A stretch of DNA of 64,000 nt from Pseudomonadales bacterium (lineage in GTDB: Bacteria > Pseudomonadota > Gammaproteobacteria > Pseudomonadales > JAHRWD01): assembly GCA_029210125.1 (NCBI GenBank), contig JARGPR010000011.1, positions 1 to 64,000 on the forward strand, written 5' to 3'. The notes beneath the pieces were generated by a model. It did not search any database, was not told the DNA's origin, and worked only from the letters and a program-made list of their open reading frames with translations. The number at the start of each line of letters is the position of its first letter. The stretch's first letter is position 1. The translations under genes were made by a program, and so were the position numbers. Of this stretch, positions 1 through 64,000 are shown piece after piece.

Positions 1-104
1 ATTACAACTGCACTGTGCATTAATTTTTCCATAGCAGCGCCGACTAACAACAGGAGGATTAAGCAGATTAAAAAAACGTAAGAGAAAAGTTGATCGTTAC
101 CCAA
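1..104 (-). CDS. possible membrane protein, N-terminal fragment cut by left window edge
   Basis: An open frame on the minus strand starts at a TTG codon (104-102) that overlaps the stop of the ABC permease gene and runs off the left edge without a stop. About 34 residues are visible. They read as a short polar start followed by a long run of Leu, Ile and Val, like a signal anchor or first membrane segment. The 8-bp overlap fits an operon continuing beyond the window. An ATG at 32-30 is an alternative start. The product cannot be named, and a chance open frame of this length is quite possible. Confidence 0.3.
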   Translation of the reverse strand, partial: MGNDQLFSYVFLICLILLLLVGAAMEKLMHSAVV

Positions 105-1230
105 TCATTTTCCGGAACCGCCACAGCGATCCGCAAAAAATAATCGTGCCAAAAATAATAATGCCAACAATATCCAGCCATACGTAGGCAAAACCATTGC
201 CTTTAAACAGTACCTGATAACCAAAATCCATAAAGTAACGCATGGGCGATAGCAAGCTGATGTAGCTCATGATTGGCGACATGCTTTCCGGTGGTGTCAT
301 GGCACCGGAGAGAAATAGCATCGGTATCAAGATCATAAAAAGAATTAACATGGCCTGGGCGATATTGCGGGAAAATAACGCAATTAACAGACCGAGCGAA
401 GAGATGGAAAAACAGTACAGCGCCGCGACCCCGTAGAACAGCAGTATATTGCCCCGCAGTGGAGTGCCAAATATCTGGTGGACGACCACAAAGAGCCCAA
501 CCAATGAAAGCGCCATCGTTAAAACCAGCGGAGGTATGATTTTGGCGAGAAACAGCTCTAACGGCTGAACCGGTGTGACCATGAGCTGGTCGAGAGTGCC
601 GTAGAGCTTTTCCCGGACCAGTGCGGCGGCGGTAAGCAACATGCCGATGAGGGTAATCATGTTGAATACTTCGAGCAGGCTGGTGAACCAGGTGTGGTCG
701 ATATTGGGGTTGTATTCTACTCGAACCCGGGAGTCGATACCCGGCAATGAACCTGCCGAAATCCCCGCCAGGCTGGCGCTGGGATTATCTAGTAATAGTT
801 GCATGTTGTATTGGTTAGTAATGATACCAATGTAACTAATTGCCAACATTGCGGTCTGGGACTGGGTGCCGTCACTGATTACCTGAAACTGGGCGTTATT
901 GCCCTCAATATCGCGGGAAAAATCCGGCGGGATAATGACTACTAGGCTACCTTTCCCAAGGTCAAGAAAAGGTGCGACCTGCTGGTCACTTTCTAGGTCG
1001 GCGACGATCTTAAAATAGGGTTTGCGCAGTAGCGAGACCAGTTCGCGGCTGGCATTGCTTTTATCCATATCGTAGATCGCGATGGGGTATTGGTTAATAC
1101 CTAAATCAATAGCGTGCCCAGCCACGTAAATAGCGCCGGTGAAAGCCCAGACCATGATGAGCATGATCGGTATATCCCTAAACAGTTGCCGAAACTCCTT
1201 GCCGACTAAAACCCATAGACGAAACCACAT
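97..1230 (-). CDS. ABC-2 type transporter permease, YbhR-like
   Basis: This 377-residue inner membrane permease has the ABC-2 layout: one N-terminal membrane segment (about residues 20-40), a large periplasmic domain to about residue 180, then five to six membrane segments in the C-terminal half. The conserved VREKLYGTLDQLMVTP stretch before the second segment is typical of this family. It is the last gene of a four-gene set (HlyD-type adaptor, double ATPase, two permeases), the same order as E. coli ybhG-F-S-R. Its ATG shares one base with the TGA of the upstream permease gene, so translation is probably coupled. The two permeases likely form a heterodimer. The exported substrate cannot be read from sequence; YbhFSR homologues are linked to drug or cation efflux. 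Confidence 0.88.
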   Translation of the reverse strand: MWFRLWVLVGKEFRQLFRDIPIMLIMVWAFTGAIYVAGHAIDLGINQYPIAIYDMDKSNASRELVSLLRKPYFKIVADLESDQQVAPFLDLGKGSLVVIIPPDFSRDIEGNNAQFQVISDGTQSQTAMLAISYIGIITNQYNMQLLLDNPSASLAGISAGSLPGIDSRVRVEYNPNIDHTWFTSLLEVFNMITLIGMLLTAAALVREKLYGTLDQLMVTPVQPLELFLAKIIPPLVLTMALSLVGLFVVVHQIFGTPLRGNILLFYGVAALYCFSISSLGLLIALFSRNIAQAMLILFMILIPMLFLSGAMTPPESMSPIMSYISLLSPMRYFMDFGYQVLFKGNGFAYVWLDIVGIIIFGTIIFCGSLWRFRKMIG

Positions 1231-2369
1231 CAGCCGATCCTCTTTTTCAAAAGAGCGATACAGAGCGTATATATGGCGGCTGTATAGATGGCCAGTGACG
1301 CGATATCGCTGGCGTAGTGTTCAAACCCCAAGCCTTTTAAATAACTGCCGCGCACAATATCCATAAAATAGGTGGCGGGAATCAGGTGAGCGATAAACTG
1401 TCCGAGTGAATCCATGCTGGCTATCGGCGTGGTAAAACCAGAGTAACTGAATGCTGGGGTTACTGTTAGTAGAAAGGTCAGTAACATAGCCGCCAGCTGG
1501 GTTTGGGTGATGATTGAGAACAGCAGGCCCATACCAATGGTGCAGATACAGTAGAGCAAGGCGGCGCTGGAAATCACCCAGAAACTGCCAACAAAACGTA
1601 CATCAAACTGCAAAATACTGGCGGCATAAATAATCAGATAATCGATAAAACTCACCACCACATAGGGGGCTGCTTTACCCAGTACAATCTCCCAGCTCCG
1701 AATTGGAGAGCTGTAGAGATTGAAGATAGTGCCGTCCTCCTTTTCGCGCACGACTAACAGCGCGCCGAGTATGGCGGGAAACAACATTAAAATAAGTACC
1801 AGTATGCCCGGTACGATCATATTTATGCTTTCTAGCGCCGGGTTGTACCAGACCGAAAGGCGCATCTCAATTGGCATTAAGGCATCCGCATTTAAACCAT
1901 ACTGATCCGCCATTTGTTGAATCAGTTCGAGGTTGTTTTTAGCGTTAATGGCACTGATATAGGATTGAATAATGCTGGCACGGGTAGGGAATGAGCCATC
2001 AACCGTCACCGCTACAGCGACACTTTTACCGCTGACAAGATTGCGCGAAAAATTCGTGGGTAATTCAACCACAACCCTGGCGGTACCACGCTGCATAAGT
2101 TCATGCGCTTGCTCAGCGTTTCGTGTGATGTCAATGAGATCAAAATATTCCGAGTGTACGAAGCTATCGATATATTCCCTGCTGATAGAGCTATTATTGG
2201 TATCTACAAAAACAATGGGCAGGTTTTTTACATCAAGGCTGAGGCCGTAGCCAAATAGCTGCAGCAATAACACAGGAATAAAAAAGGACAGTCCAAGGTA
2301 GGTTGGGTCACGGAACAGTTCGCGGGTTTCCTTTACTGCCAGTGCTTTGCTGCGGCGAAAAAACTTCAT
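1230..2369 (-). CDS. ABC-2 type transporter permease, YbhS-like
   Basis: This is the first of two paired ABC-2 permeases, 379 residues. It has an N-terminal membrane segment at about residues 25-45, a periplasmic domain to about 180, and a C-terminal bundle of membrane helices containing the family stretch VVREKEDGTIFNLYSSP. It resembles its downstream partner in architecture and is probably its heterodimer mate. It begins 5 bp after the stop of the double-ATPase gene and overlaps the next permease by one base. Expected role: membrane part of an export pump that takes energy from the fused ATPase and passes substrate to the HlyD adaptor. Substrate unknown. Confidence 0.88.
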   Translation of the reverse strand: MKFFRRSKALAVKETRELFRDPTYLGLSFFIPVLLLQLFGYGLSLDVKNLPIVFVDTNNSSISREYIDSFVHSEYFDLIDITRNAEQAHELMQRGTARVVVELPTNFSRNLVSGKSVAVAVTVDGSFPTRASIIQSYISAINAKNNLELIQQMADQYGLNADALMPIEMRLSVWYNPALESINMIVPGILVLILMLFPAILGALLVVREKEDGTIFNLYSSPIRSWEIVLGKAAPYVVVSFIDYLIIYAASILQFDVRFVGSFWVISSAALLYCICTIGMGLLFSIITQTQLAAMLLTFLLTVTPAFSYSGFTTPIASMDSLGQFIAHLIPATYFMDIVRGSYLKGLGFEHYASDIASLAIYTAAIYTLCIALLKKRIG

Positions 2370-2374
2370 TGGGT

Positions 2375-4327
2375 TCAGGCTGCCCCCAACTGGTCTTGAA
2401 GAGACAGATCATGTTGAATAAAACTGACAAAGGCCTCTTCAATGGATAACGGGTGGCAGCCGACAGTGGCTGCAATTCCGGATTGCTCAAGGATTTTAGT
2501 CGCGTGATTTTGATCCTGTTGCGGGGTTTTGGACTGCCACTGAACACGGCGACCGTAATAGATGGCGTTACTGAACTCTGGCTTTAACGCTTCAAAAGCG
2601 GCAGAAAACTGCTCAGATTCAATCGTCACCAAACTGCCGTCAATCTGTTCGGCCTGTTGTTTAAGTTGATCCGGCGTGCCGGTAATCACCATCCGGCCTT
2701 GCTGCATAAACCCCAGTCGATGGCAGTGTTCCGCTTCATCCATGTAGTGGGTCGAAACAATAATGGTAACCCCTTCATTTTCCGCCAGTGCATGTACGAT
2801 CTCCCAAAATTGACGACGTGCAACCGGGTCAACGCCGGAGGTCGGTTCATCGAGAAACAGTAACAGTGGTTGATGGATCAGCGCACAGGCCAGAGCCACC
2901 CGTTGGCGAATTCCCAGCGGCAACGAAAGAGTATTGCGGTTTCCGAGTCCGGCAAGGTCAAGCTGGGTGAGTAATACCTCTATACGTTGTTCGCGCACTG
3001 CTTTTTTTATACCGTACAGGCCGCTGTAAAGGTGCATGTTTTCCACTACGCTAAGGTCTCGGTAGAGCGAGAATTTTTGCGACATATAACCAATACGATG
3101 TCTTAGCTGTCTTTTTTCTGAGGCGGTATCGTAGCCAATTACCTGGGCGCTACCGCCGCTGTTATTTTGCAGGCCGCAGAGCATTTTAATCAGGGTGGTT
3201 TTGCCTGCTCCGTTAGGGCCTAATAATCCAAAAATCTCACCGGGTTTCACGGTCAGGCTGACCTTGTCGACGGCTTTAAAATCACCAAATTGGCAACTGA
3301 TATTAGTTGTGTGAATTGCACTCTCAATCTGTTTTTGTTTGGCCCATGAACTCTCAAAAATATGACTCGAAAGGTGTGCTGTTTTTTCGGTGCTGGTGTG
3401 CTGAATAAAAATATCTTCCAGCGAGGGGCTGGGGTGCTTAATGCGGATCTGCTGGGATAGCGAGCCCTTTAGCGATGCTCGAAGAGAGCTTTCAAGATCC
3501 AGCTGATTATCGATATTGTCTGCTGCCAATAGTCGATAGTGCTGGCCGATCTGAACCACCGTTTCACACATTGGCCAGTCACGCAGCGTTTGCAACAGGT
3601 TGTCGCCGGTCGGGGTAGAAATATCTAACAGTTGTCCCCGCATGGTTTTGGCCAGCTCGGCGGGGGTGCCCTGGGCGATAAATTCACCCTGATGCATCAT
3701 CGCGATTTGATGGCAGCGTTCTGCTTCATCCATATAAGAAGTTGAAAGCAGAACGGTAACTCCACGTTCACTGACAATATCGTGGATAATTTCCCAGAAA
3801 TCACGTCGGGAAATTGGGTCAACACCAGTGGTGGGTTCATCCAACAGCAGGATGTCGGGGAGATGAATCAGGGTGCAGATTAGAGCCAGTTTTTGTCGCA
3901 TCCCGCCAGACAGCTTGCCCGCTGGCCTTTTTAGAAACGGGGCAAGCCGGGTCATCTCCAGCAGGCGGTTTCGGTTAGCCAGAAAGGTTTTGTCGGATAC
4001 GCCCCGTAGCTCCCTGAAGAAATTTATATTCTCTTCAACACTGAGATTGTCGTATAGATTTAGTCCAAGCCCCTGTGGCATGTAACCGATAATGGATTTC
4101 ACTTTTTCCGGATTTTTTAGGCAGTTAATACCGTTAATGCTGACTTCGCCGCGGTTGGCACTGAGCACACCTGCCAGGCACTGAATAATGCTGGTTTTAC
4201 CCGCCCCATCGGGGCCGATCAAACCAAAAATCTGACCCCGTGGAATGTCAAAAGAAACGCTTTTTACAGCGTTGAATTTTTTATAGTTTTTACAAAGATC
4301 TTTAACTTGAATCAATGATGCAGGCAT
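2375..4327 (-). CDS. ABC transporter ATP-binding protein with two fused nucleotide-binding domains, YbhF-like
   Basis: The cytoplasmic ATPase has two ABC domains in one chain of 650 residues. The first has a Walker A GPDGAGKT (about residues 38-45), a normal signature LSGGMRQK and Walker B LLLDEPTTG. The second has Walker A GPNGAGKTT, a degenerate signature reading LPLGIRQR, and Walker B LFLDEPTSG. The asymmetric pair is characteristic of the YbhF/RbbA family. I chose the ATG at 4327 because the longer frame to 4375 runs into the upstream adaptor gene and its extra 16 residues precede the normal ABC start. The gene lies 16 bp after the adaptor and 5 bp before the first permease, so it belongs to one operon. 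Confidence 0.92.
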   Translation of the reverse strand: MPASLIQVKDLCKNYKKFNAVKSVSFDIPRGQIFGLIGPDGAGKTSIIQCLAGVLSANRGEVSINGINCLKNPEKVKSIIGYMPQGLGLNLYDNLSVEENINFFRELRGVSDKTFLANRNRLLEMTRLAPFLKRPAGKLSGGMRQKLALICTLIHLPDILLLDEPTTGVDPISRRDFWEIIHDIVSERGVTVLLSTSYMDEAERCHQIAMMHQGEFIAQGTPAELAKTMRGQLLDISTPTGDNLLQTLRDWPMCETVVQIGQHYRLLAADNIDNQLDLESSLRASLKGSLSQQIRIKHPSPSLEDIFIQHTSTEKTAHLSSHIFESSWAKQKQIESAIHTTNISCQFGDFKAVDKVSLTVKPGEIFGLLGPNGAGKTTLIKMLCGLQNNSGGSAQVIGYDTASEKRQLRHRIGYMSQKFSLYRDLSVVENMHLYSGLYGIKKAVREQRIEVLLTQLDLAGLGNRNTLSLPLGIRQRVALACALIHQPLLLFLDEPTSGVDPVARRQFWEIVHALAENEGVTIIVSTHYMDEAEHCHRLGFMQQGRMVITGTPDQLKQQAEQIDGSLVTIESEQFSAAFEALKPEFSNAIYYGRRVQWQSKTPQQDQNHATKILEQSGIAATVGCHPLSIEEAFVSFIQHDLSLQDQLGAA

Positions 4328-4343
4328 TTTGATTACCTGGCTG

Positions 4344-5432
4344 CTAATCGATGGACTGCAGTTCGATGATCGCATCCGCCGGCATTCCCGGCTTGAGCAG
4401 ACCCTGTTTATTCTGTTTAACCGCCAGCTCTATCGCAAATACCAGTTTGACGCGCTCCTCCCTGGTCTCGACATTTTTGGGCGTGAATTCCGCCTGATTG
4501 GCAATCTTACTGACATAAGCTTCGAAGGGTTTTCCAGGAAATGCATCGACGTAGATTTTTGCAGGCTGTTTTAATGCGAGTTTGCCTATCTGGATTTCTG
4601 GGATATAAATTTTCAAATAAAGCTGGTTCATATCAACCAGCGTCATCAGTGGTGTACCGGAGCGCAACAGCTCACCCACCTCAATATTGCGGGTAAGCAT
4701 GGTGCCGTCGACCGGGCTATAGACACTCATATCATTTACGCTTAGTTGGGTAGCGTATTGTTGCAGCTTTGCTGACTCGATACGCTGGGCATAGGCGGCA
4801 CGACTGGCCTTAAGGGCCTCGATGCGGCTTTTTCCGAGGAGAGCCAGGTCATACTGTTTCTCGGCTCTGGTCTGGTTGGCTCGGGCCTCATCAATACTAT
4901 TTTTTTGGATAGTTGCCTGCAGTGCGTTGGTATCCTTGGTCTGTGTTGATACCAGCTTTTGTTTTTGCAGCGCTTCAGTACGTTCATTGTTTTTAAGTGC
5001 TAGTTCGTAGCTGGCCCTGGCTTTGGCGAGCTGAGCATTGGCAGCTAATTTCGCTGCTTTCGCCAGTTCGATTTGCAGCTCTACCTCGCGGCTAGTAGAG
5101 GCCAGCTGGGTGTCCAGCGCCTGTAGTTCAAGTTCGTTTGCGGTGATGGTGCTGAGCTCCGCATCGGCACGGGCGCATAATGCTTCATCTTCAAGAACAA
5201 CCAGCAGATCTCCCTTTTTGATAGAGTCGCTTTCATCGAAATGAATATGGGTGACGGTCCCACCGGTTTTTGCACTAATAGTGGTCACGCGACCTTCGAT
5301 TCGGCCACTGGCGCTGAGTTGGTTTTCTGATGTTTCCGGTGTCGGACCGAATTGCCACCAACCCAGTGCTGCAGCGGTAAGAACGAGAACGAGAATGATC
5401 AGCTTACGAGTGAATTGCGTCATTGCCTTCAA
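4344..5432 (-). CDS. HlyD-family periplasmic adaptor (membrane fusion protein), YbhG-like
   Basis: This 362-residue membrane fusion protein has one N-terminal membrane anchor (about residues 8-26), a biotinyl-lipoyl-like region (GRIEGRVTTISAKTGG onward), a long Ala/Glu/Lys/Gln-rich coiled-coil hairpin at about residues 80-215, and a C-terminal barrel. It should bridge the inner membrane ABC pump to an outer membrane channel such as TolC; none is encoded here. It is the first gene of the minus-strand four-gene pump operon. A second in-frame ATG three codons in (5423) could also be the start. The divergent acyl-CoA ligase begins 176 bp away. There is no local regulator gene, so control of the operon is not visible. 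Confidence 0.9.
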   Translation of the reverse strand: MKAMTQFTRKLIILVLVLTAAALGWWQFGPTPETSENQLSASGRIEGRVTTISAKTGGTVTHIHFDESDSIKKGDLLVVLEDEALCARADAELSTITANELELQALDTQLASTSREVELQIELAKAAKLAANAQLAKARASYELALKNNERTEALQKQKLVSTQTKDTNALQATIQKNSIDEARANQTRAEKQYDLALLGKSRIEALKASRAAYAQRIESAKLQQYATQLSVNDMSVYSPVDGTMLTRNIEVGELLRSGTPLMTLVDMNQLYLKIYIPEIQIGKLALKQPAKIYVDAFPGKPFEAYVSKIANQAEFTPKNVETREERVKLVFAIELAVKQNKQGLLKPGMPADAIIELQSID

Positions 5433-5556
5433 AGCCTACCCTGGAATAGTATTGTTTTGATGGATCTATAGATTTCAGTTGATCGTCTGCATATTGTATG
5501 CGATACCGGCTGAGATGAAACTGCGCTAACGCAGGTTCTTGTGCGAAACGGGGTGA

Positions 5557-5585
5557 TTGACCGATCTCGTATGGACTTTTAACAG
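5557..5585 (+). promoter_or_regulatory. candidate sigma-70 promoter for the acyl-CoA ligase gene
   Basis: TTGACC (5557-5562), a 17-base spacer and TAACAG (5580-5585) sit about 23 bases before the ATG at 5609. The -10 element is weak, so this is a suggestion only. Confidence 0.35.
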
Positions 5586-5608
5586 AATATGAAAAAGGGA
5601 AAACCACT

Positions 5609-7231
5609 ATGCAAGGCCAAATGATGAATCGCCCGTTGCTAATCTCAGGGCTTATGGAATTTGCGGAACGGATCTACCCTAATAACGAAATTGTCACCCG
5701 TCGGGTTGAGGGTGATATTCATCGATATAATTATGCCGACGCCGCAAAACGCTGCCGGAAACTGGCAAATGCACTGGCTCGTTTGGGGGTAAGCTCCGGC
5801 GATCGAATCGGTACTCTGGCCTGGAATACCCATCGCCATTATGAGTTGTATATGGGGGTGTCCGGTATGGGTGCGATTGTGCATACGGTTAATCCGCGTT
5901 TATTTCCAGAGCAAATCCTCTACATTATTAATCATGCTGAAGACCGTGTGCTGTTTGTTGATTTAACCTTTATTGCGCTGCTAGAGCCAATGGCTGAGCA
6001 GCTCACCTCATTGGAAGGTATTGTAGTGATGACGGACCGGGCCCATATGCCCGATAGCTCGATAAAAGGTTTGATCTGTTACGAAGAGCTGCTGGATGCT
6101 GAATCGGACCAGTACGAATGGCCCGTTTTTTCTGAAGAGACCGCCGCATCGCTTTGTTATACCTCCGGTACCACAGGTAACCCAAAAGGGGTTCTTTATA
6201 GCCACCGCTCTACCGTACTGCATGCGCAGGCATCCTGTCAGGCCGGAGCGCTCAATATATCGCTGGATACTACCGTGCTGCCAGTGGTGCCGATGTTTCA
6301 TGTCTGCGCCTGGGGGTCACCCTATGCCGCCACCTTAACCGGGGCCAAAATGGTATTCCCTGGCCCTCATATGGATGGCGCGTCGTTACATGAATTGATT
6401 GATGCGGAGCAGGTGACTCTGGCGCTGGGCGTACCGACCATTTGGATGGGCTTACTGGCCTACATGGATGAGATTGGTAAAACCCTTGAGTCGGTTGAAT
6501 CGGTGGTCGTAGGTGGCGCAGCTGCACCGATGAGCCTGATTCAGCAATTTGAGGAAAAACACGGAATATTTCTGATACATGCCTGGGGTATGACAGAGAC
6601 CAGCCCGCTGGGAACCGTGAACTCAAATTCACGGGTGATGAAATCCATGCCCCTTGCGGAGCGCTATCAGCTACAGGCAAAGCAGGGCAGGCCTATCTAC
6701 GGTGTTTCAATCAAGATTGTCGATGATGAGGGAATCGAGCTGGCCCGCGACGGCGTAGCCTTTGGTCGCTTGCTCATTACCGGGCCCTGGATTGCCGATA
6801 GTTATTTTAGGGAAGATCACTCAGAGAACTTTATCGACGGCTGGTTTGATACCGGCGACGTAGCCACCATCAGCCCCGACGGCTATATGCAAATTGTGGA
6901 TCGCCGTAAAGATGTCATCAAATCAGGCGGCGAGTGGATCAGCTCAATTGAACTGGAAAACGTAGCACTAGGACATCCGGGTGTAGCGGAAACCTGTGTG
7001 ATTGGAGTAGCCCATGCAAAGTGGGACGAACGGCCGATTCTGCTGGTGGTTAAAAAGCCCGGTGAAACCGTCAGCGAGGGTGATATGATCGACTATCTGA
7101 CTGGAAAAGTAGCCAAATGGTGGTTGCCTGATGCGGTAGTTTTTGTTGATGAACTGCCCCATACTGCGACTGGCAAATTGTTGAAAATGACGTTACGTGA
7201 CCAGTATCAAAGTTATTTGTTAGGTCGCTAG
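5609..7231 (+). CDS. AMP-dependent acyl-CoA synthetase (medium/long-chain fatty acid CoA ligase)
   Basis: This enzyme of the acyl-adenylate superfamily (540 residues) activates a carboxylic acid with ATP and CoA. The phosphate-binding loop [11 protein letters not shown] is at residues 184-194. The adenine-binding [10 protein letters not shown] motif, the DGWFDTGD motif, the hinge with [15 protein letters not shown], and the catalytic C-terminal Lys in TATGKLLK are all intact. Length and motifs match AlkK/FadD-like fatty acyl-CoA ligases; the exact chain length cannot be told. A MaoC hydratase follows 67 bp downstream and an alpha/beta hydrolase after that, which suggests a small acyl-CoA module. 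An ATG at 5624 is an alternative start. Confidence 0.9.
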
Positions 7232-7298
7232 ATAAGTAGCAAGGCTAGCAGCAATAAGAATAATCCAACCAAAACTCAAATTCCCCAAGGAGGGAAAG

Positions 7299-7751
7299 AT
7301 GGCTACAACACTTGAAGATTTGCAGGCGTATATCGGAAAAACCCAGGGGCCAGGTGAGTGGTTTCCTGTCGACCAAAAACGGATTAATGAGTTCGCTGAA
7401 GCGACCGGTGATCACCAGTTCATTCACGTGGATCAGGAAGCAGCAAAAAATGGCCCCTTTGGCGGCACGATTGCACATGGCTATTTGACGCTGTCATTGC
7501 TGCCGGTTTTGCAGAAGGATGTTTCGATTAAGGTTGAAGGCGCAAAAATGGGTGTGAATTACGGACTTGATAAAGTACGTTTTCTGACCCCGGTCAAAGA
7601 GGGTAAACGTGTGCGTTTATCCAGCACGCTGGTTTCGGTTGAAGAGAAGCACCCAGGACAGTATTTGATGAAGTCGAAGGCGGTTATCGAGATCGAAGGT
7701 GAAGAGAAGCCAGCAATGATCGCAGAAACACTCGGTTTGATTTTTGTTTAA
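7299..7751 (+). CDS. MaoC-like (R)-specific enoyl-CoA hydratase
   Basis: A 150-residue hot-dog fold protein of the MaoC/NodN group. Asp38 and His43 in the ATGDHQFIH motif have the spacing of the catalytic Asp/His pair of (R)-enoyl-CoA hydratases, and PFGGTIAHGYLTLSL is the conserved following helix. It would hydrate trans-2-enoyl-CoA to (R)-3-hydroxyacyl-CoA, linking beta-oxidation to hydroxyalkanoate or other acyl metabolism. A strong ribosome binding site (AAGGAGG) ends a few bases before the ATG. It sits between the acyl-CoA ligase and an alpha/beta hydrolase on the same strand, which fits an acyl-CoA role. The physiological substrate is unknown. Confidence 0.88.
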   Translation: MATTLEDLQAYIGKTQGPGEWFPVDQKRINEFAEATGDHQFIHVDQEAAKNGPFGGTIAHGYLTLSLLPVLQKDVSIKVEGAKMGVNYGLDKVRFLTPVKEGKRVRLSSTLVSVEEKHPGQYLMKSKAVIEIEGEEKPAMIAETLGLIFV

Positions 7752-7782
7752 TACGGTTGATCGTTTTAAGAAAATTTGATTG

Positions 7783-8505
7783 ATGGCGAATCTGGTGCTG
7801 ATACATGGAGCCTGGCATGGCGCGTGGTGCTGGTCAAAGTTGGCACCTTTGCTGATAGCCCGAGGGCATCGCGTATCAGCACCGGATTTACCTGGGCATG
7901 GGGGTGATCAAACCCCCTACACTCGGGTCACCATGAAGCGTTACGTGCGCCGTGTAATTGAGGCGGTAGAAGCGTTTGATGGCAAAGTAGTATTAATAGG
8001 TCACAGTATGGCTGGTTTGGTGATCAGTCAGGTGGCGGAGCAGATACCTGAGCGGGTAGATCGGTTGGTCTACGTGACAGCATTTTTGCTAGCGAATGGC
8101 GAGAACCTGCTCTCTACTATGCAGAGTGAGCAAGGGCAGTCTCTGGCGGTTGCTACGGATAATGGCGCTGGTTTAATGGTCCCTGATCAGATCTTTAATG
8201 AATTCTTTTATAGCGATTGTTCGGTGGAGGATCGAGCCTGGGCCAAGCCTCAATTAGTGATTCAGGCAGCCTTACCCTTTGCTACACCACTTGCTGTTAG
8301 TGATGAGTGCTTTGGCTCAGTGCCCCGAGCATATATCCATTGTGATCTGGATCGGGTAATTCCGCTAGCGGAGCAGTCTGGAATGGTTGCCGCGTTACCC
8401 TGCGACTCAGTCGCGCATATTGCCGCCGGGCATATGGCGATGGTCTGTGAACCAGAGTTACTGGCATCTACCATTGATCAGATGGTTGCGAGCTCGTTAC
8501 AGTAA
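7783..8505 (+). CDS. alpha/beta hydrolase, plant esterase/hydroxynitrile lyase-like subgroup
   Basis: A 240-residue alpha/beta hydrolase. The oxyanion-hole HGAWHGAW segment lies at residues 8-15, the nucleophile elbow GHSMAG places Ser75, and the acid and His of the triad are probably Asp188 or Asp190 and His217. The sequence around IHGAWHGAWCW and APDLPGHG matches the small esterases related to plant methyl-salicylate esterases and hydroxynitrile lyases. Substrate cannot be predicted. I start at the ATG at 7783; a TTG immediately before it is in frame but unlikely. The gene begins 31 bp after the MaoC gene and may be cotranscribed with it. Confidence 0.85.
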   Translation: MANLVLIHGAWHGAWCWSKLAPLLIARGHRVSAPDLPGHGGDQTPYTRVTMKRYVRRVIEAVEAFDGKVVLIGHSMAGLVISQVAEQIPERVDRLVYVTAFLLANGENLLSTMQSEQGQSLAVATDNGAGLMVPDQIFNEFFYSDCSVEDRAWAKPQLVIQAALPFATPLAVSDECFGSVPRAYIHCDLDRVIPLAEQSGMVAALPCDSVAHIAAGHMAMVCEPELLASTIDQMVASSLQ

Positions 8506-8526
8506 CCGCTGTGACTTGGTTATAAT
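8497..8526 (+). promoter_or_regulatory. candidate sigma-70 promoter for the DUF2333 gene
   Basis: A perfect TATAAT (8521-8526) follows TTACAG (8497-8502) with an 18-base spacer. It overlaps the end of the hydrolase gene and lies about 42 bases before the ATG at 8568. Confidence 0.45.
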
Positions 8527-8567
8527 CTTGCGACTTTATTTTTCACTCCCAAAAAAGCGATTCTATA

Positions 8568-9566
8568 ATGGCTGTTGAACGTAACAAACTTGCAATTGGT
8601 GTAGGTGTTGGATTAGCGCTGTATCTGTTGATAGCTCTATGTGTTGGGGTTTATTGGAGCATCTCACCCGATTCATTTGATGTAGAGAAGGCTACAACAG
8701 ACTATCTGGGGGACGGGCGAGATCAGTTGCCGACTGGCTCAGTAGTCACCACTTCTCTAATTCAGGTAACGGATACACTGCTAAACAAGCCCGGTGGTTA
8801 TGTTTCAAATGATCGTTTTCCTCCGGGATTGTGGCTCGATAATATTTCCAACTGGGAGTTTGGTGTATTGGTTCAGGTGCGAGACCTGTCGGGTGTTTTG
8901 AGAGATAACCTTAGTCGCTCACAATCGCAATCGACCGAGGATCGTGATTTAGCGATCGTTGAGCCTCAATTCAACTTTAACAGCGATAGCTGGATAATCC
9001 CTTCTAGCGAGTCAGAGTATAAAAAAGGCCTGGTGGCACTCAATCGTTATCTGGTTCGTCTATCCGATCAGGATCAAAGTAACGCTCAGTTCTACGCAAG
9101 GGCGGATAATTTGCGCGGGTGGTTGGAGACGATCGAAGCGCGGCTTGGTAGCTTGTCCCAGCGCCTCAGTGCTTCAGTTGGTCAGAAGCGGTTGAATACA
9201 GATTTGGCGGGAGATCCTGGTGCTACGCAGTCGACTAAAGTATCTTCAGAATTAGAGGTGAAAACACCCTGGCTAGAAATTGATGATGTTTTTTACGAAG
9301 CCAGAGGTACGGCCTGGGCGCTGACTCATCTGTTAAAAGCTGCACAAATTGATTTTGCGGATGTGTTAGAAAAAAAGAACGCAGTCGTCAGCCTTGAACA
9401 AATTGTGCGGGAGCTAGAGGCGTGTCAAGAGGCAGTCTGGGCTCCAGTGATATTAAATGGCAGTGGTTTTGGTATGTTGGCTAATCACTCGCTGGTGATG
9501 GCATCGTATATTTCCCGGGCTAACGCGGCCATTATCAATCTCCGCGAACTACTATCCCAGGGCTAG
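8568..9566 (+). CDS. DUF2333 family inner membrane protein
   Basis: A 332-residue protein with one membrane segment near the N terminus (about residues 9-30) and a long hydrophilic, mostly helical remainder expected in the periplasm. The N-terminal segment and the stretch after it ([12 protein letters not shown], then a PTG and TTSLI segment) look like the DUF2333 family common in Pseudomonas and relatives, for which I know no function. It starts 62 bp after the hydrolase with its own candidate promoter and ends 5 bp before xthA, so the two may share a transcript. No catalytic motif is visible. The family call is from memory of the pattern. Confidence 0.75.
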
Positions 9567-9571
9567 TTGTT

Positions 9572-10390
9572 TTGAAACTAATGTCTTTTAACGTCAATGG
9601 TATCCGAGCGCGGCTTCATCAGCTTGAGGCAGTACTACATGAGCATCAGCCTGATGTGATTGGGCTGCAAGAGATCAAGGTGCGGGATGAAGAGTTTCCC
9701 GTTGAAGCGGTTGAGGCGATGGGGTATCAGATTTATCGCTTTGGTCAGAAAGGCCACTATGGAGTAGCGCTGCTCTCTCGTGAGCCGGCATTGTCGATAG
9801 CTTATGGTTTCCCAGGTGATGCCGAAGATGCGCAGCGGCGCATGATTACCGGGGTATTTTTGGCCCCGAACGGTGATCAGGTCACGGTGATGAATGGATA
9901 CTTCCCGCAGGGTGATAGCCGAGCTCACCCCACCAAATTCCCGGCTAAGCAGAAATTTTATTCGGATCTTGCCGAGTATCTGCGCGAGCAATTGGATCCG
10001 ACCGAAAACGTTGTAGTAATGGGTGACCTGAATATCTCTGCGGAAGATATCGATATCGGTATTGGCGATGATAATCGCAAGCGCTGGCTGAGGGCAGGTA
10101 AATGCAGCTTTCTGCCTGAGGAGAGGGAGTGGCTTGGGGTGCTGCGTGATTGGGGGTTACAGGATACGTACAGATGCCTGAATCCCAATAAAGATGATTG
10201 TTTTAGCTGGTTCGACTATCGCAGCAAAGGTTTTGATCGAGAACCCAAGCGTGGCTTGAGGATTGACGCTATACTGGCGACCGCGAGGCTGTGCCAGAGT
10301 GCCACTGAAGTGGGTATCGACTATGCAGCTCGCGGGATGGAAAAGCCATCGGATCACTGTCCAGTCTGGACAGAGTTTGATCTTAAGTGA
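9572..10390 (+). CDS. xthA: exodeoxyribonuclease III
   Basis: A 272-residue enzyme of the exonuclease III family (endonuclease/exonuclease/phosphatase fold), which cuts abasic sites and degrades 3' ends in base excision repair. Visible motifs are [11 protein letters not shown] at the N terminus, LQEIKV with the metal-binding Glu34, [13 protein letters not shown] in the middle, and the terminal SDHCPVW with the catalytic His. The TTG at 9572 is the best start because it gives MKLMSFN, matching the family N terminus; the ATG at 9581 would shorten it by three residues. It follows DUF2333 by 5 bp and lies upstream of rplM, which has its own promoter. Confidence 0.93.
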
Positions 10391-10409
10391 ATAGTTAGTG
10401 AGAAAGTGC

Positions 10410-10438
10410 TTGTCAGAAAACATGGGTTCGGGTAGTAT
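10410..10438 (+). promoter_or_regulatory. candidate promoter of rplM-rpsI
   Basis: TTGTCA (10410-10415), 17 bases, then TAGTAT (10433-10438). Transcription would begin near 10445 and leave a leader of about 36 bases before the rplM ATG at 10481. Confidence 0.6.
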
Positions 10439-10480
10439 CCGCGCTCTTTATTTCGCATGGATCTGTTGGGTCAAAAATTG

Positions 10481-10912
10481 ATGAAAACCTATAGCGCCAA
10501 GCCTGCCGAAGTCCAACGAGATTGGTTCCTGGTAGATGCTACAGACAAAACATTGGGGCGTCTCGCCACTGAAGTGGCTGCTCGTCTGCGCGGCAAGCAC
10601 AAGCCAGAATACACCCCTCACGTTGATACCGGCGATTACATTGTGATCGTGAACGCGGAAAAAATCCGTGTGACGGGTAAAAAGGCAACGGATAAGATCT
10701 ACCACCACCATACTGGTTATCCTGGTGGTTTGAAGTCGATCAGTTTTAATAAGTTGATCGATAAAGCCCCGGAACGCGTAATCCAAAGTGCGGTTAAGGG
10801 CATGTTGCCTAAAAACCCGCTGGGTCGCGCAATGTTTGGGAAATTAAAAGTTTATGCGGGTGGTGATCACCCTCATGAGGCTCAACAGCCTCAAGAACTA
10901 AACATCTCTTGA
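10481..10912 (+). CDS. rplM: 50S ribosomal protein L13
   Basis: L13 of the large ribosomal subunit, 143 residues from the ATG at 10481, starting MKTYSAKP as in other Proteobacteria. A longer frame from 10457 adds eight residues absent from the family and is not preferred. The conserved [27 protein letters not shown] and [11 protein letters not shown] stretches are all present. It precedes rpsI by 17 bp, the usual L13-S9 operon. In E. coli this operon is autoregulated by L13 at the leader; whether that holds here cannot be seen. Confidence 0.98.
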
Positions 10913-10929
10913 TACAGGTAAGATAGAGT

Positions 10930-11322
10930 ATGGCAGTCACTCAATATTACGGCACTGGACGTCGTAAAACCTCTACCGCCAGGGTTTTTATCAAGCCTGG
11001 TGAAGGCAAAATTTCTATCAATGACCGCTCAATCGACGAGTATTTTGGTCGAGAAGTGGCGCGTATGATCGTGCACCAACCGTTCGAGGTTGTGGATTCT
11101 GTTGGTAAGTTTGATCTTTTCGTGACCGTGAAAGGTGGTGGAAGTTTTGGTCAGGCTGGCGCGATTCGGCACGGTATTGCTCGAGCATTGATTGATTATG
11201 ATGAAACATTGAAGCCTGCTCTCCGGGCTGCGGGATACGTAACGCGGGATTCGCGTGCCGTTGAGCGTAAAAAGGTGGGCTTGCGAAAAGCTCGGAAAAA
11301 ACCTCAGTTTTCCAAGCGTTAG
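10930..11322 (+). CDS. rpsI: 30S ribosomal protein S9
   Basis: S9 of the small subunit, 130 residues, full length. The N-terminal [17 protein letters not shown] stretch and the basic C-terminal tail ending KKPQFSKR, which reaches the P-site tRNA in ribosome structures, are both intact. It is the second gene of the rplM-rpsI operon, which ends at a hairpin plus T-run about 50 bp downstream. Confidence 0.98.
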
Positions 11323-11370
11323 ATTTTTCTGGTCAGCATATTCTTGGTGCTGGTCACGTTAGGCAGATCG

Positions 11371-11406
11371 AACGCCCGGTCCCGTATGGGTCAGGGCGTT
11401 TTTTTT
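11371..11406 (+). terminator. rho-independent terminator after rpsI
   Basis: AACGCCC (11371-11377) pairs with GGGCGTT (11394-11400) and is followed by a run of T. Confidence 0.8.
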
Positions 11407-11620
11407 ATGTCGAAAGTTTAGTCGGCGTTATTTTTAGTTGAGCTGTATAACCTGAGAATTTGACAGGTTTTCTGTGATAGAATGTCGCGGATTTTTTGGC
11501 TTGCCGGTTTGGCGGAGTGCTCAGATCTTTGGCAAGCGATAGATATTTGCTCTATTAACAGGGGCTAAAAGAACGTTTTTATTCTGCAACCCGATCGAAT
11601 GTAGTTGGGGATTTAACTCG
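11407..11620 (+). promoter_or_regulatory. upstream region of the pet operon
   Basis: About 210 bases between the rpsI terminator and petA. The best promoter-like element is TGATAGAAT (11475-11483), an extended -10 motif without a matching -35. A TTGACA at 11460-11465 is only 12 bases from it, which is too close to pair with it. No ORF or stable RNA was recognised. Confidence 0.4.
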
Positions 11621-12214
11621 ATGAGTGACAACCAAATAAATCAAACAAGGCGCCGATTGTTAATTGGAGCGACCTCTGCCGTTGGGGCTGTGGGTGTTGG
11701 CGGCGTAGCCGTTCCGTTTATAGGCTCATGGAGCCCTAGTGCTCGTGCGAGAGCTGCAGGTGCTCCTGTAAAGACGGATGTTGGTAAGCTGGAACCAGGC
11801 CAAATGGTTATTGTTGAATGGCGCGGCAAACCCGTTTTTATAGTTCGGCGAACCGAAGAAGCTCTTGCCAATCTCAGCAAACGCGATGATTCATTGCGTG
11901 ATCCCAATTGTGAGCAAGGGGAGCAACCGGAGTATGTGTCCAAAACACATCGGTCGATTAAACCTGAGTATTTGGTATTAACCGGGATCTGTACGCACCT
12001 GGGTTGTTCGCCAAAATTTCGCCCTGAAATCGCACCAGAAGATCTAGGTGATGAGTGGCTTGGTGGATTCTTTTGCCCGTGCCATGGATCACGTTTTGAC
12101 CTTGCGGGCAGAGTATATAAAGGCGTACCTGCGCCAACTAATATGACGGTGCCGCCGTATAAATATATCAGCGATACCACGATTATCATTGGTGTTGACG
12201 AGGAGGAAGCCTAA
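11621..12214 (+). CDS. petA: ubiquinol-cytochrome c reductase, Rieske iron-sulfur subunit
   Basis: The Rieske subunit of respiratory complex III, 197 residues. It begins with a twin-arginine motif (TRRRLLIG, residues 9-16) followed by a hydrophobic anchor, consistent with Tat export of the folded protein. The 2Fe-2S ligands are in CTHLGC (residues 124-129) and CPCHGS (from residue 152). It passes electrons from ubiquinol at the cytochrome b Qo site to cytochrome c1. The stop codon directly abuts the petB ATG, and petC follows, giving the standard petABC operon. Confidence 0.97.
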   Translation: MSDNQINQTRRRLLIGATSAVGAVGVGGVAVPFIGSWSPSARARAAGAPVKTDVGKLEPGQMVIVEWRGKPVFIVRRTEEALANLSKRDDSLRDPNCEQGEQPEYVSKTHRSIKPEYLVLTGICTHLGCSPKFRPEIAPEDLGDEWLGGFFCPCHGSRFDLAGRVYKGVPAPTNMTVPPYKYISDTTIIIGVDEEEA

Positions 12215-13435
12215 ATGAAAGTGTTGACAGATCTTCTTGGCTGGGTTGACGCTCGATTACCCGTCGTTAAAGCCTACGAAACACACATGAGCAAATATTA
12301 TGCTCCGAAGAATTTCAATTTTTGGTATTTCTTCGGTGTCATCGCGATGCTTGTGCTCGCTAACCAGATACTTACGGGTATCTGGTTGACCATGAGCTAT
12401 GAGCCGAGCGCCGAGGGTGCTTTCGCGTCGGTTGAATATATCATGCGGGACGTTGAGTGGGGCTGGCTGTTGCGCTATATGCATTCAACCGGCGCTTCGG
12501 CATTTTTTGTCGTGATTTACCTCCATATGTTTAGAGGTTTACTATACGGTTCCTACCAAAAACCCAGGGAGTTGATCTGGATTTTCGGTATGGCAATCTA
12601 CCTTATTCTGATGGCCGAAGGCTTCTTCGGGTACCTGCTGCCCTGGGGCAACATGTCATTCTGGGGTGCTCAGGTGATTGTATCTTTAGCGGGTGCTATT
12701 CCCGTGGTAGGTGAAGACCTTGCTCTATGGGTGAGAGGGGATTTCCTCATTTCCGGTATCACCCTGAACCGATTCTTTGCGCTTCATGTCATTGCACTAC
12801 CGATCGTATTAATCGCGTTGGTAGTACTTCACCTGCTGGCCTTACATGAAGTCGGTTCGAATAATCCTGACGGCGTTGATATTAAGAAACTTAAAGACAA
12901 AGACGGTATCCCTCTTGACGGCGTAGCGTTCCATCCTTTTTACACCGTACATGATCTTGTTGGTATAGCGGTGTTTCTATTTGTGTTTTGTATTGTAGTT
13001 TTCTACTTCCCTGAAATGGGTGGATACTTCCTGGAACACGCCAATTTTGAGCCGGCAAATGGCTTGAAAACCCCGGAACATATCGCGCCGGTTTGGTATT
13101 ACACACCTTTCTACGCAATGTTACGGGCAATCCCTGATAAGTTTGGTGGTCTTGTAGTGATGGGTGGGGCTATCGCGATTATGTTTGTTCTACCCTGGTT
13201 GGATCGCAGCCCGGTTAAGTCCATACGGTACAAAGGTTGGATGAGCAAAGGCTTTGTAGTTGCATTTGCAATCAGTTTTATCATTCTTGGTATTTTGGGT
13301 GCATTACCTTCCACTGATGGCAGGACCCTGTTAGCTCAAGTCTGTACCTTTATTTATTTTGCTTTCTTCATACTAATGCCGTTTTACAGCAAGGCAGAAA
13401 AAACCAAGCCAGTTCCAGAGAGGGTGACAGGTTGA
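12215..13435 (+). CDS. petB: ubiquinol-cytochrome c reductase, cytochrome b subunit
   Basis: Cytochrome b, 406 residues, the membrane core of the bc1 complex with both quinone sites and two b hemes. The paired heme-ligand histidines are visible in RYMHSTGAS with VIYLHMFRG, and in FALHVIALP with VVLHLLALH. The Qo-site PEW-type segment reads PVWYYTPFYAMLR. About eight membrane segments are apparent. It begins right after petA and its TGA overlaps the petC ATG by one base, so the three subunits are translationally linked. Confidence 0.97.
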   Translation: MKVLTDLLGWVDARLPVVKAYETHMSKYYAPKNFNFWYFFGVIAMLVLANQILTGIWLTMSYEPSAEGAFASVEYIMRDVEWGWLLRYMHSTGASAFFVVIYLHMFRGLLYGSYQKPRELIWIFGMAIYLILMAEGFFGYLLPWGNMSFWGAQVIVSLAGAIPVVGEDLALWVRGDFLISGITLNRFFALHVIALPIVLIALVVLHLLALHEVGSNNPDGVDIKKLKDKDGIPLDGVAFHPFYTVHDLVGIAVFLFVFCIVVFYFPEMGGYFLEHANFEPANGLKTPEHIAPVWYYTPFYAMLRAIPDKFGGLVVMGGAIAIMFVLPWLDRSPVKSIRYKGWMSKGFVVAFAISFIILGILGALPSTDGRTLLAQVCTFIYFAFFILMPFYSKAEKTKPVPERVTG

Positions 13436-14175
13436 TGAAAAATAGACTAGTTGTTGTTGTTTTTCTCTCACTGTTTTCGGCAGTGAGCTGGGCGTCAAGT
13501 GATGGTGTGGTTCTTGAGCATATGGAGCCAAACCTCGCGGACAAAGCTTCTCTTCAGAAAGGTGCAAAAACCTATCTGAACTATTGTTTTGGTTGTCACT
13601 CGACCAAATATGCTCGTTATGAGCGTATCGCGGATGATCTTCAAATTCCCCATGAGCTATTCATGGAGAACCTGGTTTTTAGCGACGCTAAAATCGGTGA
13701 GTTGATGGACATTGCGATGCCAGCCAAGAGCGCGAAATCATGGTTCGGTGCAACTCCTCCTGATCTAACCCTGGTAACACGATTGCGAGGTGTTGATTGG
13801 CTATATAGCTATCTTAAGGGCTTTTATCAGGATGAATCGCGGCCTTGGGGAGTAAATAATAAAATATTCCCAGATGTGGGTATGCCTCATGTGCTACATG
13901 AACTGCAGGGTATACAGGTTAAGGATTGTGGTGATGCGCAAAGCGAAACCGATCACGACGCATGTACCGACCTTAAATTGATTGAAGGTAGTGGAACGTT
14001 AAGCGCAGAAGAGTATGACCAAGTTGCCTTTGACCTCGTCAATTTTCTTCACTACATGGGTGACCCTAGCCGTGAATACCGTGAAGCGCTTGGAGTGAAG
14101 GTGCTGATATTTATCTTTATTTTCTTTATCTTTGCCTGGTTTTTAAATCGAGAGTTTTGGAAAGATATTCACTAA
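13435..14175 (+). CDS. petC: ubiquinol-cytochrome c reductase, cytochrome c1 subunit
   Basis: Cytochrome c1, 246 residues. A signal peptide ends near residue 20 (AVSWA), the covalent heme site CFGCH is at residues 51-55, and a C-terminal membrane anchor (IFIFIFFIFAWFL) holds it in the inner membrane with the heme in the periplasm. It accepts electrons from the Rieske centre and reduces a soluble cytochrome c. I start at the ATG at 13435, which overlaps the petB stop; a TTG just before it is not needed. A perfect 12-bp hairpin follows the gene. Confidence 0.96.
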   Translation: MKNRLVVVVFLSLFSAVSWASSDGVVLEHMEPNLADKASLQKGAKTYLNYCFGCHSTKYARYERIADDLQIPHELFMENLVFSDAKIGELMDIAMPAKSAKSWFGATPPDLTLVTRLRGVDWLYSYLKGFYQDESRPWGVNNKIFPDVGMPHVLHELQGIQVKDCGDAQSETDHDACTDLKLIEGSGTLSAEEYDQVAFDLVNFLHYMGDPSREYREALGVKVLIFIFIFFIFAWFLNREFWKDIH

Positions 14176-14186
14176 GCAGTGCCCCG

Positions 14187-14214
14187 AATACTAGCCATGT
14201 ATGGCTAGTATTTT
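14187..14214 (+). terminator. rho-independent terminator after petC
   Basis: A 12-bp perfect stem, AATACTAGCCAT with ATGGCTAGTATT, has a two-base loop and a short T-run. It separates petABC from sspA. Confidence 0.75.
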
Positions 14215-14295
14215 GATTCTGTTCGATGGTGTTTAATTAGTTTATTGAATTGTTTGTTGTGTTTCGGTTTCACGTTTCGCAATTGGAGAGAATAA

Positions 14296-14937
14296 ATGTC
14301 AGTAGTAACCAAGCGATCATCGATGGTGTTTTATTCCGATGGTGAAGATCACTACAGTCATCGCATTCGTATTGTTTTGGCTGAGAAGGGTGTTGCAGTT
14401 GAAATTATTAATCTTGTTGGCACTATCCCCGACGAGGTGGCTGAGCTAAACCCCTACCATCGTTTGCCAACCTTGGTCGATCGCGAACTTACGCTCTACG
14501 AACCGAACGTAATGATGGAATATCTCGACGAGCGATTCCCTCATCCACCGTTGCTTCCTGTGTATCCTGTATCCCGCGCAGAAGTCCGGCTTTTGATTTG
14601 TCGGGTAGAGAAGGACTGGGGTGCTCTAGTTGATAAAATACTAGCAAACCCAGAAAAAACGGAATTGGAGCGTCTTAGAAAAGAGCTGACTGAGGGCTTG
14701 GTAGGTATTGCGCCGATCTTTGAAGACAAGCCATTTTTTATGAGTGAAGAGTTAACACTCGTGGATTGCTGTATCGCTCCGATCCTGTGGCGCCTGCCTG
14801 TGTTAGGTATAGAATTGAACGGAAAGAAAGCTGCTCCATTGCTAAAATATATGGACCGTATGTTTAATCTGGAATCTTTTCAGGCGAGTCTTACTGAAGA
14901 TGAAAAAGATATGCGAGCACCACGAATTAAGGCGTAG
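14296..14937 (+). CDS. sspA: stringent starvation protein A
   Basis: SspA, 213 residues, a glutathione transferase-like protein that binds RNA polymerase and alters transcription in stationary phase and acid stress. The thioredoxin-like N-terminal domain (MVFYSDGEDHYSHRIRIVLAEKG) has no catalytic Cys, as is usual for SspA. The family stretch NPYHRLPTLVDREL leads into the helical C-terminal domain. A clear ribosome binding site (GGAGAG) precedes the ATG. Its position after petABC and before sspB matches many gammaproteobacteria. Confidence 0.95.
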   Translation: MSVVTKRSSMVFYSDGEDHYSHRIRIVLAEKGVAVEIINLVGTIPDEVAELNPYHRLPTLVDRELTLYEPNVMMEYLDERFPHPPLLPVYPVSRAEVRLLICRVEKDWGALVDKILANPEKTELERLRKELTEGLVGIAPIFEDKPFFMSEELTLVDCCIAPILWRLPVLGIELNGKKAAPLLKYMDRMFNLESFQASLTEDEKDMRAPRIKA

Positions 14938-15000
14938 TAGCTCCTTTGAAGAAAGATAGTAAAAGGTGGTGATGCGGAGTTTTACCATACTAAATTTCAT

Positions 15001-15034
15001 AGAAAGAGGGTCGTATTTATTGCGGCCTTTTTTT
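15001..15034 (+). terminator. hairpin with T-run between sspA and sspB
   Basis: AAAGAGGGTCG pairs, with some G-U pairs, to CGGCC plus the following T-run. It could lower sspB expression relative to sspA, or sspB may have its own promoter just downstream. Confidence 0.5.
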
Positions 15035-15088
15035 GTTTTAGTCTTTGCAGTTTGCCAAAGACAATCATTTTAATGATCAGCATTGGCG

Positions 15089-15481
15089 ATGGATGATATG
15101 ACCCCCCTAAACCCGTACCTCATTCGTTCGGTTTACGAGTGGATTCTTGATAACAGTTGTACGCCGCACCTGCTGGTTGATGCTAGCGCCGATAATGTGT
15201 CTGTGCCCGCTGAGCATGTTCATGACGACCAAATAGTCTTGAATGTAAACCCGGGCGCGGTCCAGCAATTGAGAATGGATAACGATAGCATCAGTTTTCA
15301 GTGCAGGTTTGGTGGAGCGCCGTATCAGGTATTTTTGCCAATTAACTCAATATTGGGTGTATATGCGCGGGAAAATGGGCGCGGCATGATGCTTCAGGTC
15401 GAGGATCAAGGTGGTGACAGCCCTCCGGAAAATCCGACTCCTCCAAAGGGTGCTGGTTCTCATCTAAAATTAGTCGATTGA
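15089..15481 (+). CDS. sspB: ClpXP protease specificity-enhancing factor SspB
   Basis: SspB, about 130 residues, the adaptor that tethers ssrA-tagged proteins to ClpX. The folded domain starts NPYLIRSVYEWILDN and contains VLNVNPGAVQ and a core with FQCRFGGAPYQVFLP. An acidic, Pro-rich linker leads to the C-terminal LKLVD, resembling the conserved ClpX-binding tail. Starts at 15089 or 15098 are both possible, as neither has a strong ribosome binding site. The gene converges with diaA, with 16 bp between stop codons. Confidence 0.93.
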   Translation: MDDMTPLNPYLIRSVYEWILDNSCTPHLLVDASADNVSVPAEHVHDDQIVLNVNPGAVQQLRMDNDSISFQCRFGGAPYQVFLPINSILGVYARENGRGMMLQVEDQGGDSPPENPTPPKGAGSHLKLVD

Positions 15482-15497
15482 AGTTCTGGCGCTAACT

Positions 15498-16076
15498 TCA
15501 TTCTCCAAACAGTTTGAATTCTACTAATTCACAAATAGTTTGAACTGCCAGTAAATGAAGTTGTTGGGCCAGTGCCGGTGATGCGATTGGCGTATATATT
15601 TCTATCCTGTTGGAAGTGGGTGCTTGATCCCACCAACGTTCACGATTGCAGTTGAGCAATACAACTTTTATCTGCCGTTGCTCTGCTGTCTGAATGGCAT
15701 GGTGTAGCGATACGTTTTGTTCGGTATTCGCGATGATTAACAACGTGTCGCCGGTTTGACCTAGAGCCTGCACTTGGTTTGAAAATAGCTCGCTGCTATT
15801 CGGGTTCTCGGTGATAGTGCTCAACGCACTTTCACTGCACAAGTTAATGGCTGGCAGGGCTGGTCGCTCACGTTCCAGGCTATTGAGCATCGTATGACAG
15901 AAATATTGGCTTAAACTGTTGGCTCCACCGACTCCGCAGGACATGACTTTTTGGTCGTTGAGTAAACTATCAGTCATCCATTCAGCCGTCGTGAGAATCG
16001 CAGCACTTAGGTCGTCTACAGCGTTTTCAAGACATTTTGAGGTTTGCGAAAATGATTTGCTGATGCGGTCAAGCAT
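15498..16076 (-). CDS. diaA: SIS-domain protein, DiaA-like initiator-associating factor
   Basis: A 192-residue SIS-domain protein with the MSCGVGGANSLSQYFCHTML phosphosugar-fold loop near residues 44-63. It is closely related to phosphoheptose isomerase GmhA, but its position as the last gene of lpoA-yraN-diaA matches E. coli DiaA, which binds DnaA and promotes timely replication start. Sequence alone does not exclude an isomerase role. The gene starts about 32 bp after yraN and converges with sspB. Confidence 0.8.
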   Translation of the reverse strand: MLDRISKSFSQTSKCLENAVDDLSAAILTTAEWMTDSLLNDQKVMSCGVGGANSLSQYFCHTMLNSLERERPALPAINLCSESALSTITENPNSSELFSNQVQALGQTGDTLLIIANTEQNVSLHHAIQTAEQRQIKVVLLNCNRERWWDQAPTSNRIEIYTPIASPALAQQLHLLAVQTICELVEFKLFGE

Positions 16077-16108
16077 ATAGGTCCCTGATAGTGTGAATGT
16101 GGGTCTGA

Positions 16109-16510
16109 TTAGAATGCTGGAAAAGCATCTTTGTGCCAGCGAAGTTCGGGTTGTTGACCGGATTGGTTCGCCATTTTCCTCTCGGTATGCGTGATAGCGA
16201 CCACATCAAATCGGCACGGGTAGCGATCAGTAAGGCCTTTTTGTTGTAGGTAAATAGTGGCCGCGAGTAACAATTTCTTTTGTTTTGAGGTATTTACGGT
16301 TTCTGCGGCTGTCCCGTAATTTGAATTACGGCGAAATCGCACCTCTATAAACACAAGCACTCCCGAGTCCATCATGATTAAATCAATTTCGCCCTGCTTG
16401 AGGTTGAAATTTTTTTCTACCAACGTAAGACCCTGGTTTTGCAGATGCTGAAGCGCCAATAATTCTGCTGCTGCTCCTTTATCTACCGCTTTTGAGGTTC
16501 TATTGAGCAT
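16109..16510 (-). CDS. YraN family protein (UPF0102)
   Basis: A 133-residue protein of the YraN/UPF0102 family, with a Holliday-junction-resolvase-like fold. The GEIDLIMMDSGVLVFIEVRFR stretch carries the Asp and Glu of the nuclease-like core. I start at the ATG at 16510 (MLNRTSKAVDKG), which overlaps the end of lpoA by 11 bp; the longer frame from 16555 adds residues read over lpoA. It lies in the conserved lpoA-yraN-diaA order. No established biochemical function is known to me. Confidence 0.85.
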   Translation of the reverse strand: MLNRTSKAVDKGAAAELLALQHLQNQGLTLVEKNFNLKQGEIDLIMMDSGVLVFIEVRFRRNSNYGTAAETVNTSKQKKLLLAATIYLQQKGLTDRYPCRFDVVAITHTERKMANQSGQQPELRWHKDAFPAF

Positions 16511-18419
16511 CAGCTTGTGGGCTCGCGATCGGAGGCAGAGGTTTGACCAGTCCACTTTTAAACATAACTGGTTTTAGAGACCGTTCAATGGTTCCGGTCT
16601 CGGATAGTTTTAAATTCCCTGTGTACGCATACATACCATTCAATGGCAGTAATTCAAGTTGTTTTAAGCGTGGGTATATCCGAAATGCGTCGGCTCCCAG
16701 TGCATATAGTCTTGGGTATGAGCTATAGGATTGAGGCCAGTTTGTTTGAATTTTCATTTTGATTGCCCCGTGATCTTCAGCAAGCCACGGTGTTTCGTTA
16801 AAAACAATGCCGTCAAGATCAACATCTTTCGTTTTGTTAGGCTCGCCAGAATAAATATTGGATATTGAATAAACGGGCAAATCATCCGCATAATAATAAT
16901 TGAGCAGGGGTTTAATCTGGCGACCCTGGCTGGGTAGTGCGACCAAAAATATGAGATCGGTATCCTGTCGTCGTCGGGTTTGGGTTATCGGTGATTTGGC
17001 AAGCACCCGTGATACTTGCCGTATACGAGTATTGCTATTACTGACATGCAGGGTCTGCTGAATGATTTTTGCGTATTGCTTAGGGGTGTTAAAAGGGTGC
17101 GTTGCTATGACTTTACCACCGAGCCTGGTGAATTCATCTGAAAAAGCCGTGGCGTTTCTCAGCCCCCATTCATCCACTGGATGGATGATGATCACATTGG
17201 TTTTTTCGGCAACCCATGCCTGTTGCGCTGCCATTCTCGCGCTATCTTCGCTGGCGAGGCCAAACTGATAGAGGTTATCGGATTTGCTGGCGGAATTGCG
17301 TATATAGTTTAGGGATAGCACGGGTACCGGCAGATCGATATTAGCAAGTTGTTCTACATGTTCCTGTTTTAATGGTCCGATGACTAGCTCGGCTCCCTGC
17401 TCGATAGCCTGCCAGTATAGTGTTGCCACATCGCCAGATTCTGATGTGTCGTAAATGCGCACAACTGGTTGGTTATTCCCTAGCGCCAGACTATGGTATA
17501 GGGCGCTCATGAACCCATTCAGTACCGCCTTTCCAGCACCGGAAAGCTGGTTGCGCATGGGTAGTAACAGCGCAATCTTCTGAGGTGGAGACTGCTTGAT
17601 TTCCGACAGAACTCTAATTTCCTCCGGCAGTAGCTTGTTTAATGGATGGTAGGGGTGTTTGTCTTGCCATGCACGCAATAGGTTTACCTGCATGTCGATA
17701 CCTATATCAAGGTTTTTACTGATTTGAGCGAGCTCAAGCCAACCTTTGATTTCGGTATCTTGTGCTCTAGGTAGATAAGCCTGTAGCTGCTCAAGTGAAG
17801 TGTTCATGAGTGCACGCCAAATAGCCTGGTTGTTCTGTTGGTAGGGTTGTTCGCCCAAATCATGGATAATGGGCTCGATGTAAATTAGTTGGCGAGCGCT
17901 ATCGAGATAATTCTGCTGTAATTCGTAGGCTTGAGATCGAAGCTGCGCGATCTTTATCTGTTCGTAGAGTGGGATGCTGCTATAGGAGTGACGTTCAAGT
18001 TCGGCTAATCGATCAAGTGCCTGTGCAGGCTCGGAATTCGCTAGTGCTAACTCAGCGATGGTAAGTTCGTAGCGAATTTTTAATTGCGCAGGAAGCGTCT
18101 CTGGTATGATCCGCGCGTTTAATGATTGGACCTCCACAAGTTTGTTCTGTTGAAGCAATCTCGTCATTGCGTCCAATAGATACAATTCCATTTTCGGCGA
18201 AGCAGATTGTTCCGCAAGATCCAGTAGCTCCGTTACGCTGTACTGGTCAGTAGGTGCCGTTTGCTGGGTGACAGAAGTTAGTTTGGTGCTGCTGCTCGAC
18301 TGAGGTTGTTTAGGCTGGCTGGTGCAGCTGCTGACGAGCCATGCAATAGATAAAATATAGATACAAGTACGGCGTAACCCAGCGGGGTTTTGTGCGTTGA
18401 TTGGTCTCCTGAAATTCAT
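16500..18419 (-). CDS. lpoA: penicillin-binding protein activator LpoA
   Basis: An outer membrane lipoprotein of 639 residues that in E. coli activates PBP1A through the periplasm. A signal peptide ends in the lipobox VSSC near residue 32, followed by a Ser/Gln/Thr-rich linker, an N-terminal helical TPR-like domain to about residue 260, and a C-terminal domain resembling periplasmic ligand-binding proteins (KIALLLPMRNQLSGAGKAV onward). It is the first gene of lpoA-yraN-diaA and starts only 14 bp from the divergent rsmI. Its ribosome binding site and promoter must therefore lie in or next to rsmI. No good Shine-Dalgarno is visible. Confidence 0.93.
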   Translation of the reverse strand: MNFRRPINAQNPAGLRRTCIYILSIAWLVSSCTSQPKQPQSSSSTKLTSVTQQTAPTDQYSVTELLDLAEQSASPKMELYLLDAMTRLLQQNKLVEVQSLNARIIPETLPAQLKIRYELTIAELALANSEPAQALDRLAELERHSYSSIPLYEQIKIAQLRSQAYELQQNYLDSARQLIYIEPIIHDLGEQPYQQNNQAIWRALMNTSLEQLQAYLPRAQDTEIKGWLELAQISKNLDIGIDMQVNLLRAWQDKHPYHPLNKLLPEEIRVLSEIKQSPPQKIALLLPMRNQLSGAGKAVLNGFMSALYHSLALGNNQPVVRIYDTSESGDVATLYWQAIEQGAELVIGPLKQEHVEQLANIDLPVPVLSLNYIRNSASKSDNLYQFGLASEDSARMAAQQAWVAEKTNVIIIHPVDEWGLRNATAFSDEFTRLGGKVIATHPFNTPKQYAKIIQQTLHVSNSNTRIRQVSRVLAKSPITQTRRRQDTDLIFLVALPSQGRQIKPLLNYYYADDLPVYSISNIYSGEPNKTKDVDLDGIVFNETPWLAEDHGAIKMKIQTNWPQSYSSYPRLYALGADAFRIYPRLKQLELLPLNGMYAYTGNLKLSETGTIERSLKPVMFKSGLVKPLPPIASPQADAQ

Positions 18420-18433
18420 TCGCAGGTTTTTCC

Positions 18434-19318
18434 ATGTCGATTACATTAAGTAGTGAAGCAGGTACGGCTCTTGATTCCGGACTGTATATTGTCGCAACAC
18501 CGATAGGCCACCTTGAGGATATTACCCTCCGAGCTATCGCTGTACTCGGACAGGTGGACATTATAGCGGCAGAAGATACTCGGCACAGTTCCCGGTTGCT
18601 ACAAAAATATCAAATAAATACACCCCTGACGCCCTATCACGATCACACCAATCCAACCCAGCGCGCAAAAATAATCGCACGTTTACAGCAGGGTCATAGT
18701 GTTGCGTTGATAAGTGATGCGGGAACGCCGCTGATCTCTGATCCCGGTTATCGTCTGGTGTCCGAAGCAAGAGAGTTAGGGATCAAAGTGGTGCCAGTGC
18801 CCGGAGCCTGTGCCGCTATTGCAGCGATCTGTGCGGCTGGTTTACCGTCAGACCGGTTTCTGTTCGAAGGGTTCCTTCCAGCAAAGAAAGGTGCTCGGCT
18901 TGATGCTTTAAGTGCGCGGATCGATGAGATCGCTACGCTGGTTTATTACGAGTCGCCACGCCGTTTGGTCGACACGCTTAGGGATATGATCCAGATATTT
19001 GGAGCTGATCGGGTCGCGGTGATTGCTCGCGAGCTGACCAAGCTTCATGAACAGATTAAAACCGGTACTTTGTCTGAATTGGTTGGTCAGGTTAATGCGG
19101 ACGATAACCTGCGACGCGGTGAGTGTGTGCTATTGATAAAAGGTTGTGAAGTTGTAAGGGGGGAGGGTTTACCCCAGGATGCGATTGCGATCATGCAGAC
19201 ATTGATTGCAGAGCTGCCGCTCAAGCAGGCCGCCAGGCTTACCGCGCAAATTACCGGAGAGAAAAAAAACGCTCTCTATTCCTGGGCCTTATCTTTTCAA
19301 AATGATGACGAAGCATAG
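18434..19318 (+). CDS. rsmI: 16S rRNA (cytidine-1402 2'-O)-methyltransferase
   Basis: RsmI, 294 residues, uses S-adenosylmethionine to 2'-O-methylate C1402 of 16S rRNA. Family motifs are GLYIVATPIGHLEDITLRA near the N terminus, AAEDTRHSSRLL, ALISDAGTPLISDPGY (cofactor site), the VPVPGACAAIAA loop and LPSDRFLFEGFLPAKKG. It is divergent from lpoA, as in E. coli, and is followed by rnpB with its own promoter. The ATG at 18434 gives a slightly extended N terminus compared with relatives, which is common in this family. Confidence 0.96.
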   Translation: MSITLSSEAGTALDSGLYIVATPIGHLEDITLRAIAVLGQVDIIAAEDTRHSSRLLQKYQINTPLTPYHDHTNPTQRAKIIARLQQGHSVALISDAGTPLISDPGYRLVSEARELGIKVVPVPGACAAIAAICAAGLPSDRFLFEGFLPAKKGARLDALSARIDEIATLVYYESPRRLVDTLRDMIQIFGADRVAVIARELTKLHEQIKTGTLSELVGQVNADDNLRRGECVLLIKGCEVVRGEGLPQDAIAIMQTLIAELPLKQAARLTAQITGEKKNALYSWALSFQNDDEA

Positions 19319-19357
19319 GAGAGCTCTAATCTAAGCCGAAACTAGTACTCGTCATCC

Positions 19358-19386
19358 TTGAGTTTAGTGATCTGTTTAAGTAGTCT
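19358..19386 (+). promoter_or_regulatory. promoter of rnpB
   Basis: TTGAGT (19358-19363), 17 bases, TAGTCT (19381-19386). The -10 element ends 7 bases before the predicted mature 5' end of the RNase P RNA at 19394, a fitting distance. Confidence 0.65.
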
Positions 19387-19393
19387 GTGCGCC

Positions 19394-19745
19394 GAGAGTC
19401 GGCTGGGCAATCGCTGTTTAGTATTTTTGATGCTATTCGGAGGAAAGTCCGGGCTCCGCAGGGTAGAGTGCCAGGTAACGCCTGGGGGGCGCGAGCCTAC
19501 GGAAAGTGCAGCAGAAAATATACCGCCAGGTCGCAAGGCTCGGTAAGGGTGAAATGGTGCGGTAAGAGCGCACCGCGCGAATGGTAACATTTCGTGGCAA
19601 TGTAAACCCCACTTGGAGCAAGACCAAATAGGAATCCGATGCGTGGCCCGCGCAGGGTTCGGGTAGGTCGCTATAGGTGCAAAGCGATTTGCATCACAGA
19701 TGAATGATTGTCCTCGACAGAACCCGGCTTACAGGCCGGCTCTCA
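19394..19745 (+). ncRNA. rnpB: RNase P RNA, class A
   Basis: The catalytic RNA of RNase P, about 352 nt, which matures tRNA 5' ends. The conserved core is recognisable: GAGGAAAGTCCGGGCTC near 19438-19455, the GGTAACGCCTGGGG element near 19474, the AAGGGTGAAATGGTGCGGTAAGAG block near 19544-19567, and the GACAGAACCCGGCTTA segment near the 3' end. The ends pair: GAGAGTCGGC at 19394 with GCCGGCTCTC at 19735-19744, allowing one G-U. A short T-run follows. The position between rsmI and mraZ matches Pseudomonas-type genomes. The exact ends are judged from the pairing. Confidence 0.95.
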
Positions 19746-19991
19746 CTTTTTACTTATCCTACTGTTTTTGATCGGCTAAGGCGCCGGCGTTTCTAAATTT
19801 AATCCAGTTGTTGCTTCGACGCGCTGGAATTGCTCTCAATACCCCCTCGAAAATCGATAGACCTTCCCTTCAAGACAACAAACTTAAAGTAATTTGTAAA
19901 GTAACTTGCTTAGCTTTTTGTTTGCTAAGGCTAAAGCCTAAATATATGATTTTTAAGCCGTTTTATTTGTTTCCTTGACGCACTTTTGTTG
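19746..19991 (+). other. rnpB-mraZ spacer
   Basis: AT-rich spacer before the mraZ promoter. It starts with the T-run after rnpB. A small hairpin, CTTAGC (19909-19914) with GCTAAG (19924-19929), has a T-rich loop. No credible ORF is seen. Confidence 0.5.
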
Positions 19992-20021
19992 TTGACAGGC
20001 CACTCTAGCACTACCTATAGT
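19992..20021 (+). promoter_or_regulatory. promoter of mraZ and the dcw cluster
   Basis: A consensus TTGACA (19992-19997), an 18-base spacer and TATAGT (20016-20021). It sits directly before the TGGG repeats and about 60 bases before the mraZ start. Confidence 0.75.
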
Positions 20022-20056
20022 TGGGCATTAGTGGGGAAAAGTGGGGAAATAGGGAA
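20022..20056 (+). promoter_or_regulatory. MraZ-type repeat operator
   Basis: TGGGC (20022), TGGGG (20032), TGGGG (20042) and a degenerate AGGGA (20051-20055) recur about every 10 bp with 5-base gaps just after the -10 element. In E. coli, MraZ binds TGGGN direct repeats with the same spacing and represses its own promoter. This is likely the autoregulatory site. Confidence 0.75.
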
Positions 20057-20082
20057 AAATGTGTGGTTTGGTGGGGTAGCAG

Positions 20083-20541
20083 GTGTTTACTGGTAGCACA
20101 GCGATTACGGTGGATGATAAGGGGCGTTTAGCTGTCCCCACCCGTCAACGTGCGCCTCTTTTGTCCTCTTGTGAAGGTAAATTGGTTCTCACGGTCGATA
20201 CCCATGAAAAATGCTTGCGTGTATATCCCAGCGATGAATGGCAGAACGTTGCAGCGCAGCTCGTAAAATTAAGTGATTTTAAGTCCGCCACTCGAAACCT
20301 CAAGCGGTTACTGCTAGGTAATGCAGAGGAAGTTGAGATGGATCGTAGTGGCCGCATTCTGATTTCCCCCTACTTGCGGGACTTTGCCGGTATTAAAAAA
20401 AATGCAGTGCTAGTGGGTATGGTGAATCGATTTGATTTATGGGACGGCGACCACCTTAAAGGTCGTAGCGGCGACTGGACTGCTGAGGGGTCGCAGGGTG
20501 GATTTGACGACTGCGAAGAGCTCTCGGAGTTAGAGTTATAA
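20083..20541 (+). CDS. mraZ: transcriptional regulator MraZ
   Basis: MraZ, 152 residues, an AbrB/SpoVT-fold DNA-binding protein that heads the dcw cluster and controls it through TGGG repeats. The two repeated half-domains are visible: VDDKGRLAVPTRQR at the N terminus and MDRSGRILISPYLRDFAGI in the middle, each with the DxxGR motif. The start is GTG, giving the typical MFTGSTAITVD. The TAA stop (20539-20541) overlaps a possible ATA start for rsmH. Confidence 0.95.
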   Translation: MFTGSTAITVDDKGRLAVPTRQRAPLLSSCEGKLVLTVDTHEKCLRVYPSDEWQNVAAQLVKLSDFKSATRNLKRLLLGNAEEVEMDRSGRILISPYLRDFAGIKKNAVLVGMVNRFDLWDGDHLKGRSGDWTAEGSQGGFDDCEELSELEL

Positions 20542-20576
20542 CGGACTCAGCATCACAGCAATTCAGCCATCACCCG

Positions 20577-21488
20577 GTGTTGTGTGATGAAGCGATCGAA
20601 GGTTTGGCGATAGTACCCGACGGCGTATATGTCGACGGAACTTTTGGTCGAGGGGGGCACAGTAGCGTGATCCTCTCGAAGCTAAGTGCACAGGGTCGCC
20701 TGATTGTAATTGATCGGGATTTGCAGGCGATTGAATGCGCAAAGCAGCGGTTTGGCAATGATCCACGGGTCACCATCTGTCACGCAAATTTTTTTGAGCT
20801 GACCAGCTGTATCGAAAAAGCCGGCTATTCCGGAATGATTGATGGGATGTTGTTTGACCTTGGGGTTTCATCGCCCCAGCTTGACGACGCCTCCCGGGGG
20901 TTTGGGTTTTCTAAGGATGGCCCGCTGGATATGCGGATGGATCGAAGTAGCGGGTTAAGTGCCTCCGAGTGGTTGGCTCAAGCTTCTGAAGAGGAAATTG
21001 TACGGGTATTAAAAAAATATGGGGAAGAGCGTTTCGCGACACGAATAGCCCGGGGCGTATTGGCTCATATGGCGGAACACGGCCCGATTGCCACTACCGC
21101 TGAATTGGTTGATTTGGTCGTTGAGGCGATACCGGTAAAAGAAAAAAACAAACACCCGGCGACTCGTACATTTCAAGCGATTCGAATAGAGGTAAATGGT
21201 GAGCTTGATCAAGTTAAATCTGCAATGGAGCAAGCGCTAGAGTTACTGAAGCCGGGCGGCCGGTTAGCGGTAATCAGTTTTCACTCGTTAGAAGATCGAA
21301 TTGTTAAAAGGTTTATCAAAGAGAATGAGAAGGGTGATAAATACCCTGCGAAGATGCCGGTTTTAACCGCAGACTTGAATCAAAGAATGAAACGAATTGG
21401 TAAGCAGATTAAAGCAGGAAAAGATGAGCTGGAAAAAAATAGAAGAGCAAGGAGTGCAGTACTTCGTATAGCTGAAAAAATCGTGTGA
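20577..21488 (+). CDS. rsmH: 16S rRNA (cytosine-1402 N4)-methyltransferase RsmH
   Basis: RsmH (MraW), which N4-methylates C1402 of 16S rRNA, the same base that RsmI modifies. Motifs: DGTFGRGGHS (cofactor site), DLGVSSPQLDDASRGFGFSKDGPLDMRMD, HPATRTFQAIRIEVN and ISFHSLEDRIVKRF. The coordinates use GTG 20577, the only ordinary start codon in frame, giving 303 residues. That start drops the conserved HxPVL lead-in (here HHPVL) and has no ribosome binding site. Reading back in frame to 20538 gives 13 more residues starting at ATA, which overlaps the mraZ stop and has GGAG eight bases upstream. The longer form is probably the real protein. Confidence 0.93.
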   Translation: MLCDEAIEGLAIVPDGVYVDGTFGRGGHSSVILSKLSAQGRLIVIDRDLQAIECAKQRFGNDPRVTICHANFFELTSCIEKAGYSGMIDGMLFDLGVSSPQLDDASRGFGFSKDGPLDMRMDRSSGLSASEWLAQASEEEIVRVLKKYGEERFATRIARGVLAHMAEHGPIATTAELVDLVVEAIPVKEKNKHPATRTFQAIRIEVNGELDQVKSAMEQALELLKPGGRLAVISFHSLEDRIVKRFIKENEKGDKYPAKMPVLTADLNQRMKRIGKQIKAGKDELEKNRRARSAVLRIAEKIV

Positions 21489-21494
21489 TACGGG

Positions 21495-21818
21495 ATGCCA
21501 ACAAAAAAAATAACCTCAGCAGTGGGTGCCGCCCACTCAACAACCTTTATGCCAGCGGTGATAACGATCCTGCTGGCTTTTTGCGTGGTGGGCTCAGCGC
21601 TTGCGGTGGTCTACACGACTCATAAAAGTCGTTGGTTATCGGCGGAATTGCAACATCTGAAAAAAGATAAGCGGCAGTTACAGCTTGAATGGGGGCGATT
21701 ATTACTGGAACGCAGTACCTGGTCATCCCACGACCGAATATGGGCGCTGGCTCACAATCAATTAAACATGCATGAACCTAAGCCCTCAGAGTGGGTGATC
21801 GTAATCAATGCCGAATAA
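21495..21818 (+). CDS. ftsL: cell division protein FtsL
   Basis: FtsL, 107 residues, a bitopic divisome protein that forms a complex with FtsQ and FtsB and helps activate FtsWI. It has a short cytoplasmic start, one membrane segment (about residues 18-38) and a periplasmic coiled-coil with leucine spacing (LSAELQHLKKDKRQLQLEWGRLLLE). The sequence is weakly conserved, as usual, and the call rests on size, topology and position between rsmH and ftsI. It starts 6 bp after rsmH and overlaps ftsI by 11 bp. Confidence 0.9.
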   Translation: MPTKKITSAVGAAHSTTFMPAVITILLAFCVVGSALAVVYTTHKSRWLSAELQHLKKDKRQLQLEWGRLLLERSTWSSHDRIWALAHNQLNMHEPKPSEWVIVINAE

Positions 21819-23541
21819 ATCCGTATCAATGATCGCTACACAGTGGAGACTTGCTCTGCTCGGGGTTCTGTTGAGCGCTGTGTTGGTGGCTATTGTCTGG
21901 CGATTGGTTGATCTTTGTCTTATCCAGCCGGAATTTTATCAGTATTACAGTGATAAACGCTGGCAGCCAAGCCGGGTGGTATCTGCTGAGCGGGGCGTTA
22001 TCAATGATCGAAATGGTCAACCGTTAGCGATCAGTACGCCCGTTTTGAACGTTGGTATGTATCCGTCTATTTTGAATCAACACCCTGAGCGCTGGAGGGA
22101 GTTAGCGAAGCAGCTTGATCTTGATTACCAGCGTATGGCCAAAAAAATCAGACTCAAATCTGAGCGCCGAGGTACCTTTGTGTATTTGAAAAGGCGCATA
22201 CCCCCTCAGCAGGGCGCAAAGATAATGTCCCTTGATATTCCTGGTGTCGCGACGAAATCTACCTATAAGCGATATTACCCCGCAGGCGAAGTGGCGACCC
22301 ATCTTCTGGGCTATACCGATGTAGATGATCGCGGTCAGGAGGGTGTGGAGCTAGCCTATGATTCGCATCTGACTAGCATTGCGGGCAGGCGTCCGGTGAT
22401 GTTGGGTATTAAGCAAAAGGTTGTGCGGGAGTTGCCCTGGGAAGAGGGTAAACAGCACAAACCAGGTGAAGATATTGATCTCAGTATTGATATGCGTATT
22501 CAGTCAATTGCGCACTATGAGCTAAAAAAGGCAGTGCATAAATATCGAGCCCGCGCCGCGTCGCTGGTATTACTGGATGCAAGAACCAATGAAGTGCTGG
22601 CAATGGTGAATCAGCCTGCTGCCAATCCGAACGATCGCAGCGATATGGATTTTGGTGCATTTCGAAATCGGGCAATGACCGATCTGATTGAGCCAGGTTC
22701 AACGATAAAACCTTTTAGTGTTGCAGCGGCACTTGAAAGTGGATTGTTTGATGAAAAAAGCAGCATTAATGTTCGTCCCGGTCGAATCAAAGTGGACGGC
22801 AAACTGATAAGCGATGCTGCAAATTATGGCGATCTCAACCTCTCTGGAGTCATTAAAAAATCCAGCAACGTGGGTATTACGCGGGTCGCGTTGGCGCTTC
22901 CCGAAACCGGAGTTCGTGATTATCTGAGCCGCATGGGTATGGGGGCGGATACTGGTAGCGGTTTTCCGGGTGAGCGATTAGGGAACTTACCTAATTACCC
23001 TAGATGGCGACCGGTTCAAAGAGCTACATTGGCCTATGGTTATGGGCTGTCCGTAACCGCGGTTCAGCTCGCTCAAGCTTATTCAGTGTTTGCATCTGGC
23101 GGTACAAAAAAACCGGTATCAATACTCAAGCTCGAGCAACCGCCCATGGCTGAGCAAGTGATGGATCCGAAGGTTGCCAAGCAGGTGATCGCTATGATGG
23201 AAAGCGTAACCGCTCCCGGCGGAACCGGTACCCAGGCATCCGTTCCCGGATACCGTGTAGCGGGCAAGACTGGCACGGTGCACAAAGTCGGTCGAAACGG
23301 TTATGAAGATAGCCGGTACATCGCAGTATTTGCAGGTCTAGCTCCCGCGACGGATCCGAGATTGGTTGCGGTAGTGGTGATCAATGACCCTGCTAGTGAG
23401 AAATATCACGGGGGCCAGGTAGCTGCGCCGGTTTTTTCAAAGGTAATGGCAGCTGCGCTGCGACTAAAAAGTATCGCACCTGATCAGGCGGTCATTCCGA
23501 TGTTGGCAAGTGGCTCAGTGATTGAAGGTAAGGTGCAGTGA
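21808..23541 (+). CDS. ftsI: peptidoglycan transpeptidase FtsI (penicillin-binding protein 3)
   Basis: The class B penicillin-binding protein of the septum, 577 residues. It has an N-terminal membrane anchor (about residues 14-36), a pedestal domain (SAERGVINDRNGQPLAIS), and a transpeptidase domain with the three catalytic motifs: STIK with Ser298, SSN at 352-354 and KTG at 487-489. It crosslinks septal peptidoglycan in partnership with FtsW. The start at 21808 overlaps ftsL by 11 bp; an ATG at 21829 is an alternative. Its TGA overlaps the murE start. Confidence 0.97.
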   Translation: MPNKSVSMIATQWRLALLGVLLSAVLVAIVWRLVDLCLIQPEFYQYYSDKRWQPSRVVSAERGVINDRNGQPLAISTPVLNVGMYPSILNQHPERWRELAKQLDLDYQRMAKKIRLKSERRGTFVYLKRRIPPQQGAKIMSLDIPGVATKSTYKRYYPAGEVATHLLGYTDVDDRGQEGVELAYDSHLTSIAGRRPVMLGIKQKVVRELPWEEGKQHKPGEDIDLSIDMRIQSIAHYELKKAVHKYRARAASLVLLDARTNEVLAMVNQPAANPNDRSDMDFGAFRNRAMTDLIEPGSTIKPFSVAAALESGLFDEKSSINVRPGRIKVDGKLISDAANYGDLNLSGVIKKSSNVGITRVALALPETGVRDYLSRMGMGADTGSGFPGERLGNLPNYPRWRPVQRATLAYGYGLSVTAVQLAQAYSVFASGGTKKPVSILKLEQPPMAEQVMDPKVAKQVIAMMESVTAPGGTGTQASVPGYRVAGKTGTVHKVGRNGYEDSRYIAVFAGLAPATDPRLVAVVVINDPASEKYHGGQVAAPVFSKVMAAALRLKSIAPDQAVIPMLASGSVIEGKVQ

Positions 23542-25043
23542 TGCTTGAGCCGTCCACTGTCCACAGCCAAAAACTGGCAGCATTGCTGCCGATGCACTCG
23601 TTGAAATCTGAGGAGGCAAATATTGTCGTCGCTGGTTTGCAAAATGACAGCCGCAAAATAGATTCCGGTGACCTGTTTTTTGCCCTATCGGGAACACTGA
23701 CCGACGGTAGTCGCTACATAGAGGAGGCTATACAGAAGGGAGCCTATGCCGTACTGATTGATTCGAAGGGTGTTCAACCGGAAATGGAAGTGCTCTCGAT
23801 ACCGGTAATTGCCGTGGATAACCTAACCAGGCAGGTGGGTGAGATTGTCGGTCGATTCTACGGTGAGCCCTCAAAGTCATTAAATATAATTGCGATCACA
23901 GGCACCAACGGTAAAACCAGCTGTGGTCGAATCATTGCTGAACTGGCAGAGCAGCTCGATCAAAAATGCATGGTGATCGGTACGACAGGCTACGGTTTTT
24001 CAGACCATCTAACGAGCGCGAGTCACACAACACCGGATGCCATCGATATCCAAAAAATGCTGGCCTGGGGGCTGGAGCAGAACGCATCAATGGTTTCGAT
24101 GGAGGTTTCATCCCACGGATTGGAGCAGGAACGCTTATCGGGTATTCAGGTAAATACCGCCTTGTTTACAAATTTGACCAGAGATCATCTCGACTACCAC
24201 GGTTCGATGAAATCCTACGGTGACGCTAAGCGAAAGTTATTTGATTTACCTGGCTTAAGCCACGCCGTTATAAATTTCGATGATTCGTTTGGTCGAAACT
24301 TGTTGGCCAATATGCCGAGCTCGGTGCGCAGTTATAGCTACAGCCTTGATTCAGCGGCCGCAGATTTGTATGCGGAAAAAATAGATGCCGGATCAGGAGT
24401 TTGTGCCGATATCAAAACCCCATGGGGCGATGGACAAATAAAATCTACCCTGCTGGGGGATTTTAATTTGTCCAACTTGCTGGCAGCGACGGCTGCACTT
24501 TGTATATCTGGATTAACACTTGAAAAAGTATTGCTGGGTATCGAAACCTTGACGCCTGTTGAAGGTCGGATGGAACCCTTTGGTGGTGAATTACAGCCGA
24601 ACGTAATTATTGATTTTGCGCATACACCGGATGCGCTGGAAAAGGCACTCACGCAACTAAAGCAGGTCTGCGATGGCAAATTGATCTGTGTATTTGGTTG
24701 CGGTGGTGACCGGGATAACGGAAAAAGAGCGATGATGGGTTCGATTGCCGACAGCCTTTGTGATCATCTTATTTTGACGGATGACAATCCGCGCAGTGAA
24801 AACCCGAAAGATATTACTGACCAGATCGCGGATGGTTTCAAAGGCTTTGCAAGCCACGAAGTCATTCATGACCGTTACCATGCCATTGAACATGCGATCA
24901 ACGGAGCGGGTCCACAGGACTACATTTTGATCGCTGGCAAAGGTCATGAACAAACCCAGGAATACGCATCTTCTTCGAACCATTTTTGTGATCGAGAAGT
25001 AGTATCGAAGATTCTAAATGGGAGTGTTAACTGTGATGAATAG
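23541..25043 (+). CDS. murE: UDP-MurNAc-L-Ala-D-Glu:meso-diaminopimelate ligase
   Basis: MurE, 500 residues, adds the third stem-peptide amino acid in the cytoplasm. The ATP loop is GTNGKTS, followed by the conserved HTTPDAIDIQ and SSHGLEQERL segments. The DNPRSENP motif marks meso-diaminopimelate rather than lysine as substrate. The ATG at 23541 overlaps the ftsI stop; the GTG just before it is in frame but superfluous. The gene overlaps murF by eight bases, as expected in this tightly packed cluster. Confidence 0.97.
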   Translation: MLEPSTVHSQKLAALLPMHSLKSEEANIVVAGLQNDSRKIDSGDLFFALSGTLTDGSRYIEEAIQKGAYAVLIDSKGVQPEMEVLSIPVIAVDNLTRQVGEIVGRFYGEPSKSLNIIAITGTNGKTSCGRIIAELAEQLDQKCMVIGTTGYGFSDHLTSASHTTPDAIDIQKMLAWGLEQNASMVSMEVSSHGLEQERLSGIQVNTALFTNLTRDHLDYHGSMKSYGDAKRKLFDLPGLSHAVINFDDSFGRNLLANMPSSVRSYSYSLDSAAADLYAEKIDAGSGVCADIKTPWGDGQIKSTLLGDFNLSNLLAATAALCISGLTLEKVLLGIETLTPVEGRMEPFGGELQPNVIIDFAHTPDALEKALTQLKQVCDGKLICVFGCGGDRDNGKRAMMGSIADSLCDHLILTDDNPRSENPKDITDQIADGFKGFASHEVIHDRYHAIEHAINGAGPQDYILIAGKGHEQTQEYASSSNHFCDREVVSKILNGSVNCDE

Positions 25044-26475
25044 CATGCAGTTATCGCAAATTGCAGGGAGCCTGGCCGCTCAAGTATCAGGCGGCGATGC
25101 GGTTTTTGATTCGGTCAGCATTGATAGTCGAACGCTGCAATCCGGGCAACTCTATATCGCTTTACATGGTGAGAATTTTAATGGCCATGATTTTGCGGAA
25201 CAGGCCTACGAAGCTGGCGCAGCAGCACTGCTGGTTTCCGAGTCCGTGTCGGATGCAATTCCCGCTTCTTTCCCGAAACTTGAAGTTGAAGATACCCGAA
25301 TAGCACTAGGGCAATTAGCCAGGTTGAACCGTGAATCCAGTCGAGCCAGGCTGGTGGCGGTTACCGGTAGTAGTGGCAAAACAACCGTTAAAGAAATGCT
25401 GCATTCAATACTTTCCGAAATGGGAAATACCCTCGCTACAAAGGGAAATTTTAATAACGAAATTGGTGTTCCGCTTACCCTGCTTCGGCTAACTGATGAA
25501 CATCAATATGGCGTAATTGAACTGGGTGCCAGTGCCGGTGGTGAAATTGGTTATCTGGTTTCTCTTGTTGAACCTGAAGTAGCGATTATCACAAATGTTG
25601 CTCGCGCTCATTTAAGTGGCTTTGGTCGCTTGTCCGATGTCGCAAACGCCAAGGGCGAGATATTGACCGATATTACTCCAGGGGGCACTGCGGTACTCAA
25701 TGCCGATGATGAATTCTATATACAGTGGAGACTTAAAGCATTGTCTGAGGGCAGTTCAGTAGTTGCTTTCAGCACTGATCCAACAAAAATAAATACCCAT
25801 GTGGATTTTTATTGCGCTGATATTGATACCCAAAACCCGACACACTCGAATTTTGCATTAGTGACACCGATAGGCGAAATTAATCTAAGCCTCGCACTGC
25901 CCGGCCAGCATAACCTTGGTAATGCACTAGCTGCTGCGGCAGCGGCAATGGCGATGGGAGCAAGTATTGAACAGGTGAAAACCGGACTAGAAAAAATGAA
26001 ACCGGTGCCAGGGAGGATGACTCCCTATGCAGGGCTAAAAGGGTGTTCAGTCATTGACGATAGTTACAATGCTAACCCCGGTTCGGTAACCGCCGCAATT
26101 AATACCCTGGCAAAGTATCCAGGTAGACGTATTTTGGTTTTGGGTGATATGGGTGAGTTGGGCGAACAGTCCCAGGCACTTCATCGTGAGATGGGCCGCA
26201 TAGCAGCGCAAAACAAAATTGATGCATTGTTTACGCTCGGAGAAAAAAGCGCCGAAGCCTACGCGGAATATGTTGGTAGTTATTTGGGTACAGGTGGAGT
26301 ATTTGATAGCCGTGAAAAATTAGTGGACGCCCTACAATCAAAATTAAATGAAAAAACAACAGTATTGATTAAAGGTTCTAGAAGTTCTCATATGGAAAAA
26401 GTGGTTGAAGCGCTACGGCAAGTTACGCAAGGAAATACGGCAGGATCAAACGAACTTGGGCTGGAGGTGAGTTAA
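25036..26475 (+). CDS. murF: UDP-MurNAc-tripeptide:D-Ala-D-Ala ligase
   Basis: MurF, about 479 residues, adds D-Ala-D-Ala to complete the pentapeptide precursor. ATP loop [10 protein letters not shown], then [15 protein letters not shown] and the C-terminal [11 protein letters not shown] motif with its Asn, all typical. I prefer the ATG at 25036 ([11 protein letters not shown]), with GGGAG about 11 bases upstream and an 8-base overlap with murE. The frame could also start at 25018. The stop overlaps the mraY ATG by one base. Confidence 0.96.
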
Positions 26476-27557
26476 TGTTATTGCTGCTTGCCGAATATTT
26501 AAGTCAGTACGAAAGTGCATTTACAGTATTTCGGTATTTAACCCTGCGTGGAATTCTTGGTGTGCTAACAGCACTGGCGATTTCGTTACAAATTGGCCCA
26601 GCCATGATTAAACGCCTACAGGCCAATCAAATTGGCCAGACCATTCGGGAAGATGGCCCCCAAAGTCACCTGAGTAAAGCAGGCACTCCTACTATGGGCG
26701 GTGCGCTTATTCTGGTAGCGATTGTAATCAGCACTCTGTTGTGGGGCGATCTGACTAATCACTATATTTGGGTTGTGTTGTCCGTAACAACTGGAGTCGG
26801 TGTAGTTGGCTGGGTGGATGATTATCGCAAAGTGGTAGAAAAAAATTCCAAAGGCCTCTCGGCAAAATGGAAACTTATCTGGCAATCTTTGATCGCTGTG
26901 GCTGCTGGGTGCTATTTGTATAGCTGCGCCCAAACTGCAGCCGAGACACAACTGATCGTACCCTTTTTTAAAGATGTGGCGATAAATCTCGGGCCGGCTT
27001 TTATTGTCATGACCTATTTCGTGATTGTTGGAACCAGCAATGCGGTCAACCTCACCGACGGTTTGGATGGTCTCGCGATTCTTCCGACCGTAATGGTGGG
27101 TGGTGCGCTGGGTATTGTCGCGTACTTAAGTGGCCACGCAAATTTCTCTGAGTATCTACATATTCCCCATATTCCTGGAGCGGGTGAGCTACTTATTATT
27201 TCCGGCGCAATTGCAGGAGCCGGTCTTGGTTTTTTATGGTTTAACACATACCCCGCTCAGGTATTTATGGGTGATGTGGGCGCATTAGCCCTTGGTGCAG
27301 CGCTTGGTGCGATCGCAATCATTATTCGTCAGGAGATTTTATTATTCATCATGGGCGGTGTATTTGTGATGGAGACAGTGTCAGTTATATTGCAGGTCGC
27401 CTCATTCAAAATGACAGGAAAACGGATTTTTAGAATGGCGCCACTACATCATCATTACGAACTAAAAGGTTGGCCTGAACCAAGGGTGATTGTGCGATTT
27501 TGGATCATTACCGTAATGCTGGTTCTATTTGGGTTGGCAACCCTAAAATTGAGATAA
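26475..27557 (+). CDS. mraY: phospho-N-acetylmuramoyl-pentapeptide transferase
   Basis: MraY, 360 residues, makes lipid I from UDP-MurNAc-pentapeptide and undecaprenyl phosphate. It is a ten-helix inner membrane enzyme. The family motifs [51 protein letters not shown] and [11 protein letters not shown] are present, as is the terminal [17 protein letters not shown]. It has a strong GGAGG ribosome binding site inside the end of murF and a one-base overlap with the murF stop. Confidence 0.98.
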
Positions 27558-27571
27558 CGAATTTATTATTC

Positions 27572-28948
27572 ATGAGGCAAAACCACGACCAAAAAATCGA
27601 TACCCCCTGGCTGATAGTAGGTCTAGGGGTGAGTGGATATTCTTGTGTGAAATATCTCAGCAAAATCGCGGCGAATTTTACGGTTGTGGATAGTCGCGAA
27701 AATCCACCTATGTTGGAGAAACTCAAAACTGAATTTCCAGAAGTGAACTACCTGACCAATATCGACCTGTTTTCTGACCGGGTAAATGTGGATCGAGTAG
27801 AGAATCTGGTGATAAGCCCAGGTATTTCGTCCGACAATCGGATTGCGAATGCGGTGATTCAAAATGGAGGCAGAATCCTGGGTGACATTGAACTGTTTTC
27901 GAAAGCGGTGAACGCTCCAATCGTCGCGATTACCGGTTCAAATGCTAAAACCACCGTAACTACATTGGTGGGAGAGATGGCCAAAGAGGCCAATATATCG
28001 GTTGGGGTGGGTGGCAATATTGGGACCCCGGTTCTTGATTTGTTGGAACAGGGCCAGCAAGAGTTATATGTGCTTGAGCTGTCGAGTTTTCAACTGGAAA
28101 CTACCGAAAAACTAAATGCTAGCGTCGCAACCATATTGAATTTAAGTGACGACCATATGGATCGTTACATTGATTTTGAAGCCTACAAAAAAGCCAAGCA
28201 AAAAGTTTTTTCAGGTTGCTCGGCTCTTGTGATTAATCGGCATCAACCTGATTTGGTTTCGGCGCCTAACCGAAACAAAAAATCGATCAGCTTTGGTTTG
28301 GATGCACCGGGCAAACGACAACTAGGGTTAGTAAATAAGCATGATGGGCGCTATATCGCCTTTGAAGATCAGCTATTGATCAATACCAAAGAACTGTTGA
28401 TTGAAGGTGAGCATAATCTTTTGAACGCAATGGCCGCTATTGCTCTTGGGATATTTGTTGAAATTCCGATGACAAAAATGATCAGCTGCCTCAAAAGATT
28501 CAGAGGCCTTGCGCATCGCTGTGAATGGGTAGCGACGATAAACGAGATACGATTTTACAATGATTCCAAAGCGACCAACGTCGGCGCCTGTATTGCTGCT
28601 CTGGAAGGGTTGGGAAAAAATCAAGCGGGGAAAATTCTACTGATTGCAGGGGGTGATGGTAAAGGAAGCGACTTTTTACCCCTTGTTGAACCCGTAAAGA
28701 ACTACGTATCGAAATTGTTCCTGTTTGGCCGTGATGCTAAAAAATTACAAACAGATTTAAAGGGCGTAACCGTTACCTTTTTGGTAGAAGATCTTGCCGA
28801 GGCGGTTGAGCAAGCGTGGCATTACGCTGAGCCAAAAGATCAAATATTGTTATCCCCCGCTTGTGCTAGTTTGGATATGTTTGAAAACTATCAGCAGCGC
28901 GGTGACCAATTCAAAGCATTGGTAAGTCAGATAGAGGAAGCTGCTTGA
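27572..28948 (+). CDS. murD: UDP-MurNAc-L-alanine:D-glutamate ligase
   Basis: MurD, 458 residues from the ATG at 27572. It adds D-Glu as the second residue of the stem peptide. The N-terminal Rossmann-like part begins WLIVGLGVSGYSCVKYL. The ATP loop reads GSNAKTT, with Ala where many relatives have Gly. NLSDDHMDRY and the HRCEWV and NDSKATN segments follow. The longer frame from 27500 overlaps mraY and is not preferred. The gene is followed at one base by ftsW. Confidence 0.95.
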   Translation: MRQNHDQKIDTPWLIVGLGVSGYSCVKYLSKIAANFTVVDSRENPPMLEKLKTEFPEVNYLTNIDLFSDRVNVDRVENLVISPGISSDNRIANAVIQNGGRILGDIELFSKAVNAPIVAITGSNAKTTVTTLVGEMAKEANISVGVGGNIGTPVLDLLEQGQQELYVLELSSFQLETTEKLNASVATILNLSDDHMDRYIDFEAYKKAKQKVFSGCSALVINRHQPDLVSAPNRNKKSISFGLDAPGKRQLGLVNKHDGRYIAFEDQLLINTKELLIEGEHNLLNAMAAIALGIFVEIPMTKMISCLKRFRGLAHRCEWVATINEIRFYNDSKATNVGACIAALEGLGKNQAGKILLIAGGDGKGSDFLPLVEPVKNYVSKLFLFGRDAKKLQTDLKGVTVTFLVEDLAEAVEQAWHYAEPKDQILLSPACASLDMFENYQQRGDQFKALVSQIEEAA

Positions 28949-28949
28949 T

Positions 28950-30197
28950 ATGAGCCCTGCACGCACCAGCATATTACCAAATTCTGGAGCTGGCCTGGAC
29001 CTATGGCTATTGGTGATGGTATGCAGTTTGTTGGCATTAGGATTGGTGATGGTAGCTTCTTCTACTATTGATATCAGCGCTGCGGCTTCACACGGGCAAC
29101 CATTTTTTTATCTTAAAAATCACCTTGTTAAAGTAGTTATGGGGGTAGTTGCTGGCGCAATTATTTTTATGATACCCACCGTGTTTTGGCAGAAAACCAG
29201 CGGCTATTGGTTAGCCTTTTGTTTTGTATTACTGGTGCTGGTGCTCATTCCCGGTATTGGAAAAAACGTAAACGGAAGTACACGTTGGATACGTCTGGGT
29301 TTTCTAAATCTGCAGGCTTCGGAGCTGGTCAAAGTTTTTATGGTGGTTTATGTCGCCGGTTACCTGGTGCGCCACGGTCATAATGTAAAAGAGTACTGGA
29401 GTGGCTTTTTAAAACCAATGGTATTGCTGGGGTTTATTGGCTGGTTGTTATTAATGGAGCCTGATTTCGGTGGTTTGGTGGTTTTATTTAGCGTCATTAT
29501 GGGCATGTTATTTTTGGCAGGGATGAAATTTTACCGCTTTATACTGCTAATACTGGGCAGCTTGAGTCTTGGTGGATTGTTAGCTGTTTTACAGCCCTAT
29601 CGCGTAGATAGACTTACCGCATACCGAAACCCATGGGCTGATGAAAATGATACTGGTTATCAATTGGTTCAGGCACTCGCTGCTTTTGGTAGAGGTGGAA
29701 TCCATCCTTGGGGCGTTGGATTGGGCAATAGTGTTCAGAAACAGGCTCACCTACCCGAAGCGCATACTGATTTCATTGTTGCGATTATTGGAGAAGAGTT
29801 AGGTTTTATTGGGGTTGCAGTGTTACTTGCACTGTTTAGTGTATTGGTATTTCGCTGCTTTCAGTTAGGTTATCAGGCGGAGAAACGCGGCTGGTTGTTC
29901 CACTCTTACTTGCTGTATGGAGTGGCGCTACTAATTGCCATTCAGTCATTGGTAAATGTTGGCGTAAATATCGGCCTTTTGCCGACCAAAGGTTTAACCC
30001 TGCCTTTTGTAAGCTACGGTGGAAGCAGCCTATTGGCTAACTGCGTATTGATGGGGTTAGCGTTACGAATTAGTTATGAATTGCGATCACCAGTGGTTGA
30101 ACGCAAGAAATCAAAGGTAAAACCCAAAAGAAAAGCCAAAGCTAAATTGAAGGGAAAATCGAAGTCAACGTTAACGTCAAAGCAGGTAACGGCGTAG
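28950..30197 (+). CDS. ftsW: lipid II polymerase FtsW (SEDS glycosyltransferase)
   Basis: FtsW, 415 residues, a ten-helix SEDS glycosyltransferase that polymerises septal peptidoglycan with FtsI. Family motifs include GKNVNGSTRWIRLGFLNLQ, EPDFGG, the AYRNPWADENDTGYQ loop with its catalytic Asp region, LPEAHTDFIVAIIGEELG and GLLPTKGLTLPFVSYGGSS. The C-terminal tail of about 30 residues is strongly lysine-rich (ERKKSKVKPKRKAKAKLKG). It is likely cytoplasmic and longer and more basic than I expect for this protein. Confidence 0.96.
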   Translation: MSPARTSILPNSGAGLDLWLLVMVCSLLALGLVMVASSTIDISAAASHGQPFFYLKNHLVKVVMGVVAGAIIFMIPTVFWQKTSGYWLAFCFVLLVLVLIPGIGKNVNGSTRWIRLGFLNLQASELVKVFMVVYVAGYLVRHGHNVKEYWSGFLKPMVLLGFIGWLLLMEPDFGGLVVLFSVIMGMLFLAGMKFYRFILLILGSLSLGGLLAVLQPYRVDRLTAYRNPWADENDTGYQLVQALAAFGRGGIHPWGVGLGNSVQKQAHLPEAHTDFIVAIIGEELGFIGVAVLLALFSVLVFRCFQLGYQAEKRGWLFHSYLLYGVALLIAIQSLVNVGVNIGLLPTKGLTLPFVSYGGSSLLANCVLMGLALRISYELRSPVVERKKSKVKPKRKAKAKLKGKSKSTLTSKQVTA

Positions 30198-30202
30198 TTT
30201 TA

Positions 30203-31300
30203 ATGAATCAACCCGAAAACAAAAAGTTCTTGTTGATGGCTGGTGGCACGGGTGGTCACTTATTCCCTGCATTAGCCTTGGCTCGTGAGCTGCAATCCGA
30301 TGGTTTTTTGGTTGAGTGGATTGGTTCCGAAGATGGTTTCGAGGGGCGGTATGTTATGGCTGAAAATATTCCTCTTCACAATATTTCAATTAAAGGATTG
30401 CGGGGCAAAGGGGTCTTAAGTTGGATGAAAGCGCCCCTGAAAATAATTCGCGCGATCATGCAGGCAAAAAAAATTATTCAAACCTCAAAACCAGATTGTG
30501 TAATCGGCATGGGTGGTTTTGCCGCGGGACCAGGTGGCATTGCCGCATGGCTGTTGGGTAAACCCTTAGTGATACATGAGCAAAATGCCGTGGCGGGTTT
30601 GACGAACCGAATATTATTCAAGTTCTCAAACCGGGTGTTGCAGGCATTTCCTGATGCCTTTGGAATAAAGCATAGCAAGTTGAGGGTTACGGGTAACCCG
30701 GTTAGAAAGGAGCTTAGTGAAATTTTGGAGTATGGGGATAGGAAATCACCCATCGCAAAAGGACAACCAATACATCTCTTGATACTCGGTGGAAGTCAGG
30801 GAGCAGCAGCCATAAACGAGGTGGTAGGTCCAGCAATAGTAGAGATGAAAGTTTCACCGAGACCAGTGATCTGGCATCAGGCGGGAAAAGGTAAAGACCA
30901 GGTTACTCGTGAGCTCTATACCGAATTGGGAGTGGAGGCCAAGGTTGAGGATTTTATCGATGACATGGCCGCAGCCTATGCATGGGCCGATTTGGTAATC
31001 TGCAGAGCGGGCGCACTTACCGTAGCGGAACTGGCTGCAGTAGGGGTGGGGGCTATTTTAATACCCTACCCGCAGGCCGTTGATGATCACCAAACTAAAA
31101 ATGCAGGTTTTTTAAAGTCTGCGGATGCTGCGCTGATTATTCAGCAAAATGATCTGAACAAAGAACAATTGGCTAGTTTTATTGATGGATTTAGTTCTAA
31201 TCCAGAGCAGCTAAAAGAGATGGCGCAAAAAGCGCGTAGTGTTGCGATACCCGATGCTGTAAATCAGGTCGCAAACTATTGTAAAGAGCTCGTGCATTAA
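30203..31300 (+). CDS. murG: undecaprenyldiphospho-muramoylpentapeptide N-acetylglucosaminyltransferase
   Basis: MurG, 365 residues, a GT-B fold enzyme on the inner face of the membrane that adds GlcNAc to lipid I, making lipid II. Motifs: AGGTGGHLFPALALA at the N terminus, IGMGGFAAGPGGIAAWLLGKPLVIHEQNAVAG, the GGSQGAAAIN loop, and the UDP-GlcNAc site ICRAGALTVAELAAVG with YPQAVDDHQTKNA. It starts 5 bp after ftsW. Confidence 0.97.
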   Translation: MNQPENKKFLLMAGGTGGHLFPALALARELQSDGFLVEWIGSEDGFEGRYVMAENIPLHNISIKGLRGKGVLSWMKAPLKIIRAIMQAKKIIQTSKPDCVIGMGGFAAGPGGIAAWLLGKPLVIHEQNAVAGLTNRILFKFSNRVLQAFPDAFGIKHSKLRVTGNPVRKELSEILEYGDRKSPIAKGQPIHLLILGGSQGAAAINEVVGPAIVEMKVSPRPVIWHQAGKGKDQVTRELYTELGVEAKVEDFIDDMAAAYAWADLVICRAGALTVAELAAVGVGAILIPYPQAVDDHQTKNAGFLKSADAALIIQQNDLNKEQLASFIDGFSSNPEQLKEMAQKARSVAIPDAVNQVANYCKELVH

Positions 31301-31336
31301 GTCACATGGGCCTGGTAATAAAACTCGAAAGAAAAA

Positions 31337-32830
31337 GTGTCGTCCAACATTAGACGCCAAAAATTATTTGATTCACTAAATAAAGAAGTTAGCAATTTTA
31401 TGCAAAACCGAATACACCCCATTCCAGAAATGAGAAGAATTCAACGTATCCATTTTATTGGCATTGGTGGTGCGGGTATGTGCGGTATTGCAGAGGTGTT
31501 ACTAAACCAGGGTTATAAGATTCGTGGTTCTGACATACAGGAAAATGCGGCAACCAAGCGTTTAAGTGAACTTGGCGCGGAAATAAAAATTGGCCATAAA
31601 AAAGAAAACGTCAAAGGGGTTGATGTGGTGGTACGATCTACTGCAATAGCCGAAACAAACCCTGAAATAGTTGCTGCAATCAAAGCGCGTACTCCTCTGG
31701 TTGCTCGCGCAGAGATGTTAGCCGAGTTGATGCGCTATCGGCACGGTATTGCAGTAGCGGGTACCCATGGAAAAACCACCACCACCAGTTTATTGGCTTC
31801 GATATTTCTGGAGGGAGAGCGCGATCCGACCTACGTAATTGGCGGACTACTTACGAGTGCTGCGACCAATGCCAAACTGGGAGAAAGCCGTTATCTGATT
31901 GCGGAGGCCGATGAAAGCGATGCCTCTTTTTTGCACCTCCAGCCGATGGTATCGATTGTTACCAATATTGATATGGATCACATGCCTACCTATCAAGGGG
32001 ATTTTGAGCAATTAAAAAGTACCTTCGTAGACTTTATTCACAATTTGCCTTTTTACGGATTAGTAGTCGCTTGTATCGATGATGAAACCGTTCGAGAACT
32101 GCTGCCCAGGTTTGGTCGCCCAATCGTTACCTATGGATTTTCTGAAGATGCAGATTACCGTGCGACTGAAGTAGTTCAGGTGGCGAATAGAATATCTGCC
32201 CTGATAGAGCGCCCGGGGAATAAGAAAGGCCTTGAAATCGATCTAAACATGCCTGGCCGTCATAACATTTTGAATGCCCTTGCCGCGATTGCAGTTTCCA
32301 CTGACGAAGGGGTTTCTGATCGAGCAATCATTGCAGGGCTAAAACAGTTTGAAGGTGTTAAACGTCGATTCCAAATTAATAATCTGGAGTATAAGAATAC
32401 ACGAATAATGCTTGTTGATGATTATGGACATCACCCGAATGAGGTAGCTGCGACCATTCAGGCGGTCAGGGATGGCTGGAAAGAAACACGATTGGTTATG
32501 ATTTTTCAACCTCATCGCTATAGCCGCACTCGAGATCTTTACGATGATTTTGTACGTGTACTGTCACAGGTTGATCTACTCATATTGTTGGATGTATATC
32601 CAGCGGGTGAAAAGCATATTCCCGGCTTCGATAGCCGCAGTTTAAGCCAAAGCATTCGTCAACGTGGTGAACTTGACCCTATTTATGTTCAGTCGCTAGA
32701 TGAGGCCGTTACGACCCTGGAAAACATTCATGCAGACGGAGATATTGTTTTGGTTCAGGGGGCTGGAAACGTAAACCAGGTTTCCAACAAAATTCTTGAG
32801 AAATACCAGGGTGGTTTGGTCGATGGTTAA
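31337..32830 (+). CDS. murC: UDP-N-acetylmuramate:L-alanine ligase
   Basis: MurC, which adds L-Ala to UDP-MurNAc, the first stem-peptide step. The core begins with [20 protein letters not shown] and includes the ATP loop [21 protein letters not shown] and [10 protein letters not shown]. The given start is GTG at 31337 (497 residues). The ATG at 31400 would give a length closer to most relatives (476 residues). Neither has a strong ribosome binding site, so the N terminus is uncertain by 21 residues. The end overlaps ddlB by eight bases. Confidence 0.95.
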
Positions 32831-33764
32831 CGTTGCACCGTCATCCATTAGGCCTCAGGAATTTGGTCGCGTTGCTGTTGTGATGGGTGGAAAGTCTGCT
32901 GAGCGAGAGATCTCCCTGAAAACGGGTAAGGCAGTGCTTGAGGCGTTGCTGAGTGAAGGAATTGATACGGTTGAGATGGAACCCGGTCCAACATTTATTG
33001 AGCAGTTAAAGCAGAGGGAAATTGATCGGGTATTTATTGCCTTACATGGCCCCGGAGGTGAGGACGGAACGATACAGGGGGCTCTAGAGCTCGCCGGTAT
33101 TCCCTATACAGGCAGTGGTGTAATGGCGTCCGCGATTGCGATGGATAAGGCCAAAAGTAAATTGATATGGCAGGCTCTAAATATTGCTACACCGAGTTTC
33201 CAGTTACTACACGAGCATGAAGAGGCTCGTCAAAACTGGCAGCTTAAAGTTCAATATCCACTGGCTGTAAAACCTGTTTCTGAAGGTTCCAGTATTGGTA
33301 TTTATAAGGTTAACAACGAACTAGAGCTAAAAAACGGCCTCGCAGGTGCACGGAGATTTGGTGAGACTGTCCTTATTGAGCAATGGGTGGAAGGCGATGA
33401 GTACACGGTTGCAATACTAAAAGACCAGGCTCTGCCAGCGATTGGTATGAGTACAACCCATGAGTTTTTTGATTTTGATGCAAAGTATCAAGATGACGAT
33501 ACAGAATACAGCTGTCCCTGTGGTCTTACAGAACAGCAGGAAAAACAGATGGCAGAATTATCCCTAGCGGCTTTTCGTACTCTCGATTGTACTGGTTGGG
33601 GCCGCGTCGATTTGATACGTGATACACAGGGCAAGTTTTGGGTAATTGAAGTAAATACAGTTCCGGGAATGACCGACCATAGTTTGGTGCCGATGGCCGC
33701 TGCCGCAGCGGGCATTCAGTATTCAAAACTGGTGTTAGAAATCTTGGCGAGTAGTTTTAACTAA
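32823..33764 (+). CDS. ddlB: D-alanine:D-alanine ligase B
   Basis: DdlB, 313 residues from the ATG at 32823, an ATP-grasp enzyme making the D-Ala-D-Ala dipeptide used by MurF. It shows [17 protein letters not shown] at the N terminus, [14 protein letters not shown], the EGSSIGIYK substrate loop and the metal-binding end [17 protein letters not shown]. The frame is open from 32796, but the extra residues are read over murC. The gene overlaps murC by eight bases and is followed by ftsQ after one base. Confidence 0.97.
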
Positions 33765-33765
33765 C

Positions 33766-34653
33766 ATGGAAGCGGGTGCGTTCAGCAATTATTCGCGTTC
33801 GACGAAAAGAGGTAATAAAAACCGTTCAGAGAATAGTTCAGAACGGAAAAAAAATCGAATTAGTGGGGCCAGTACAAAGATTCAGTCTGTAAGTTGGTCA
33901 TCCAAATTACGGGTGGTTTTTTGGTTGGTAGGAGGGTTATATCGACTACTGATATTAACGCTCTTTGTACTGATTGCACTGTTTGTTTATGACCACCGAG
34001 CCGTTGTAAATGATTTTTTCAACCAGCCAGTTGCTGCTATTTCGGTGGGTGGTGATACCAATAATATCGACCGATCAAAGCTTCAGTTGGTTTTGTCGAG
34101 TATGGCTAAACAACGTTTTTTTGAGTTGGACGTCGATGGTATTGCTCGGAGGATTCGACAAATGCCCTGGGTACAGGATGTTCAGGTTAGAAAGCAGTGG
34201 CCGGATCGAATAAGTGTAACGCTGACAGAACGGGTGCCTGTTGCTCGTTGGGGAACGAATGCATTGGTAGATGAATATGGTCAAGTATTTTCCGTCGATG
34301 GAAGGCTAGACAAATTTTCAAGTTTGCCGATTCTACAATCGGCGGAGCAACAGGACTCAGCACTAGTAAAAAAATTCCAGATGATTTTTGAAAAATTTAA
34401 TAGATCAAATCTTAAGATCGAACGGATGATTAGAACCAAGGCTGATAGCTGGTCAATAAAATTAGTAGATGGCCCAATGGTGATACTAGGTAAACAACAG
34501 TTTGATCTTCGGGTTGCACGTTTTTTTGTACTTTGGAAAACACTCAAGCCTGAGCAGATCAAGAGAATTTCTACGATGGATTTTCGATACAGCAATGGCG
34601 TTGCCGTTTCGAAAAGGCGTGACCAAAAATATGCGCACGGAGTATATCGATAA
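33766..34653 (+). CDS. ftsQ: cell division protein FtsQ
   Basis: FtsQ, 295 residues, a bitopic divisome scaffold. A Ser/Lys/Arg-rich cytoplasmic start of about 50 residues is followed by one membrane segment (about 54-75), a POTRA domain (ISVGGDTNNIDRSKLQLVL and onward) and the FtsQ/DivIB beta domain containing RKQWPDRISVTLTERVPVARWG. It recruits FtsB and FtsL. It follows ddlB directly and shares one base between its TAA and the ftsA ATG. Confidence 0.95.
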   Translation: MEAGAFSNYSRSTKRGNKNRSENSSERKKNRISGASTKIQSVSWSSKLRVVFWLVGGLYRLLILTLFVLIALFVYDHRAVVNDFFNQPVAAISVGGDTNNIDRSKLQLVLSSMAKQRFFELDVDGIARRIRQMPWVQDVQVRKQWPDRISVTLTERVPVARWGTNALVDEYGQVFSVDGRLDKFSSLPILQSAEQQDSALVKKFQMIFEKFNRSNLKIERMIRTKADSWSIKLVDGPMVILGKQQFDLRVARFFVLWKTLKPEQIKRISTMDFRYSNGVAVSKRRDQKYAHGVYR

Positions 34654-35888
34654 TGGCAAATAGTGCCGCCGGAAAAATGATTGTTGCTCTGGATATAGGG
34701 ACATCAAAAGTTGTGGCGTTGGTCGCAGAAGTCCAGGAGGATGGGAAGCTTGAAATTATCGGCATGGGCTCCCACCGATCACGCGGGATGAAAAAAGGTG
34801 TGGTCGTCAATATTGAATCCACCGTTGAGTCAATTAAGCGAGCAGTCGAGAGCGCAGGATTGATGGCTGATTGCGATATTCATTCTGTGTACGGTGGCAT
34901 TGCCGGTAGTCATATTAGCAGCCTGAACTCACATGGGATTGTTGCTATCAGGGATCAAGAGGTGCAACAAACAGATATTGATCGCGTGATTGATGCCGCT
35001 CAAGCGGTTGCGATTCCTGCTGACCAGCAAGTGCTGCATATTTTGCCCCAGGATTACGTCGTAAATGATCAGGAAGGGGTAAAGGAACCTTTAGGGATGT
35101 CCGGCGTGCGCCTGGAAGCTAAGGTTCACCTGATCACTTGTTCGGTAAATTCAGCACAAAATATTGAAAAATGTATTCGGCGTTGCGGTCTCGATGTTGA
35201 TGATTTGATTCTTGAACAACTGGCATCGAGTTATTCCGTGTTAACTGACGACGAGCGAGACCTAGGTGTTTGTCTTGTTGATATCGGTGGAGGTACAACT
35301 GACATAGCCATATTTTCTGATGGCGCGATTGTTCACACCGGTGTAATTCCGATAGCCGGTGATCAAGTGACCAATGACATCGCAGTGGCCCTCAGAACAC
35401 CAATGGATTCAGCAGAAGAAGTGAAGATGCGATATGGCTGTGCACTTAAGCAACTGGCGCGTGCTGAAGAAACCATTGATGTGCAATCAATTGGCGATAG
35501 GCCGTCAAGAAAATTATCACGGCAATCGTTAGCAGAGGTCGTCGAACCCCGTTACGAGGAGCTGTTTTCTTTGGTAGAGGCAGATTTAAAACGAAGCGGA
35601 TTCGAGCACAAAATCCCGGCGGGAATCGTGCTGACCGGTGGCTCATCAAAAATGGAAGGCGTAGTGGAGCTGGCAGAGGAGGTATTTCATATGCCTGTCA
35701 GGCTAGGTGCGCCCCACGGCATTTCCGGAATGACAGATATCGTCTCCAATCCGATCTATTCGACCGGAGTCGGGTTGTTAATGTATGGGAAGCAGGCCCA
35801 GGAAGAGGGCCAAAAACGCAACGATCATTTACATAGAATTGAAAATGTTTTTTCAAGAATACGAAATTGGTTTAAACAAAATTTATAA
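34653..35888 (+). CDS. ftsA: cell division protein FtsA
   Basis: FtsA, 411 residues, an actin-like ATPase that tethers FtsZ to the membrane. Actin-fold motifs: ALDIGTSKVVALVAEV (phosphate 1), VDIGGGTTDIAIF (phosphate 2) and VLTGGSSKMEGVVELAEEVF (adenosine). The last 12 residues (FSRIRNWFKQNL) form the expected amphipathic membrane-targeting helix. It overlaps ftsQ by one base and precedes ftsZ by about 38 bases. Confidence 0.98.
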   Translation: MANSAAGKMIVALDIGTSKVVALVAEVQEDGKLEIIGMGSHRSRGMKKGVVVNIESTVESIKRAVESAGLMADCDIHSVYGGIAGSHISSLNSHGIVAIRDQEVQQTDIDRVIDAAQAVAIPADQQVLHILPQDYVVNDQEGVKEPLGMSGVRLEAKVHLITCSVNSAQNIEKCIRRCGLDVDDLILEQLASSYSVLTDDERDLGVCLVDIGGGTTDIAIFSDGAIVHTGVIPIAGDQVTNDIAVALRTPMDSAEEVKMRYGCALKQLARAEETIDVQSIGDRPSRKLSRQSLAEVVEPRYEELFSLVEADLKRSGFEHKIPAGIVLTGGSSKMEGVVELAEEVFHMPVRLGAPHGISGMTDIVSNPIYSTGVGLLMYGKQAQEEGQKRNDHLHRIENVFSRIRNWFKQNL

Positions 35889-35926
35889 CAAAGTTTGGCT
35901 GTTCAGGTTCACATAAGGGGGTGACC

Positions 35927-37117
35927 ATGTTTGAAATAGTAGATAACGTACCGCAAAGCGCTGTAATAAAAGTGTTTGGTGTCGGCGGGGGTGGCGGAAA
36001 TGCCGTCGAACATATGGCGGGCAACAGCAATATCGACGGTGTGGATTTTATCTGTGCCAATACGGACTCTCAGGCATTAAATAGCCTGACTGCAAAAACG
36101 CTACTGCAGCTCGGCACCGGCGTAACGAAGGGACTGGGCGCAGGTGCGCATCCTGAGGTTGGCCGTCAGGCAGCGATGGAGGATAAAGATCGCATTTCCG
36201 AGGTACTTAAGGGCGCCGATATGGTGTTTATTACCGCGGGGATGGGGGGCGGAACGGGAACCGGGGCAGCACCGGTGGTGGCGCAGATTGCCAAGGATAT
36301 GGGTATCCTGACGGTTGCGGTGGTCACCAAGCCATTTCCGTTTGAGGGAAAAAAACGAGCCCGCATTGCGGATTCAGGCCTGGAGGAGTTAAGCCAACAT
36401 GTGGACTCGTTAATTACGATTCCAAATGAAAAGCTGCTCGCGGTACTAGGTGAACAAACTTCATTGGTAGAAGCTTTTGCGGCAGCGAACGATGTACTCG
36501 AGGGTGCGGTTAAAGGTATTGCTGAACTGATCGTCAACCCTGGCATGATGAATGTCGATTTTGCCGATATTCGTACGGTCATGTCTGAAATGGGTATGGC
36601 GATGATGAGTACTGGTGAGGCTAGCGGTGAAAACAGAGCGTACGAAGCGGTTCAAGCAGCACTGCACAGTAAGTTATTGGAAAATATCAACCTTCAAGGT
36701 GCCAAGGGCATTCTGGTTAATATTACTGCCGGCCCTAACTTATCCCTGGGTGAGTTCTCTACAGTTGGTGATACCATCGAAGACTTTGCGTCGGACAACG
36801 CCACAGTAGTTACGGGCACAGTTATCGATGAAGGCCTTGGCGACACCTTGCGGGTAACCATCGTGGCAACAGGTATAGGTGATACGAAATTGACCCTTGT
36901 GCCACCTGTAGGAGTAGAACAGCCCTCAAATTTGGGTGCATCCGCTCAAGAACCAACCCATGAATATGTCGAGCTGGAGCAACCTGTTTACGAGGCAGAG
37001 AGCCATGCCGCGACAGCAAAATCCAGAAAAAGGGAGGTTGAGGCGGTACTGGAAGATGGTGAATTGAATATGGATTATCTGGATATTCCTGCCTTTTTAC
37101 GTCGTCAGGCTGACTAA
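35927..37117 (+). CDS. ftsZ: cell division protein FtsZ
   Basis: FtsZ, 396 residues, the tubulin-like GTPase that forms the division ring. The tubulin signature GGGTGTG is at residues 107-113, with VFGVGGGGGNAVEHM before it. The linker of about 60 residues leads to the conserved terminal peptide DYLDIPAFLRRQAD that binds FtsA and ZipA. The ATG at 35927 is preferred over the GTG at 35921 because AGGGGG lies at proper distance and MFEIVDN matches the family start. A strong terminator follows, and lpxC, often next in gammaproteobacteria, is absent here. Confidence 0.99.
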   Translation: MFEIVDNVPQSAVIKVFGVGGGGGNAVEHMAGNSNIDGVDFICANTDSQALNSLTAKTLLQLGTGVTKGLGAGAHPEVGRQAAMEDKDRISEVLKGADMVFITAGMGGGTGTGAAPVVAQIAKDMGILTVAVVTKPFPFEGKKRARIADSGLEELSQHVDSLITIPNEKLLAVLGEQTSLVEAFAAANDVLEGAVKGIAELIVNPGMMNVDFADIRTVMSEMGMAMMSTGEASGENRAYEAVQAALHSKLLENINLQGAKGILVNITAGPNLSLGEFSTVGDTIEDFASDNATVVTGTVIDEGLGDTLRVTIVATGIGDTKLTLVPPVGVEQPSNLGASAQEPTHEYVELEQPVYEAESHAATAKSRKREVEAVLEDGELNMDYLDIPAFLRRQAD

Positions 37118-37130
37118 ATTAATATTGTGA

Positions 37131-37166
37131 ATACAACAAAGCCCGCATTCGCGGGCTTTGTTGTAT
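37131..37166 (+). terminator. strong terminator after ftsZ
   Basis: A perfect 16-bp stem (37131-37146 with 37151-37166) has a four-base loop ATTC and a T-rich 3' arm. It closes the dcw cluster. Confidence 0.88.
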
Positions 37167-38068
37167 AAGAGCGTTCAAGGATAACGCTTAACTAAAATCA
37201 TTCTTAGTTGAGAAAAATTGAAATATCTTCAGTGCCAATAACCCCCGATTGAGCCCACCTTCAGCTGTGCTTGTTTTTACTCGTTCTGGCTAGCACTTTG
37301 CATTTAACCCATTGATGCAAAACCGCGACTTCCCTCTACGCAACCTCATATTTGACTAATATGGAGTACCCGTGATCTTGGGGATCAATACAAAGAATGC
37401 TGGGCGAGTTTGCTGCATAACTGTTTTCTATTCTGCATACCTAAACAGGTCAAATTAGTGACCTGTATCTCAAATTTGAATATCTAACTCAGATTGATGG
37501 AAATATGCTACTACATTTAAAACATCCGATAAAAAATGTCGAAATGGTTCCCAATTAGCCATTGCAGAATGTTCGTCTATACTTTTTTCCTATTCATCAG
37601 GTGGTACTAAGAGTACATAGTATTACTTAGGATTTTGAATGATGAGACGACTGTGGAACGGATGCTGCAAAATAATAACAACTAGTAAGTTAGCAGAACT
37701 AGCAAAGCTCAAAAACTAGGATTATTTAGCGCAACCCCTCCTCAATCGCCAGATGATATCGCAAAACAGTTTAGCCTGTTTGTTGTGTCTAGCTACTTCT
37801 GATGAGCGATAGATCTAGGGTTTTACGTAGAGACACTGTACACCAGATAAAAAATTAACTCTGGTGACCAGACCTGCTATGAGACCCAAATTTACGTCGT
37901 GAATAGGGTCAAAATCCGAGAGTATATCGGCTAAGTTATTCGGCCAAAATTGGAATCGACATCTACGCTTACCTAACTCCACGCAAAAAATCGATAGCAG
38001 GGTCCGATCAATTACGTGGCTGAAATCGCCAGTCAAATAGTGGAATCTATGATACCGGAGCAAAAAGC
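37167..38068. other. 900-bp spacer without a credible gene
   Basis: An AT-rich stretch between the dcw cluster and the pil-chp cluster. It holds a 22-bp palindrome at 37445-37466, a 10-bp palindrome TCAAATTTGA at 37470-37479, and a GGAG ribosome binding site at its right end for the next gene. An open frame of 178 codons on the minus strand (37815-38351) reaches into the next gene and shows no family features. The stretch may hold regulatory sites or be remnant DNA. Confidence 0.6.
37445..37466. repeat. 22-bp palindrome, candidate operator
   Basis: ACAGGTCA, six bases, then TGACCTGT. The arms are perfect over 8 bp. With the 10-bp palindrome four bases downstream it looks like a site for a dimeric regulator. 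The target is unknown. Confidence 0.4.
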
Positions 38069-38893
38069 ATGAAATGGTGGCACGGGAAGAAACATCAGTA
38101 TATGGGGGTGCAGATTCCCTATGTGCTGGCAGCTCTATTGGGGCTAGGGTTGATAACTTCTGGCCAACGCGTCGAAGCCAATGCATCAAGTGAGGACGTA
38201 CAAGAAATTGTAGAAGCTTGTATGTTGTCGAACCGTATGTTGAAGAACTACGCGTTGATAGGAATGGGTGTAGTTTACCAGGACCCTGTTGCGGATTTAC
38301 AGGCGGGTATGGTTGAAATGAGTATGTATATGTCAAACGGTGCCCTAGCAAGTCAGGGCCTAAAAGAAGAGTTAGGGAATTCCCTTCGTAAGTTAGACCA
38401 GGATTGGAAGGGAATTGAACCGTTGCTAACTAATACTCCAAGCAAGGCAAGTGTTTTGGATCTACGCATCAAAATCGAGAATTTTTCAAAAAAATGTGAA
38501 ATTGTTGTAGAGGCATTAGCGATCGACACTCAGATCGAGGGTGAGCAAGATCTTGTACTTACCGCTAAATTGGGTATGGAGGTACAGCGTCTTGCTGCTC
38601 TATATATGATTGAGGCATGGGGAGCCGAGCAACCTCAGTACTACTCAGAAGTTGATAAGATAAAGTCCCAGTTCAAAACAAATTATGAGAAGTTGACTGA
38701 GACCGAAAATACTATTGGATCTAAAGAGCTCAAAAAGGCACTAAAAAAACTTGATAACCAATTCTTGGTTTTTGGGTTTCTGGCCAGCAGTAAAAGCGGG
38801 AGATTTCAACCTACTAGAGCTGAAAAAATTTCCGAGGATGTATTCTATGAGGTTCGTGACATCCTGATACTGGAAGAGGAATTGCTACAATGA
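38069..38893 (+). CDS. exported protein with two PilJ N-terminal-like modules (first of pair)
   Basis: A 274-residue protein with an N-terminal signal or anchor (hydrophobic at about 17-32, possible cleavage near VEA-NAS) and then an all-helical body. Two segments look like the four-helix PilJ N-terminal sensor module: MLSNRMLKNYALIGMGVVY at about residues 52-70, and AKLGMEVQRLAALYMIEAWG in the second half. No HAMP, transmitter or second membrane segment is present, so it can only sense or bind in the periplasm. A GGAG ribosome binding site precedes the ATG. The ATG of the next gene overlaps its TGA, and pilG follows, suggesting a Pil-Chp role. The function is unknown; the domain call is by eye. 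Confidence 0.75.
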   Translation: MKWWHGKKHQYMGVQIPYVLAALLGLGLITSGQRVEANASSEDVQEIVEACMLSNRMLKNYALIGMGVVYQDPVADLQAGMVEMSMYMSNGALASQGLKEELGNSLRKLDQDWKGIEPLLTNTPSKASVLDLRIKIENFSKKCEIVVEALAIDTQIEGEQDLVLTAKLGMEVQRLAALYMIEAWGAEQPQYYSEVDKIKSQFKTNYEKLTETENTIGSKELKKALKKLDNQFLVFGFLASSKSGRFQPTRAEKISEDVFYEVRDILILEEELLQ

Positions 38894-39678
38894 AAAACAT
38901 CTACCGGCTTCTACTAACAAAAATTGTTGTCATCTTATTGTTATCTCAAGTGACTATTGCATCTGCAACTAATGAACAAGAATTGCATATATTGGAGGCA
39001 GCCGAAAATATTGCATTTATTAGTCAGAAACTTCCAATGGCTTATTTTTATAAAGGAAAGGGTATTCGAGCGTCGGTTGCGAAACGAAATATAAATGATG
39101 GCTTGATGGATCTTGATAAAGACCTTAAGTATCTAGAGAGCGTGGTTCTTGGCGCTGAAGAAAAAAATGTAATGCTATTTTTTGGCTTCACGCGAGATGA
39201 AATGAAGGAGGCTCTGGCTGAGGACTACAGTCTTGAAAACGGAGCGTTGATAATGGATTACAGTGAGTCGCTTTTAGAGGGGGCTGAGCTGATTTCCGCT
39301 AAACATAAGAACTTGAATGAAATATCAGAAACCATGCTGGTAACTGTAGAAAAAATGGAATTTCTATTGGAAAGAATCAACAAATTCTATATCGCTCACT
39401 ACTCAGGATTGAAAGATGAGGTTAATGTTTCACAGCTCAAATTGGCGGTAGATGAATTTGAATCAAATCTCATAAAAATAACGGTGTATAAGGGGTTTCA
39501 CGCAACTCAGAAATCTAGTGTGAAAAAAATAAATGGATTCTGGCCAATTGCCAAACGATTCTTTCTTGGTGTGGAAGAGGGGTCGCTACCGGTAATTGTA
39601 ATGGCCTCTTCTTCAAGTTTAAAAAAGGAGCTTGGGAAAATACATGGTTTTTTTCGTAAAGAAGCTATTGGGGGCTAG
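38890..39678 (+). CDS. exported protein with PilJ N-terminal-like modules (second of pair)
   Basis: A 262-residue protein coupled to the previous gene by an ATGA overlap. A clear signal peptide ends near residue 26 (IASA-TNE). The first half carries ISQKLPMAYFYKGKGIRAS followed by a helix ending LDKDLKYLE, the pattern of a PilJ N-terminal sensor module; a second, weaker copy (VEKMEFLLERINKFYIAHYSG) lies in the other half. There is no transmitter domain. It looks like a diverged paralogue of its neighbour. The pair could be soluble periplasmic partners of PilJ or of the pilus, which is inference. Base use is more AT-rich than in the dcw genes. Confidence 0.75.
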   Translation: MKNIYRLLLTKIVVILLLSQVTIASATNEQELHILEAAENIAFISQKLPMAYFYKGKGIRASVAKRNINDGLMDLDKDLKYLESVVLGAEEKNVMLFFGFTRDEMKEALAEDYSLENGALIMDYSESLLEGAELISAKHKNLNEISETMLVTVEKMEFLLERINKFYIAHYSGLKDEVNVSQLKLAVDEFESNLIKITVYKGFHATQKSSVKKINGFWPIAKRFFLGVEEGSLPVIVMASSSSLKKELGKIHGFFRKEAIGG

Positions 39679-39793
39679 TATTGTATCCTCCAGTGATTAG
39701 GAATAATTGGGAAAGGAACGATTTTTTTAGGTTTTTGCACGTTAAACGTTACTGTAAAGTTGCGGTGCTAATTTAGACAGGTTGGACCAGTAT

Positions 39794-40192
39794 ATGTTGG
39801 CAGATAAAAATGAAAACAATACCTGTATGACAATTCTTGTAGTTGATGACAGCAAAATGATTCGGGTTACCACAAAAAAAATACTACTCAAAGCAGGGTA
39901 CGATGTTGTTTTGGCTACGGACGGATTTGACGCGTTATCAAAGATCGTCGAGTACCGGCCCGGTTTGATTATTCTGGATATTATGATGCCAGATATTGAT
40001 GGTTATGAAACATGCACCCTAATCAAACAGCATCGAGAATTTAGGAATATACCGATAATTATGTTGTCTGGAAAAAATAGCAGATTTGACCGATCAAGAA
40101 GCAAACTCGCGGGATTTAATCAGTGTCTTACAAAGCCGTTTAATGAACATGGTCTAATTTCAGCCATCAATAATATTACTGCAGTAAATTAG
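39794..40192 (+). CDS. pilG: twitching motility response regulator PilG
   Basis: A stand-alone receiver domain, 132 residues from the ATG at 39794. The acidic pair is Asp18-Asp19, the phospho-acceptor is Asp62 in LDIMMPD, and the conserved Lys is in CLTKPF. The stretch ATDGFDALSKI and DGYETCTLIKQH match PilG of Pseudomonas closely. In that system PilG is phosphorylated by ChpA and promotes pilus extension and cAMP synthesis. Starts at TTG 39782 and ATG 39827 are also possible. It follows the two PilJ-like genes after about 115 bp. Confidence 0.9.
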   Translation: MLADKNENNTCMTILVVDDSKMIRVTTKKILLKAGYDVVLATDGFDALSKIVEYRPGLIILDIMMPDIDGYETCTLIKQHREFRNIPIIMLSGKNSRFDRSRSKLAGFNQCLTKPFNEHGLISAINNITAVN

Positions 40193-40261
40193 AATGTTCT
40201 ATTTTGGTTGTTCAATTATCAGTACATTTCTACAAAAAATATTTGGAGTTTGAACAAGGTT

Positions 40262-40636
40262 ATGGCGAAAATTTTGATTGTCGATGATTCGGCAGCAGAA
40301 GCTCATGTGTTGGAAGAAATTTTGAAGTTGGATGGGCACGAATCAATTAGAGCGTCAAGCGGTGAAGAAGGGCTGGCGATGGCGATTGAAGAGTTACCTG
40401 ATTTGATTGTCATGGATGTCGTTATGCCTGGGATGAACGGCTTTAAAGCCACTCGAAAAATCCATAGAAACTCATCAACCAAAGAGATTCCTATCATGAT
40501 AGTTACAACCAAAGATCAGGATACCGATATCGAATGGGGGTTGAGTCAGGGGGCTGCGGATTATATGGCTAAACCCGTTAACTCAACATTATTTCGAGAG
40601 AAAGTGAATACTCTTTTGGGAACCGTGGATAGCTAA
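40262..40636 (+). CDS. pilH: twitching motility response regulator PilH
   Basis: A second stand-alone receiver, 124 residues, starting MAKILIVDDS at the ATG at 40262. Phospho-acceptor Asp52 in MDVVMPGMNG, and MAKPVN holds the conserved Lys. The sequence TTKDQDTDIEWGLSQGA is distinctive of PilH. In Pseudomonas PilH opposes or sinks the PilG signal and aids retraction. The frame is open from 40208, but the added residues are absent from the family. It precedes pilI by two bases. Confidence 0.92.
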   Translation: MAKILIVDDSAAEAHVLEEILKLDGHESIRASSGEEGLAMAIEELPDLIVMDVVMPGMNGFKATRKIHRNSSTKEIPIMIVTTKDQDTDIEWGLSQGAADYMAKPVNSTLFREKVNTLLGTVDS

Positions 40637-40638
40637 AC

Positions 40639-41175
40639 GTGAGCAATCATTCTTCAATAGTCCTCGATAGCTTACTGCGCATGAATGAGCGTGCGCAGCG
40701 TGAACAGGCTAATGATCATTTGTTTTCTGAGCACCAGGATGATTGGCGAGCTCTGTCATTTATTTTACGTGGGCGAACAGTGACCGCTGCGTCTGGCGAA
40801 ATGACGGAAATTATCGAAATACCTGAGTCGATCACTATGGTTCCTGACACTCCGGAGTGGATGGTGGGGCTGACAAATTTTCATGGCGAAGTATTGCCCA
40901 TTTCAGATCTACAGTGTTTTGTCGGCGGGTCACCGATTGCACGGGATTACCAGTCCAAAATTCTCGTTATAAAAAACCGTGGTAAGTATGTTGGTTTGAT
41001 GGTGCCCTCGGTGCTGGGTATTCGATATTTCCCAAAAAACAGCAAGAGACAATACCAGGCGCTCGATGATCGACTCGACCTTTTTATCTACGATGAATTT
41101 GAGTTTGAGGGGCAGGTTTGGCCTGTAGTCAGTATGGCTGCGATATTGGCCGATAAACAGTTTTTGATGGAGTAG
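40639..41175 (+). CDS. pilI: CheW-like adaptor PilI
   Basis: A CheW-domain coupling protein, 178 residues, GTG start two bases after pilH. The adaptor domain runs from about residue 35 to the end, with VPDTPEWMVGLTNFHGEVLPISDLQCFVGG and a terminal WPVVSMAAILADKQF typical of PilI. It should connect PilJ to the ChpA kinase. pilJ follows after 100 bp. Confidence 0.92.
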   Translation: MSNHSSIVLDSLLRMNERAQREQANDHLFSEHQDDWRALSFILRGRTVTAASGEMTEIIEIPESITMVPDTPEWMVGLTNFHGEVLPISDLQCFVGGSPIARDYQSKILVIKNRGKYVGLMVPSVLGIRYFPKNSKRQYQALDDRLDLFIYDEFEFEGQVWPVVSMAAILADKQFLME

Positions 41176-41275
41176 GTTGGTGTGTCGCTTACTGTACGCA
41201 ATATAAAAAATCGATAATTGAATTTGATGTACGTGAACGCTTACAGCGATAAATTACATATGAGGAACAATCGAA

Positions 41276-43369
41276 ATGGCTAAGGTATTTAGGTTTGGCA
41301 CAGGACTTGCCAACTATATGGTTATTATTGTCTCGTTGGCATTGGCCATTTCGTTAGCAATGACCATATGGGTTTTCGTTGCTCAAAGCATACATAAGGA
41401 AAATTTTAATCAACATTTGTCCGATGCCTCCGAGCTGCAGGTGTTGGCCCACCAGATTGCAAAATATGCGGTTGAATCTGGTTCGGGCATCGAAAGCTCA
41501 TTCCAGTCTCTGGAGAAAGCCAGAGACCGTTCGGCTAGTTTGATAACCGCCTTAAAAGACGGTTCGCCTGAAAGGGGATTACCACCCTCGCCTGAAGAGA
41601 TTCGGCCTACCCTGCTTAAGGTGGATGCGGCATGGCAAGACCTCGAAACCCATGTTAACTCAATTCTATTGAGCCAGGCAGTTATCGTACATGCCGATGA
41701 GATCGTCGGGAATATGAAAAGTGTTCTACCCAACTTTAAACAGATCGTGGGCATAGCAGCCGACCAACTGGTTGGAAAAGGCACCAATAGTCAGGTTTAT
41801 CACGCTACCAATCTTCTCTATATCGCTCAACGTATTGATACCAACCTTGGCGAAGTGCTCGAGGGTGGATTGACCACTGTATTTGCACTTGATCAACTTA
41901 CACAAAATACAGATAGGTTGGAGATTGTTGTCACAGCCTTGACCGAGGGCGATAAAGCGCTCGGAATACAGGCGGTTAAGAACAAGGTGGTTAGAGAATC
42001 GTTGCTTGAAATTCTCCGGCAACTGGATGGTATCCGGGTTTATCGTGATGAACTGCTCGGTATGATTGCTGAATTGTTGCCAGCATTGAGTACTCTAGGC
42101 GCTATTGATGACGAAGAAAACGATGACTATAAAGATACCGGTGGCAGTTCGGTGCTTACCGTGGCGTCAGAAAATTTGGCATCACTGGATGTTGAGTTAA
42201 TGGATTTTTATAGAACCTCAGCTGGTGAGGTGCAGCTAGCAGGAGTTACCGTAGGTTCGGGTTTCGCCATTGCGCTAGTTGTGGTTTCCACATCTATTTT
42301 TCTATTCTTGAGTTACTTGATTGTGTATCAAGCGAGGGCTAGAGAGCGAGAGGTGAGCGAACAAAATGAAAGTAACCAGGCTGCGATTCGGAAGCTACTA
42401 CGTGAAATGGGTAACCTTGCCAATGGTGATTTGTCTATTGAGGCGACCGTAACCGAGGACATTACTGGCGCTATTGCTGATTCGATAAACGCGTCGGTTG
42501 AGAGTATGCGTGACGTGGTGTTTTCCATTAATGATACCTCTGAGAAAGTGTCTAGTGCGGCGGAAAAAAACCAGTCAACTATTCGTGAGTTGGTTGTCGC
42601 GGCGGAACAGCAAGATAAAGATCTAGTAGGTGCGACAGAGGTCAGTAAAAGCATGGCCGAGACCCTGCAAGTTATGGCATCTAAAGCTGAGGTTTTGGCG
42701 GAAGTCGCAACCAATTCTCTTGAGCTTGCGGAAAAAGGTGGTGGGGCTGCGCACAAGAATATTGATGGTATGGGTGTACTTCGAGAGCAAATTCAAGGGA
42801 CATCAAAACGGATTAAACGTCTGGGTGAGAGTTCACAAGAAATTGGCAGTATTGTTGGTCTGATTAATGGTATTACCGATCAGACTAATATCTTGGCGAT
42901 GAACGCCTCCATGCAGGCTGCTGCAGCTGGAGATGCCGGTCGGGGTTTTTCTATTGTTGCGGATGAAGTACAGCGTCTTGCGGAGCGGTCTGGTCGTGCG
43001 ACCAAACAAATTGAGACACTCGTGAATGCAATTCAGTCTGATACCTCTGAAGCGGTCGCGTCAATGGAGCTGAGTATTGGTGAGGTATTAAATGGTACCG
43101 GTCTGGCGGAGGAAGCCGGAAGAGCACTCGACGACATTCAAAAAGCGTCGAATCAGGTTACCAAAGAGACCATGGAAATGGTGGAGTCCGCAAAACATCA
43201 ATCTGAACAGGCCTCGGGGTTACGGGAAACGATGCACACGATTCAGGAAATCACCGAACAGATGTCCGAGGGTATTAGCTCTACGGCCAGCGGAATCGTC
43301 TATCAGGCCGATAACGTTCAGAAGCTCCGGAACTCAGTAACAGAATTTACTTTGCCGGAGGAACAATAA
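41276..43369 (+). CDS. pilJ: type IV pilus methyl-accepting chemoreceptor PilJ
   Basis: PilJ, 697 residues. Topology: membrane segment near residues 13-37, a periplasmic sensor of two helical PilJ modules to about 320, a second membrane segment (VGSGFAIALVVVSTSIFLFLSY), then HAMP and a cytoplasmic signalling domain. The hairpin tip reads NASMQAAAAGDAGRGFSIVADEVQRLAERS, matching PilJ rather than the classic chemoreceptor tip. It senses surface contact or pilin and controls ChpA. After its TAA the same frame stays open for 60 codons (see the small ORF at 43391). No pilK methyltransferase gene follows. Confidence 0.95.
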   Translation: MAKVFRFGTGLANYMVIIVSLALAISLAMTIWVFVAQSIHKENFNQHLSDASELQVLAHQIAKYAVESGSGIESSFQSLEKARDRSASLITALKDGSPERGLPPSPEEIRPTLLKVDAAWQDLETHVNSILLSQAVIVHADEIVGNMKSVLPNFKQIVGIAADQLVGKGTNSQVYHATNLLYIAQRIDTNLGEVLEGGLTTVFALDQLTQNTDRLEIVVTALTEGDKALGIQAVKNKVVRESLLEILRQLDGIRVYRDELLGMIAELLPALSTLGAIDDEENDDYKDTGGSSVLTVASENLASLDVELMDFYRTSAGEVQLAGVTVGSGFAIALVVVSTSIFLFLSYLIVYQARAREREVSEQNESNQAAIRKLLREMGNLANGDLSIEATVTEDITGAIADSINASVESMRDVVFSINDTSEKVSSAAEKNQSTIRELVVAAEQQDKDLVGATEVSKSMAETLQVMASKAEVLAEVATNSLELAEKGGGAAHKNIDGMGVLREQIQGTSKRIKRLGESSQEIGSIVGLINGITDQTNILAMNASMQAAAAGDAGRGFSIVADEVQRLAERSGRATKQIETLVNAIQSDTSEAVASMELSIGEVLNGTGLAEEAGRALDDIQKASNQVTKETMEMVESAKHQSEQASGLRETMHTIQEITEQMSEGISSTASGIVYQADNVQKLRNSVTEFTLPEEQ

Positions 43370-43390
43370 CCTGATCCGTTTGGGGTTTTC

Positions 43391-43552
43391 GTGAAGCTTG
43401 ATCGAACCGCTCGGCCGCTCAGGCTGGGTACTAGCCACAAGAAGTATCGTTTACGGGTAATTTTATTACCAGATGTTAGTGGTATCGGGGCTTCAATGAA
43501 TAGAGACATTCTCTATCACCAACAATGCGGACACGGTTTTTGCAGCCTATGA
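43391..43552 (+). CDS. possible small basic ORF between pilJ and chpA
   Basis: A 53-codon frame with GTG start at 43391, preceded by GGGG at five bases. Its TGA (43550-43552) overlaps an in-frame ATG of chpA (43549) in the ATGA arrangement seen in coupled genes. It lies in the same frame as pilJ, seven codons after the pilJ stop. The product would be basic in its first half and ends with three Cys. No family is recognised. It may be a real coupling peptide, a decayed remnant, or chance. Confidence 0.3.
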   Translation: MKLDRTARPLRLGTSHKKYRLRVILLPDVSGIGASMNRDILYHQQCGHGFCSL

Positions 43553-46500
43553 ATAAAACAGTCGTCGAAGGTGCGCGCAAAGAGTTATCCCTCGTGATGG
43601 TCAGCGTAGAGGGTTACCTTGAGGATGGTACAGGTCTTGATATTGCGCGGACCAGCCTCAACAAATTGATGAATTTGCTCATCTTTATTGAGCTGCGTGA
43701 GGCCGCTGAAGTAACCAACAGTATATCGATAACCATCATGCAGGTAGTCGATAAGGCGCTCGTATTTGAAGAACAACATTGGAGTGCGCTAATTGATGCG
43801 CTTGTTGGGTTAGATTCTTTTCTTGCCAGCTGTTCCAATAACCCAGAGATCGTTTCAAAAAGCCTTGAATATTCTCGCGAGGCGATATCCTCGTTAATGT
43901 TACTGCAGGGAGACGTATCTGTCTCCGATGTTGACCATACACTTACAGCGAATCGAACTGCTCAAGCGCTAGCGGTTTTAGATGGTTCAGGCTTGTCAGC
44001 TGAGCATGAACCAACGGGGCTGGTAGAGTTAACCTCAGAACTTAACAATCTTGCCAACGAAACCACTACTGAAGCAGAGCAATCAGGCAACGAGCTTGAT
44101 GATATTGACCCAGAAATTCTTGATATTTTTCAGGAAGAGGTGGTTGAAGAGCTGGAGGCGATTCAGAGTCAATACGCGATCTGGAAACGGGATCCCACTG
44201 ATAAAGAGGCCATCGAAACCGCGCGCCGCAGTTTCCATACGATCAAGGGTAGCGGCAATGTTGTTGGCGCAACGACTTTAGGTGGTTTCGCTGCATCAGG
44301 TGAAGCGCTTTTTGGTCGTGTAATAGTTGGTCAATTGATACACAGTCCTGGTTTACTAGTATTACTGGACGATTTCGTGGCAACCCTTGCTACTGTTATT
44401 GAACGTTTATTCAGTGGTAAGTCGCTGCCATTGGCCGGCATGAGTGTCATCGAAGAACGCGCCATTAATTTTCCCCAGGGCGAACAAGCCACACCTGTTA
44501 CCGCTTCCTCAGCATCAGCCGCCGATCAAGAGCCTGACGTGGTCGCTTTGGTTGAAAGTGACAGGGATAGTGAAAGTGACGAACAGGCTCAACCAGATGA
44601 CATCGAACTGTTTTGCAGCATGGAAGATGGTTTATACGAGATTTTTGTTCCTGAATCTAATCTACATATCGATACCATCAGGGCCTTTATCGAGAGTGCT
44701 AATGAATCCCCACAAACAGTGACCGCCGAGTTGGCGACCGCTATTCATACGCTACATGGTAGTTCACGCTTGGCGGGCGCGGAAGCGATGACCGCGCTAA
44801 GTGACGTGATGGAGGGATACTGCAGTTCCTTACTAAAACTATCAGCAATCTGTGATTCTGGAAGCTTGGAACTCCTCAGTCAATATTCGAGCACCATGCG
44901 TGAGGCAGTGTGTGCAATTAATACACCGTTAGAAAACGCCCCAGAATGGTCACCGTTATATGAAGAAATAAAACGTACCAAGCAAGCTCTAATAAGCTCG
45001 ATTGCTGAGCAGGAAAACGGCACCGTTGCAGCAGAAAATTCTGCTCAGATGGATGCTTCAGTATTCCTTGTGAAAGCGATCGGTAACATGGCGGAACTGC
45101 ATGAGAGCTTCGCCGCATGGACCGCTTCGTCGGATTGTTCAAAGGCTCGAGCTAACTTTGGTGTAGCGCTAAATAAATTCAGAACTAATGTTGAGGTTGC
45201 TCAGCTTACCGACATGGCTAATTTGATTCTTTTAATGGAATCTATGCTGAATGCGGCACCAAATTTTGACCCTAAGGTCATTGCGCATATTCATGAAGGC
45301 CTTAGCTGCCTAGAGGATGCACTAGATACTTTATACCTCGAACAGCCGTTCACGGGACTCGAGCAAATAATAGACAAGTTGCAAGGGGAATTGGACTCAT
45401 ATAAAGAGGAGAACCAAGAAGAGAGTGAGACTGAAACGGTTGCTGTGCAAGATCAGGTAGACTTGCGGAACGAATCGAATAAAACGATAGAAACGGTAGA
45501 TGAGGAGGAAGCAGATGAAGATTTTGACTTCCTTGAGTTTGACTTTATTGATACCGATGAAGAGATCGATCCAGAGGTTCTAGAACTTTTCCTGGAGGAA
45601 GCGGGAGAGCTGGTCGATCAACTAGAGGAGGCGTATGGCGCTTGGCTGCTTGATACGAGCTCTATAGATGCGATGGATGCACAGCTGCGGCACCTGCATA
45701 CGTTGAAAGGGAATGCACTGGTAGCAAACCTGCGTTCCTTAGGTGGTTTAGGTCACTTACTGGAATCGTTATTCGAGCGACTCGTATCTGGAGAGCAGGT
45801 CTATAGCGAAAAATTATCGGCGCTTATTCGAGCTGCATTTGACGGGATTCATACCAGTGTTAGCAGGCTTGCCAAGGATAAACCTCGACCACAGTTGCAA
45901 CCGTTGATCGATGCCGTTAAAGCGGCCATTCTAGGCCAGGAATGGGGCGATTACTCGATTTCTGACGATACAAATCAGGATATAGAAACCGGGGATGCAC
46001 ACGATGGCGAAGCTCGAGTAGAGGTCGAGCTTGAGCCAGTCGGCATTTCAGTCTCATCAGAGCAAGCAGAAGAACCCGCTTTTGACGGAAATTTGATCCG
46101 AGCCGAAGCCCCCGCGCCTTTGCAGGCTGAAAAAGATGTTGGCGAAGATCAACGTGTTCGAGTGTTATCGAGCGCATTGGACAAGTTAATCAATATATCG
46201 GGCGAGATCAGCATTACCCAGACTCATCTTGATATCCAGCAGAGCAAAGATAAATATAACCTGCTGGAACTCAAGACAACGATTGCACGTTTGCAGCGCC
46301 AACTTGGAACGTTGAATCTGGAGACAGAAGCTCAAATTATATCCCGGCACCAGGGCGAACATTCAGAACAGCACGATGCCTCATTTGATCCGCTTGAAAT
46401 GGATCGGTATTCCACTCTGCAACAAATAACCCGCTCGATTACAGAGACCGTAGACGACTTATCGGAAATTGGCGATATTCTGGATAAATCTTCCGACGAA

Positions 46501-47982
46501 ACCGATAGCTTGATGCTAAAGGCATCCCTTGCCGCCAGGGACGTGCGCGACGGTCTGCAAAAAACGCTTATGATTCCGTTAGTGGATCAATTTACCAGGT
46601 TCCAGCGAGTGGTACGTATGGCCGCGCAGGGTGAAGGTAAAGAAGTTGAGTTAGAAATGTTGGGCGGTGAAGGCCATATTGAGCGTAATCTGCTTGAAAA
46701 AATGGTTGCTCCAATCGAGCATCTGTTAAGAAATGCAGTAGCGCATGGTATTGAATTGCCCGATGTTCGTGAAGGCCGACTACGAGAAGGTTGCAAACCT
46801 CGACAAGGGAAAATCCAGCTCTCTTTTGCGCGGGAAGTTTCCTATATGGAAATTGTGGTTTCCGACGATGGTGCCGGTATAAACACCGACCTGATCCGTG
46901 AGGCAGCTATTCAGCGGGGCATGCTGGAACCCGATACTGAAATCAGCGATAACGAGTTGTATCAGTATATTATGGCCCCAGGATTTTCAACTATCAGTGA
47001 AGTGTCGGCAATTGCCGGGCGCGGCGTTGGAATGGATGTGGTTATGGAGGGTATCCAGAAACTGGGTGGCTCTATTGTGATCTCATCAGAGTTGGGGAAA
47101 GGCACACGGTTTACCATTCGATTACCAGCGATGTTATCACTGGTTGAGTCGCTAATGATTGAGGTTGCTGACGAGGTATACGCTATCCCCCACGGTGGTG
47201 TCGACAGTGTAATTAAAATGCGAGCCGCTGATGTCGTGCCGAATTATGAGCAGGAAAACCCTTCACTGGAATACGAAGGTAAGATTTATGAGCTGTATTA
47301 CTTAGGCTCCATGCTTGGTCTTTCTGCGCCCCCATCTGCTTCGGCAGTAGTAGGTGAAGTTCCACTGTTGTTGGCTCAGGTCGGCTCGCGTGCGGTTGCC
47401 GTTCAGGTGGATTATCTAATCGGCACCTCGAAAATACAGGTTATCCCAATAGGGGACCAGTTCAAGCGCTTCCCCTGGTTTGTTGATGGAACGCTATTGT
47501 CCAGCGGCAAAATAGCACTGCTGCTTGATGTTAAGACACTACTGCGCGAGCGAGAAACACAACCACAACTGAAACATGACGTTATCGGCGTAGCTGCCGA
47601 GAAGAAACCAAACATCATGATTGTCGATGATTCGATTACCTTGCGTAAAATTACTTCACGTATATTTGAGCGCCAGAATATGGATGTTGTGACCGCGAAA
47701 GATGGTGTCGAGGCGGTAGCTATGCTGCAGGAACATATTCCCGACGTCATGTTGCTGGATGTAGAAATGCCACGTATGAATGGCTACGAGCTTGCACAAC
47801 AGATGGGTAACTCCGATCTGTTAAAGGATATTCCGATCATTATGATCACCTCCCGAACAGGCGAGAAGCACAAACAGCGAGGTTTGGAGCTCGGAGTGAG
47901 ATATTACCTCGGTAAACCTTTCCACGAGCCTGAACTATTGGAGTGTGTTCACAAATTGTTAGAAGAAAAATCAAATGGATGA
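43525..47982 (+). CDS. chpA: hybrid chemotaxis histidine kinase ChpA
   Basis: The CheA-like kinase of the Pil-Chp system, 1485 residues, well short of Pseudomonas ChpA (about 2,470). Three phosphotransfer domains have histidines: His238 in FHTIKGSG, His408 in HTLHGSS and His725 in HTLKGNA. Two more helical regions (about 1-130 and 520-620) lack the His. An acidic linker precedes dimerisation, the ATPase (HLLRNAVAHGIE, DDGAGI, GRGVGMD), a CheW domain and a C-terminal receiver with Asp1412. The start may be 43525 or 43549, the latter overlapping the small upstream ORF. chpC overlaps its end by 8 bp. Confidence 0.95.
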   Translation: MRTRFLQPMNKTVVEGARKELSLVMVSVEGYLEDGTGLDIARTSLNKLMNLLIFIELREAAEVTNSISITIMQVVDKALVFEEQHWSALIDALVGLDSFLASCSNNPEIVSKSLEYSREAISSLMLLQGDVSVSDVDHTLTANRTAQALAVLDGSGLSAEHEPTGLVELTSELNNLANETTTEAEQSGNELDDIDPEILDIFQEEVVEELEAIQSQYAIWKRDPTDKEAIETARRSFHTIKGSGNVVGATTLGGFAASGEALFGRVIVGQLIHSPGLLVLLDDFVATLATVIERLFSGKSLPLAGMSVIEERAINFPQGEQATPVTASSASAADQEPDVVALVESDRDSESDEQAQPDDIELFCSMEDGLYEIFVPESNLHIDTIRAFIESANESPQTVTAELATAIHTLHGSSRLAGAEAMTALSDVMEGYCSSLLKLSAICDSGSLELLSQYSSTMREAVCAINTPLENAPEWSPLYEEIKRTKQALISSIAEQENGTVAAENSAQMDASVFLVKAIGNMAELHESFAAWTASSDCSKARANFGVALNKFRTNVEVAQLTDMANLILLMESMLNAAPNFDPKVIAHIHEGLSCLEDALDTLYLEQPFTGLEQIIDKLQGELDSYKEENQEESETETVAVQDQVDLRNESNKTIETVDEEEADEDFDFLEFDFIDTDEEIDPEVLELFLEEAGELVDQLEEAYGAWLLDTSSIDAMDAQLRHLHTLKGNALVANLRSLGGLGHLLESLFERLVSGEQVYSEKLSALIRAAFDGIHTSVSRLAKDKPRPQLQPLIDAVKAAILGQEWGDYSISDDTNQDIETGDAHDGEARVEVELEPVGISVSSEQAEEPAFDGNLIRAEAPAPLQAEKDVGEDQRVRVLSSALDKLINISGEISITQTHLDIQQSKDKYNLLELKTTIARLQRQLGTLNLETEAQIISRHQGEHSEQHDASFDPLEMDRYSTLQQITRSITETVDDLSEIGDILDKSSDETDSLMLKASLAARDVRDGLQKTLMIPLVDQFTRFQRVVRMAAQGEGKEVELEMLGGEGHIERNLLEKMVAPIEHLLRNAVAHGIELPDVREGRLREGCKPRQGKIQLSFAREVSYMEIVVSDDGAGINTDLIREAAIQRGMLEPDTEISDNELYQYIMAPGFSTISEVSAIAGRGVGMDVVMEGIQKLGGSIVISSELGKGTRFTIRLPAMLSLVESLMIEVADEVYAIPHGGVDSVIKMRAADVVPNYEQENPSLEYEGKIYELYYLGSMLGLSAPPSASAVVGEVPLLLAQVGSRAVAVQVDYLIGTSKIQVIPIGDQFKRFPWFVDGTLLSSGKIALLLDVKTLLRERETQPQLKHDVIGVAAEKKPNIMIVDDSITLRKITSRIFERQNMDVVTAKDGVEAVAMLQEHIPDVMLLDVEMPRMNGYELAQQMGNSDLLKDIPIIMITSRTGEKHKQRGLELGVRYYLGKPFHEPELLECVHKLLEEKSNG

Positions 47983-48439
47983 AGCTGTAGATCAAAGTAG
48001 CAGAGAGCTGCACGCGTGCGTAGTACCCTGGCGTGAGGGCGCTAACCTGTTGCTACCTAATGCCGTAATTGCCGAAACACTTTATCACCTGGAAATCATT
48101 CCGTTAGCACACGAGTCGAGTTGGATTCAGGGTGGTGTGGAATGGCGCGGACAAACGGTGCCGCTAGTATCATTTGATGGAGTTCCTGATTTGCCAGCCC
48201 ATGTGACCGATGAGACCAGGCGTGTACTGATCTGTCATACACTCTCTTTTAACGAGGAAGATGCCTACGTGGCGATTGATTTTTTTCGGCTGCCGAGGCT
48301 GGTATTTATCGACGAATCATCCTTCTCTGTTGTTGAGGAGGATAGGGAAACGAATGACTGGCCATTCGTAGCGAGGATTGATGTGCGCGGCAGCATCGCC
48401 TATGTTTTGGATATGGAAAAATTGTGCAGTTTGTTCTGA
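47975..48439 (+). CDS. chpC: CheW-like protein ChpC
   Basis: A small CheW-fold protein, 154 residues, starting inside the end of chpA. GGVEWRGQTVPLVSFDGVPDLP in the middle is the typical CheW-type strand pattern, and the C-terminal GSIAYVLDMEKLCSLF completes the fold. The position right after ChpA matches ChpC of Pseudomonas, although there chpB (methylesterase) lies between chpA and chpC. It may be a second adaptor for other receptors. The chp set ends here. Confidence 0.82.
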   Translation: MDEAVDQSSRELHACVVPWREGANLLLPNAVIAETLYHLEIIPLAHESSWIQGGVEWRGQTVPLVSFDGVPDLPAHVTDETRRVLICHTLSFNEEDAYVAIDFFRLPRLVFIDESSFSVVEEDRETNDWPFVARIDVRGSIAYVLDMEKLCSLF

Positions 48440-48477
48440 TGGCGACTAAATATAATTAGCGCGGTTCTCGCGGTAAC

Positions 48478-48512
48478 TTCCCGAACATTTCTCTGTGATA
48501 ACTGTTCGGGAA
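48478..48512. terminator. inverted repeat after chpC, possible terminator
   Basis: TTCCCGAACA pairs perfectly with TGTTCGGGAA across a 15-base loop. It lies about 40 bases after the chpC stop. No T-run follows, so a rho-independent role is doubtful; it could also be an operator. Confidence 0.45.
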
Positions 48513-48605
48513 TATCATTCAAAATTGTTGCGATCAAACAACTGCGTTTGACGCTACCGCAGGGGTTTATATAATGATGCACCGGCCTCACTGATTCGCC
48601 ATAAC

Positions 48606-48630
48606 CCTTATAAATAGTAGGTTTATAAGG
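48606..48630. repeat. 25-bp inverted repeat upstream of sodN
   Basis: CCTTATAAA, seven bases, TTTATAAGG. The 9-bp arms are perfect and AT-rich. It lies 140 bases before sodN and could be a regulator site, for example for a metal or redox sensor. The regulator is unknown. Confidence 0.4.
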
Positions 48631-48769
48631 TGCTTGGGAAGCTGGCCGGATGGATCGTAGGCCTTTGCTCCAAATGTCATATAAATTTATTTTCTGCATT
48701 TAGGGTAAGAGAATCAACACGCTAGGCAACATGCCTTTTCACCCTTTTCTGTTTTAACAGGAGCTTATT

Positions 48770-49267
48770 ATGTTACATCGAATGATCAATCGATTGGATA
48801 GCCAAATCGGATTCAAAACCGCGTCAGCCCATTGCGATATTCCCTGCAAAATTTATGATCCAATCAGCGCGCAACTCGCTGCACTTACTGTTATTCGTAT
48901 GGTTGATCTTCTTGAAGAGCAAGCTGGCAAAGAGCAGAACATCTCGACTCAAAATACCATCAGCCGGTTGATTGCTGAGAAAGAAGAGCACGGCGCAAAG
49001 GTTAAAGATGAGATTCGGGTGATCTGGGGCGATTATATCAAAACCCCTCAACTTGAAGCTTACCCTGAGCTGCATGAGCTGACCCACAGCATCATGCTGA
49101 CAGCTTCTAAAGCCAAACAAAACGTTGATAAAGATGCTGCACTTGATCTGCTGACTAAAGTTAACCGCTTTGCAGAAATCTTCTGGGCAACCAAAGGTGT
49201 CGATACCTTCAGCGCCGAATGTCCCTACCCACCTGCTCAGCAAGTGGTTTATCCGAAACTGGGATAA
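48770..49267 (+). CDS. sodN: nickel superoxide dismutase
   Basis: Ni-SOD, 165 residues as a precursor. The nickel hook HCDIPCKIYDP begins at His21, so cleavage after Ala20 would expose the N-terminal His, Cys22 and Cys26 that bind nickel. The rest is a four-helix protein, as in the known hexamer-forming family. The 20-residue propeptide (MLHRMINRLDSQIGFKTASA) resembles those removed by SodX rather than an export signal. It has a good ribosome binding site (AGGAG). The maturation protease gene follows after 15 bp. Ni-SOD is scattered among marine bacteria and actinobacteria, so transfer is possible. Confidence 0.95.
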   Translation: MLHRMINRLDSQIGFKTASAHCDIPCKIYDPISAQLAALTVIRMVDLLEEQAGKEQNISTQNTISRLIAEKEEHGAKVKDEIRVIWGDYIKTPQLEAYPELHELTHSIMLTASKAKQNVDKDAALDLLTKVNRFAEIFWATKGVDTFSAECPYPPAQQVVYPKLG

Positions 49268-49282
49268 ATTCCTGGCAATCCG

Positions 49283-49624
49283 GTGATATCTATTCACCGA
49301 GTAGCAGGACAAAGCATGTCGCCGCAGCTCAACTGCGGTGACTATGTTGTTCTACTCACTGCCTTTTACAAAGGTCATAATTGCAAAAATGCTGGACGAT
49401 TTTTGCGGTCCGGAAGGATATTAGTATTTGACCACCCCCACTATGGTCGAATGATTAAAAAGGTTCTCTCTGTAAATACCAGACAGCGAACTTTTACTGC
49501 CACTGGCCTTAATCATGAAAGCGTTTCACCACAGCAAATGGGTGCAATCCCTTTTGATGCCGTTATAGGCCGAGTCATCTGCTCAATAAAGAAGCCCATT
49601 AGCACTAAAACGAATATAAATTAG
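49283..49624 (+). CDS. sodX: nickel-type superoxide dismutase maturation protease
   Basis: A short S26-family (signal peptidase-like) protease, 113 residues, that is expected to remove the Ni-SOD propeptide. The catalytic Ser is in GQSMSPQLNCGDYV and the general-base Lys is in GRMIKKVLS. No membrane anchor is visible, consistent with a cytoplasmic maturase. The start is GTG, 15 bp after sodN, with a poor ribosome binding site; translation may depend on coupling to sodN. It has a typical size for SodX. Confidence 0.9.
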   Translation: MISIHRVAGQSMSPQLNCGDYVVLLTAFYKGHNCKNAGRFLRSGRILVFDHPHYGRMIKKVLSVNTRQRTFTATGLNHESVSPQQMGAIPFDAVIGRVICSIKKPISTKTNIN

Positions 49625-49796
49625 CTGTTTTGAGCTCTTCCCGTTAAATTGCGAGATAGCAGAACCCCCTCTTCATAATCGCCCTCCAATAATCTGTTAA
49701 ACGTCCTCTATGACTCGTGCGTCCGCTACCTGAGTCCGGTATCATTGCGCCCCTAAATATTCCCCGAGATTTCCCTGACAGAGGTTACTAATCTCC

Positions 49797-52700
49797 ATGC
49801 TTCAATTCCTGGGCGCATCAGCCTTTTCTAGCTTTCGTATCATTAAACTTCTGAGTCAATTGAAGGATAACTCCGAAGGCAAAATCAATGCGGTATCTGC
49901 GCGTTATGTTCATTTTGTGTCGTTACAAGCGCCCTTATCATCGGATGAAAACAGCAAGCTTCAGCAGCTTCTTCACTACGGGGAAAGCAGTGGGGAAAGT
50001 TGCGGTGATACCTCTAGTGAAGGATTAAACAGCGGCCACAGTGCTATCGAAATACTGGTGATTCCGCGATTAGGAACCATTTCACCCTGGTCCAGTAAAG
50101 CAACGGATATTACCCACAATTGTGGACTGGCACAGGTGACTCGGGTTGAGCGGGGTGTGCAATACCATCTGCAGAGCAGCCAACCACTGAGTGCTGAGCA
50201 GCAGGCTAGTATCGAAGCATTGTTGTATGACCCAATGACCGAAACTCTGTTACCAGCGGATCAAATCGAGCGGATTTTTGAAGAACACAGCGCCAAGCCA
50301 CTTCAAAGTGTACCGGTGCTGGAGCAGGGCGCTGCGGCTTTACATAAAGTGAACGCTGATCTTGGACTTGCGCTGGCGGATGACGAAATTGAATATCTCG
50401 CCCAGAGTTTTTGCGAACTGGGACGTGATCCAAACGACATTGAATTGATGATGTTTGCCCAGGCTAACTCCGAGCATTGCCGGCATAAAATTTTTAATGC
50501 CCAATGGGTGATCGACGGAAAAGAACAGGATAACTCACTGTTCGATATGATCCGAAATACCCACAAGCTAAACCCCCAGGGAGTATTAAGTGCTTATTCC
50601 GACAATGCTTCGGTAATCGAGGGCAGTACCGCAGGGCGCTTTTTTCCTAACTCTGAATCCAGAGAATATGGCTACAGCCAGGAAGATATCCATATTTTGA
50701 TGAAGGTAGAAACCCACAACCACCCCACAGCCATTGCGCCTTTTCCAGGTGCTGCTACCGGTTCTGGTGGCGAGATTCGTGATGAAGGTGCGGTGGGCCG
50801 AGGCTCAAAACCAAAGGCTGGCTTGACTGGGTTCAGTGTTTCTAACCTCAATATTCCAGGCTTTTCCCAACCCTGGGAAAATGACTACGGCAAACCTGAT
50901 CGAATTGTTTCAGCTTTGGAAATCATAACCCAGGGGCCATTGGGTGGCGCAGCTTTTAACAACGAATATGGCAGACCCAACCTCAGTGGGTATTTCCGTA
51001 GTTTTGAACAACAGGCCGCAGGACCCGAGGGACAAGAGGTTTGGGGATACCATAAACCGATTATGATCGCCGGCGGCATGGGTAATATTCGCGCTAGTCA
51101 GGTCGAGAAAAATGATTTTCCCGCTGGTTCAAACCTGATTGTACTGGGCGGCCCGGCGATGTTGATTGGGCTGGGCGGTGGCGCAGCCTCGTCAATGGCC
51201 TCCGGCGCCAGTGATGAAAACCTCGATTTTGCCTCCGTGCAGCGCGACAACCCAGAGATGGAACGACGCTGTCAGGAAGTGATCGACCGCTGCTGGCAGC
51301 TCGGTGAAGACAATCCAATCCTGTTTATCCACGATGTGGGGGCCGGCGGTCTTTCCAACGCACTGCCGGAGCTGGTTAAAGATGGTGGCACCGGAGGCCG
51401 TTTTGATCTGCGCAAAGTGCTCAACGACGAACCGGGCATGTCGCCGTTAGAGATCTGGTGTAACGAATCCCAGGAACGTTACGTAATGGCGATTGACCCA
51501 GAGCGGATGAGCCGTTTTGAGCAGATCTGCCAGCGCGAGCGTTGCCCATTTGCCTGGGTCGGTACCGCCATAGAAGAGAAGCACCTTGAAGTTAAGGATA
51601 GCGAATTTCAGAACAGCCCCGTTGATCTGCCGATGTCGGTTCTATTCGGCAAACCACCCGCGATGTTGAGGGATGTTCAACGGCTTAGCTACAACAAAGA
51701 CAGCTTACAAGCGGCAGATATTGAATTGACTGAAGCGGTACGGCGAGTGCTGCAACTGCCCAGCGTCGCTGCCAAGGATTTCTTGATTAATATTGGTGAC
51801 CGATCGATTACCGGCATGGTCTGTCGGGATCAAATGGTTGGCCCCTGGCAGGTTCCGGTTTCCGATGTAGCCGTAACCGCCAGTTCCTTCGATTGCTACA
51901 GCGGCGAAGCGATGGCGATGGGCGAGCGCACGCCGTTAGCGCTGATTGATGCCGCAGCATCCGGCCGTATGGCAGTAGCAGAAGCGATCACCAATATCGC
52001 AGCGGCTTCAATTGGAAAAATATCCGATATCAAGCTTTCCGCCAACTGGATGGCGGCGGCGGGTTACACCGGTCAGGATGAAGCCCTGTTTGATACCGTA
52101 AAAGCGGTTGGGATGGAGTTGTGTCCAGAATTGGGTATTGCCATTCCAGTGGGTAAAGACTCGCTTTCCATGCGTACCGTGTGGCCCGATTTTTCAAGCG
52201 AGTTAGCCGATGCTTCGCCCGCAGATAAATCTGTGACCTCGCCACTATCGCTTGTTATCACCGCATTTGCACCGGTCAGCGATGTTCGGACAACCAGCAC
52301 CCCAGAGCTTAAAACTGACCAGGGTCCTACCCAGCTATTACTGATTGATCTCGGTGCTGGTAAAAACCGCCTTGGTGGTTCCGCATTGGCACAAGTCTAT
52401 CAACAAATGGGCGATCAATGCCCGGACCTGGATGACCCTCAGCGTCTTAAAAGCTTTTTTGAATTGGTGCAGAATCTGCGCAACCAGCATCAGTTATTGG
52501 CCTATCACGACCGTTCCGATGGTGGATTATTTACAACCCTTTGTGAAATGTCATTTGCTGGTCATACCGGCATTGATATTGAGCTGGATGATGAAAATCT
52601 GCTTGGGGTACTGTTTAGTGAAGAACTGGGTGCGGTATTGCAGATCAAAGAATCGGATCAATCTGCGGTAAACAAGCAAATTAAAGCGCTGAAACTGAGT

Positions 52701-53765
52701 GAATATTGCCATTGGATCGGCACCTTAAACGACAGCGATCAGATTAATATCGTAAATCAGGGCGCCACCGTATTGTCTGGTGCACGTACCGAATATCGGC
52801 GTCTATGGAGTGAAACCAGCTATCAAATTCAGGCGTTGCGGGACAACCCTGAAACTGCACTACAGGAATTTGATCGGCTACTGGATAATGATGACCCCGG
52901 TTTAAGCGTTGAACTTAGTTTTGACCCCCGACAAAACCCAGCGGTGCCTTATATTAATACTGGTGTTCGGCCTCGCGTTGCGATCCTTCGGGAGCAGGGT
53001 GTAAATGGTCAAGTGGAGATGGCTGCGGCCTTTGAGCGGGCCGGTTTCAGTGCGATAGACCTGCATATGAGCGATCTGATCTCAGGTCGAGTTAAACTGG
53101 ATAGCCTCGGAAACGATGGTTTTAAAGGTTTAGTGGCCTGCGGCGGATTTTCATACGGTGACGTATTGGGAGCCGGCGGCGGCTGGGCTAAATCTATTCT
53201 GCTAAATAATGGGGTTCGTGATCAATTCCAACGATTTTTTGAACTGGAAGACCGGTTTACGCTTGGGGTTTGTAATGGTTGCCAAATGCTCTCTCAACTG
53301 CGTGAACTAATTCCCGGCGCACAACACTGGCCTGAATTTGTGCGTAACTATTCTGATCAATTTGAAGCGCGGTTTGTACGTACCCAGATCCAAAAATCCC
53401 CCTCGATTTTGCTACAGGGCATGGAGGGTAGCAGCATTCCGGTAGCGATAGCTCATGGCGAGGGGCGGGTTCAGGCATCCGCAGAAAATCTGAACAGGTT
53501 GCAGTCTAACCAGCAGATCGCCATGCAATATGTCGATAATCGCGGCCAGACAACGGAGCAGTTTCCCGCCAACCCCAACGGATCACCCGATGGCATCACC
53601 GGTCTTACCAGCCTTGATGGCCGGGCAACCATTATGATGCCCCACCCGGAACGTGTATTCCGTACCGTACAAAACTCCTGGCATCCCAGCCAGCCGAACG
53701 CGCAGTGGGATGAAGATGCACCCTGGATGCAGATGTTCTACAACGCTCGGATCTGGGTAGATTAA
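49797..53765 (+). CDS. purL: phosphoribosylformylglycinamidine synthase
   Basis: PurL, 1322 residues, the large single-chain form of Proteobacteria, for the fourth step of purine synthesis. Order: N-terminal domain, two ATP-binding synthetase halves ([14 protein letters not shown]-like [20 protein letters not shown], and GSALAQVYQ with the [14 protein letters not shown] stretch), and a C-terminal glutamine amidotransferase domain with the nucleophile Cys in [10 protein letters not shown] and HPE in MMPHPERVF. The ATG at 49797 matches the family length. It stands alone with no visible PurR-type palindrome. A NIF3-like gene follows. Confidence 0.97.
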
Positions 53766-53771
53766 TCGAAA

Positions 53772-54086
53772 ATGTACAAGCTCTGCCTGTATGTGCCGGC
53801 GTCACACCTTGAATCGGTAAAAGCGGCCCTGTTTGAAGCGGGTGCTGGCCGAATCGGAAACTACGACAGCTGTTGCTGGCAAACTCTTGGAACAGGGCAG
53901 TTCAGGGCACTGGCGGGTAGTTCACCCTTTACTGGTGAGTTGGGCAGGGTGGAGCAGGTTGAAGAGTATCGCGTGGAGATGGTTTGTTCTGACGAAAAGG
54001 TAACGGCTGCGGTAGAGGCATTACGCAGGGCCCATCCCTATGAAGAGCCTGCTTTTGATTTGATCAAATTGGAGAATGGATACTAG
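53772..54086 (+). CDS. NIF3/YqfO-like small protein
   Basis: A 104-residue protein of the group annotated NGG1p-interacting factor 3-like, equivalent to the CutA-like insert domain found within some NIF3 proteins. The features are KLCLYVPASHLESVKAALFEAGAGRIGNYDSC near the start and ALRRAHPYEEPAFDLI at the end. The metal-binding NIF3 parts are not included, so this is a stand-alone domain. It follows purL by six bases and may be cotranscribed. Function unknown. Confidence 0.82.
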   Translation: MYKLCLYVPASHLESVKAALFEAGAGRIGNYDSCCWQTLGTGQFRALAGSSPFTGELGRVEQVEEYRVEMVCSDEKVTAAVEALRRAHPYEEPAFDLIKLENGY

Positions 54087-54113
54087 CCACCTGCTAAACC
54101 TTTCCCAAGCCTC

Positions 54114-54150
54114 CTTGCCCAAGCCTTGTATATGAGAAAGGCAGGGCAAG
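54114..54150. terminator. hairpin between convergent NIF3-like gene and pilY1
   Basis: CTTGCCC (54114-54120) pairs with GGGCAAG (54144-54150), and inside it GCCTT (54123-54127) pairs with AAGGC (54138-54142). It lies between convergent genes and could stop transcripts from either side. It has no strong T-run. Confidence 0.5.
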
Positions 54151-54191
54151 ATCTATTTCTGAGTAAGAAATCTGACTCAGCCGTTCGGTAC

Positions 54192-57100
54192 TTATTTTCG
54201 CCAGTTTTCGATGACTCTCCAGGATTGACGACCATCGTCAGGGGTTGCAGATGTCAGGCCAGTGGCGCCAATTGCAGCGGTTGAGCTCTGGGTAATCACC
54301 TGAACATCACCATCTTCATTGGTATGGGTTACCGGCTCTGAAGACAAACCCTGCCCCAAGGATACACTCGCAACCGCTAGGCTTTGGCTGTTATTGGTAA
54401 CCGTCGAATCAAATCCCAAGGCACCGTGCTCTGGTGCTGTACCGGTTTGGAAGTCCAACGCAAATAGATTACTGGTTCCCTCTGGAGAGCAGGCATTACT
54501 ATCGGGTTGATAATCTACGAACAGTAATGTTTTGCCGATTGAGTTAGCGGTATTGCCAACCCGGGCGCTGGGATTGGTTCCATCGTAATCAAGATTAATG
54601 TACCAACCCTCTTTTCCCTGTATAGCGGTTCTAAGACCATCGAGATTGGAAATAGTATTGGAATCAACCACAACCGAATGGGGAGATGGTTGGGTTGGGT
54701 CCAGTATTGAGCCATCGGCAAATACTTGAATGTTTGTAGTATTCAGCAGATTTGAGGTATTGATGGATGAACTGAGTGAATCCTTCACTCCGTAAAATTT
54801 TTGCTGACTAATGCCGGCGTTGTCGGAATTGGTGAGGAATCGACCAGTGCCTGCGTAGACCCAATGTTCACCCAATGCATCTGTGAGCGTGTAAGGAGCG
54901 GCGACAACTGGGAGGCTTGATGCCAACAGGGTCGAAAAGGTAGAACTGGATGCGGTGGAATTCACAGTCATCCGTTTTAAGGCTCCGGTATCGGCCCCTG
55001 CTGCGTATCCGGTCACACCAAAATAGACCGCGTCGTCAGAATAGTCGAAGTCCCAATCCACAGAGGTGTTGCTGCCGGCAAAACTGGTAGCATCTGTTAA
55101 GGCCTGCGGGAATCCACTGACCATGCCAGGGGGGCGCACAGTCGCTAATGCCGCGTCGCCAAGATCATATAAATAGTAGCGAGCGTTTTGATTGCTTCGC
55201 GCGTGGCTTAATGCAGAAGTACCTATTGGGCCTGAACCAAAGGCCAGGTACCAGTTATTCACATCAGGGACATTCCAGCCATTAGCTAGACTCGCTGCTC
55301 TTTGTTTGACCAGTGTTGGTGTACCAAGGGTGTAGCCAAGGTTAGGGTGGGTAATTTCCGCGATGAGCACCGGTGCTGATTCAGGGTCGGTGATATCCAG
55401 CACGATATACGCTGATCGGGTAGTGGTGTCATCCACACTGTCATTGTCGATGTCGAGATGATTTTCACCGCCACCAAAGCGCATACCGACCACTAGAATT
55501 GTGCCCCATCCACCAGGGTGGGTGGCATCGTCAGCGAAAATTCTGACATCATGTGCTTTTGGCTCCCCATCTACATAATAGACATGGGCATAATTGGGGT
55601 CGCTAAGCCACTGTAAATGCGGCAACAGGTTGTGGGGGACGTATGCCCACAATTCAGATCCTAGTGGATGCTGAACAGCGGTCCCGGCGCTGTTGGTTAG
55701 ATCGAAAGCGGTAGTACTGTCATTCCAGAACCCAGCATTAAACGCATGTAACATGCCGTCGTTTGCTCCGACATATAATACCTGGCGGCGATCTTTATAG
55801 TGGTCGATATAGGCCTGATAGCTGTAGTCGTTGTACTGGGTGTGATAGTGCTGACCGGGAGCTCCGACCACAATTGGTGATGAATGAATGATATCGCCGA
55901 GTCGCCAAACCTCATCGGTACTGTCATTGTCGTAATCGATGGTTCTGGATCGTAACCCGGTTACCTCCTCCCCACGGATAAAGTTCACCAAATTGGTGAC
56001 GTCGCTACTGGGTACGTCGAGGTATCGGTAAAGGTTGCTTGCGGTGCCGGTGGGAAAACTAGCAGACACAAAATCAACGGTTTCACCACTATCGACTATG
56101 CCATTACCATCCGTAGTTTCAGCTGTGGCGTCACCGTCGTCATCCAGCCATGTAAATATATGACGGCCGGAGGTAGGTGTAATAATCGCATTGTAGCTGC
56201 GCTGGGTTGTCAGGTTGGTAAGCGAGCTGAGTTGATCCCGTGCATCCCAGATGGTCTCAAGTTCACTCAAAGTGTGCTCCGTTGGGGTCACACTATTGAT
56301 ATTTCCCCCTGAGTTGGTATATCGATATACCTTGGTAACGCCGGCCACGCTGTCATATTTCATCTCGACAACGGCATCGGTCGCGTAATCATCTAACTGG
56401 CCATTGGGGGGGAATGAATCTTCACGGAATAACCCCTTGGAGTCTATAAATAGGGAGTGTAACCGGCCTCCCCAGGTTACGTTATTGCCCGCAATGGTTA
56501 CGCTTGGGTCATACAGTGCCTGGTACAGCGCACCTTCTCCGGCAACGTTGTTGGAGATCACCGCCGCTGCAGAACCTGCGGAGGTACGGTTAAGAATATC
56601 GGTAAAAATACCGGTGAGTGTACTGCTCAGGGTTGCTGGGTCATCTGCCATATAAGAAACCGAAGTGCCCCCTGCTATTGCAATGCTATCAAGAATACCC
56701 GGTGTCACACCCTCTGGAAGGGCGTAACCCACCACGTAGGTGCGTACTCCTGCTGCCAGCAGATTGGCGGCTTCTGCAGCAACCGCAGCTATAGCAACCG
56801 CAGGGTTGGCCACAGCGCTCCCGCTTGAATCGGTGGAGGGTAAACCATCGGTCACCAGGACTACAAAATCCTTATCGCTGCAGACGTTGGCGGGTATAGC
56901 AGCCGCTGGGCCACCCTCATTTGCGGGTAATACCACCCCGCCAAAATAGTTCCGGGCGGTTTGTAGCGTTCCTTCCAATGGGGTTAGTCCGGCATTTTGT
57001 AAAGGAAATGCAGGATTGGTGGGTTGGTTAAGGATAAATTGAGAAGTGCCCAGTTTTATATTCAGCGCGATGGTTTGGGTAGCGTCTAGAAGGGCGATGG

Positions 57101-57941
57101 GTGTGTGCAAATATCCACGCCCCGGGGAGCTGTTTGAAAACCAGGTGGGGCCTACATGGTACCAGGTCATGAAGGCACCAAAATCAAGAATATTTTGTGC
57201 GTAGTCGCTGTCTGTTGGTGAAAAAGTATAAGTAGAAACAGAACCGCCAAATCCCGCAGCTGCTTCAAGTCCGCTATTACCCCAAATGGCAACCGGATTC
57301 GGGTCGGTTGTCCCCGTCATGCTGTCAAGGCAGCGATAGCTATCCCAGGGCCCTGCGGTAGTTTCAGTGCCATTGTCAAAGTCAGCGGTATTGGAGTAAC
57401 AAAACTGGGTTCCCGCATTGCCACCCGAATAGAACGGTAGCGCTACATTATAATAAACGTAGTCGCCGGGGCTGCTGGTGTTTGGGGTGCGGTATTTTTT
57501 AGTCAGTGAGTCCCGCGGGTCGGTAGAGGCTGGGTTGTAGTTTGCTGGATCAAAGCTGGCATCATAGGGTGAATTATGCAGTTGTCTGCCGGAAACCCCT
57601 GTTTGCTGATATGCCATCAGCCCCATTCGCATCTGGCCGGCAAAATTAGTAATTAAATTCTGTACCGCGCCACGGGCAATTTCAGATTTGCTACCGGGAT
57701 CATCGCTGCCAACTGCTGCGCCACTTGCGGCCTCATCCATGCTGTTGGAGTTATCGAGTACTACCAAAACATTGGGCAGGTCGCTTGCACCCAGGTTGGA
57801 GATTGTAGGTGGATAGGCATCAAAATCCGCATTGCTTTCAGCCTGTAGATGGGGGCTTGAAGCGATAACCAGGCTTGTGAGAACCAGCGCGGCGCGGCGG
57901 TTTTGGATGGTGTTTTTTTTGTCTGTAGTAACTGTATTCAT
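54192..57941 (-). CDS. pilY1: type IV pilus tip adhesin/biogenesis factor PilY1
   Basis: PilY1, about 1249 residues, exported. After a signal peptide (ending near HLQAES) comes a von Willebrand A-like domain with the metal site LDNSNSMDE. The C-terminal half holds the PilY1 beta-propeller, including LYVGANDGMLHAFNAGFW and two calcium-site-like loops, DYDNDSTDEVW and DIDNDSVDD. It sits at the pilus tip with the minor pilins and takes part in surface sensing. A GTG at 57950 is an alternative start. It is the last gene of the minor pilin operon, and no pilE gene follows it in this window. Confidence 0.93.
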   Translation of the reverse strand: MNTVTTDKKNTIQNRRAALVLTSLVIASSPHLQAESNADFDAYPPTISNLGASDLPNVLVVLDNSNSMDEAASGAAVGSDDPGSKSEIARGAVQNLITNFAGQMRMGLMAYQQTGVSGRQLHNSPYDASFDPANYNPASTDPRDSLTKKYRTPNTSSPGDYVYYNVALPFYSGGNAGTQFCYSNTADFDNGTETTAGPWDSYRCLDSMTGTTDPNPVAIWGNSGLEAAAGFGGSVSTYTFSPTDSDYAQNILDFGAFMTWYHVGPTWFSNSSPGRGYLHTPIALLDATQTIALNIKLGTSQFILNQPTNPAFPLQNAGLTPLEGTLQTARNYFGGVVLPANEGGPAAAIPANVCSDKDFVVLVTDGLPSTDSSGSAVANPAVAIAAVAAEAANLLAAGVRTYVVGYALPEGVTPGILDSIAIAGGTSVSYMADDPATLSSTLTGIFTDILNRTSAGSAAAVISNNVAGEGALYQALYDPSVTIAGNNVTWGGRLHSLFIDSKGLFREDSFPPNGQLDDYATDAVVEMKYDSVAGVTKVYRYTNSGGNINSVTPTEHTLSELETIWDARDQLSSLTNLTTQRSYNAIITPTSGRHIFTWLDDDGDATAETTDGNGIVDSGETVDFVSASFPTGTASNLYRYLDVPSSDVTNLVNFIRGEEVTGLRSRTIDYDNDSTDEVWRLGDIIHSSPIVVGAPGQHYHTQYNDYSYQAYIDHYKDRRQVLYVGANDGMLHAFNAGFWNDSTTAFDLTNSAGTAVQHPLGSELWAYVPHNLLPHLQWLSDPNYAHVYYVDGEPKAHDVRIFADDATHPGGWGTILVVGMRFGGGENHLDIDNDSVDDTTTRSAYIVLDITDPESAPVLIAEITHPNLGYTLGTPTLVKQRAASLANGWNVPDVNNWYLAFGSGPIGTSALSHARSNQNARYYLYDLGDAALATVRPPGMVSGFPQALTDATSFAGSNTSVDWDFDYSDDAVYFGVTGYAAGADTGALKRMTVNSTASSSTFSTLLASSLPVVAAPYTLTDALGEHWVYAGTGRFLTNSDNAGISQQKFYGVKDSLSSSINTSNLLNTTNIQVFADGSILDPTQPSPHSVVVDSNTISNLDGLRTAIQGKEGWYINLDYDGTNPSARVGNTANSIGKTLLFVDYQPDSNACSPEGTSNLFALDFQTGTAPEHGALGFDSTVTNNSQSLAVASVSLGQGLSSEPVTHTNEDGDVQVITQSSTAAIGATGLTSATPDDGRQSWRVIENWRK

Positions 57942-58001
57942 AATACCCACGCTTAGCTTAGGATGGCGGATGGCTGTTTATTGGGTCAACACTTGATGGC
58001 A

Positions 58002-58334
58002 CTAGTACAAAATTACTTCGAGCAGTTGTTTCTCACGGTTTAGCTTTAGCTGAACTTTCCCCTTTGTACGCCCTTGGCTATTGGTAGGTGATTCGGCGGT
58101 TGGCAAACGTTGATCGAGGACTGGGATATATTGTGTTGAGTAGGTCCCATGGCTGGTAACAATTTTTTGTGGGTGTAGCTCTAACAGGTCGGTATAAACG
58201 TAACGAGTGTCATTTACCGCGCCAGACCTGGGGCTGTTTCCATTCCCCTCTGTGGTCATCGAATAACCAAAGGGTGAAACCAGTAGCAGCACATAGAGTA
58301 AATTGCGTGTGAGAAATTTTTGGATGGTTCGCAT
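58002..58334 (-). CDS. small exported protein between pilX and pilY1
   Basis: A 110-residue protein with an N-terminal signal peptide (hydrophobic at about 11-24, FGYSMT following). The mature part is polar, with basic repeats near the end (GRTKGKVQLKLNREKQ). I do not recognise a domain. It has about the size of PilY2 of Pseudomonas, but PilY2 lies after pilY1 while this gene lies before it. Its position within the minor pilin operon points to a pilus assembly role. Confidence 0.7.
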   Translation of the reverse strand: MRTIQKFLTRNLLYVLLLVSPFGYSMTTEGNGNSPRSGAVNDTRYVYTDLLELHPQKIVTSHGTYSTQYIPVLDQRLPTAESPTNSQGRTKGKVQLKLNREKQLLEVILY

Positions 58335-58360
58335 GGAATTACCCTTTAACGGTTGTTAAA

Positions 58361-58969
58361 TTAGCCTTTAGAGAATATGGATTGCAGCATGACCGGGCTG
58401 GTGGGGGTGCCACCGTAGCCAAGAGCAGTAATACGGAATAATTGGCAATCGTAGGGAGGTCCTATGGGACTACCGGAGCAATCGACGTCATCCAGATATT
58501 CAATGATGTATCGGGCGGTTACCGCAACGCCGGGTATCGCTGTACCTGTGTATTCGATCGAACGGCCATTGGTAGTCCATACCTCAAGGCTGGTTCCACC
58601 ACATCCAGTTTCCCAACGCTCAGGTGTAAAATCGCCTGTGCAGAAGCCTGCGCTGGTAGCTTTGTTACGCGCCTGTTGGTTGCGATTAATGTAGTAACCC
58701 CGTGAAGTGCAGTAGCCACCGGCGCAGGTATCATTGGCAAGCGTTCTGGCGTCGGTCGAGTTGGCTACCTGTTCACCTTCCTTAAGTGCTGCTTCAGCTG
58801 CCTGAAAACCCAGTTGCCGATGTCGATCATTATTCGACATTTTTAATTCCAGTTTGGAGGATGAAATAGAGCTAATGCCAATAAAGGTGATGACCAGCAA
58901 TATGACCATCCCGATGATCAGTACGCTACCTTTTTGCTGATGCTGGAGATTCCCAATATGATTGTGCAT
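58361..58969 (-). CDS. pilX: minor pilin PilX-like
   Basis: A 202-residue minor pilin with a type III signal: QQKG-SVLIIGMVILL, with predicted cleavage after Gly14. Position +5 is Ile rather than the usual Glu, as in tip pseudopilins that cap the filament, such as GspK. The soluble part has several Cys. It is the gene before the small ORF and pilY1, and after pilW. The PilX name rests on order and length. Confidence 0.85.
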   Translation of the reverse strand: MHNHIGNLQHQQKGSVLIIGMVILLVITFIGISSISSSKLELKMSNNDRHRQLGFQAAEAALKEGEQVANSTDARTLANDTCAGGYCTSRGYYINRNQQARNKATSAGFCTGDFTPERWETGCGGTSLEVWTTNGRSIEYTGTAIPGVAVTARYIIEYLDDVDCSGSPIGPPYDCQLFRITALGYGGTPTSPVMLQSIFSKG

Positions 58970-58982
58970 GATGATTCCTGTT

Positions 58983-60134
58983 TTATTGCAAACCGCGATT
59001 GCGCAATTGAATGGTAGTGGTCAGTGTTCGTCTTGCGGCCAGGTCGGTGGGGGTTACGGTAGTGGCCGATGCCACAGTGGTAGGGTTTGTATTGGCCAGA
59101 AAGGTATAGTCCTGAGCGGTTGTAAGGATATCGGAGGGGGTTTTCATCAATAGTGCTAGCCGTACCGCGATGACATCTTCCCAGTCCCAGGTACCGGTGC
59201 CATCCACATCAACCGTGTTGGCATCGACGTATCGATCCACCACACCGTAACCGGCGGTGCCTATCGCGTGCTGGTCTACACCGTACAACAGCTCCATATC
59301 TTCAACACCCTCTACCAGCTCCTCTGCGACCAGCGAATTATTGTTCAGACGCCAAAGGGAGGGGGTGCCGTTCGCACCGTTGCGAATAAAATAGGTCATG
59401 GATTGTACGACCAGTATCTCGGAATCGGTCCCGTAGGTGGTCCCCAGGCTGTTGCTGCTGTTGCAAGCAACGCCGTTACATCCGGTTCCTACACCCACGC
59501 TGTGAACGACATTTAATTTTGCAGCGCCGGGAGCATTGGTTGAGGTGACACGGAATACGTCGATATTGGTGTGATCAGTGAGAACCACTACGTCGCCATC
59601 TTGAATGTTGCAGGTATTTCCCTGATGTACTTGCACCGGGTTGTTGACGTTTGCCATTGTGGAAATTAATTGACCACCGCAGGAGTTACCGGACTGAATG
59701 GTGATCAGATCGGTGTTGCTTACCACCGCACCCAGGCTAGCGGAGTTGGTGGGAGCGCTAGGGGTCCAATTTGTACCATCCCATTGGTAACCCTTGATCA
59801 TGTTGGCTGAGTCAAAGGGCAGAGGCGGCGCTGGGTTTGCCGTTACCGTGGTAGAAGCGGAGCCGTCGGCAATAGTGAACCCAAGGTAGCCTGCTTCACG
59901 AATATCGTTGGTCATGACATCAAGGGCAAATCGGCCGCTTTCCTGCATTCGGGATAGCTCTTCGCCGACGACAAAACTTGTTTTGCTGGTTACAGCTACC
60001 TGCACAACACCTGCGATCAGGGTTACACCAATTACCATGGCGATCATCAGTTCTGCCAAACTGAAACCTCGAGATCGGATGCCGGTATTATCGGTTGGCG
60101 CAGATTGTTGAAAAAGTTTGTTAGGCATATTCAT
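58983..60134 (-). CDS. pilW: minor pilin PilW
   Basis: A 383-residue minor pilin, long for the class as PilW usually is. The prepilin motif RG-FSLAELMIAMVIG places cleavage after Gly23 and Glu28 at +5. The C-terminal domain is large and Asn/Thr-rich, and its last segment TTIQLRNRG is typical of PilW. It starts three bases after pilV and ends 13 bases before pilX. Part of the tip complex with FimU, PilV, PilX and PilY1. Confidence 0.92.
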   Translation of the reverse strand: MNMPNKLFQQSAPTDNTGIRSRGFSLAELMIAMVIGVTLIAGVVQVAVTSKTSFVVGEELSRMQESGRFALDVMTNDIREAGYLGFTIADGSASTTVTANPAPPLPFDSANMIKGYQWDGTNWTPSAPTNSASLGAVVSNTDLITIQSGNSCGGQLISTMANVNNPVQVHQGNTCNIQDGDVVVLTDHTNIDVFRVTSTNAPGAAKLNVVHSVGVGTGCNGVACNSSNSLGTTYGTDSEILVVQSMTYFIRNGANGTPSLWRLNNNSLVAEELVEGVEDMELLYGVDQHAIGTAGYGVVDRYVDANTVDVDGTGTWDWEDVIAVRLALLMKTPSDILTTAQDYTFLANTNPTTVASATTVTPTDLAARRTLTTTIQLRNRGLQ

Positions 60135-60137
60135 GAC

Positions 60138-60638
60138 TTAAAGCAAAGTAGATATATTTAGGCTGTAATTATTGCGGTTACCGTTGCTGTCGTTGTCCTT
60201 CCATTGAACCGTAACCGTAACTTCAGCACCGGTAGGGCCTAGCGATAAGGCCACAGCACCGTCGCCGCCAGGAAGGCTGTCTGCAAGTAGATATTTCCAG
60301 GCTTCCTGGTCGTACACCGCTAACTGGGCCGGTGTGCAAGTGCTTGTTTCACAGTTGGATGCGACCACTGTGCCGCCGATTGCAATGGCGTAGTTTGTAG
60401 TGGTGCTGGCAATGGTTTTGTTCGCTCGCATTCGATCTACAATTTCATATGCAAGGGTATTGGCAGCGGAGCGGTAGTATGAATCCTGGCTGTTTCTCAT
60501 TGAGGTAGCTTGTAGCTGGGCGATGCCAAGCATCGATACGGAAAGAATGGTCGCGGTAACCATTACCTCGATCAGGCTAAAACCGGATTGCTTGTGCCCG
60601 ACCGACAAATGGCGGGTATTCACCAGTGTTATGGGCAT
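60138..60638 (-). CDS. pilV: minor pilin PilV
   Basis: A 166-residue minor pilin with prepilin motif SG-FSLIEVMVTATIL, cleaved after Gly19, Glu24 at +5. The LAYEIVDRMRANK segment that follows the hydrophobic helix is characteristic of PilV. It overlaps fimU by 10 bases and is followed closely by pilW. Confidence 0.93.
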   Translation of the reverse strand: MPITLVNTRHLSVGHKQSGFSLIEVMVTATILSVSMLGIAQLQATSMRNSQDSYYRSAANTLAYEIVDRMRANKTIASTTTNYAIAIGGTVVASNCETSTCTPAQLAVYDQEAWKYLLADSLPGGDGAVALSLGPTGAEVTVTVQWKDNDSNGNRNNYSLNISTLL

Positions 60639-61189
60639 GTTAAATCGGTCCCCAATATATCTTCGTGTATGTTGTTGGCATCAGAATCGCGGCTTTTTCG
60701 TACCATTCCCGAGGACGATACAATCACTGCACGGCTGTATTTTGCATCGTCATCACCGGGGCAACCGATGAAGGTGCCGGTCTGGTTTGAATATCCGGTG
60801 TTCAGGTACTGCATCATCGATGTGTCTGTTGCGGATAGCCTTAGATCATTGCCACCGACAACGGCACCGGTGACTGAAATGAGTTTATCTGTACCATCGA
60901 TTGTTCCGTTTTCATTTTCGTCGGAAAACAGTATCCAGCCGTCAGCCCAGCTGCCGGAACAGGTCGCCTGGTCATTGCTGCTGCAAACTGAAACTGTCAG
61001 GCCTAGGGTTACGGCTTCACTGCGTGCCTCGGTGAGGGTGGTCTGGATATCATTGACCGTGGATGCAACGCTGTTTTTGTTAATGCTGCCGGTAAAGCTA
61101 GGCACTCCGACCATGAGTACGATCGCGGCGATTGCGACAGTAATCATCAATTCGATGAGTGAAAAACCCTTTATGTTGTGCTTTTTCAT
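60629..61189 (-). CDS. fimU: minor pilin FimU/FimT (GspH family)
   Basis: A 186-residue minor pilin, first of the operon. The prepilin peptidase site is KG-FSLIELM after Gly8, Glu13 at +5. The GspH/FimT domain features NDIQTTLTEARSEAVTLG and the CSSNDQATCSGSWADGWILFSDENENG stretch. FimU and FimT cannot be separated with certainty, but the position before pilV favours FimU. The order fimU-pilV-pilW-pilX-pilY1 is as in Pseudomonas. Confidence 0.9.
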   Translation of the reverse strand: MKKHNIKGFSLIELMITVAIAAIVLMVGVPSFTGSINKNSVASTVNDIQTTLTEARSEAVTLGLTVSVCSSNDQATCSGSWADGWILFSDENENGTIDGTDKLISVTGAVVGGNDLRLSATDTSMMQYLNTGYSNQTGTFIGCPGDDDAKYSRAVIVSSSGMVRKSRDSDANNIHEDILGTDLTCP

Positions 61190-61668
61190 GATCTGGTTTT
61201 TTGGGGACTCGTGGTGATTTTTATGGCTCTACGGATATAGTCAGCTCATTAAGTTGATAATATTTTGAGTAAATTATAGACGCCGGTTTGGATCCTGCTG
61301 TCTGAAGCTGTGAGGAAATTCACATTTCTGCGGGTTTAATATTGCTGTCAAAAAAGCAGCTTATTTGCTTGAATAAACCGTCAAATATTAGCTAGTAAAA
61401 GTTGCTCTTGGTGTTTCTTGAATTGTGTTTGGTAGGTATTATTTATTTGACTTTTTAGCGACCTTAATTAGTTGCTAGACATTTTTTGAGTTTCGTTGTC
61501 TATTGGAGTTGCTTCCGGTTATGGCGTTAGTGATTTGAATGAAAACGGTATTGTTTCGGAGGTTATTTTTTTCTCCTACAATTTAGGTCAAGAAACCGGC
61601 GTGCGTAGCTTTAGGAAATAGTATTTTTTGCCTTTTTGTAAAGGCCAACCTATCAATAGGTGAATGGA
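61190..61668. other. divergent intergenic region fimU / aceE
   Basis: AT-rich region of 479 bases that must hold promoters for both the minus-strand pilin operon and aceE. I see a TATAAT on the minus strand (next entry) and a palindrome over the aceE ribosome binding site (61648-61661). No ORF is convincing. Confidence 0.6.
61273..61302 (-). promoter_or_regulatory. candidate promoter for the minor pilin operon
   Basis: TATAAT on the minus strand (61278-61273) with a poor -35 near 61297-61302 (GACAGC). Transcription would start about 77 bases before the fimU ATG. Confidence 0.35.
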
Positions 61669-64000
61669 ATGACCCAGGAAATTGAGCAGCAGGATATTGA
61701 TCCGCAGGAAACCAAAGAGTGGCTGGATGCACTTCATTCGGTTTTGCGCCATGAAGGCCCCGAGCGAGCATATTTTCTGTTAAAGCGGTTGGTGGATGAT
61801 GCCAATCGTAAAGGCATGAAGTTACCCGCCTCTATTACCACGCCCTACGTTAATACGCTGTCGGTCACGGAAGAGAAAAAAATACCGGGTGATCCTTATA
61901 TGGATCGGCGTATCCGTTCATTGATTCGCTGGAATGCCTTGGCAATGGTGATGAGAACCAATATCGCTGACCCGGATCTAGGTGGTCATCTTTCCAGTTT
62001 TTCCTCCAGCGCCACCTTGTATGACATTGGCTTTAATTACTTTTTTCATGCGCCAACCGACCAGCATGGTGGTGACCTGGTATTTATTCAGGGGCATTCT
62101 TCGCCAGGGATTTATGCGCGCTCTTTTCTTGAGGGCCGTCTGGATGAAAGAGACCTGGATCGCTTTAGAAGAGAGGTCAGTGATGGCCTTTCATCTTACC
62201 CACATCCCTGGTTGATGCCGGACTATTGGCAGTTCCCCACGGTTTCGATGGGGCTGGGGCCAATTCAGGCGATCTATCAGGCCCATGTGATGAAGTACAT
62301 GGACAATCGAAATTTGCTCGATGCTGGTCAGCGCAAGGTATGGGCGTTTTTGGGTGATGGTGAAACCGATGAGCCAGAATCTTTAGGTGCAATCGCATTG
62401 GCTGGGCGCGAAAACCTCGATAACCTGATCTTTGTGGTGAATTGCAACTTACAACGCCTTGATGGCCCAGTACGTGGCAATGGAAAAATAATTCAGGAGC
62501 TTGAGGGGCAGTTTAAAGGGGCTGGGTGGAATGTCATTAAAGTGATTTGGGGGCGTCACTGGGATCCGTTGCTTGAGATGGATAGCAAGGGTTTGCTGCG
62601 AAAACGGATGATGGAGGTAGTGGACGGTGATATGCAAAACTATAAAACTAGAGGCGGTGCCTACACCCGGGAGCATTTTTTTGGTACAGATCCTGAACTG
62701 TTGAAACTGGTCGAGCACCTGTCCGATGATGATATTTATCGGCTTAATCGTGGCGGCCATGATCCCTTTAAGGTTTACGCCGCCTATGCAGAAGCTGCGA
62801 ACCATAGTGGTCAGCCAACGGTAATTCTGGCGCAGACCGTGAAGGGTTATGGTTTCGGCTCAGCAGCTGAGGCACAGAATACGACCCATTCGGTTAAAAA
62901 ATTAGATCTTGAAAGTCTCAAGGATTTTCGTGATCGATTTGCTATTCCGCTAAATGATGAAGAGTTGGAGAAGGTGCCTTTCTATAGACCGCCGCAAGAT
63001 AGTCCGGAGATGCGATATATGCATCAACGCCGCCAGAAGTTAGGCGGGTACCTGCCCCAGCGTAGATCAAAACTGGAGCCCCTTACTGTACCTTCGTTAG
63101 ATGCGTTCGAGGCGGTGACGAAAGGCAGTGGTGAACGATCGATCTCAACCACGATGGCAATGGTGCGTATTTTTTCTGCACTGGTTAAAGATTCTAATGT
63201 CGGTAAACGGATCGTACCGATTGTAGCGGATGAAGCCCGCACCTTCGGTATGGAGGGCATGTTTAGGCAGTTGGGAATCTACTCAGCAGCGGGACAGCTG
63301 TACGAACCGGTCGATGCTGACCAGATGATGTTTTATAAAGAGACCAAGGATGGCCAGATTCTCCAGGAAGGTATCAATGAGGCGGGTGCATTTGCAGCCT
63401 GGATGGCGGCAGCCACCTCATACAGTCATCACAACGTACCGATGATTCCGTTTTACATTTTTTATTCCATGTTTGGTTTCCAGCGTATTGGCGATCTGGC
63501 ATGGGCTGCCGGAGATATGCAGGCGCGAGGTTTTTTGATTGGCGGTACATCTGGTCGTACCACACTAAATGGCGAGGGTTTGCAGCATCAGGATGGACAT
63601 AGCCATTTAGCGGCTGCAACCATTCCAAACTGCGTAGCCTATGACCCGACCTATAGTTACGAGTTGGCGGTCATTATTCAAAACGGCATGAAGCAGATGT
63701 ATGAGCAGGACCATAACGGCTTCTATTACATCACGGTAATGAACGAAAATTACGTACAACCGGCTATGCCCAGCGGCGCGGAAGAGGGCATTATCAAAGG
63801 TATGTATTTGCTGAAACCGTGGAACCCCGATGCGGATAAGAACTTGCGAGTTCACCTGCTCGGTTGCGGTGCAATCTTAAGAGAGGTAGAAGCCGCAGCG
63901 GAAATTCTGGAAGAACAGTTCGGTGTCAGCGCGAATGTATGGAGCGCAACCAGCTTTAATGAACTGCGACGCGACGGTATGAGTGTCGAAAGATGGAACC
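61669..64000 (+). CDS. aceE: pyruvate dehydrogenase E1 component, homodimeric type (partial, cut by right window edge)
   Basis: The N-terminal 777 residues of the E1 decarboxylase of the pyruvate dehydrogenase complex; the usual length is near 890. It converts pyruvate to acetyl groups for E2. The thiamine diphosphate motif runs from GDGETDEPE to NLDNLIFVVNCN, and further hallmarks are FGMEGMFRQLGIYS, SMFGFQRIGD and GTSGRTTLNGEGLQHQDGHSH. The ATG at 61669 has AGGTG at proper distance; the ATG five bases before it is followed by an immediate stop. aceF is expected next, beyond the window. Confidence 0.98.
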   Translation, partial: MTQEIEQQDIDPQETKEWLDALHSVLRHEGPERAYFLLKRLVDDANRKGMKLPASITTPYVNTLSVTEEKKIPGDPYMDRRIRSLIRWNALAMVMRTNIADPDLGGHLSSFSSSATLYDIGFNYFFHAPTDQHGGDLVFIQGHSSPGIYARSFLEGRLDERDLDRFRREVSDGLSSYPHPWLMPDYWQFPTVSMGLGPIQAIYQAHVMKYMDNRNLLDAGQRKVWAFLGDGETDEPESLGAIALAGRENLDNLIFVVNCNLQRLDGPVRGNGKIIQELEGQFKGAGWNVIKVIWGRHWDPLLEMDSKGLLRKRMMEVVDGDMQNYKTRGGAYTREHFFGTDPELLKLVEHLSDDDIYRLNRGGHDPFKVYAAYAEAANHSGQPTVILAQTVKGYGFGSAAEAQNTTHSVKKLDLESLKDFRDRFAIPLNDEELEKVPFYRPPQDSPEMRYMHQRRQKLGGYLPQRRSKLEPLTVPSLDAFEAVTKGSGERSISTTMAMVRIFSALVKDSNVGKRIVPIVADEARTFGMEGMFRQLGIYSAAGQLYEPVDADQMMFYKETKDGQILQEGINEAGAFAAWMAAATSYSHHNVPMIPFYIFYSMFGFQRIGDLAWAAGDMQARGFLIGGTSGRTTLNGEGLQHQDGHSHLAAATIPNCVAYDPTYSYELAVIIQNGMKQMYEQDHNGFYYITVMNENYVQPAMPSGAEEGIIKGMYLLKPWNPDADKNLRVHLLGCGAILREVEAAAEILEEQFGVSANVWSATSFNELRRDGMSVERWN

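Follow-up and report, generated by a model that had tools for sequence, protein, structure and literature searches.

Two overlapping genes directly upstream of pilG in the window (the whole stretch of 64,000 nucleotides analysed here) encode proteins, designated A and B, which on sequence comparison are two lineages within a family of stand-alone tandem PilJ-domain proteins. The PilJ domain and its fold are already known; for the pair, the analysis shows its ancestry, a modelled architecture of two helical bundles per protein, loss of the nitrate box (N-box), conserved pairing and its neighbourhood. It can be proposed, with nearly an even chance of being correct, that a periplasmic A–B complex which does not sense nitrate feeds a Chp-type receptor, here the PilJ-like receptor of a second Pil–Chp cluster.

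A coupled gene pair at the head of a second Pil–Chp cluster

The original prediction of two translationally coupled genes with an ATGA overlap agrees with the open reading frames found (Table 1), and, also as predicted, no HAMP or transmitter (MCP signalling) domain was detected in A or B by Pfam profile search. The signal peptides were judged by eye, from a hydrophobic N terminus and an AxA-like end, rather than by a predictor. A second species of the genus, represented by the NORP341 metagenome-assembled genome (G001; L020/L090), carries the same pair in the same gene order, with about 71–73% identity for A and about 79–82% for B, the full range of values being 69–82%. Between the two species dN was 0.23 for A and 0.14 for B with dS saturated, a pattern like that of neighbouring pilG, pilH and pilJ, which argues that A and B are real genes under purifying selection. 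In both species the pair heads the cluster on the same strand, directly upstream of pilG, and the B–pilG gap of about 100–150 bp (104–151) is not conserved between them. Upstream of A lies ftsZ, followed by ~950 bp (37118–38068) without a convincing gene; this interval is scarcely conserved relative to its 605-bp counterpart in NORP341. The gene lpxC, a frequent 3′ neighbour of ftsZ, is absent between ftsZ and gene A. No known RNA family was found within 37000–41500, and promoter and terminator matches did not rise above those in shuffled sequence.

The pair had been taken to head the Pil–Chp cluster. Its place directly before pilG is as described, but the cluster is the second of its kind in the genome (G000). 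A canonical set of pilG, pilH, pilI, pilJ, chpA and chpC is found on contig C14 (146000–166400; L190, L191), ~6 kb away from two PilT/PilU-type ATPase genes that adjoin each other; its chpA encodes ~1850 aa, and pilJ and chpA have no pilK between them. Compared with L172, the C14 set reaches 72% identity for PilG and 45% for PilJ, against 49 and 39% for the window set, and the C14 proteins are mostly the nearer of the two to PilGHIJ of other Gammaproteobacteria. For the window PilJ, no full-length PilJ outside the genus exceeded ~41% identity among 294 genomes of the order. The canonical set on C14 and the divergence of the window PilJ together identify the window cluster as a second, genus-specific Pil–Chp cluster, so that by sequence comparison the system headed by the pair is accessory rather than the main one. 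Unlike the canonical cluster of the Pseudomonas type, it has no pilT/pilU setting and no pilK, and no chpB was seen among the window open reading frames. The only two CheR proteins of the genome are encoded on contig C2, which leaves both Pil–Chp clusters without a methyltransferase of their own.

Table 1. Positions of the A–B pair, its decayed N-boxes and the adjoining Pil–Chp genes in the window
Feature	Position	Strand	Basis or remark
Gene A	38069..38893	+	274-aa exported tandem PilJ-type protein, two four-helix bundles (predicted); ORF, relatives, AlphaFold
Probable signal peptide of A, about residues 1–37	38069..38179	+	By eye; low-confidence model N terminus
A module 1, decayed N-box EIVEACMLSNR	38204..38236	+	Aligned with basal KQRMLTQ / RQRMLSQ boxes
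Cys51 codon of A, at nitrate-binding Arg site, module 1	38219..38221	+	Alignment
Cys143 codon of A, partner cysteine, helix 4 of module 1	38495..38497	+	Alignment; model helix limits
A module 2, decayed N-box LTAKLGMEVQR, Arg to Gly	38558..38590	+	Alignment
Gene B	38890..39678	+	262-aa exported tandem PilJ-type protein (predicted), paralogue of A; ORF, tree, AlphaFold, hhalign
ATGA overlap, A stop/B start	38890..38893	+	Sequence
Probable signal peptide of B, residues 1–26, ASA end	38890..38967	+	By eye; low-confidence model N terminus
B module 1, decayed N-box AAENIAFISQK, Arg to Ala	38998..39030	+	Alignment
B module 2, decayed N-box TVEKMEFLLER, Arg to Glu	39343..39375	+	Alignment
pilG-like response regulator	39782..40192, probable ATG 39830	+	PF00072; 46% to C14 PilG
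pilH-like response regulator	40262..40636	+	PF00072; 48% to C14 PilH
pilI-like CheW protein	40639..41175	+	PF01584
pilJ-like chemoreceptor	41276..43369	+	PF13675 + PF00015; 33% to C14 PilJ, 39% to L172 PilJ
chpA-like kinase	43525..47982	+	Profile and sequence comparison
chpC-like CheW protein	47975..48439	+	PF01584

Relatives of A and B in other genomes

Searching with the PilJ N-terminal family, which had been suggested as a check, gave a divided answer: PF13675 matched neither window A nor window B, even at E ≤ 1, but it did match 25 of 29 aligned members of the A family (and 2 of the 16 sequences in the B alignment). PF08376 (NIT) was likewise absent from the Pfam matches of A and B at E ≤ 1. 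The Pfam and NCBIfam matches that did appear (RelE, Erp_C and sperm-tail names) lay below the cut-off and were rejected as chance. By direct BLASTP A and B did not match each other, whereas their profiles aligned with an hhalign probability of 99.5%, so their homology is visible only with profiles. The B profile also matched the sensor region of the PilJ receptor, weakly (E about 0.05). When sequences lacking the N-box were used alone, hhalign gave the internal repeat a probability of just 3 and 1%, rising to 97 and 60% once N-box-intact relatives were added; the claim of tandem modules thus rests on the relatives and the models.

Homologues were sought first in 57 genomes of the order, next in 391, and later in named genomes. 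Those of the order are proteins of ~270 aa, apparently exported (by eye); in most of those scanned, PF13675 matches twice and the nitrate box GRQRMLSQR likewise occurs in two copies. Such N-box-intact stand-alone proteins (e.g. L021–L027, L063, L065, L136) resemble A and B in length, apparent export and the presence of two modules; unlike A and B, they are encoded by single genes, keep their N-boxes and are unlinked to chp clusters. Close relatives of A within the order were confined to its own genus and G011, and those of B to the genus itself.

A genus-restricted pair was, however, overturned by the named genomes, where A relatives of about 36–48% identity were found, mostly with a B relative directly behind. 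These occur in Gammaproteobacteria metagenome-assembled genomes (L091, L093, L094, L097) and also in Desulfobulbaceae, cable bacteria among them (L095, L096, L098, L100, L107), more distant pairs being found in L104 and in a Sulfurovum (L105), so that A–B pairs are distributed over Gammaproteobacteria, cable bacteria and Sulfurovum. Overlap of the NTGA type between A and B was seen in ten pairs (L090, L091, L093, L095, L096, L097, L098 twice, L100 and L107), spanning both Gammaproteobacteria and Desulfobulbaceae. In Candidatus Electrothrix aarhusensis (L098:8197-11718) the pair is duplicated in tandem as A-B-A-B, and the gene order in L104 and L105 is A-B-B′. Another Sulfurovum (L102:2070-2510) has a hemerythrin-like protein, recognised by eye, behind A in place of B.

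Predicted fold

AlphaFold models were built for A with 29 relatives (pLDDT 85.6, pTM 0.81) and for B with 16 (pLDDT 89.0, pTM 0.83). Each model has eight helices arranged as two four-helix bundles and, together with the two PF13675 matches in homologues, this bears out the proposal that each protein holds two copies of a sensor module. The top PDB match of both models by Foldseek, and the best over the full length, was the NIT domain of NasR (4akk), with a query TM of 0.62 for A and 0.55 for B; over ~280 columns the probability was 0.97–1.00, yet the E-values of 0.04–0.12 are weak by themselves. One module of A matched the ligand-binding domain (LBD) of McpN (6gcv) with a TMt of 0.72 and a probability of 0.99. 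With Foldseek E-values of at least 0.04, the fold matches support rather than prove kinship with NasR and McpN.

NasR is a nitrate-responsive antiterminator whose NIT domain, the nitrate receptor, has two four-helix bundles per chain, as the models of A and B do; NasR carries an ANTAR RNA-binding domain besides and keeps both arginines (PMC8199190). A and B differ from it in being apparently exported, in lacking an effector domain and a Pfam NIT match, and in having lost the paired arginines. McpN, whose LBD belongs to PF13675, shares with A and B the module fold, the family ancestry and a recognisable N-box position. It is, in contrast, a membrane chemoreceptor whose chains each bear a single module and dimerise around nitrate, and its nitrate arginine, which has a key role, is contributed by two chains on a two-fold axis (PMC6381276); A and B are predicted to be soluble, with two modules per chain and the N-box lost. 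Tandem PilJ proteins look like a one-chain version of the nitrate-arginine pairing in McpN and NasR.

The periplasmic region of the PilJ receptor, a Pil–Chp member (8wdf, 7zjr), has two PilJ domains by sequence and no N-box, and its crystal fold is described as HBM-like (Cui 2024, as cited in PMC12632253). These two crystals ranked 9 and 21 for the B model (TM 0.25; probability 0.35 and 0.21) and lay outside the top 50 PDB matches of the A model. A and B thus lack the HBM-like sensor fold as well as the HAMP/MCP signalling domain of the receptor, and the possibility that either is a copy of the local PilJ sensor was rejected on the fold search. The resemblance to the PilJ sensor originally noted by eye therefore held for the PilJ-domain family, as represented by McpN, in an apparently NasR-like layout, and failed for the crystal sensor fold of the PilJ receptor itself; prediction of each protein alone likewise returned four-helix bundles and, in A, a McpN-like module but a poor match to the PilJ crystal region.

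Loss of the nitrate boxes

In the alignment neither module of A or of B retains the GxxR/N-box arginine. Among N-box-less A sequences the module 2 site holds Gly, with Asn or Arg in two distant sequences; in the main derived B group the residue found at the module 1 site is Ala, Glu or Lys, and that at the module 2 site Glu, Ser, Thr or Leu. Intact N-boxes are, by contrast with the window pair, present in both A and the first B (B1) of L104 and L105, and G737 (L130) encodes another N-box-intact A–B pair. In a tree of 57 sequences the A and B clades were each supported at 100/98, with N-box-intact members at the base; the N-box-less A members form a single branch (100/100), and a single gene from Neptuniibacter and Pontibacterium is sister to the A clade (96/93). 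Taken with the N-box-intact relatives, the tree indicates that the window pair derives from nitrate-box proteins and lost the box later. Homology of window A and B to the PF13675 family is well supported through intermediates, namely A and B1 of L104 and L105, the tree and the profile comparison.

Cys51, at the site of the module 1 arginine, and Cys143 are both present in all N-box-less A sequences. In the model they fall in helix 1 (residues 41–65) and helix 4 (126–154), at the same height on what are expected to be antiparallel neighbouring helices, which makes a Cys51–Cys143 disulfide plausible. A separate single tandem PilJ lineage (L064 and L066, from G153 and G072) has also replaced the module 1 nitrate Arg with Cys, apparently independently of A.

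Neighbourhood of the pair in other lineages

Beyond the window genus, the pair was found beside a chemosensory cluster in cable bacteria and their relatives (L095, L096, L098, L100, L107). There, A–B lies tail-to-tail with a periplasmic-binding-protein (SBP) gene, followed on the opposite strand by genes for an MCP, CheW, an unknown protein and a ChpA-type kinase; being convergent, pair and cluster do not form one operon. The MCP of this cluster has no PF13675 match. In Neptuniibacter and Pontibacterium (and G313) a single A-like gene lies directly 3′ of a cluster in the order response regulator, CheY, CheW, MCP, ChpA-like; thirteen such loci from several species were counted, some being one genome held in two collections, and for two MCPs tested no Pfam sensor match was found. 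The tandem PilJ genes that end these Pil–Chp-like clusters (L109, L110, L112–L117 and L059–L062, from Neptuniibacter, Pontibacterium and relatives) have lost one N-box in some cases and keep both in others.

Elsewhere the pair, or A alone, stands between housekeeping genes (L092/L097, ald/ftsK and trxB-like) or amid unrelated ones (L091, L094), and several Gammaproteobacteria have a solitary pair with canonical pil–chp genes elsewhere in the genome. In the pair-bearing Sulfurovum L105 (G767) Pfam searches found no PilJ-type MCP. A constant place beside pil–chp genes, and beside pilG in particular, was thus rejected: most homologues in the wider family are unlinked, which goes against the original prediction at that level. 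Linkage to a ChpA-type cluster was nevertheless seen in 3 of 9 A-clade lineages (the window genus, cable bacteria and Neptuniibacter/Pontibacterium) against 0 of 20 other singles (Fisher p 0.023); set against an assumed background of 0.5–3%, 3 of 9 gives p values from 1e-5 to 2e-3. The lineages were counted by hand and the background rate is our own assumption, so these statistics are merely suggestive of linkage beyond chance in three lineages.

Discussion

In the scheme that we prefer, the ancestor would have been a stand-alone tandem PilJ protein with two N-boxes, which gave rise to a coupled A–B gene pair before the nitrate-binding arginines were lost; in A the site arginine would have become a cysteine, with a second, conserved cysteine as partner. 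Gene coupling, and the natural tendency of PilJ-type modules to pair, make a putative periplasmic heterodimer of A and B the most economical reading. In place of nitrate, such a complex may sense the state of the envelope, the redox state or a small ligand; in view of the cysteine pair, redox or oxidative folding is among the candidates. It would then report the cue by contacting the periplasmic portion of a Chp-type chemoreceptor, much as the accessory protein QseG directly binds and activates the four-helix-bundle sensor kinase QseE (PMC12691602). QseG serves solely as a works-like model of how a four-helix-bundle sensor can be acted on by a separate protein of the envelope; it differs from A and B in being an outer-membrane lipoprotein whose target is a histidine kinase, and no homology is claimed. 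Neighbourhood and such precedent suggest a regulatory role for the pair; export and the disulfide are presumed from the by-eye signal peptides and the model. Against receptor input stand the solitary pairs of several Gammaproteobacteria, the Sulfurovum L105 with no PilJ-type MCP by Pfam, the convergent orientation and PF13675-less MCP in cable bacteria, the unconserved B–pilG gap and the weak Foldseek E-values. Extended to a widespread two-protein module, devoid of the nitrate site and bearing the A cysteine pair, that provides Chp-type chemoreceptors, those of cable bacteria included, with an external input subunit, the proposal is possible though somewhat doubtful.

The main rival to receptor input, itself doubtful, is a free-standing envelope function: an independent periplasmic module with a structural, redox or envelope role, the A cysteines acting as a disulfide or redox switch, that lies near chemosensory clusters by chance. 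Unlinked pairs allow it, since A–B or A alone sits among housekeeping or unrelated genes in L092/L097, L091 and L094 and occurs in Sulfurovum L105, where no PilJ MCP was found by Pfam, and the conservation of Cys51 and Cys143 would suit a switch. It accords poorly with ancestry in a sensor family and with the three lineages in which the gene adjoins a ChpA-type cluster, which by the rough background estimate is unlikely to be chance.

The original prediction had offered two roles, soluble partners of PilJ or sinks competing with its sensor for pilin or another ligand. The partner role is possible, with some support from the neighbourhood in three lineages. The sink role is very improbable: soluble PilJ-type modules without a transmitter, adjoining pilG, are what a decoy would look like, but the fold resembles McpN and NasR while the PilJ crystals match poorly or not at all among the best hits, and the pair occurs in L105 without a detected PilJ-type receptor. 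As A and B do not closely copy the sensor of PilJ itself, competition with it is the less natural reading. Sensing of nitrate or nitrite through an altered site, steering pilus motility towards nitrate, is very improbable; the nearest solved folds are nitrate receptors and basal relatives keep both N-boxes, but A and B have lost, in both modules, the arginine that is key in McpN, and the PilJ LBD, which has no N-box, does not bind nitrate (PMC6381276).

Receptor input by the A–B pair would bear on how signals reach PilJ. Indirect input to PilJ through SBPs has been proposed (PMC12632253), and help from separate periplasmic binding proteins is so far a suggestion (PMC12632253, PMC10896506). A conserved, apparently exported pair of sensor-derived proteins heading a Pil–Chp cluster, and matched in two further lineages by relatives next to Chp-type clusters, provides a concrete and testable candidate part. 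In the open-access papers searched (subscription literature lay outside the scope), stand-alone tandem PilJ proteins, the A–B pair, loss of the N-box and the Chp link are undescribed, in keeping with the original statement that no description of such a pair was known. The family also displays, in living sequences, intermediates of a nitrate sensor turning into something else, including the change from Arg to Cys.

The open-access papers on cable bacteria that were searched do not mention PilJ or chemotaxis; in these organisms, a pair beside a chemosensory cluster may bear on the positioning of filaments in redox gradients. In cable bacteria (L167, L168, L169) a further genomic locus encodes a tandem PilJ protein with intact N-boxes, so that intact and N-box-less types coexist.
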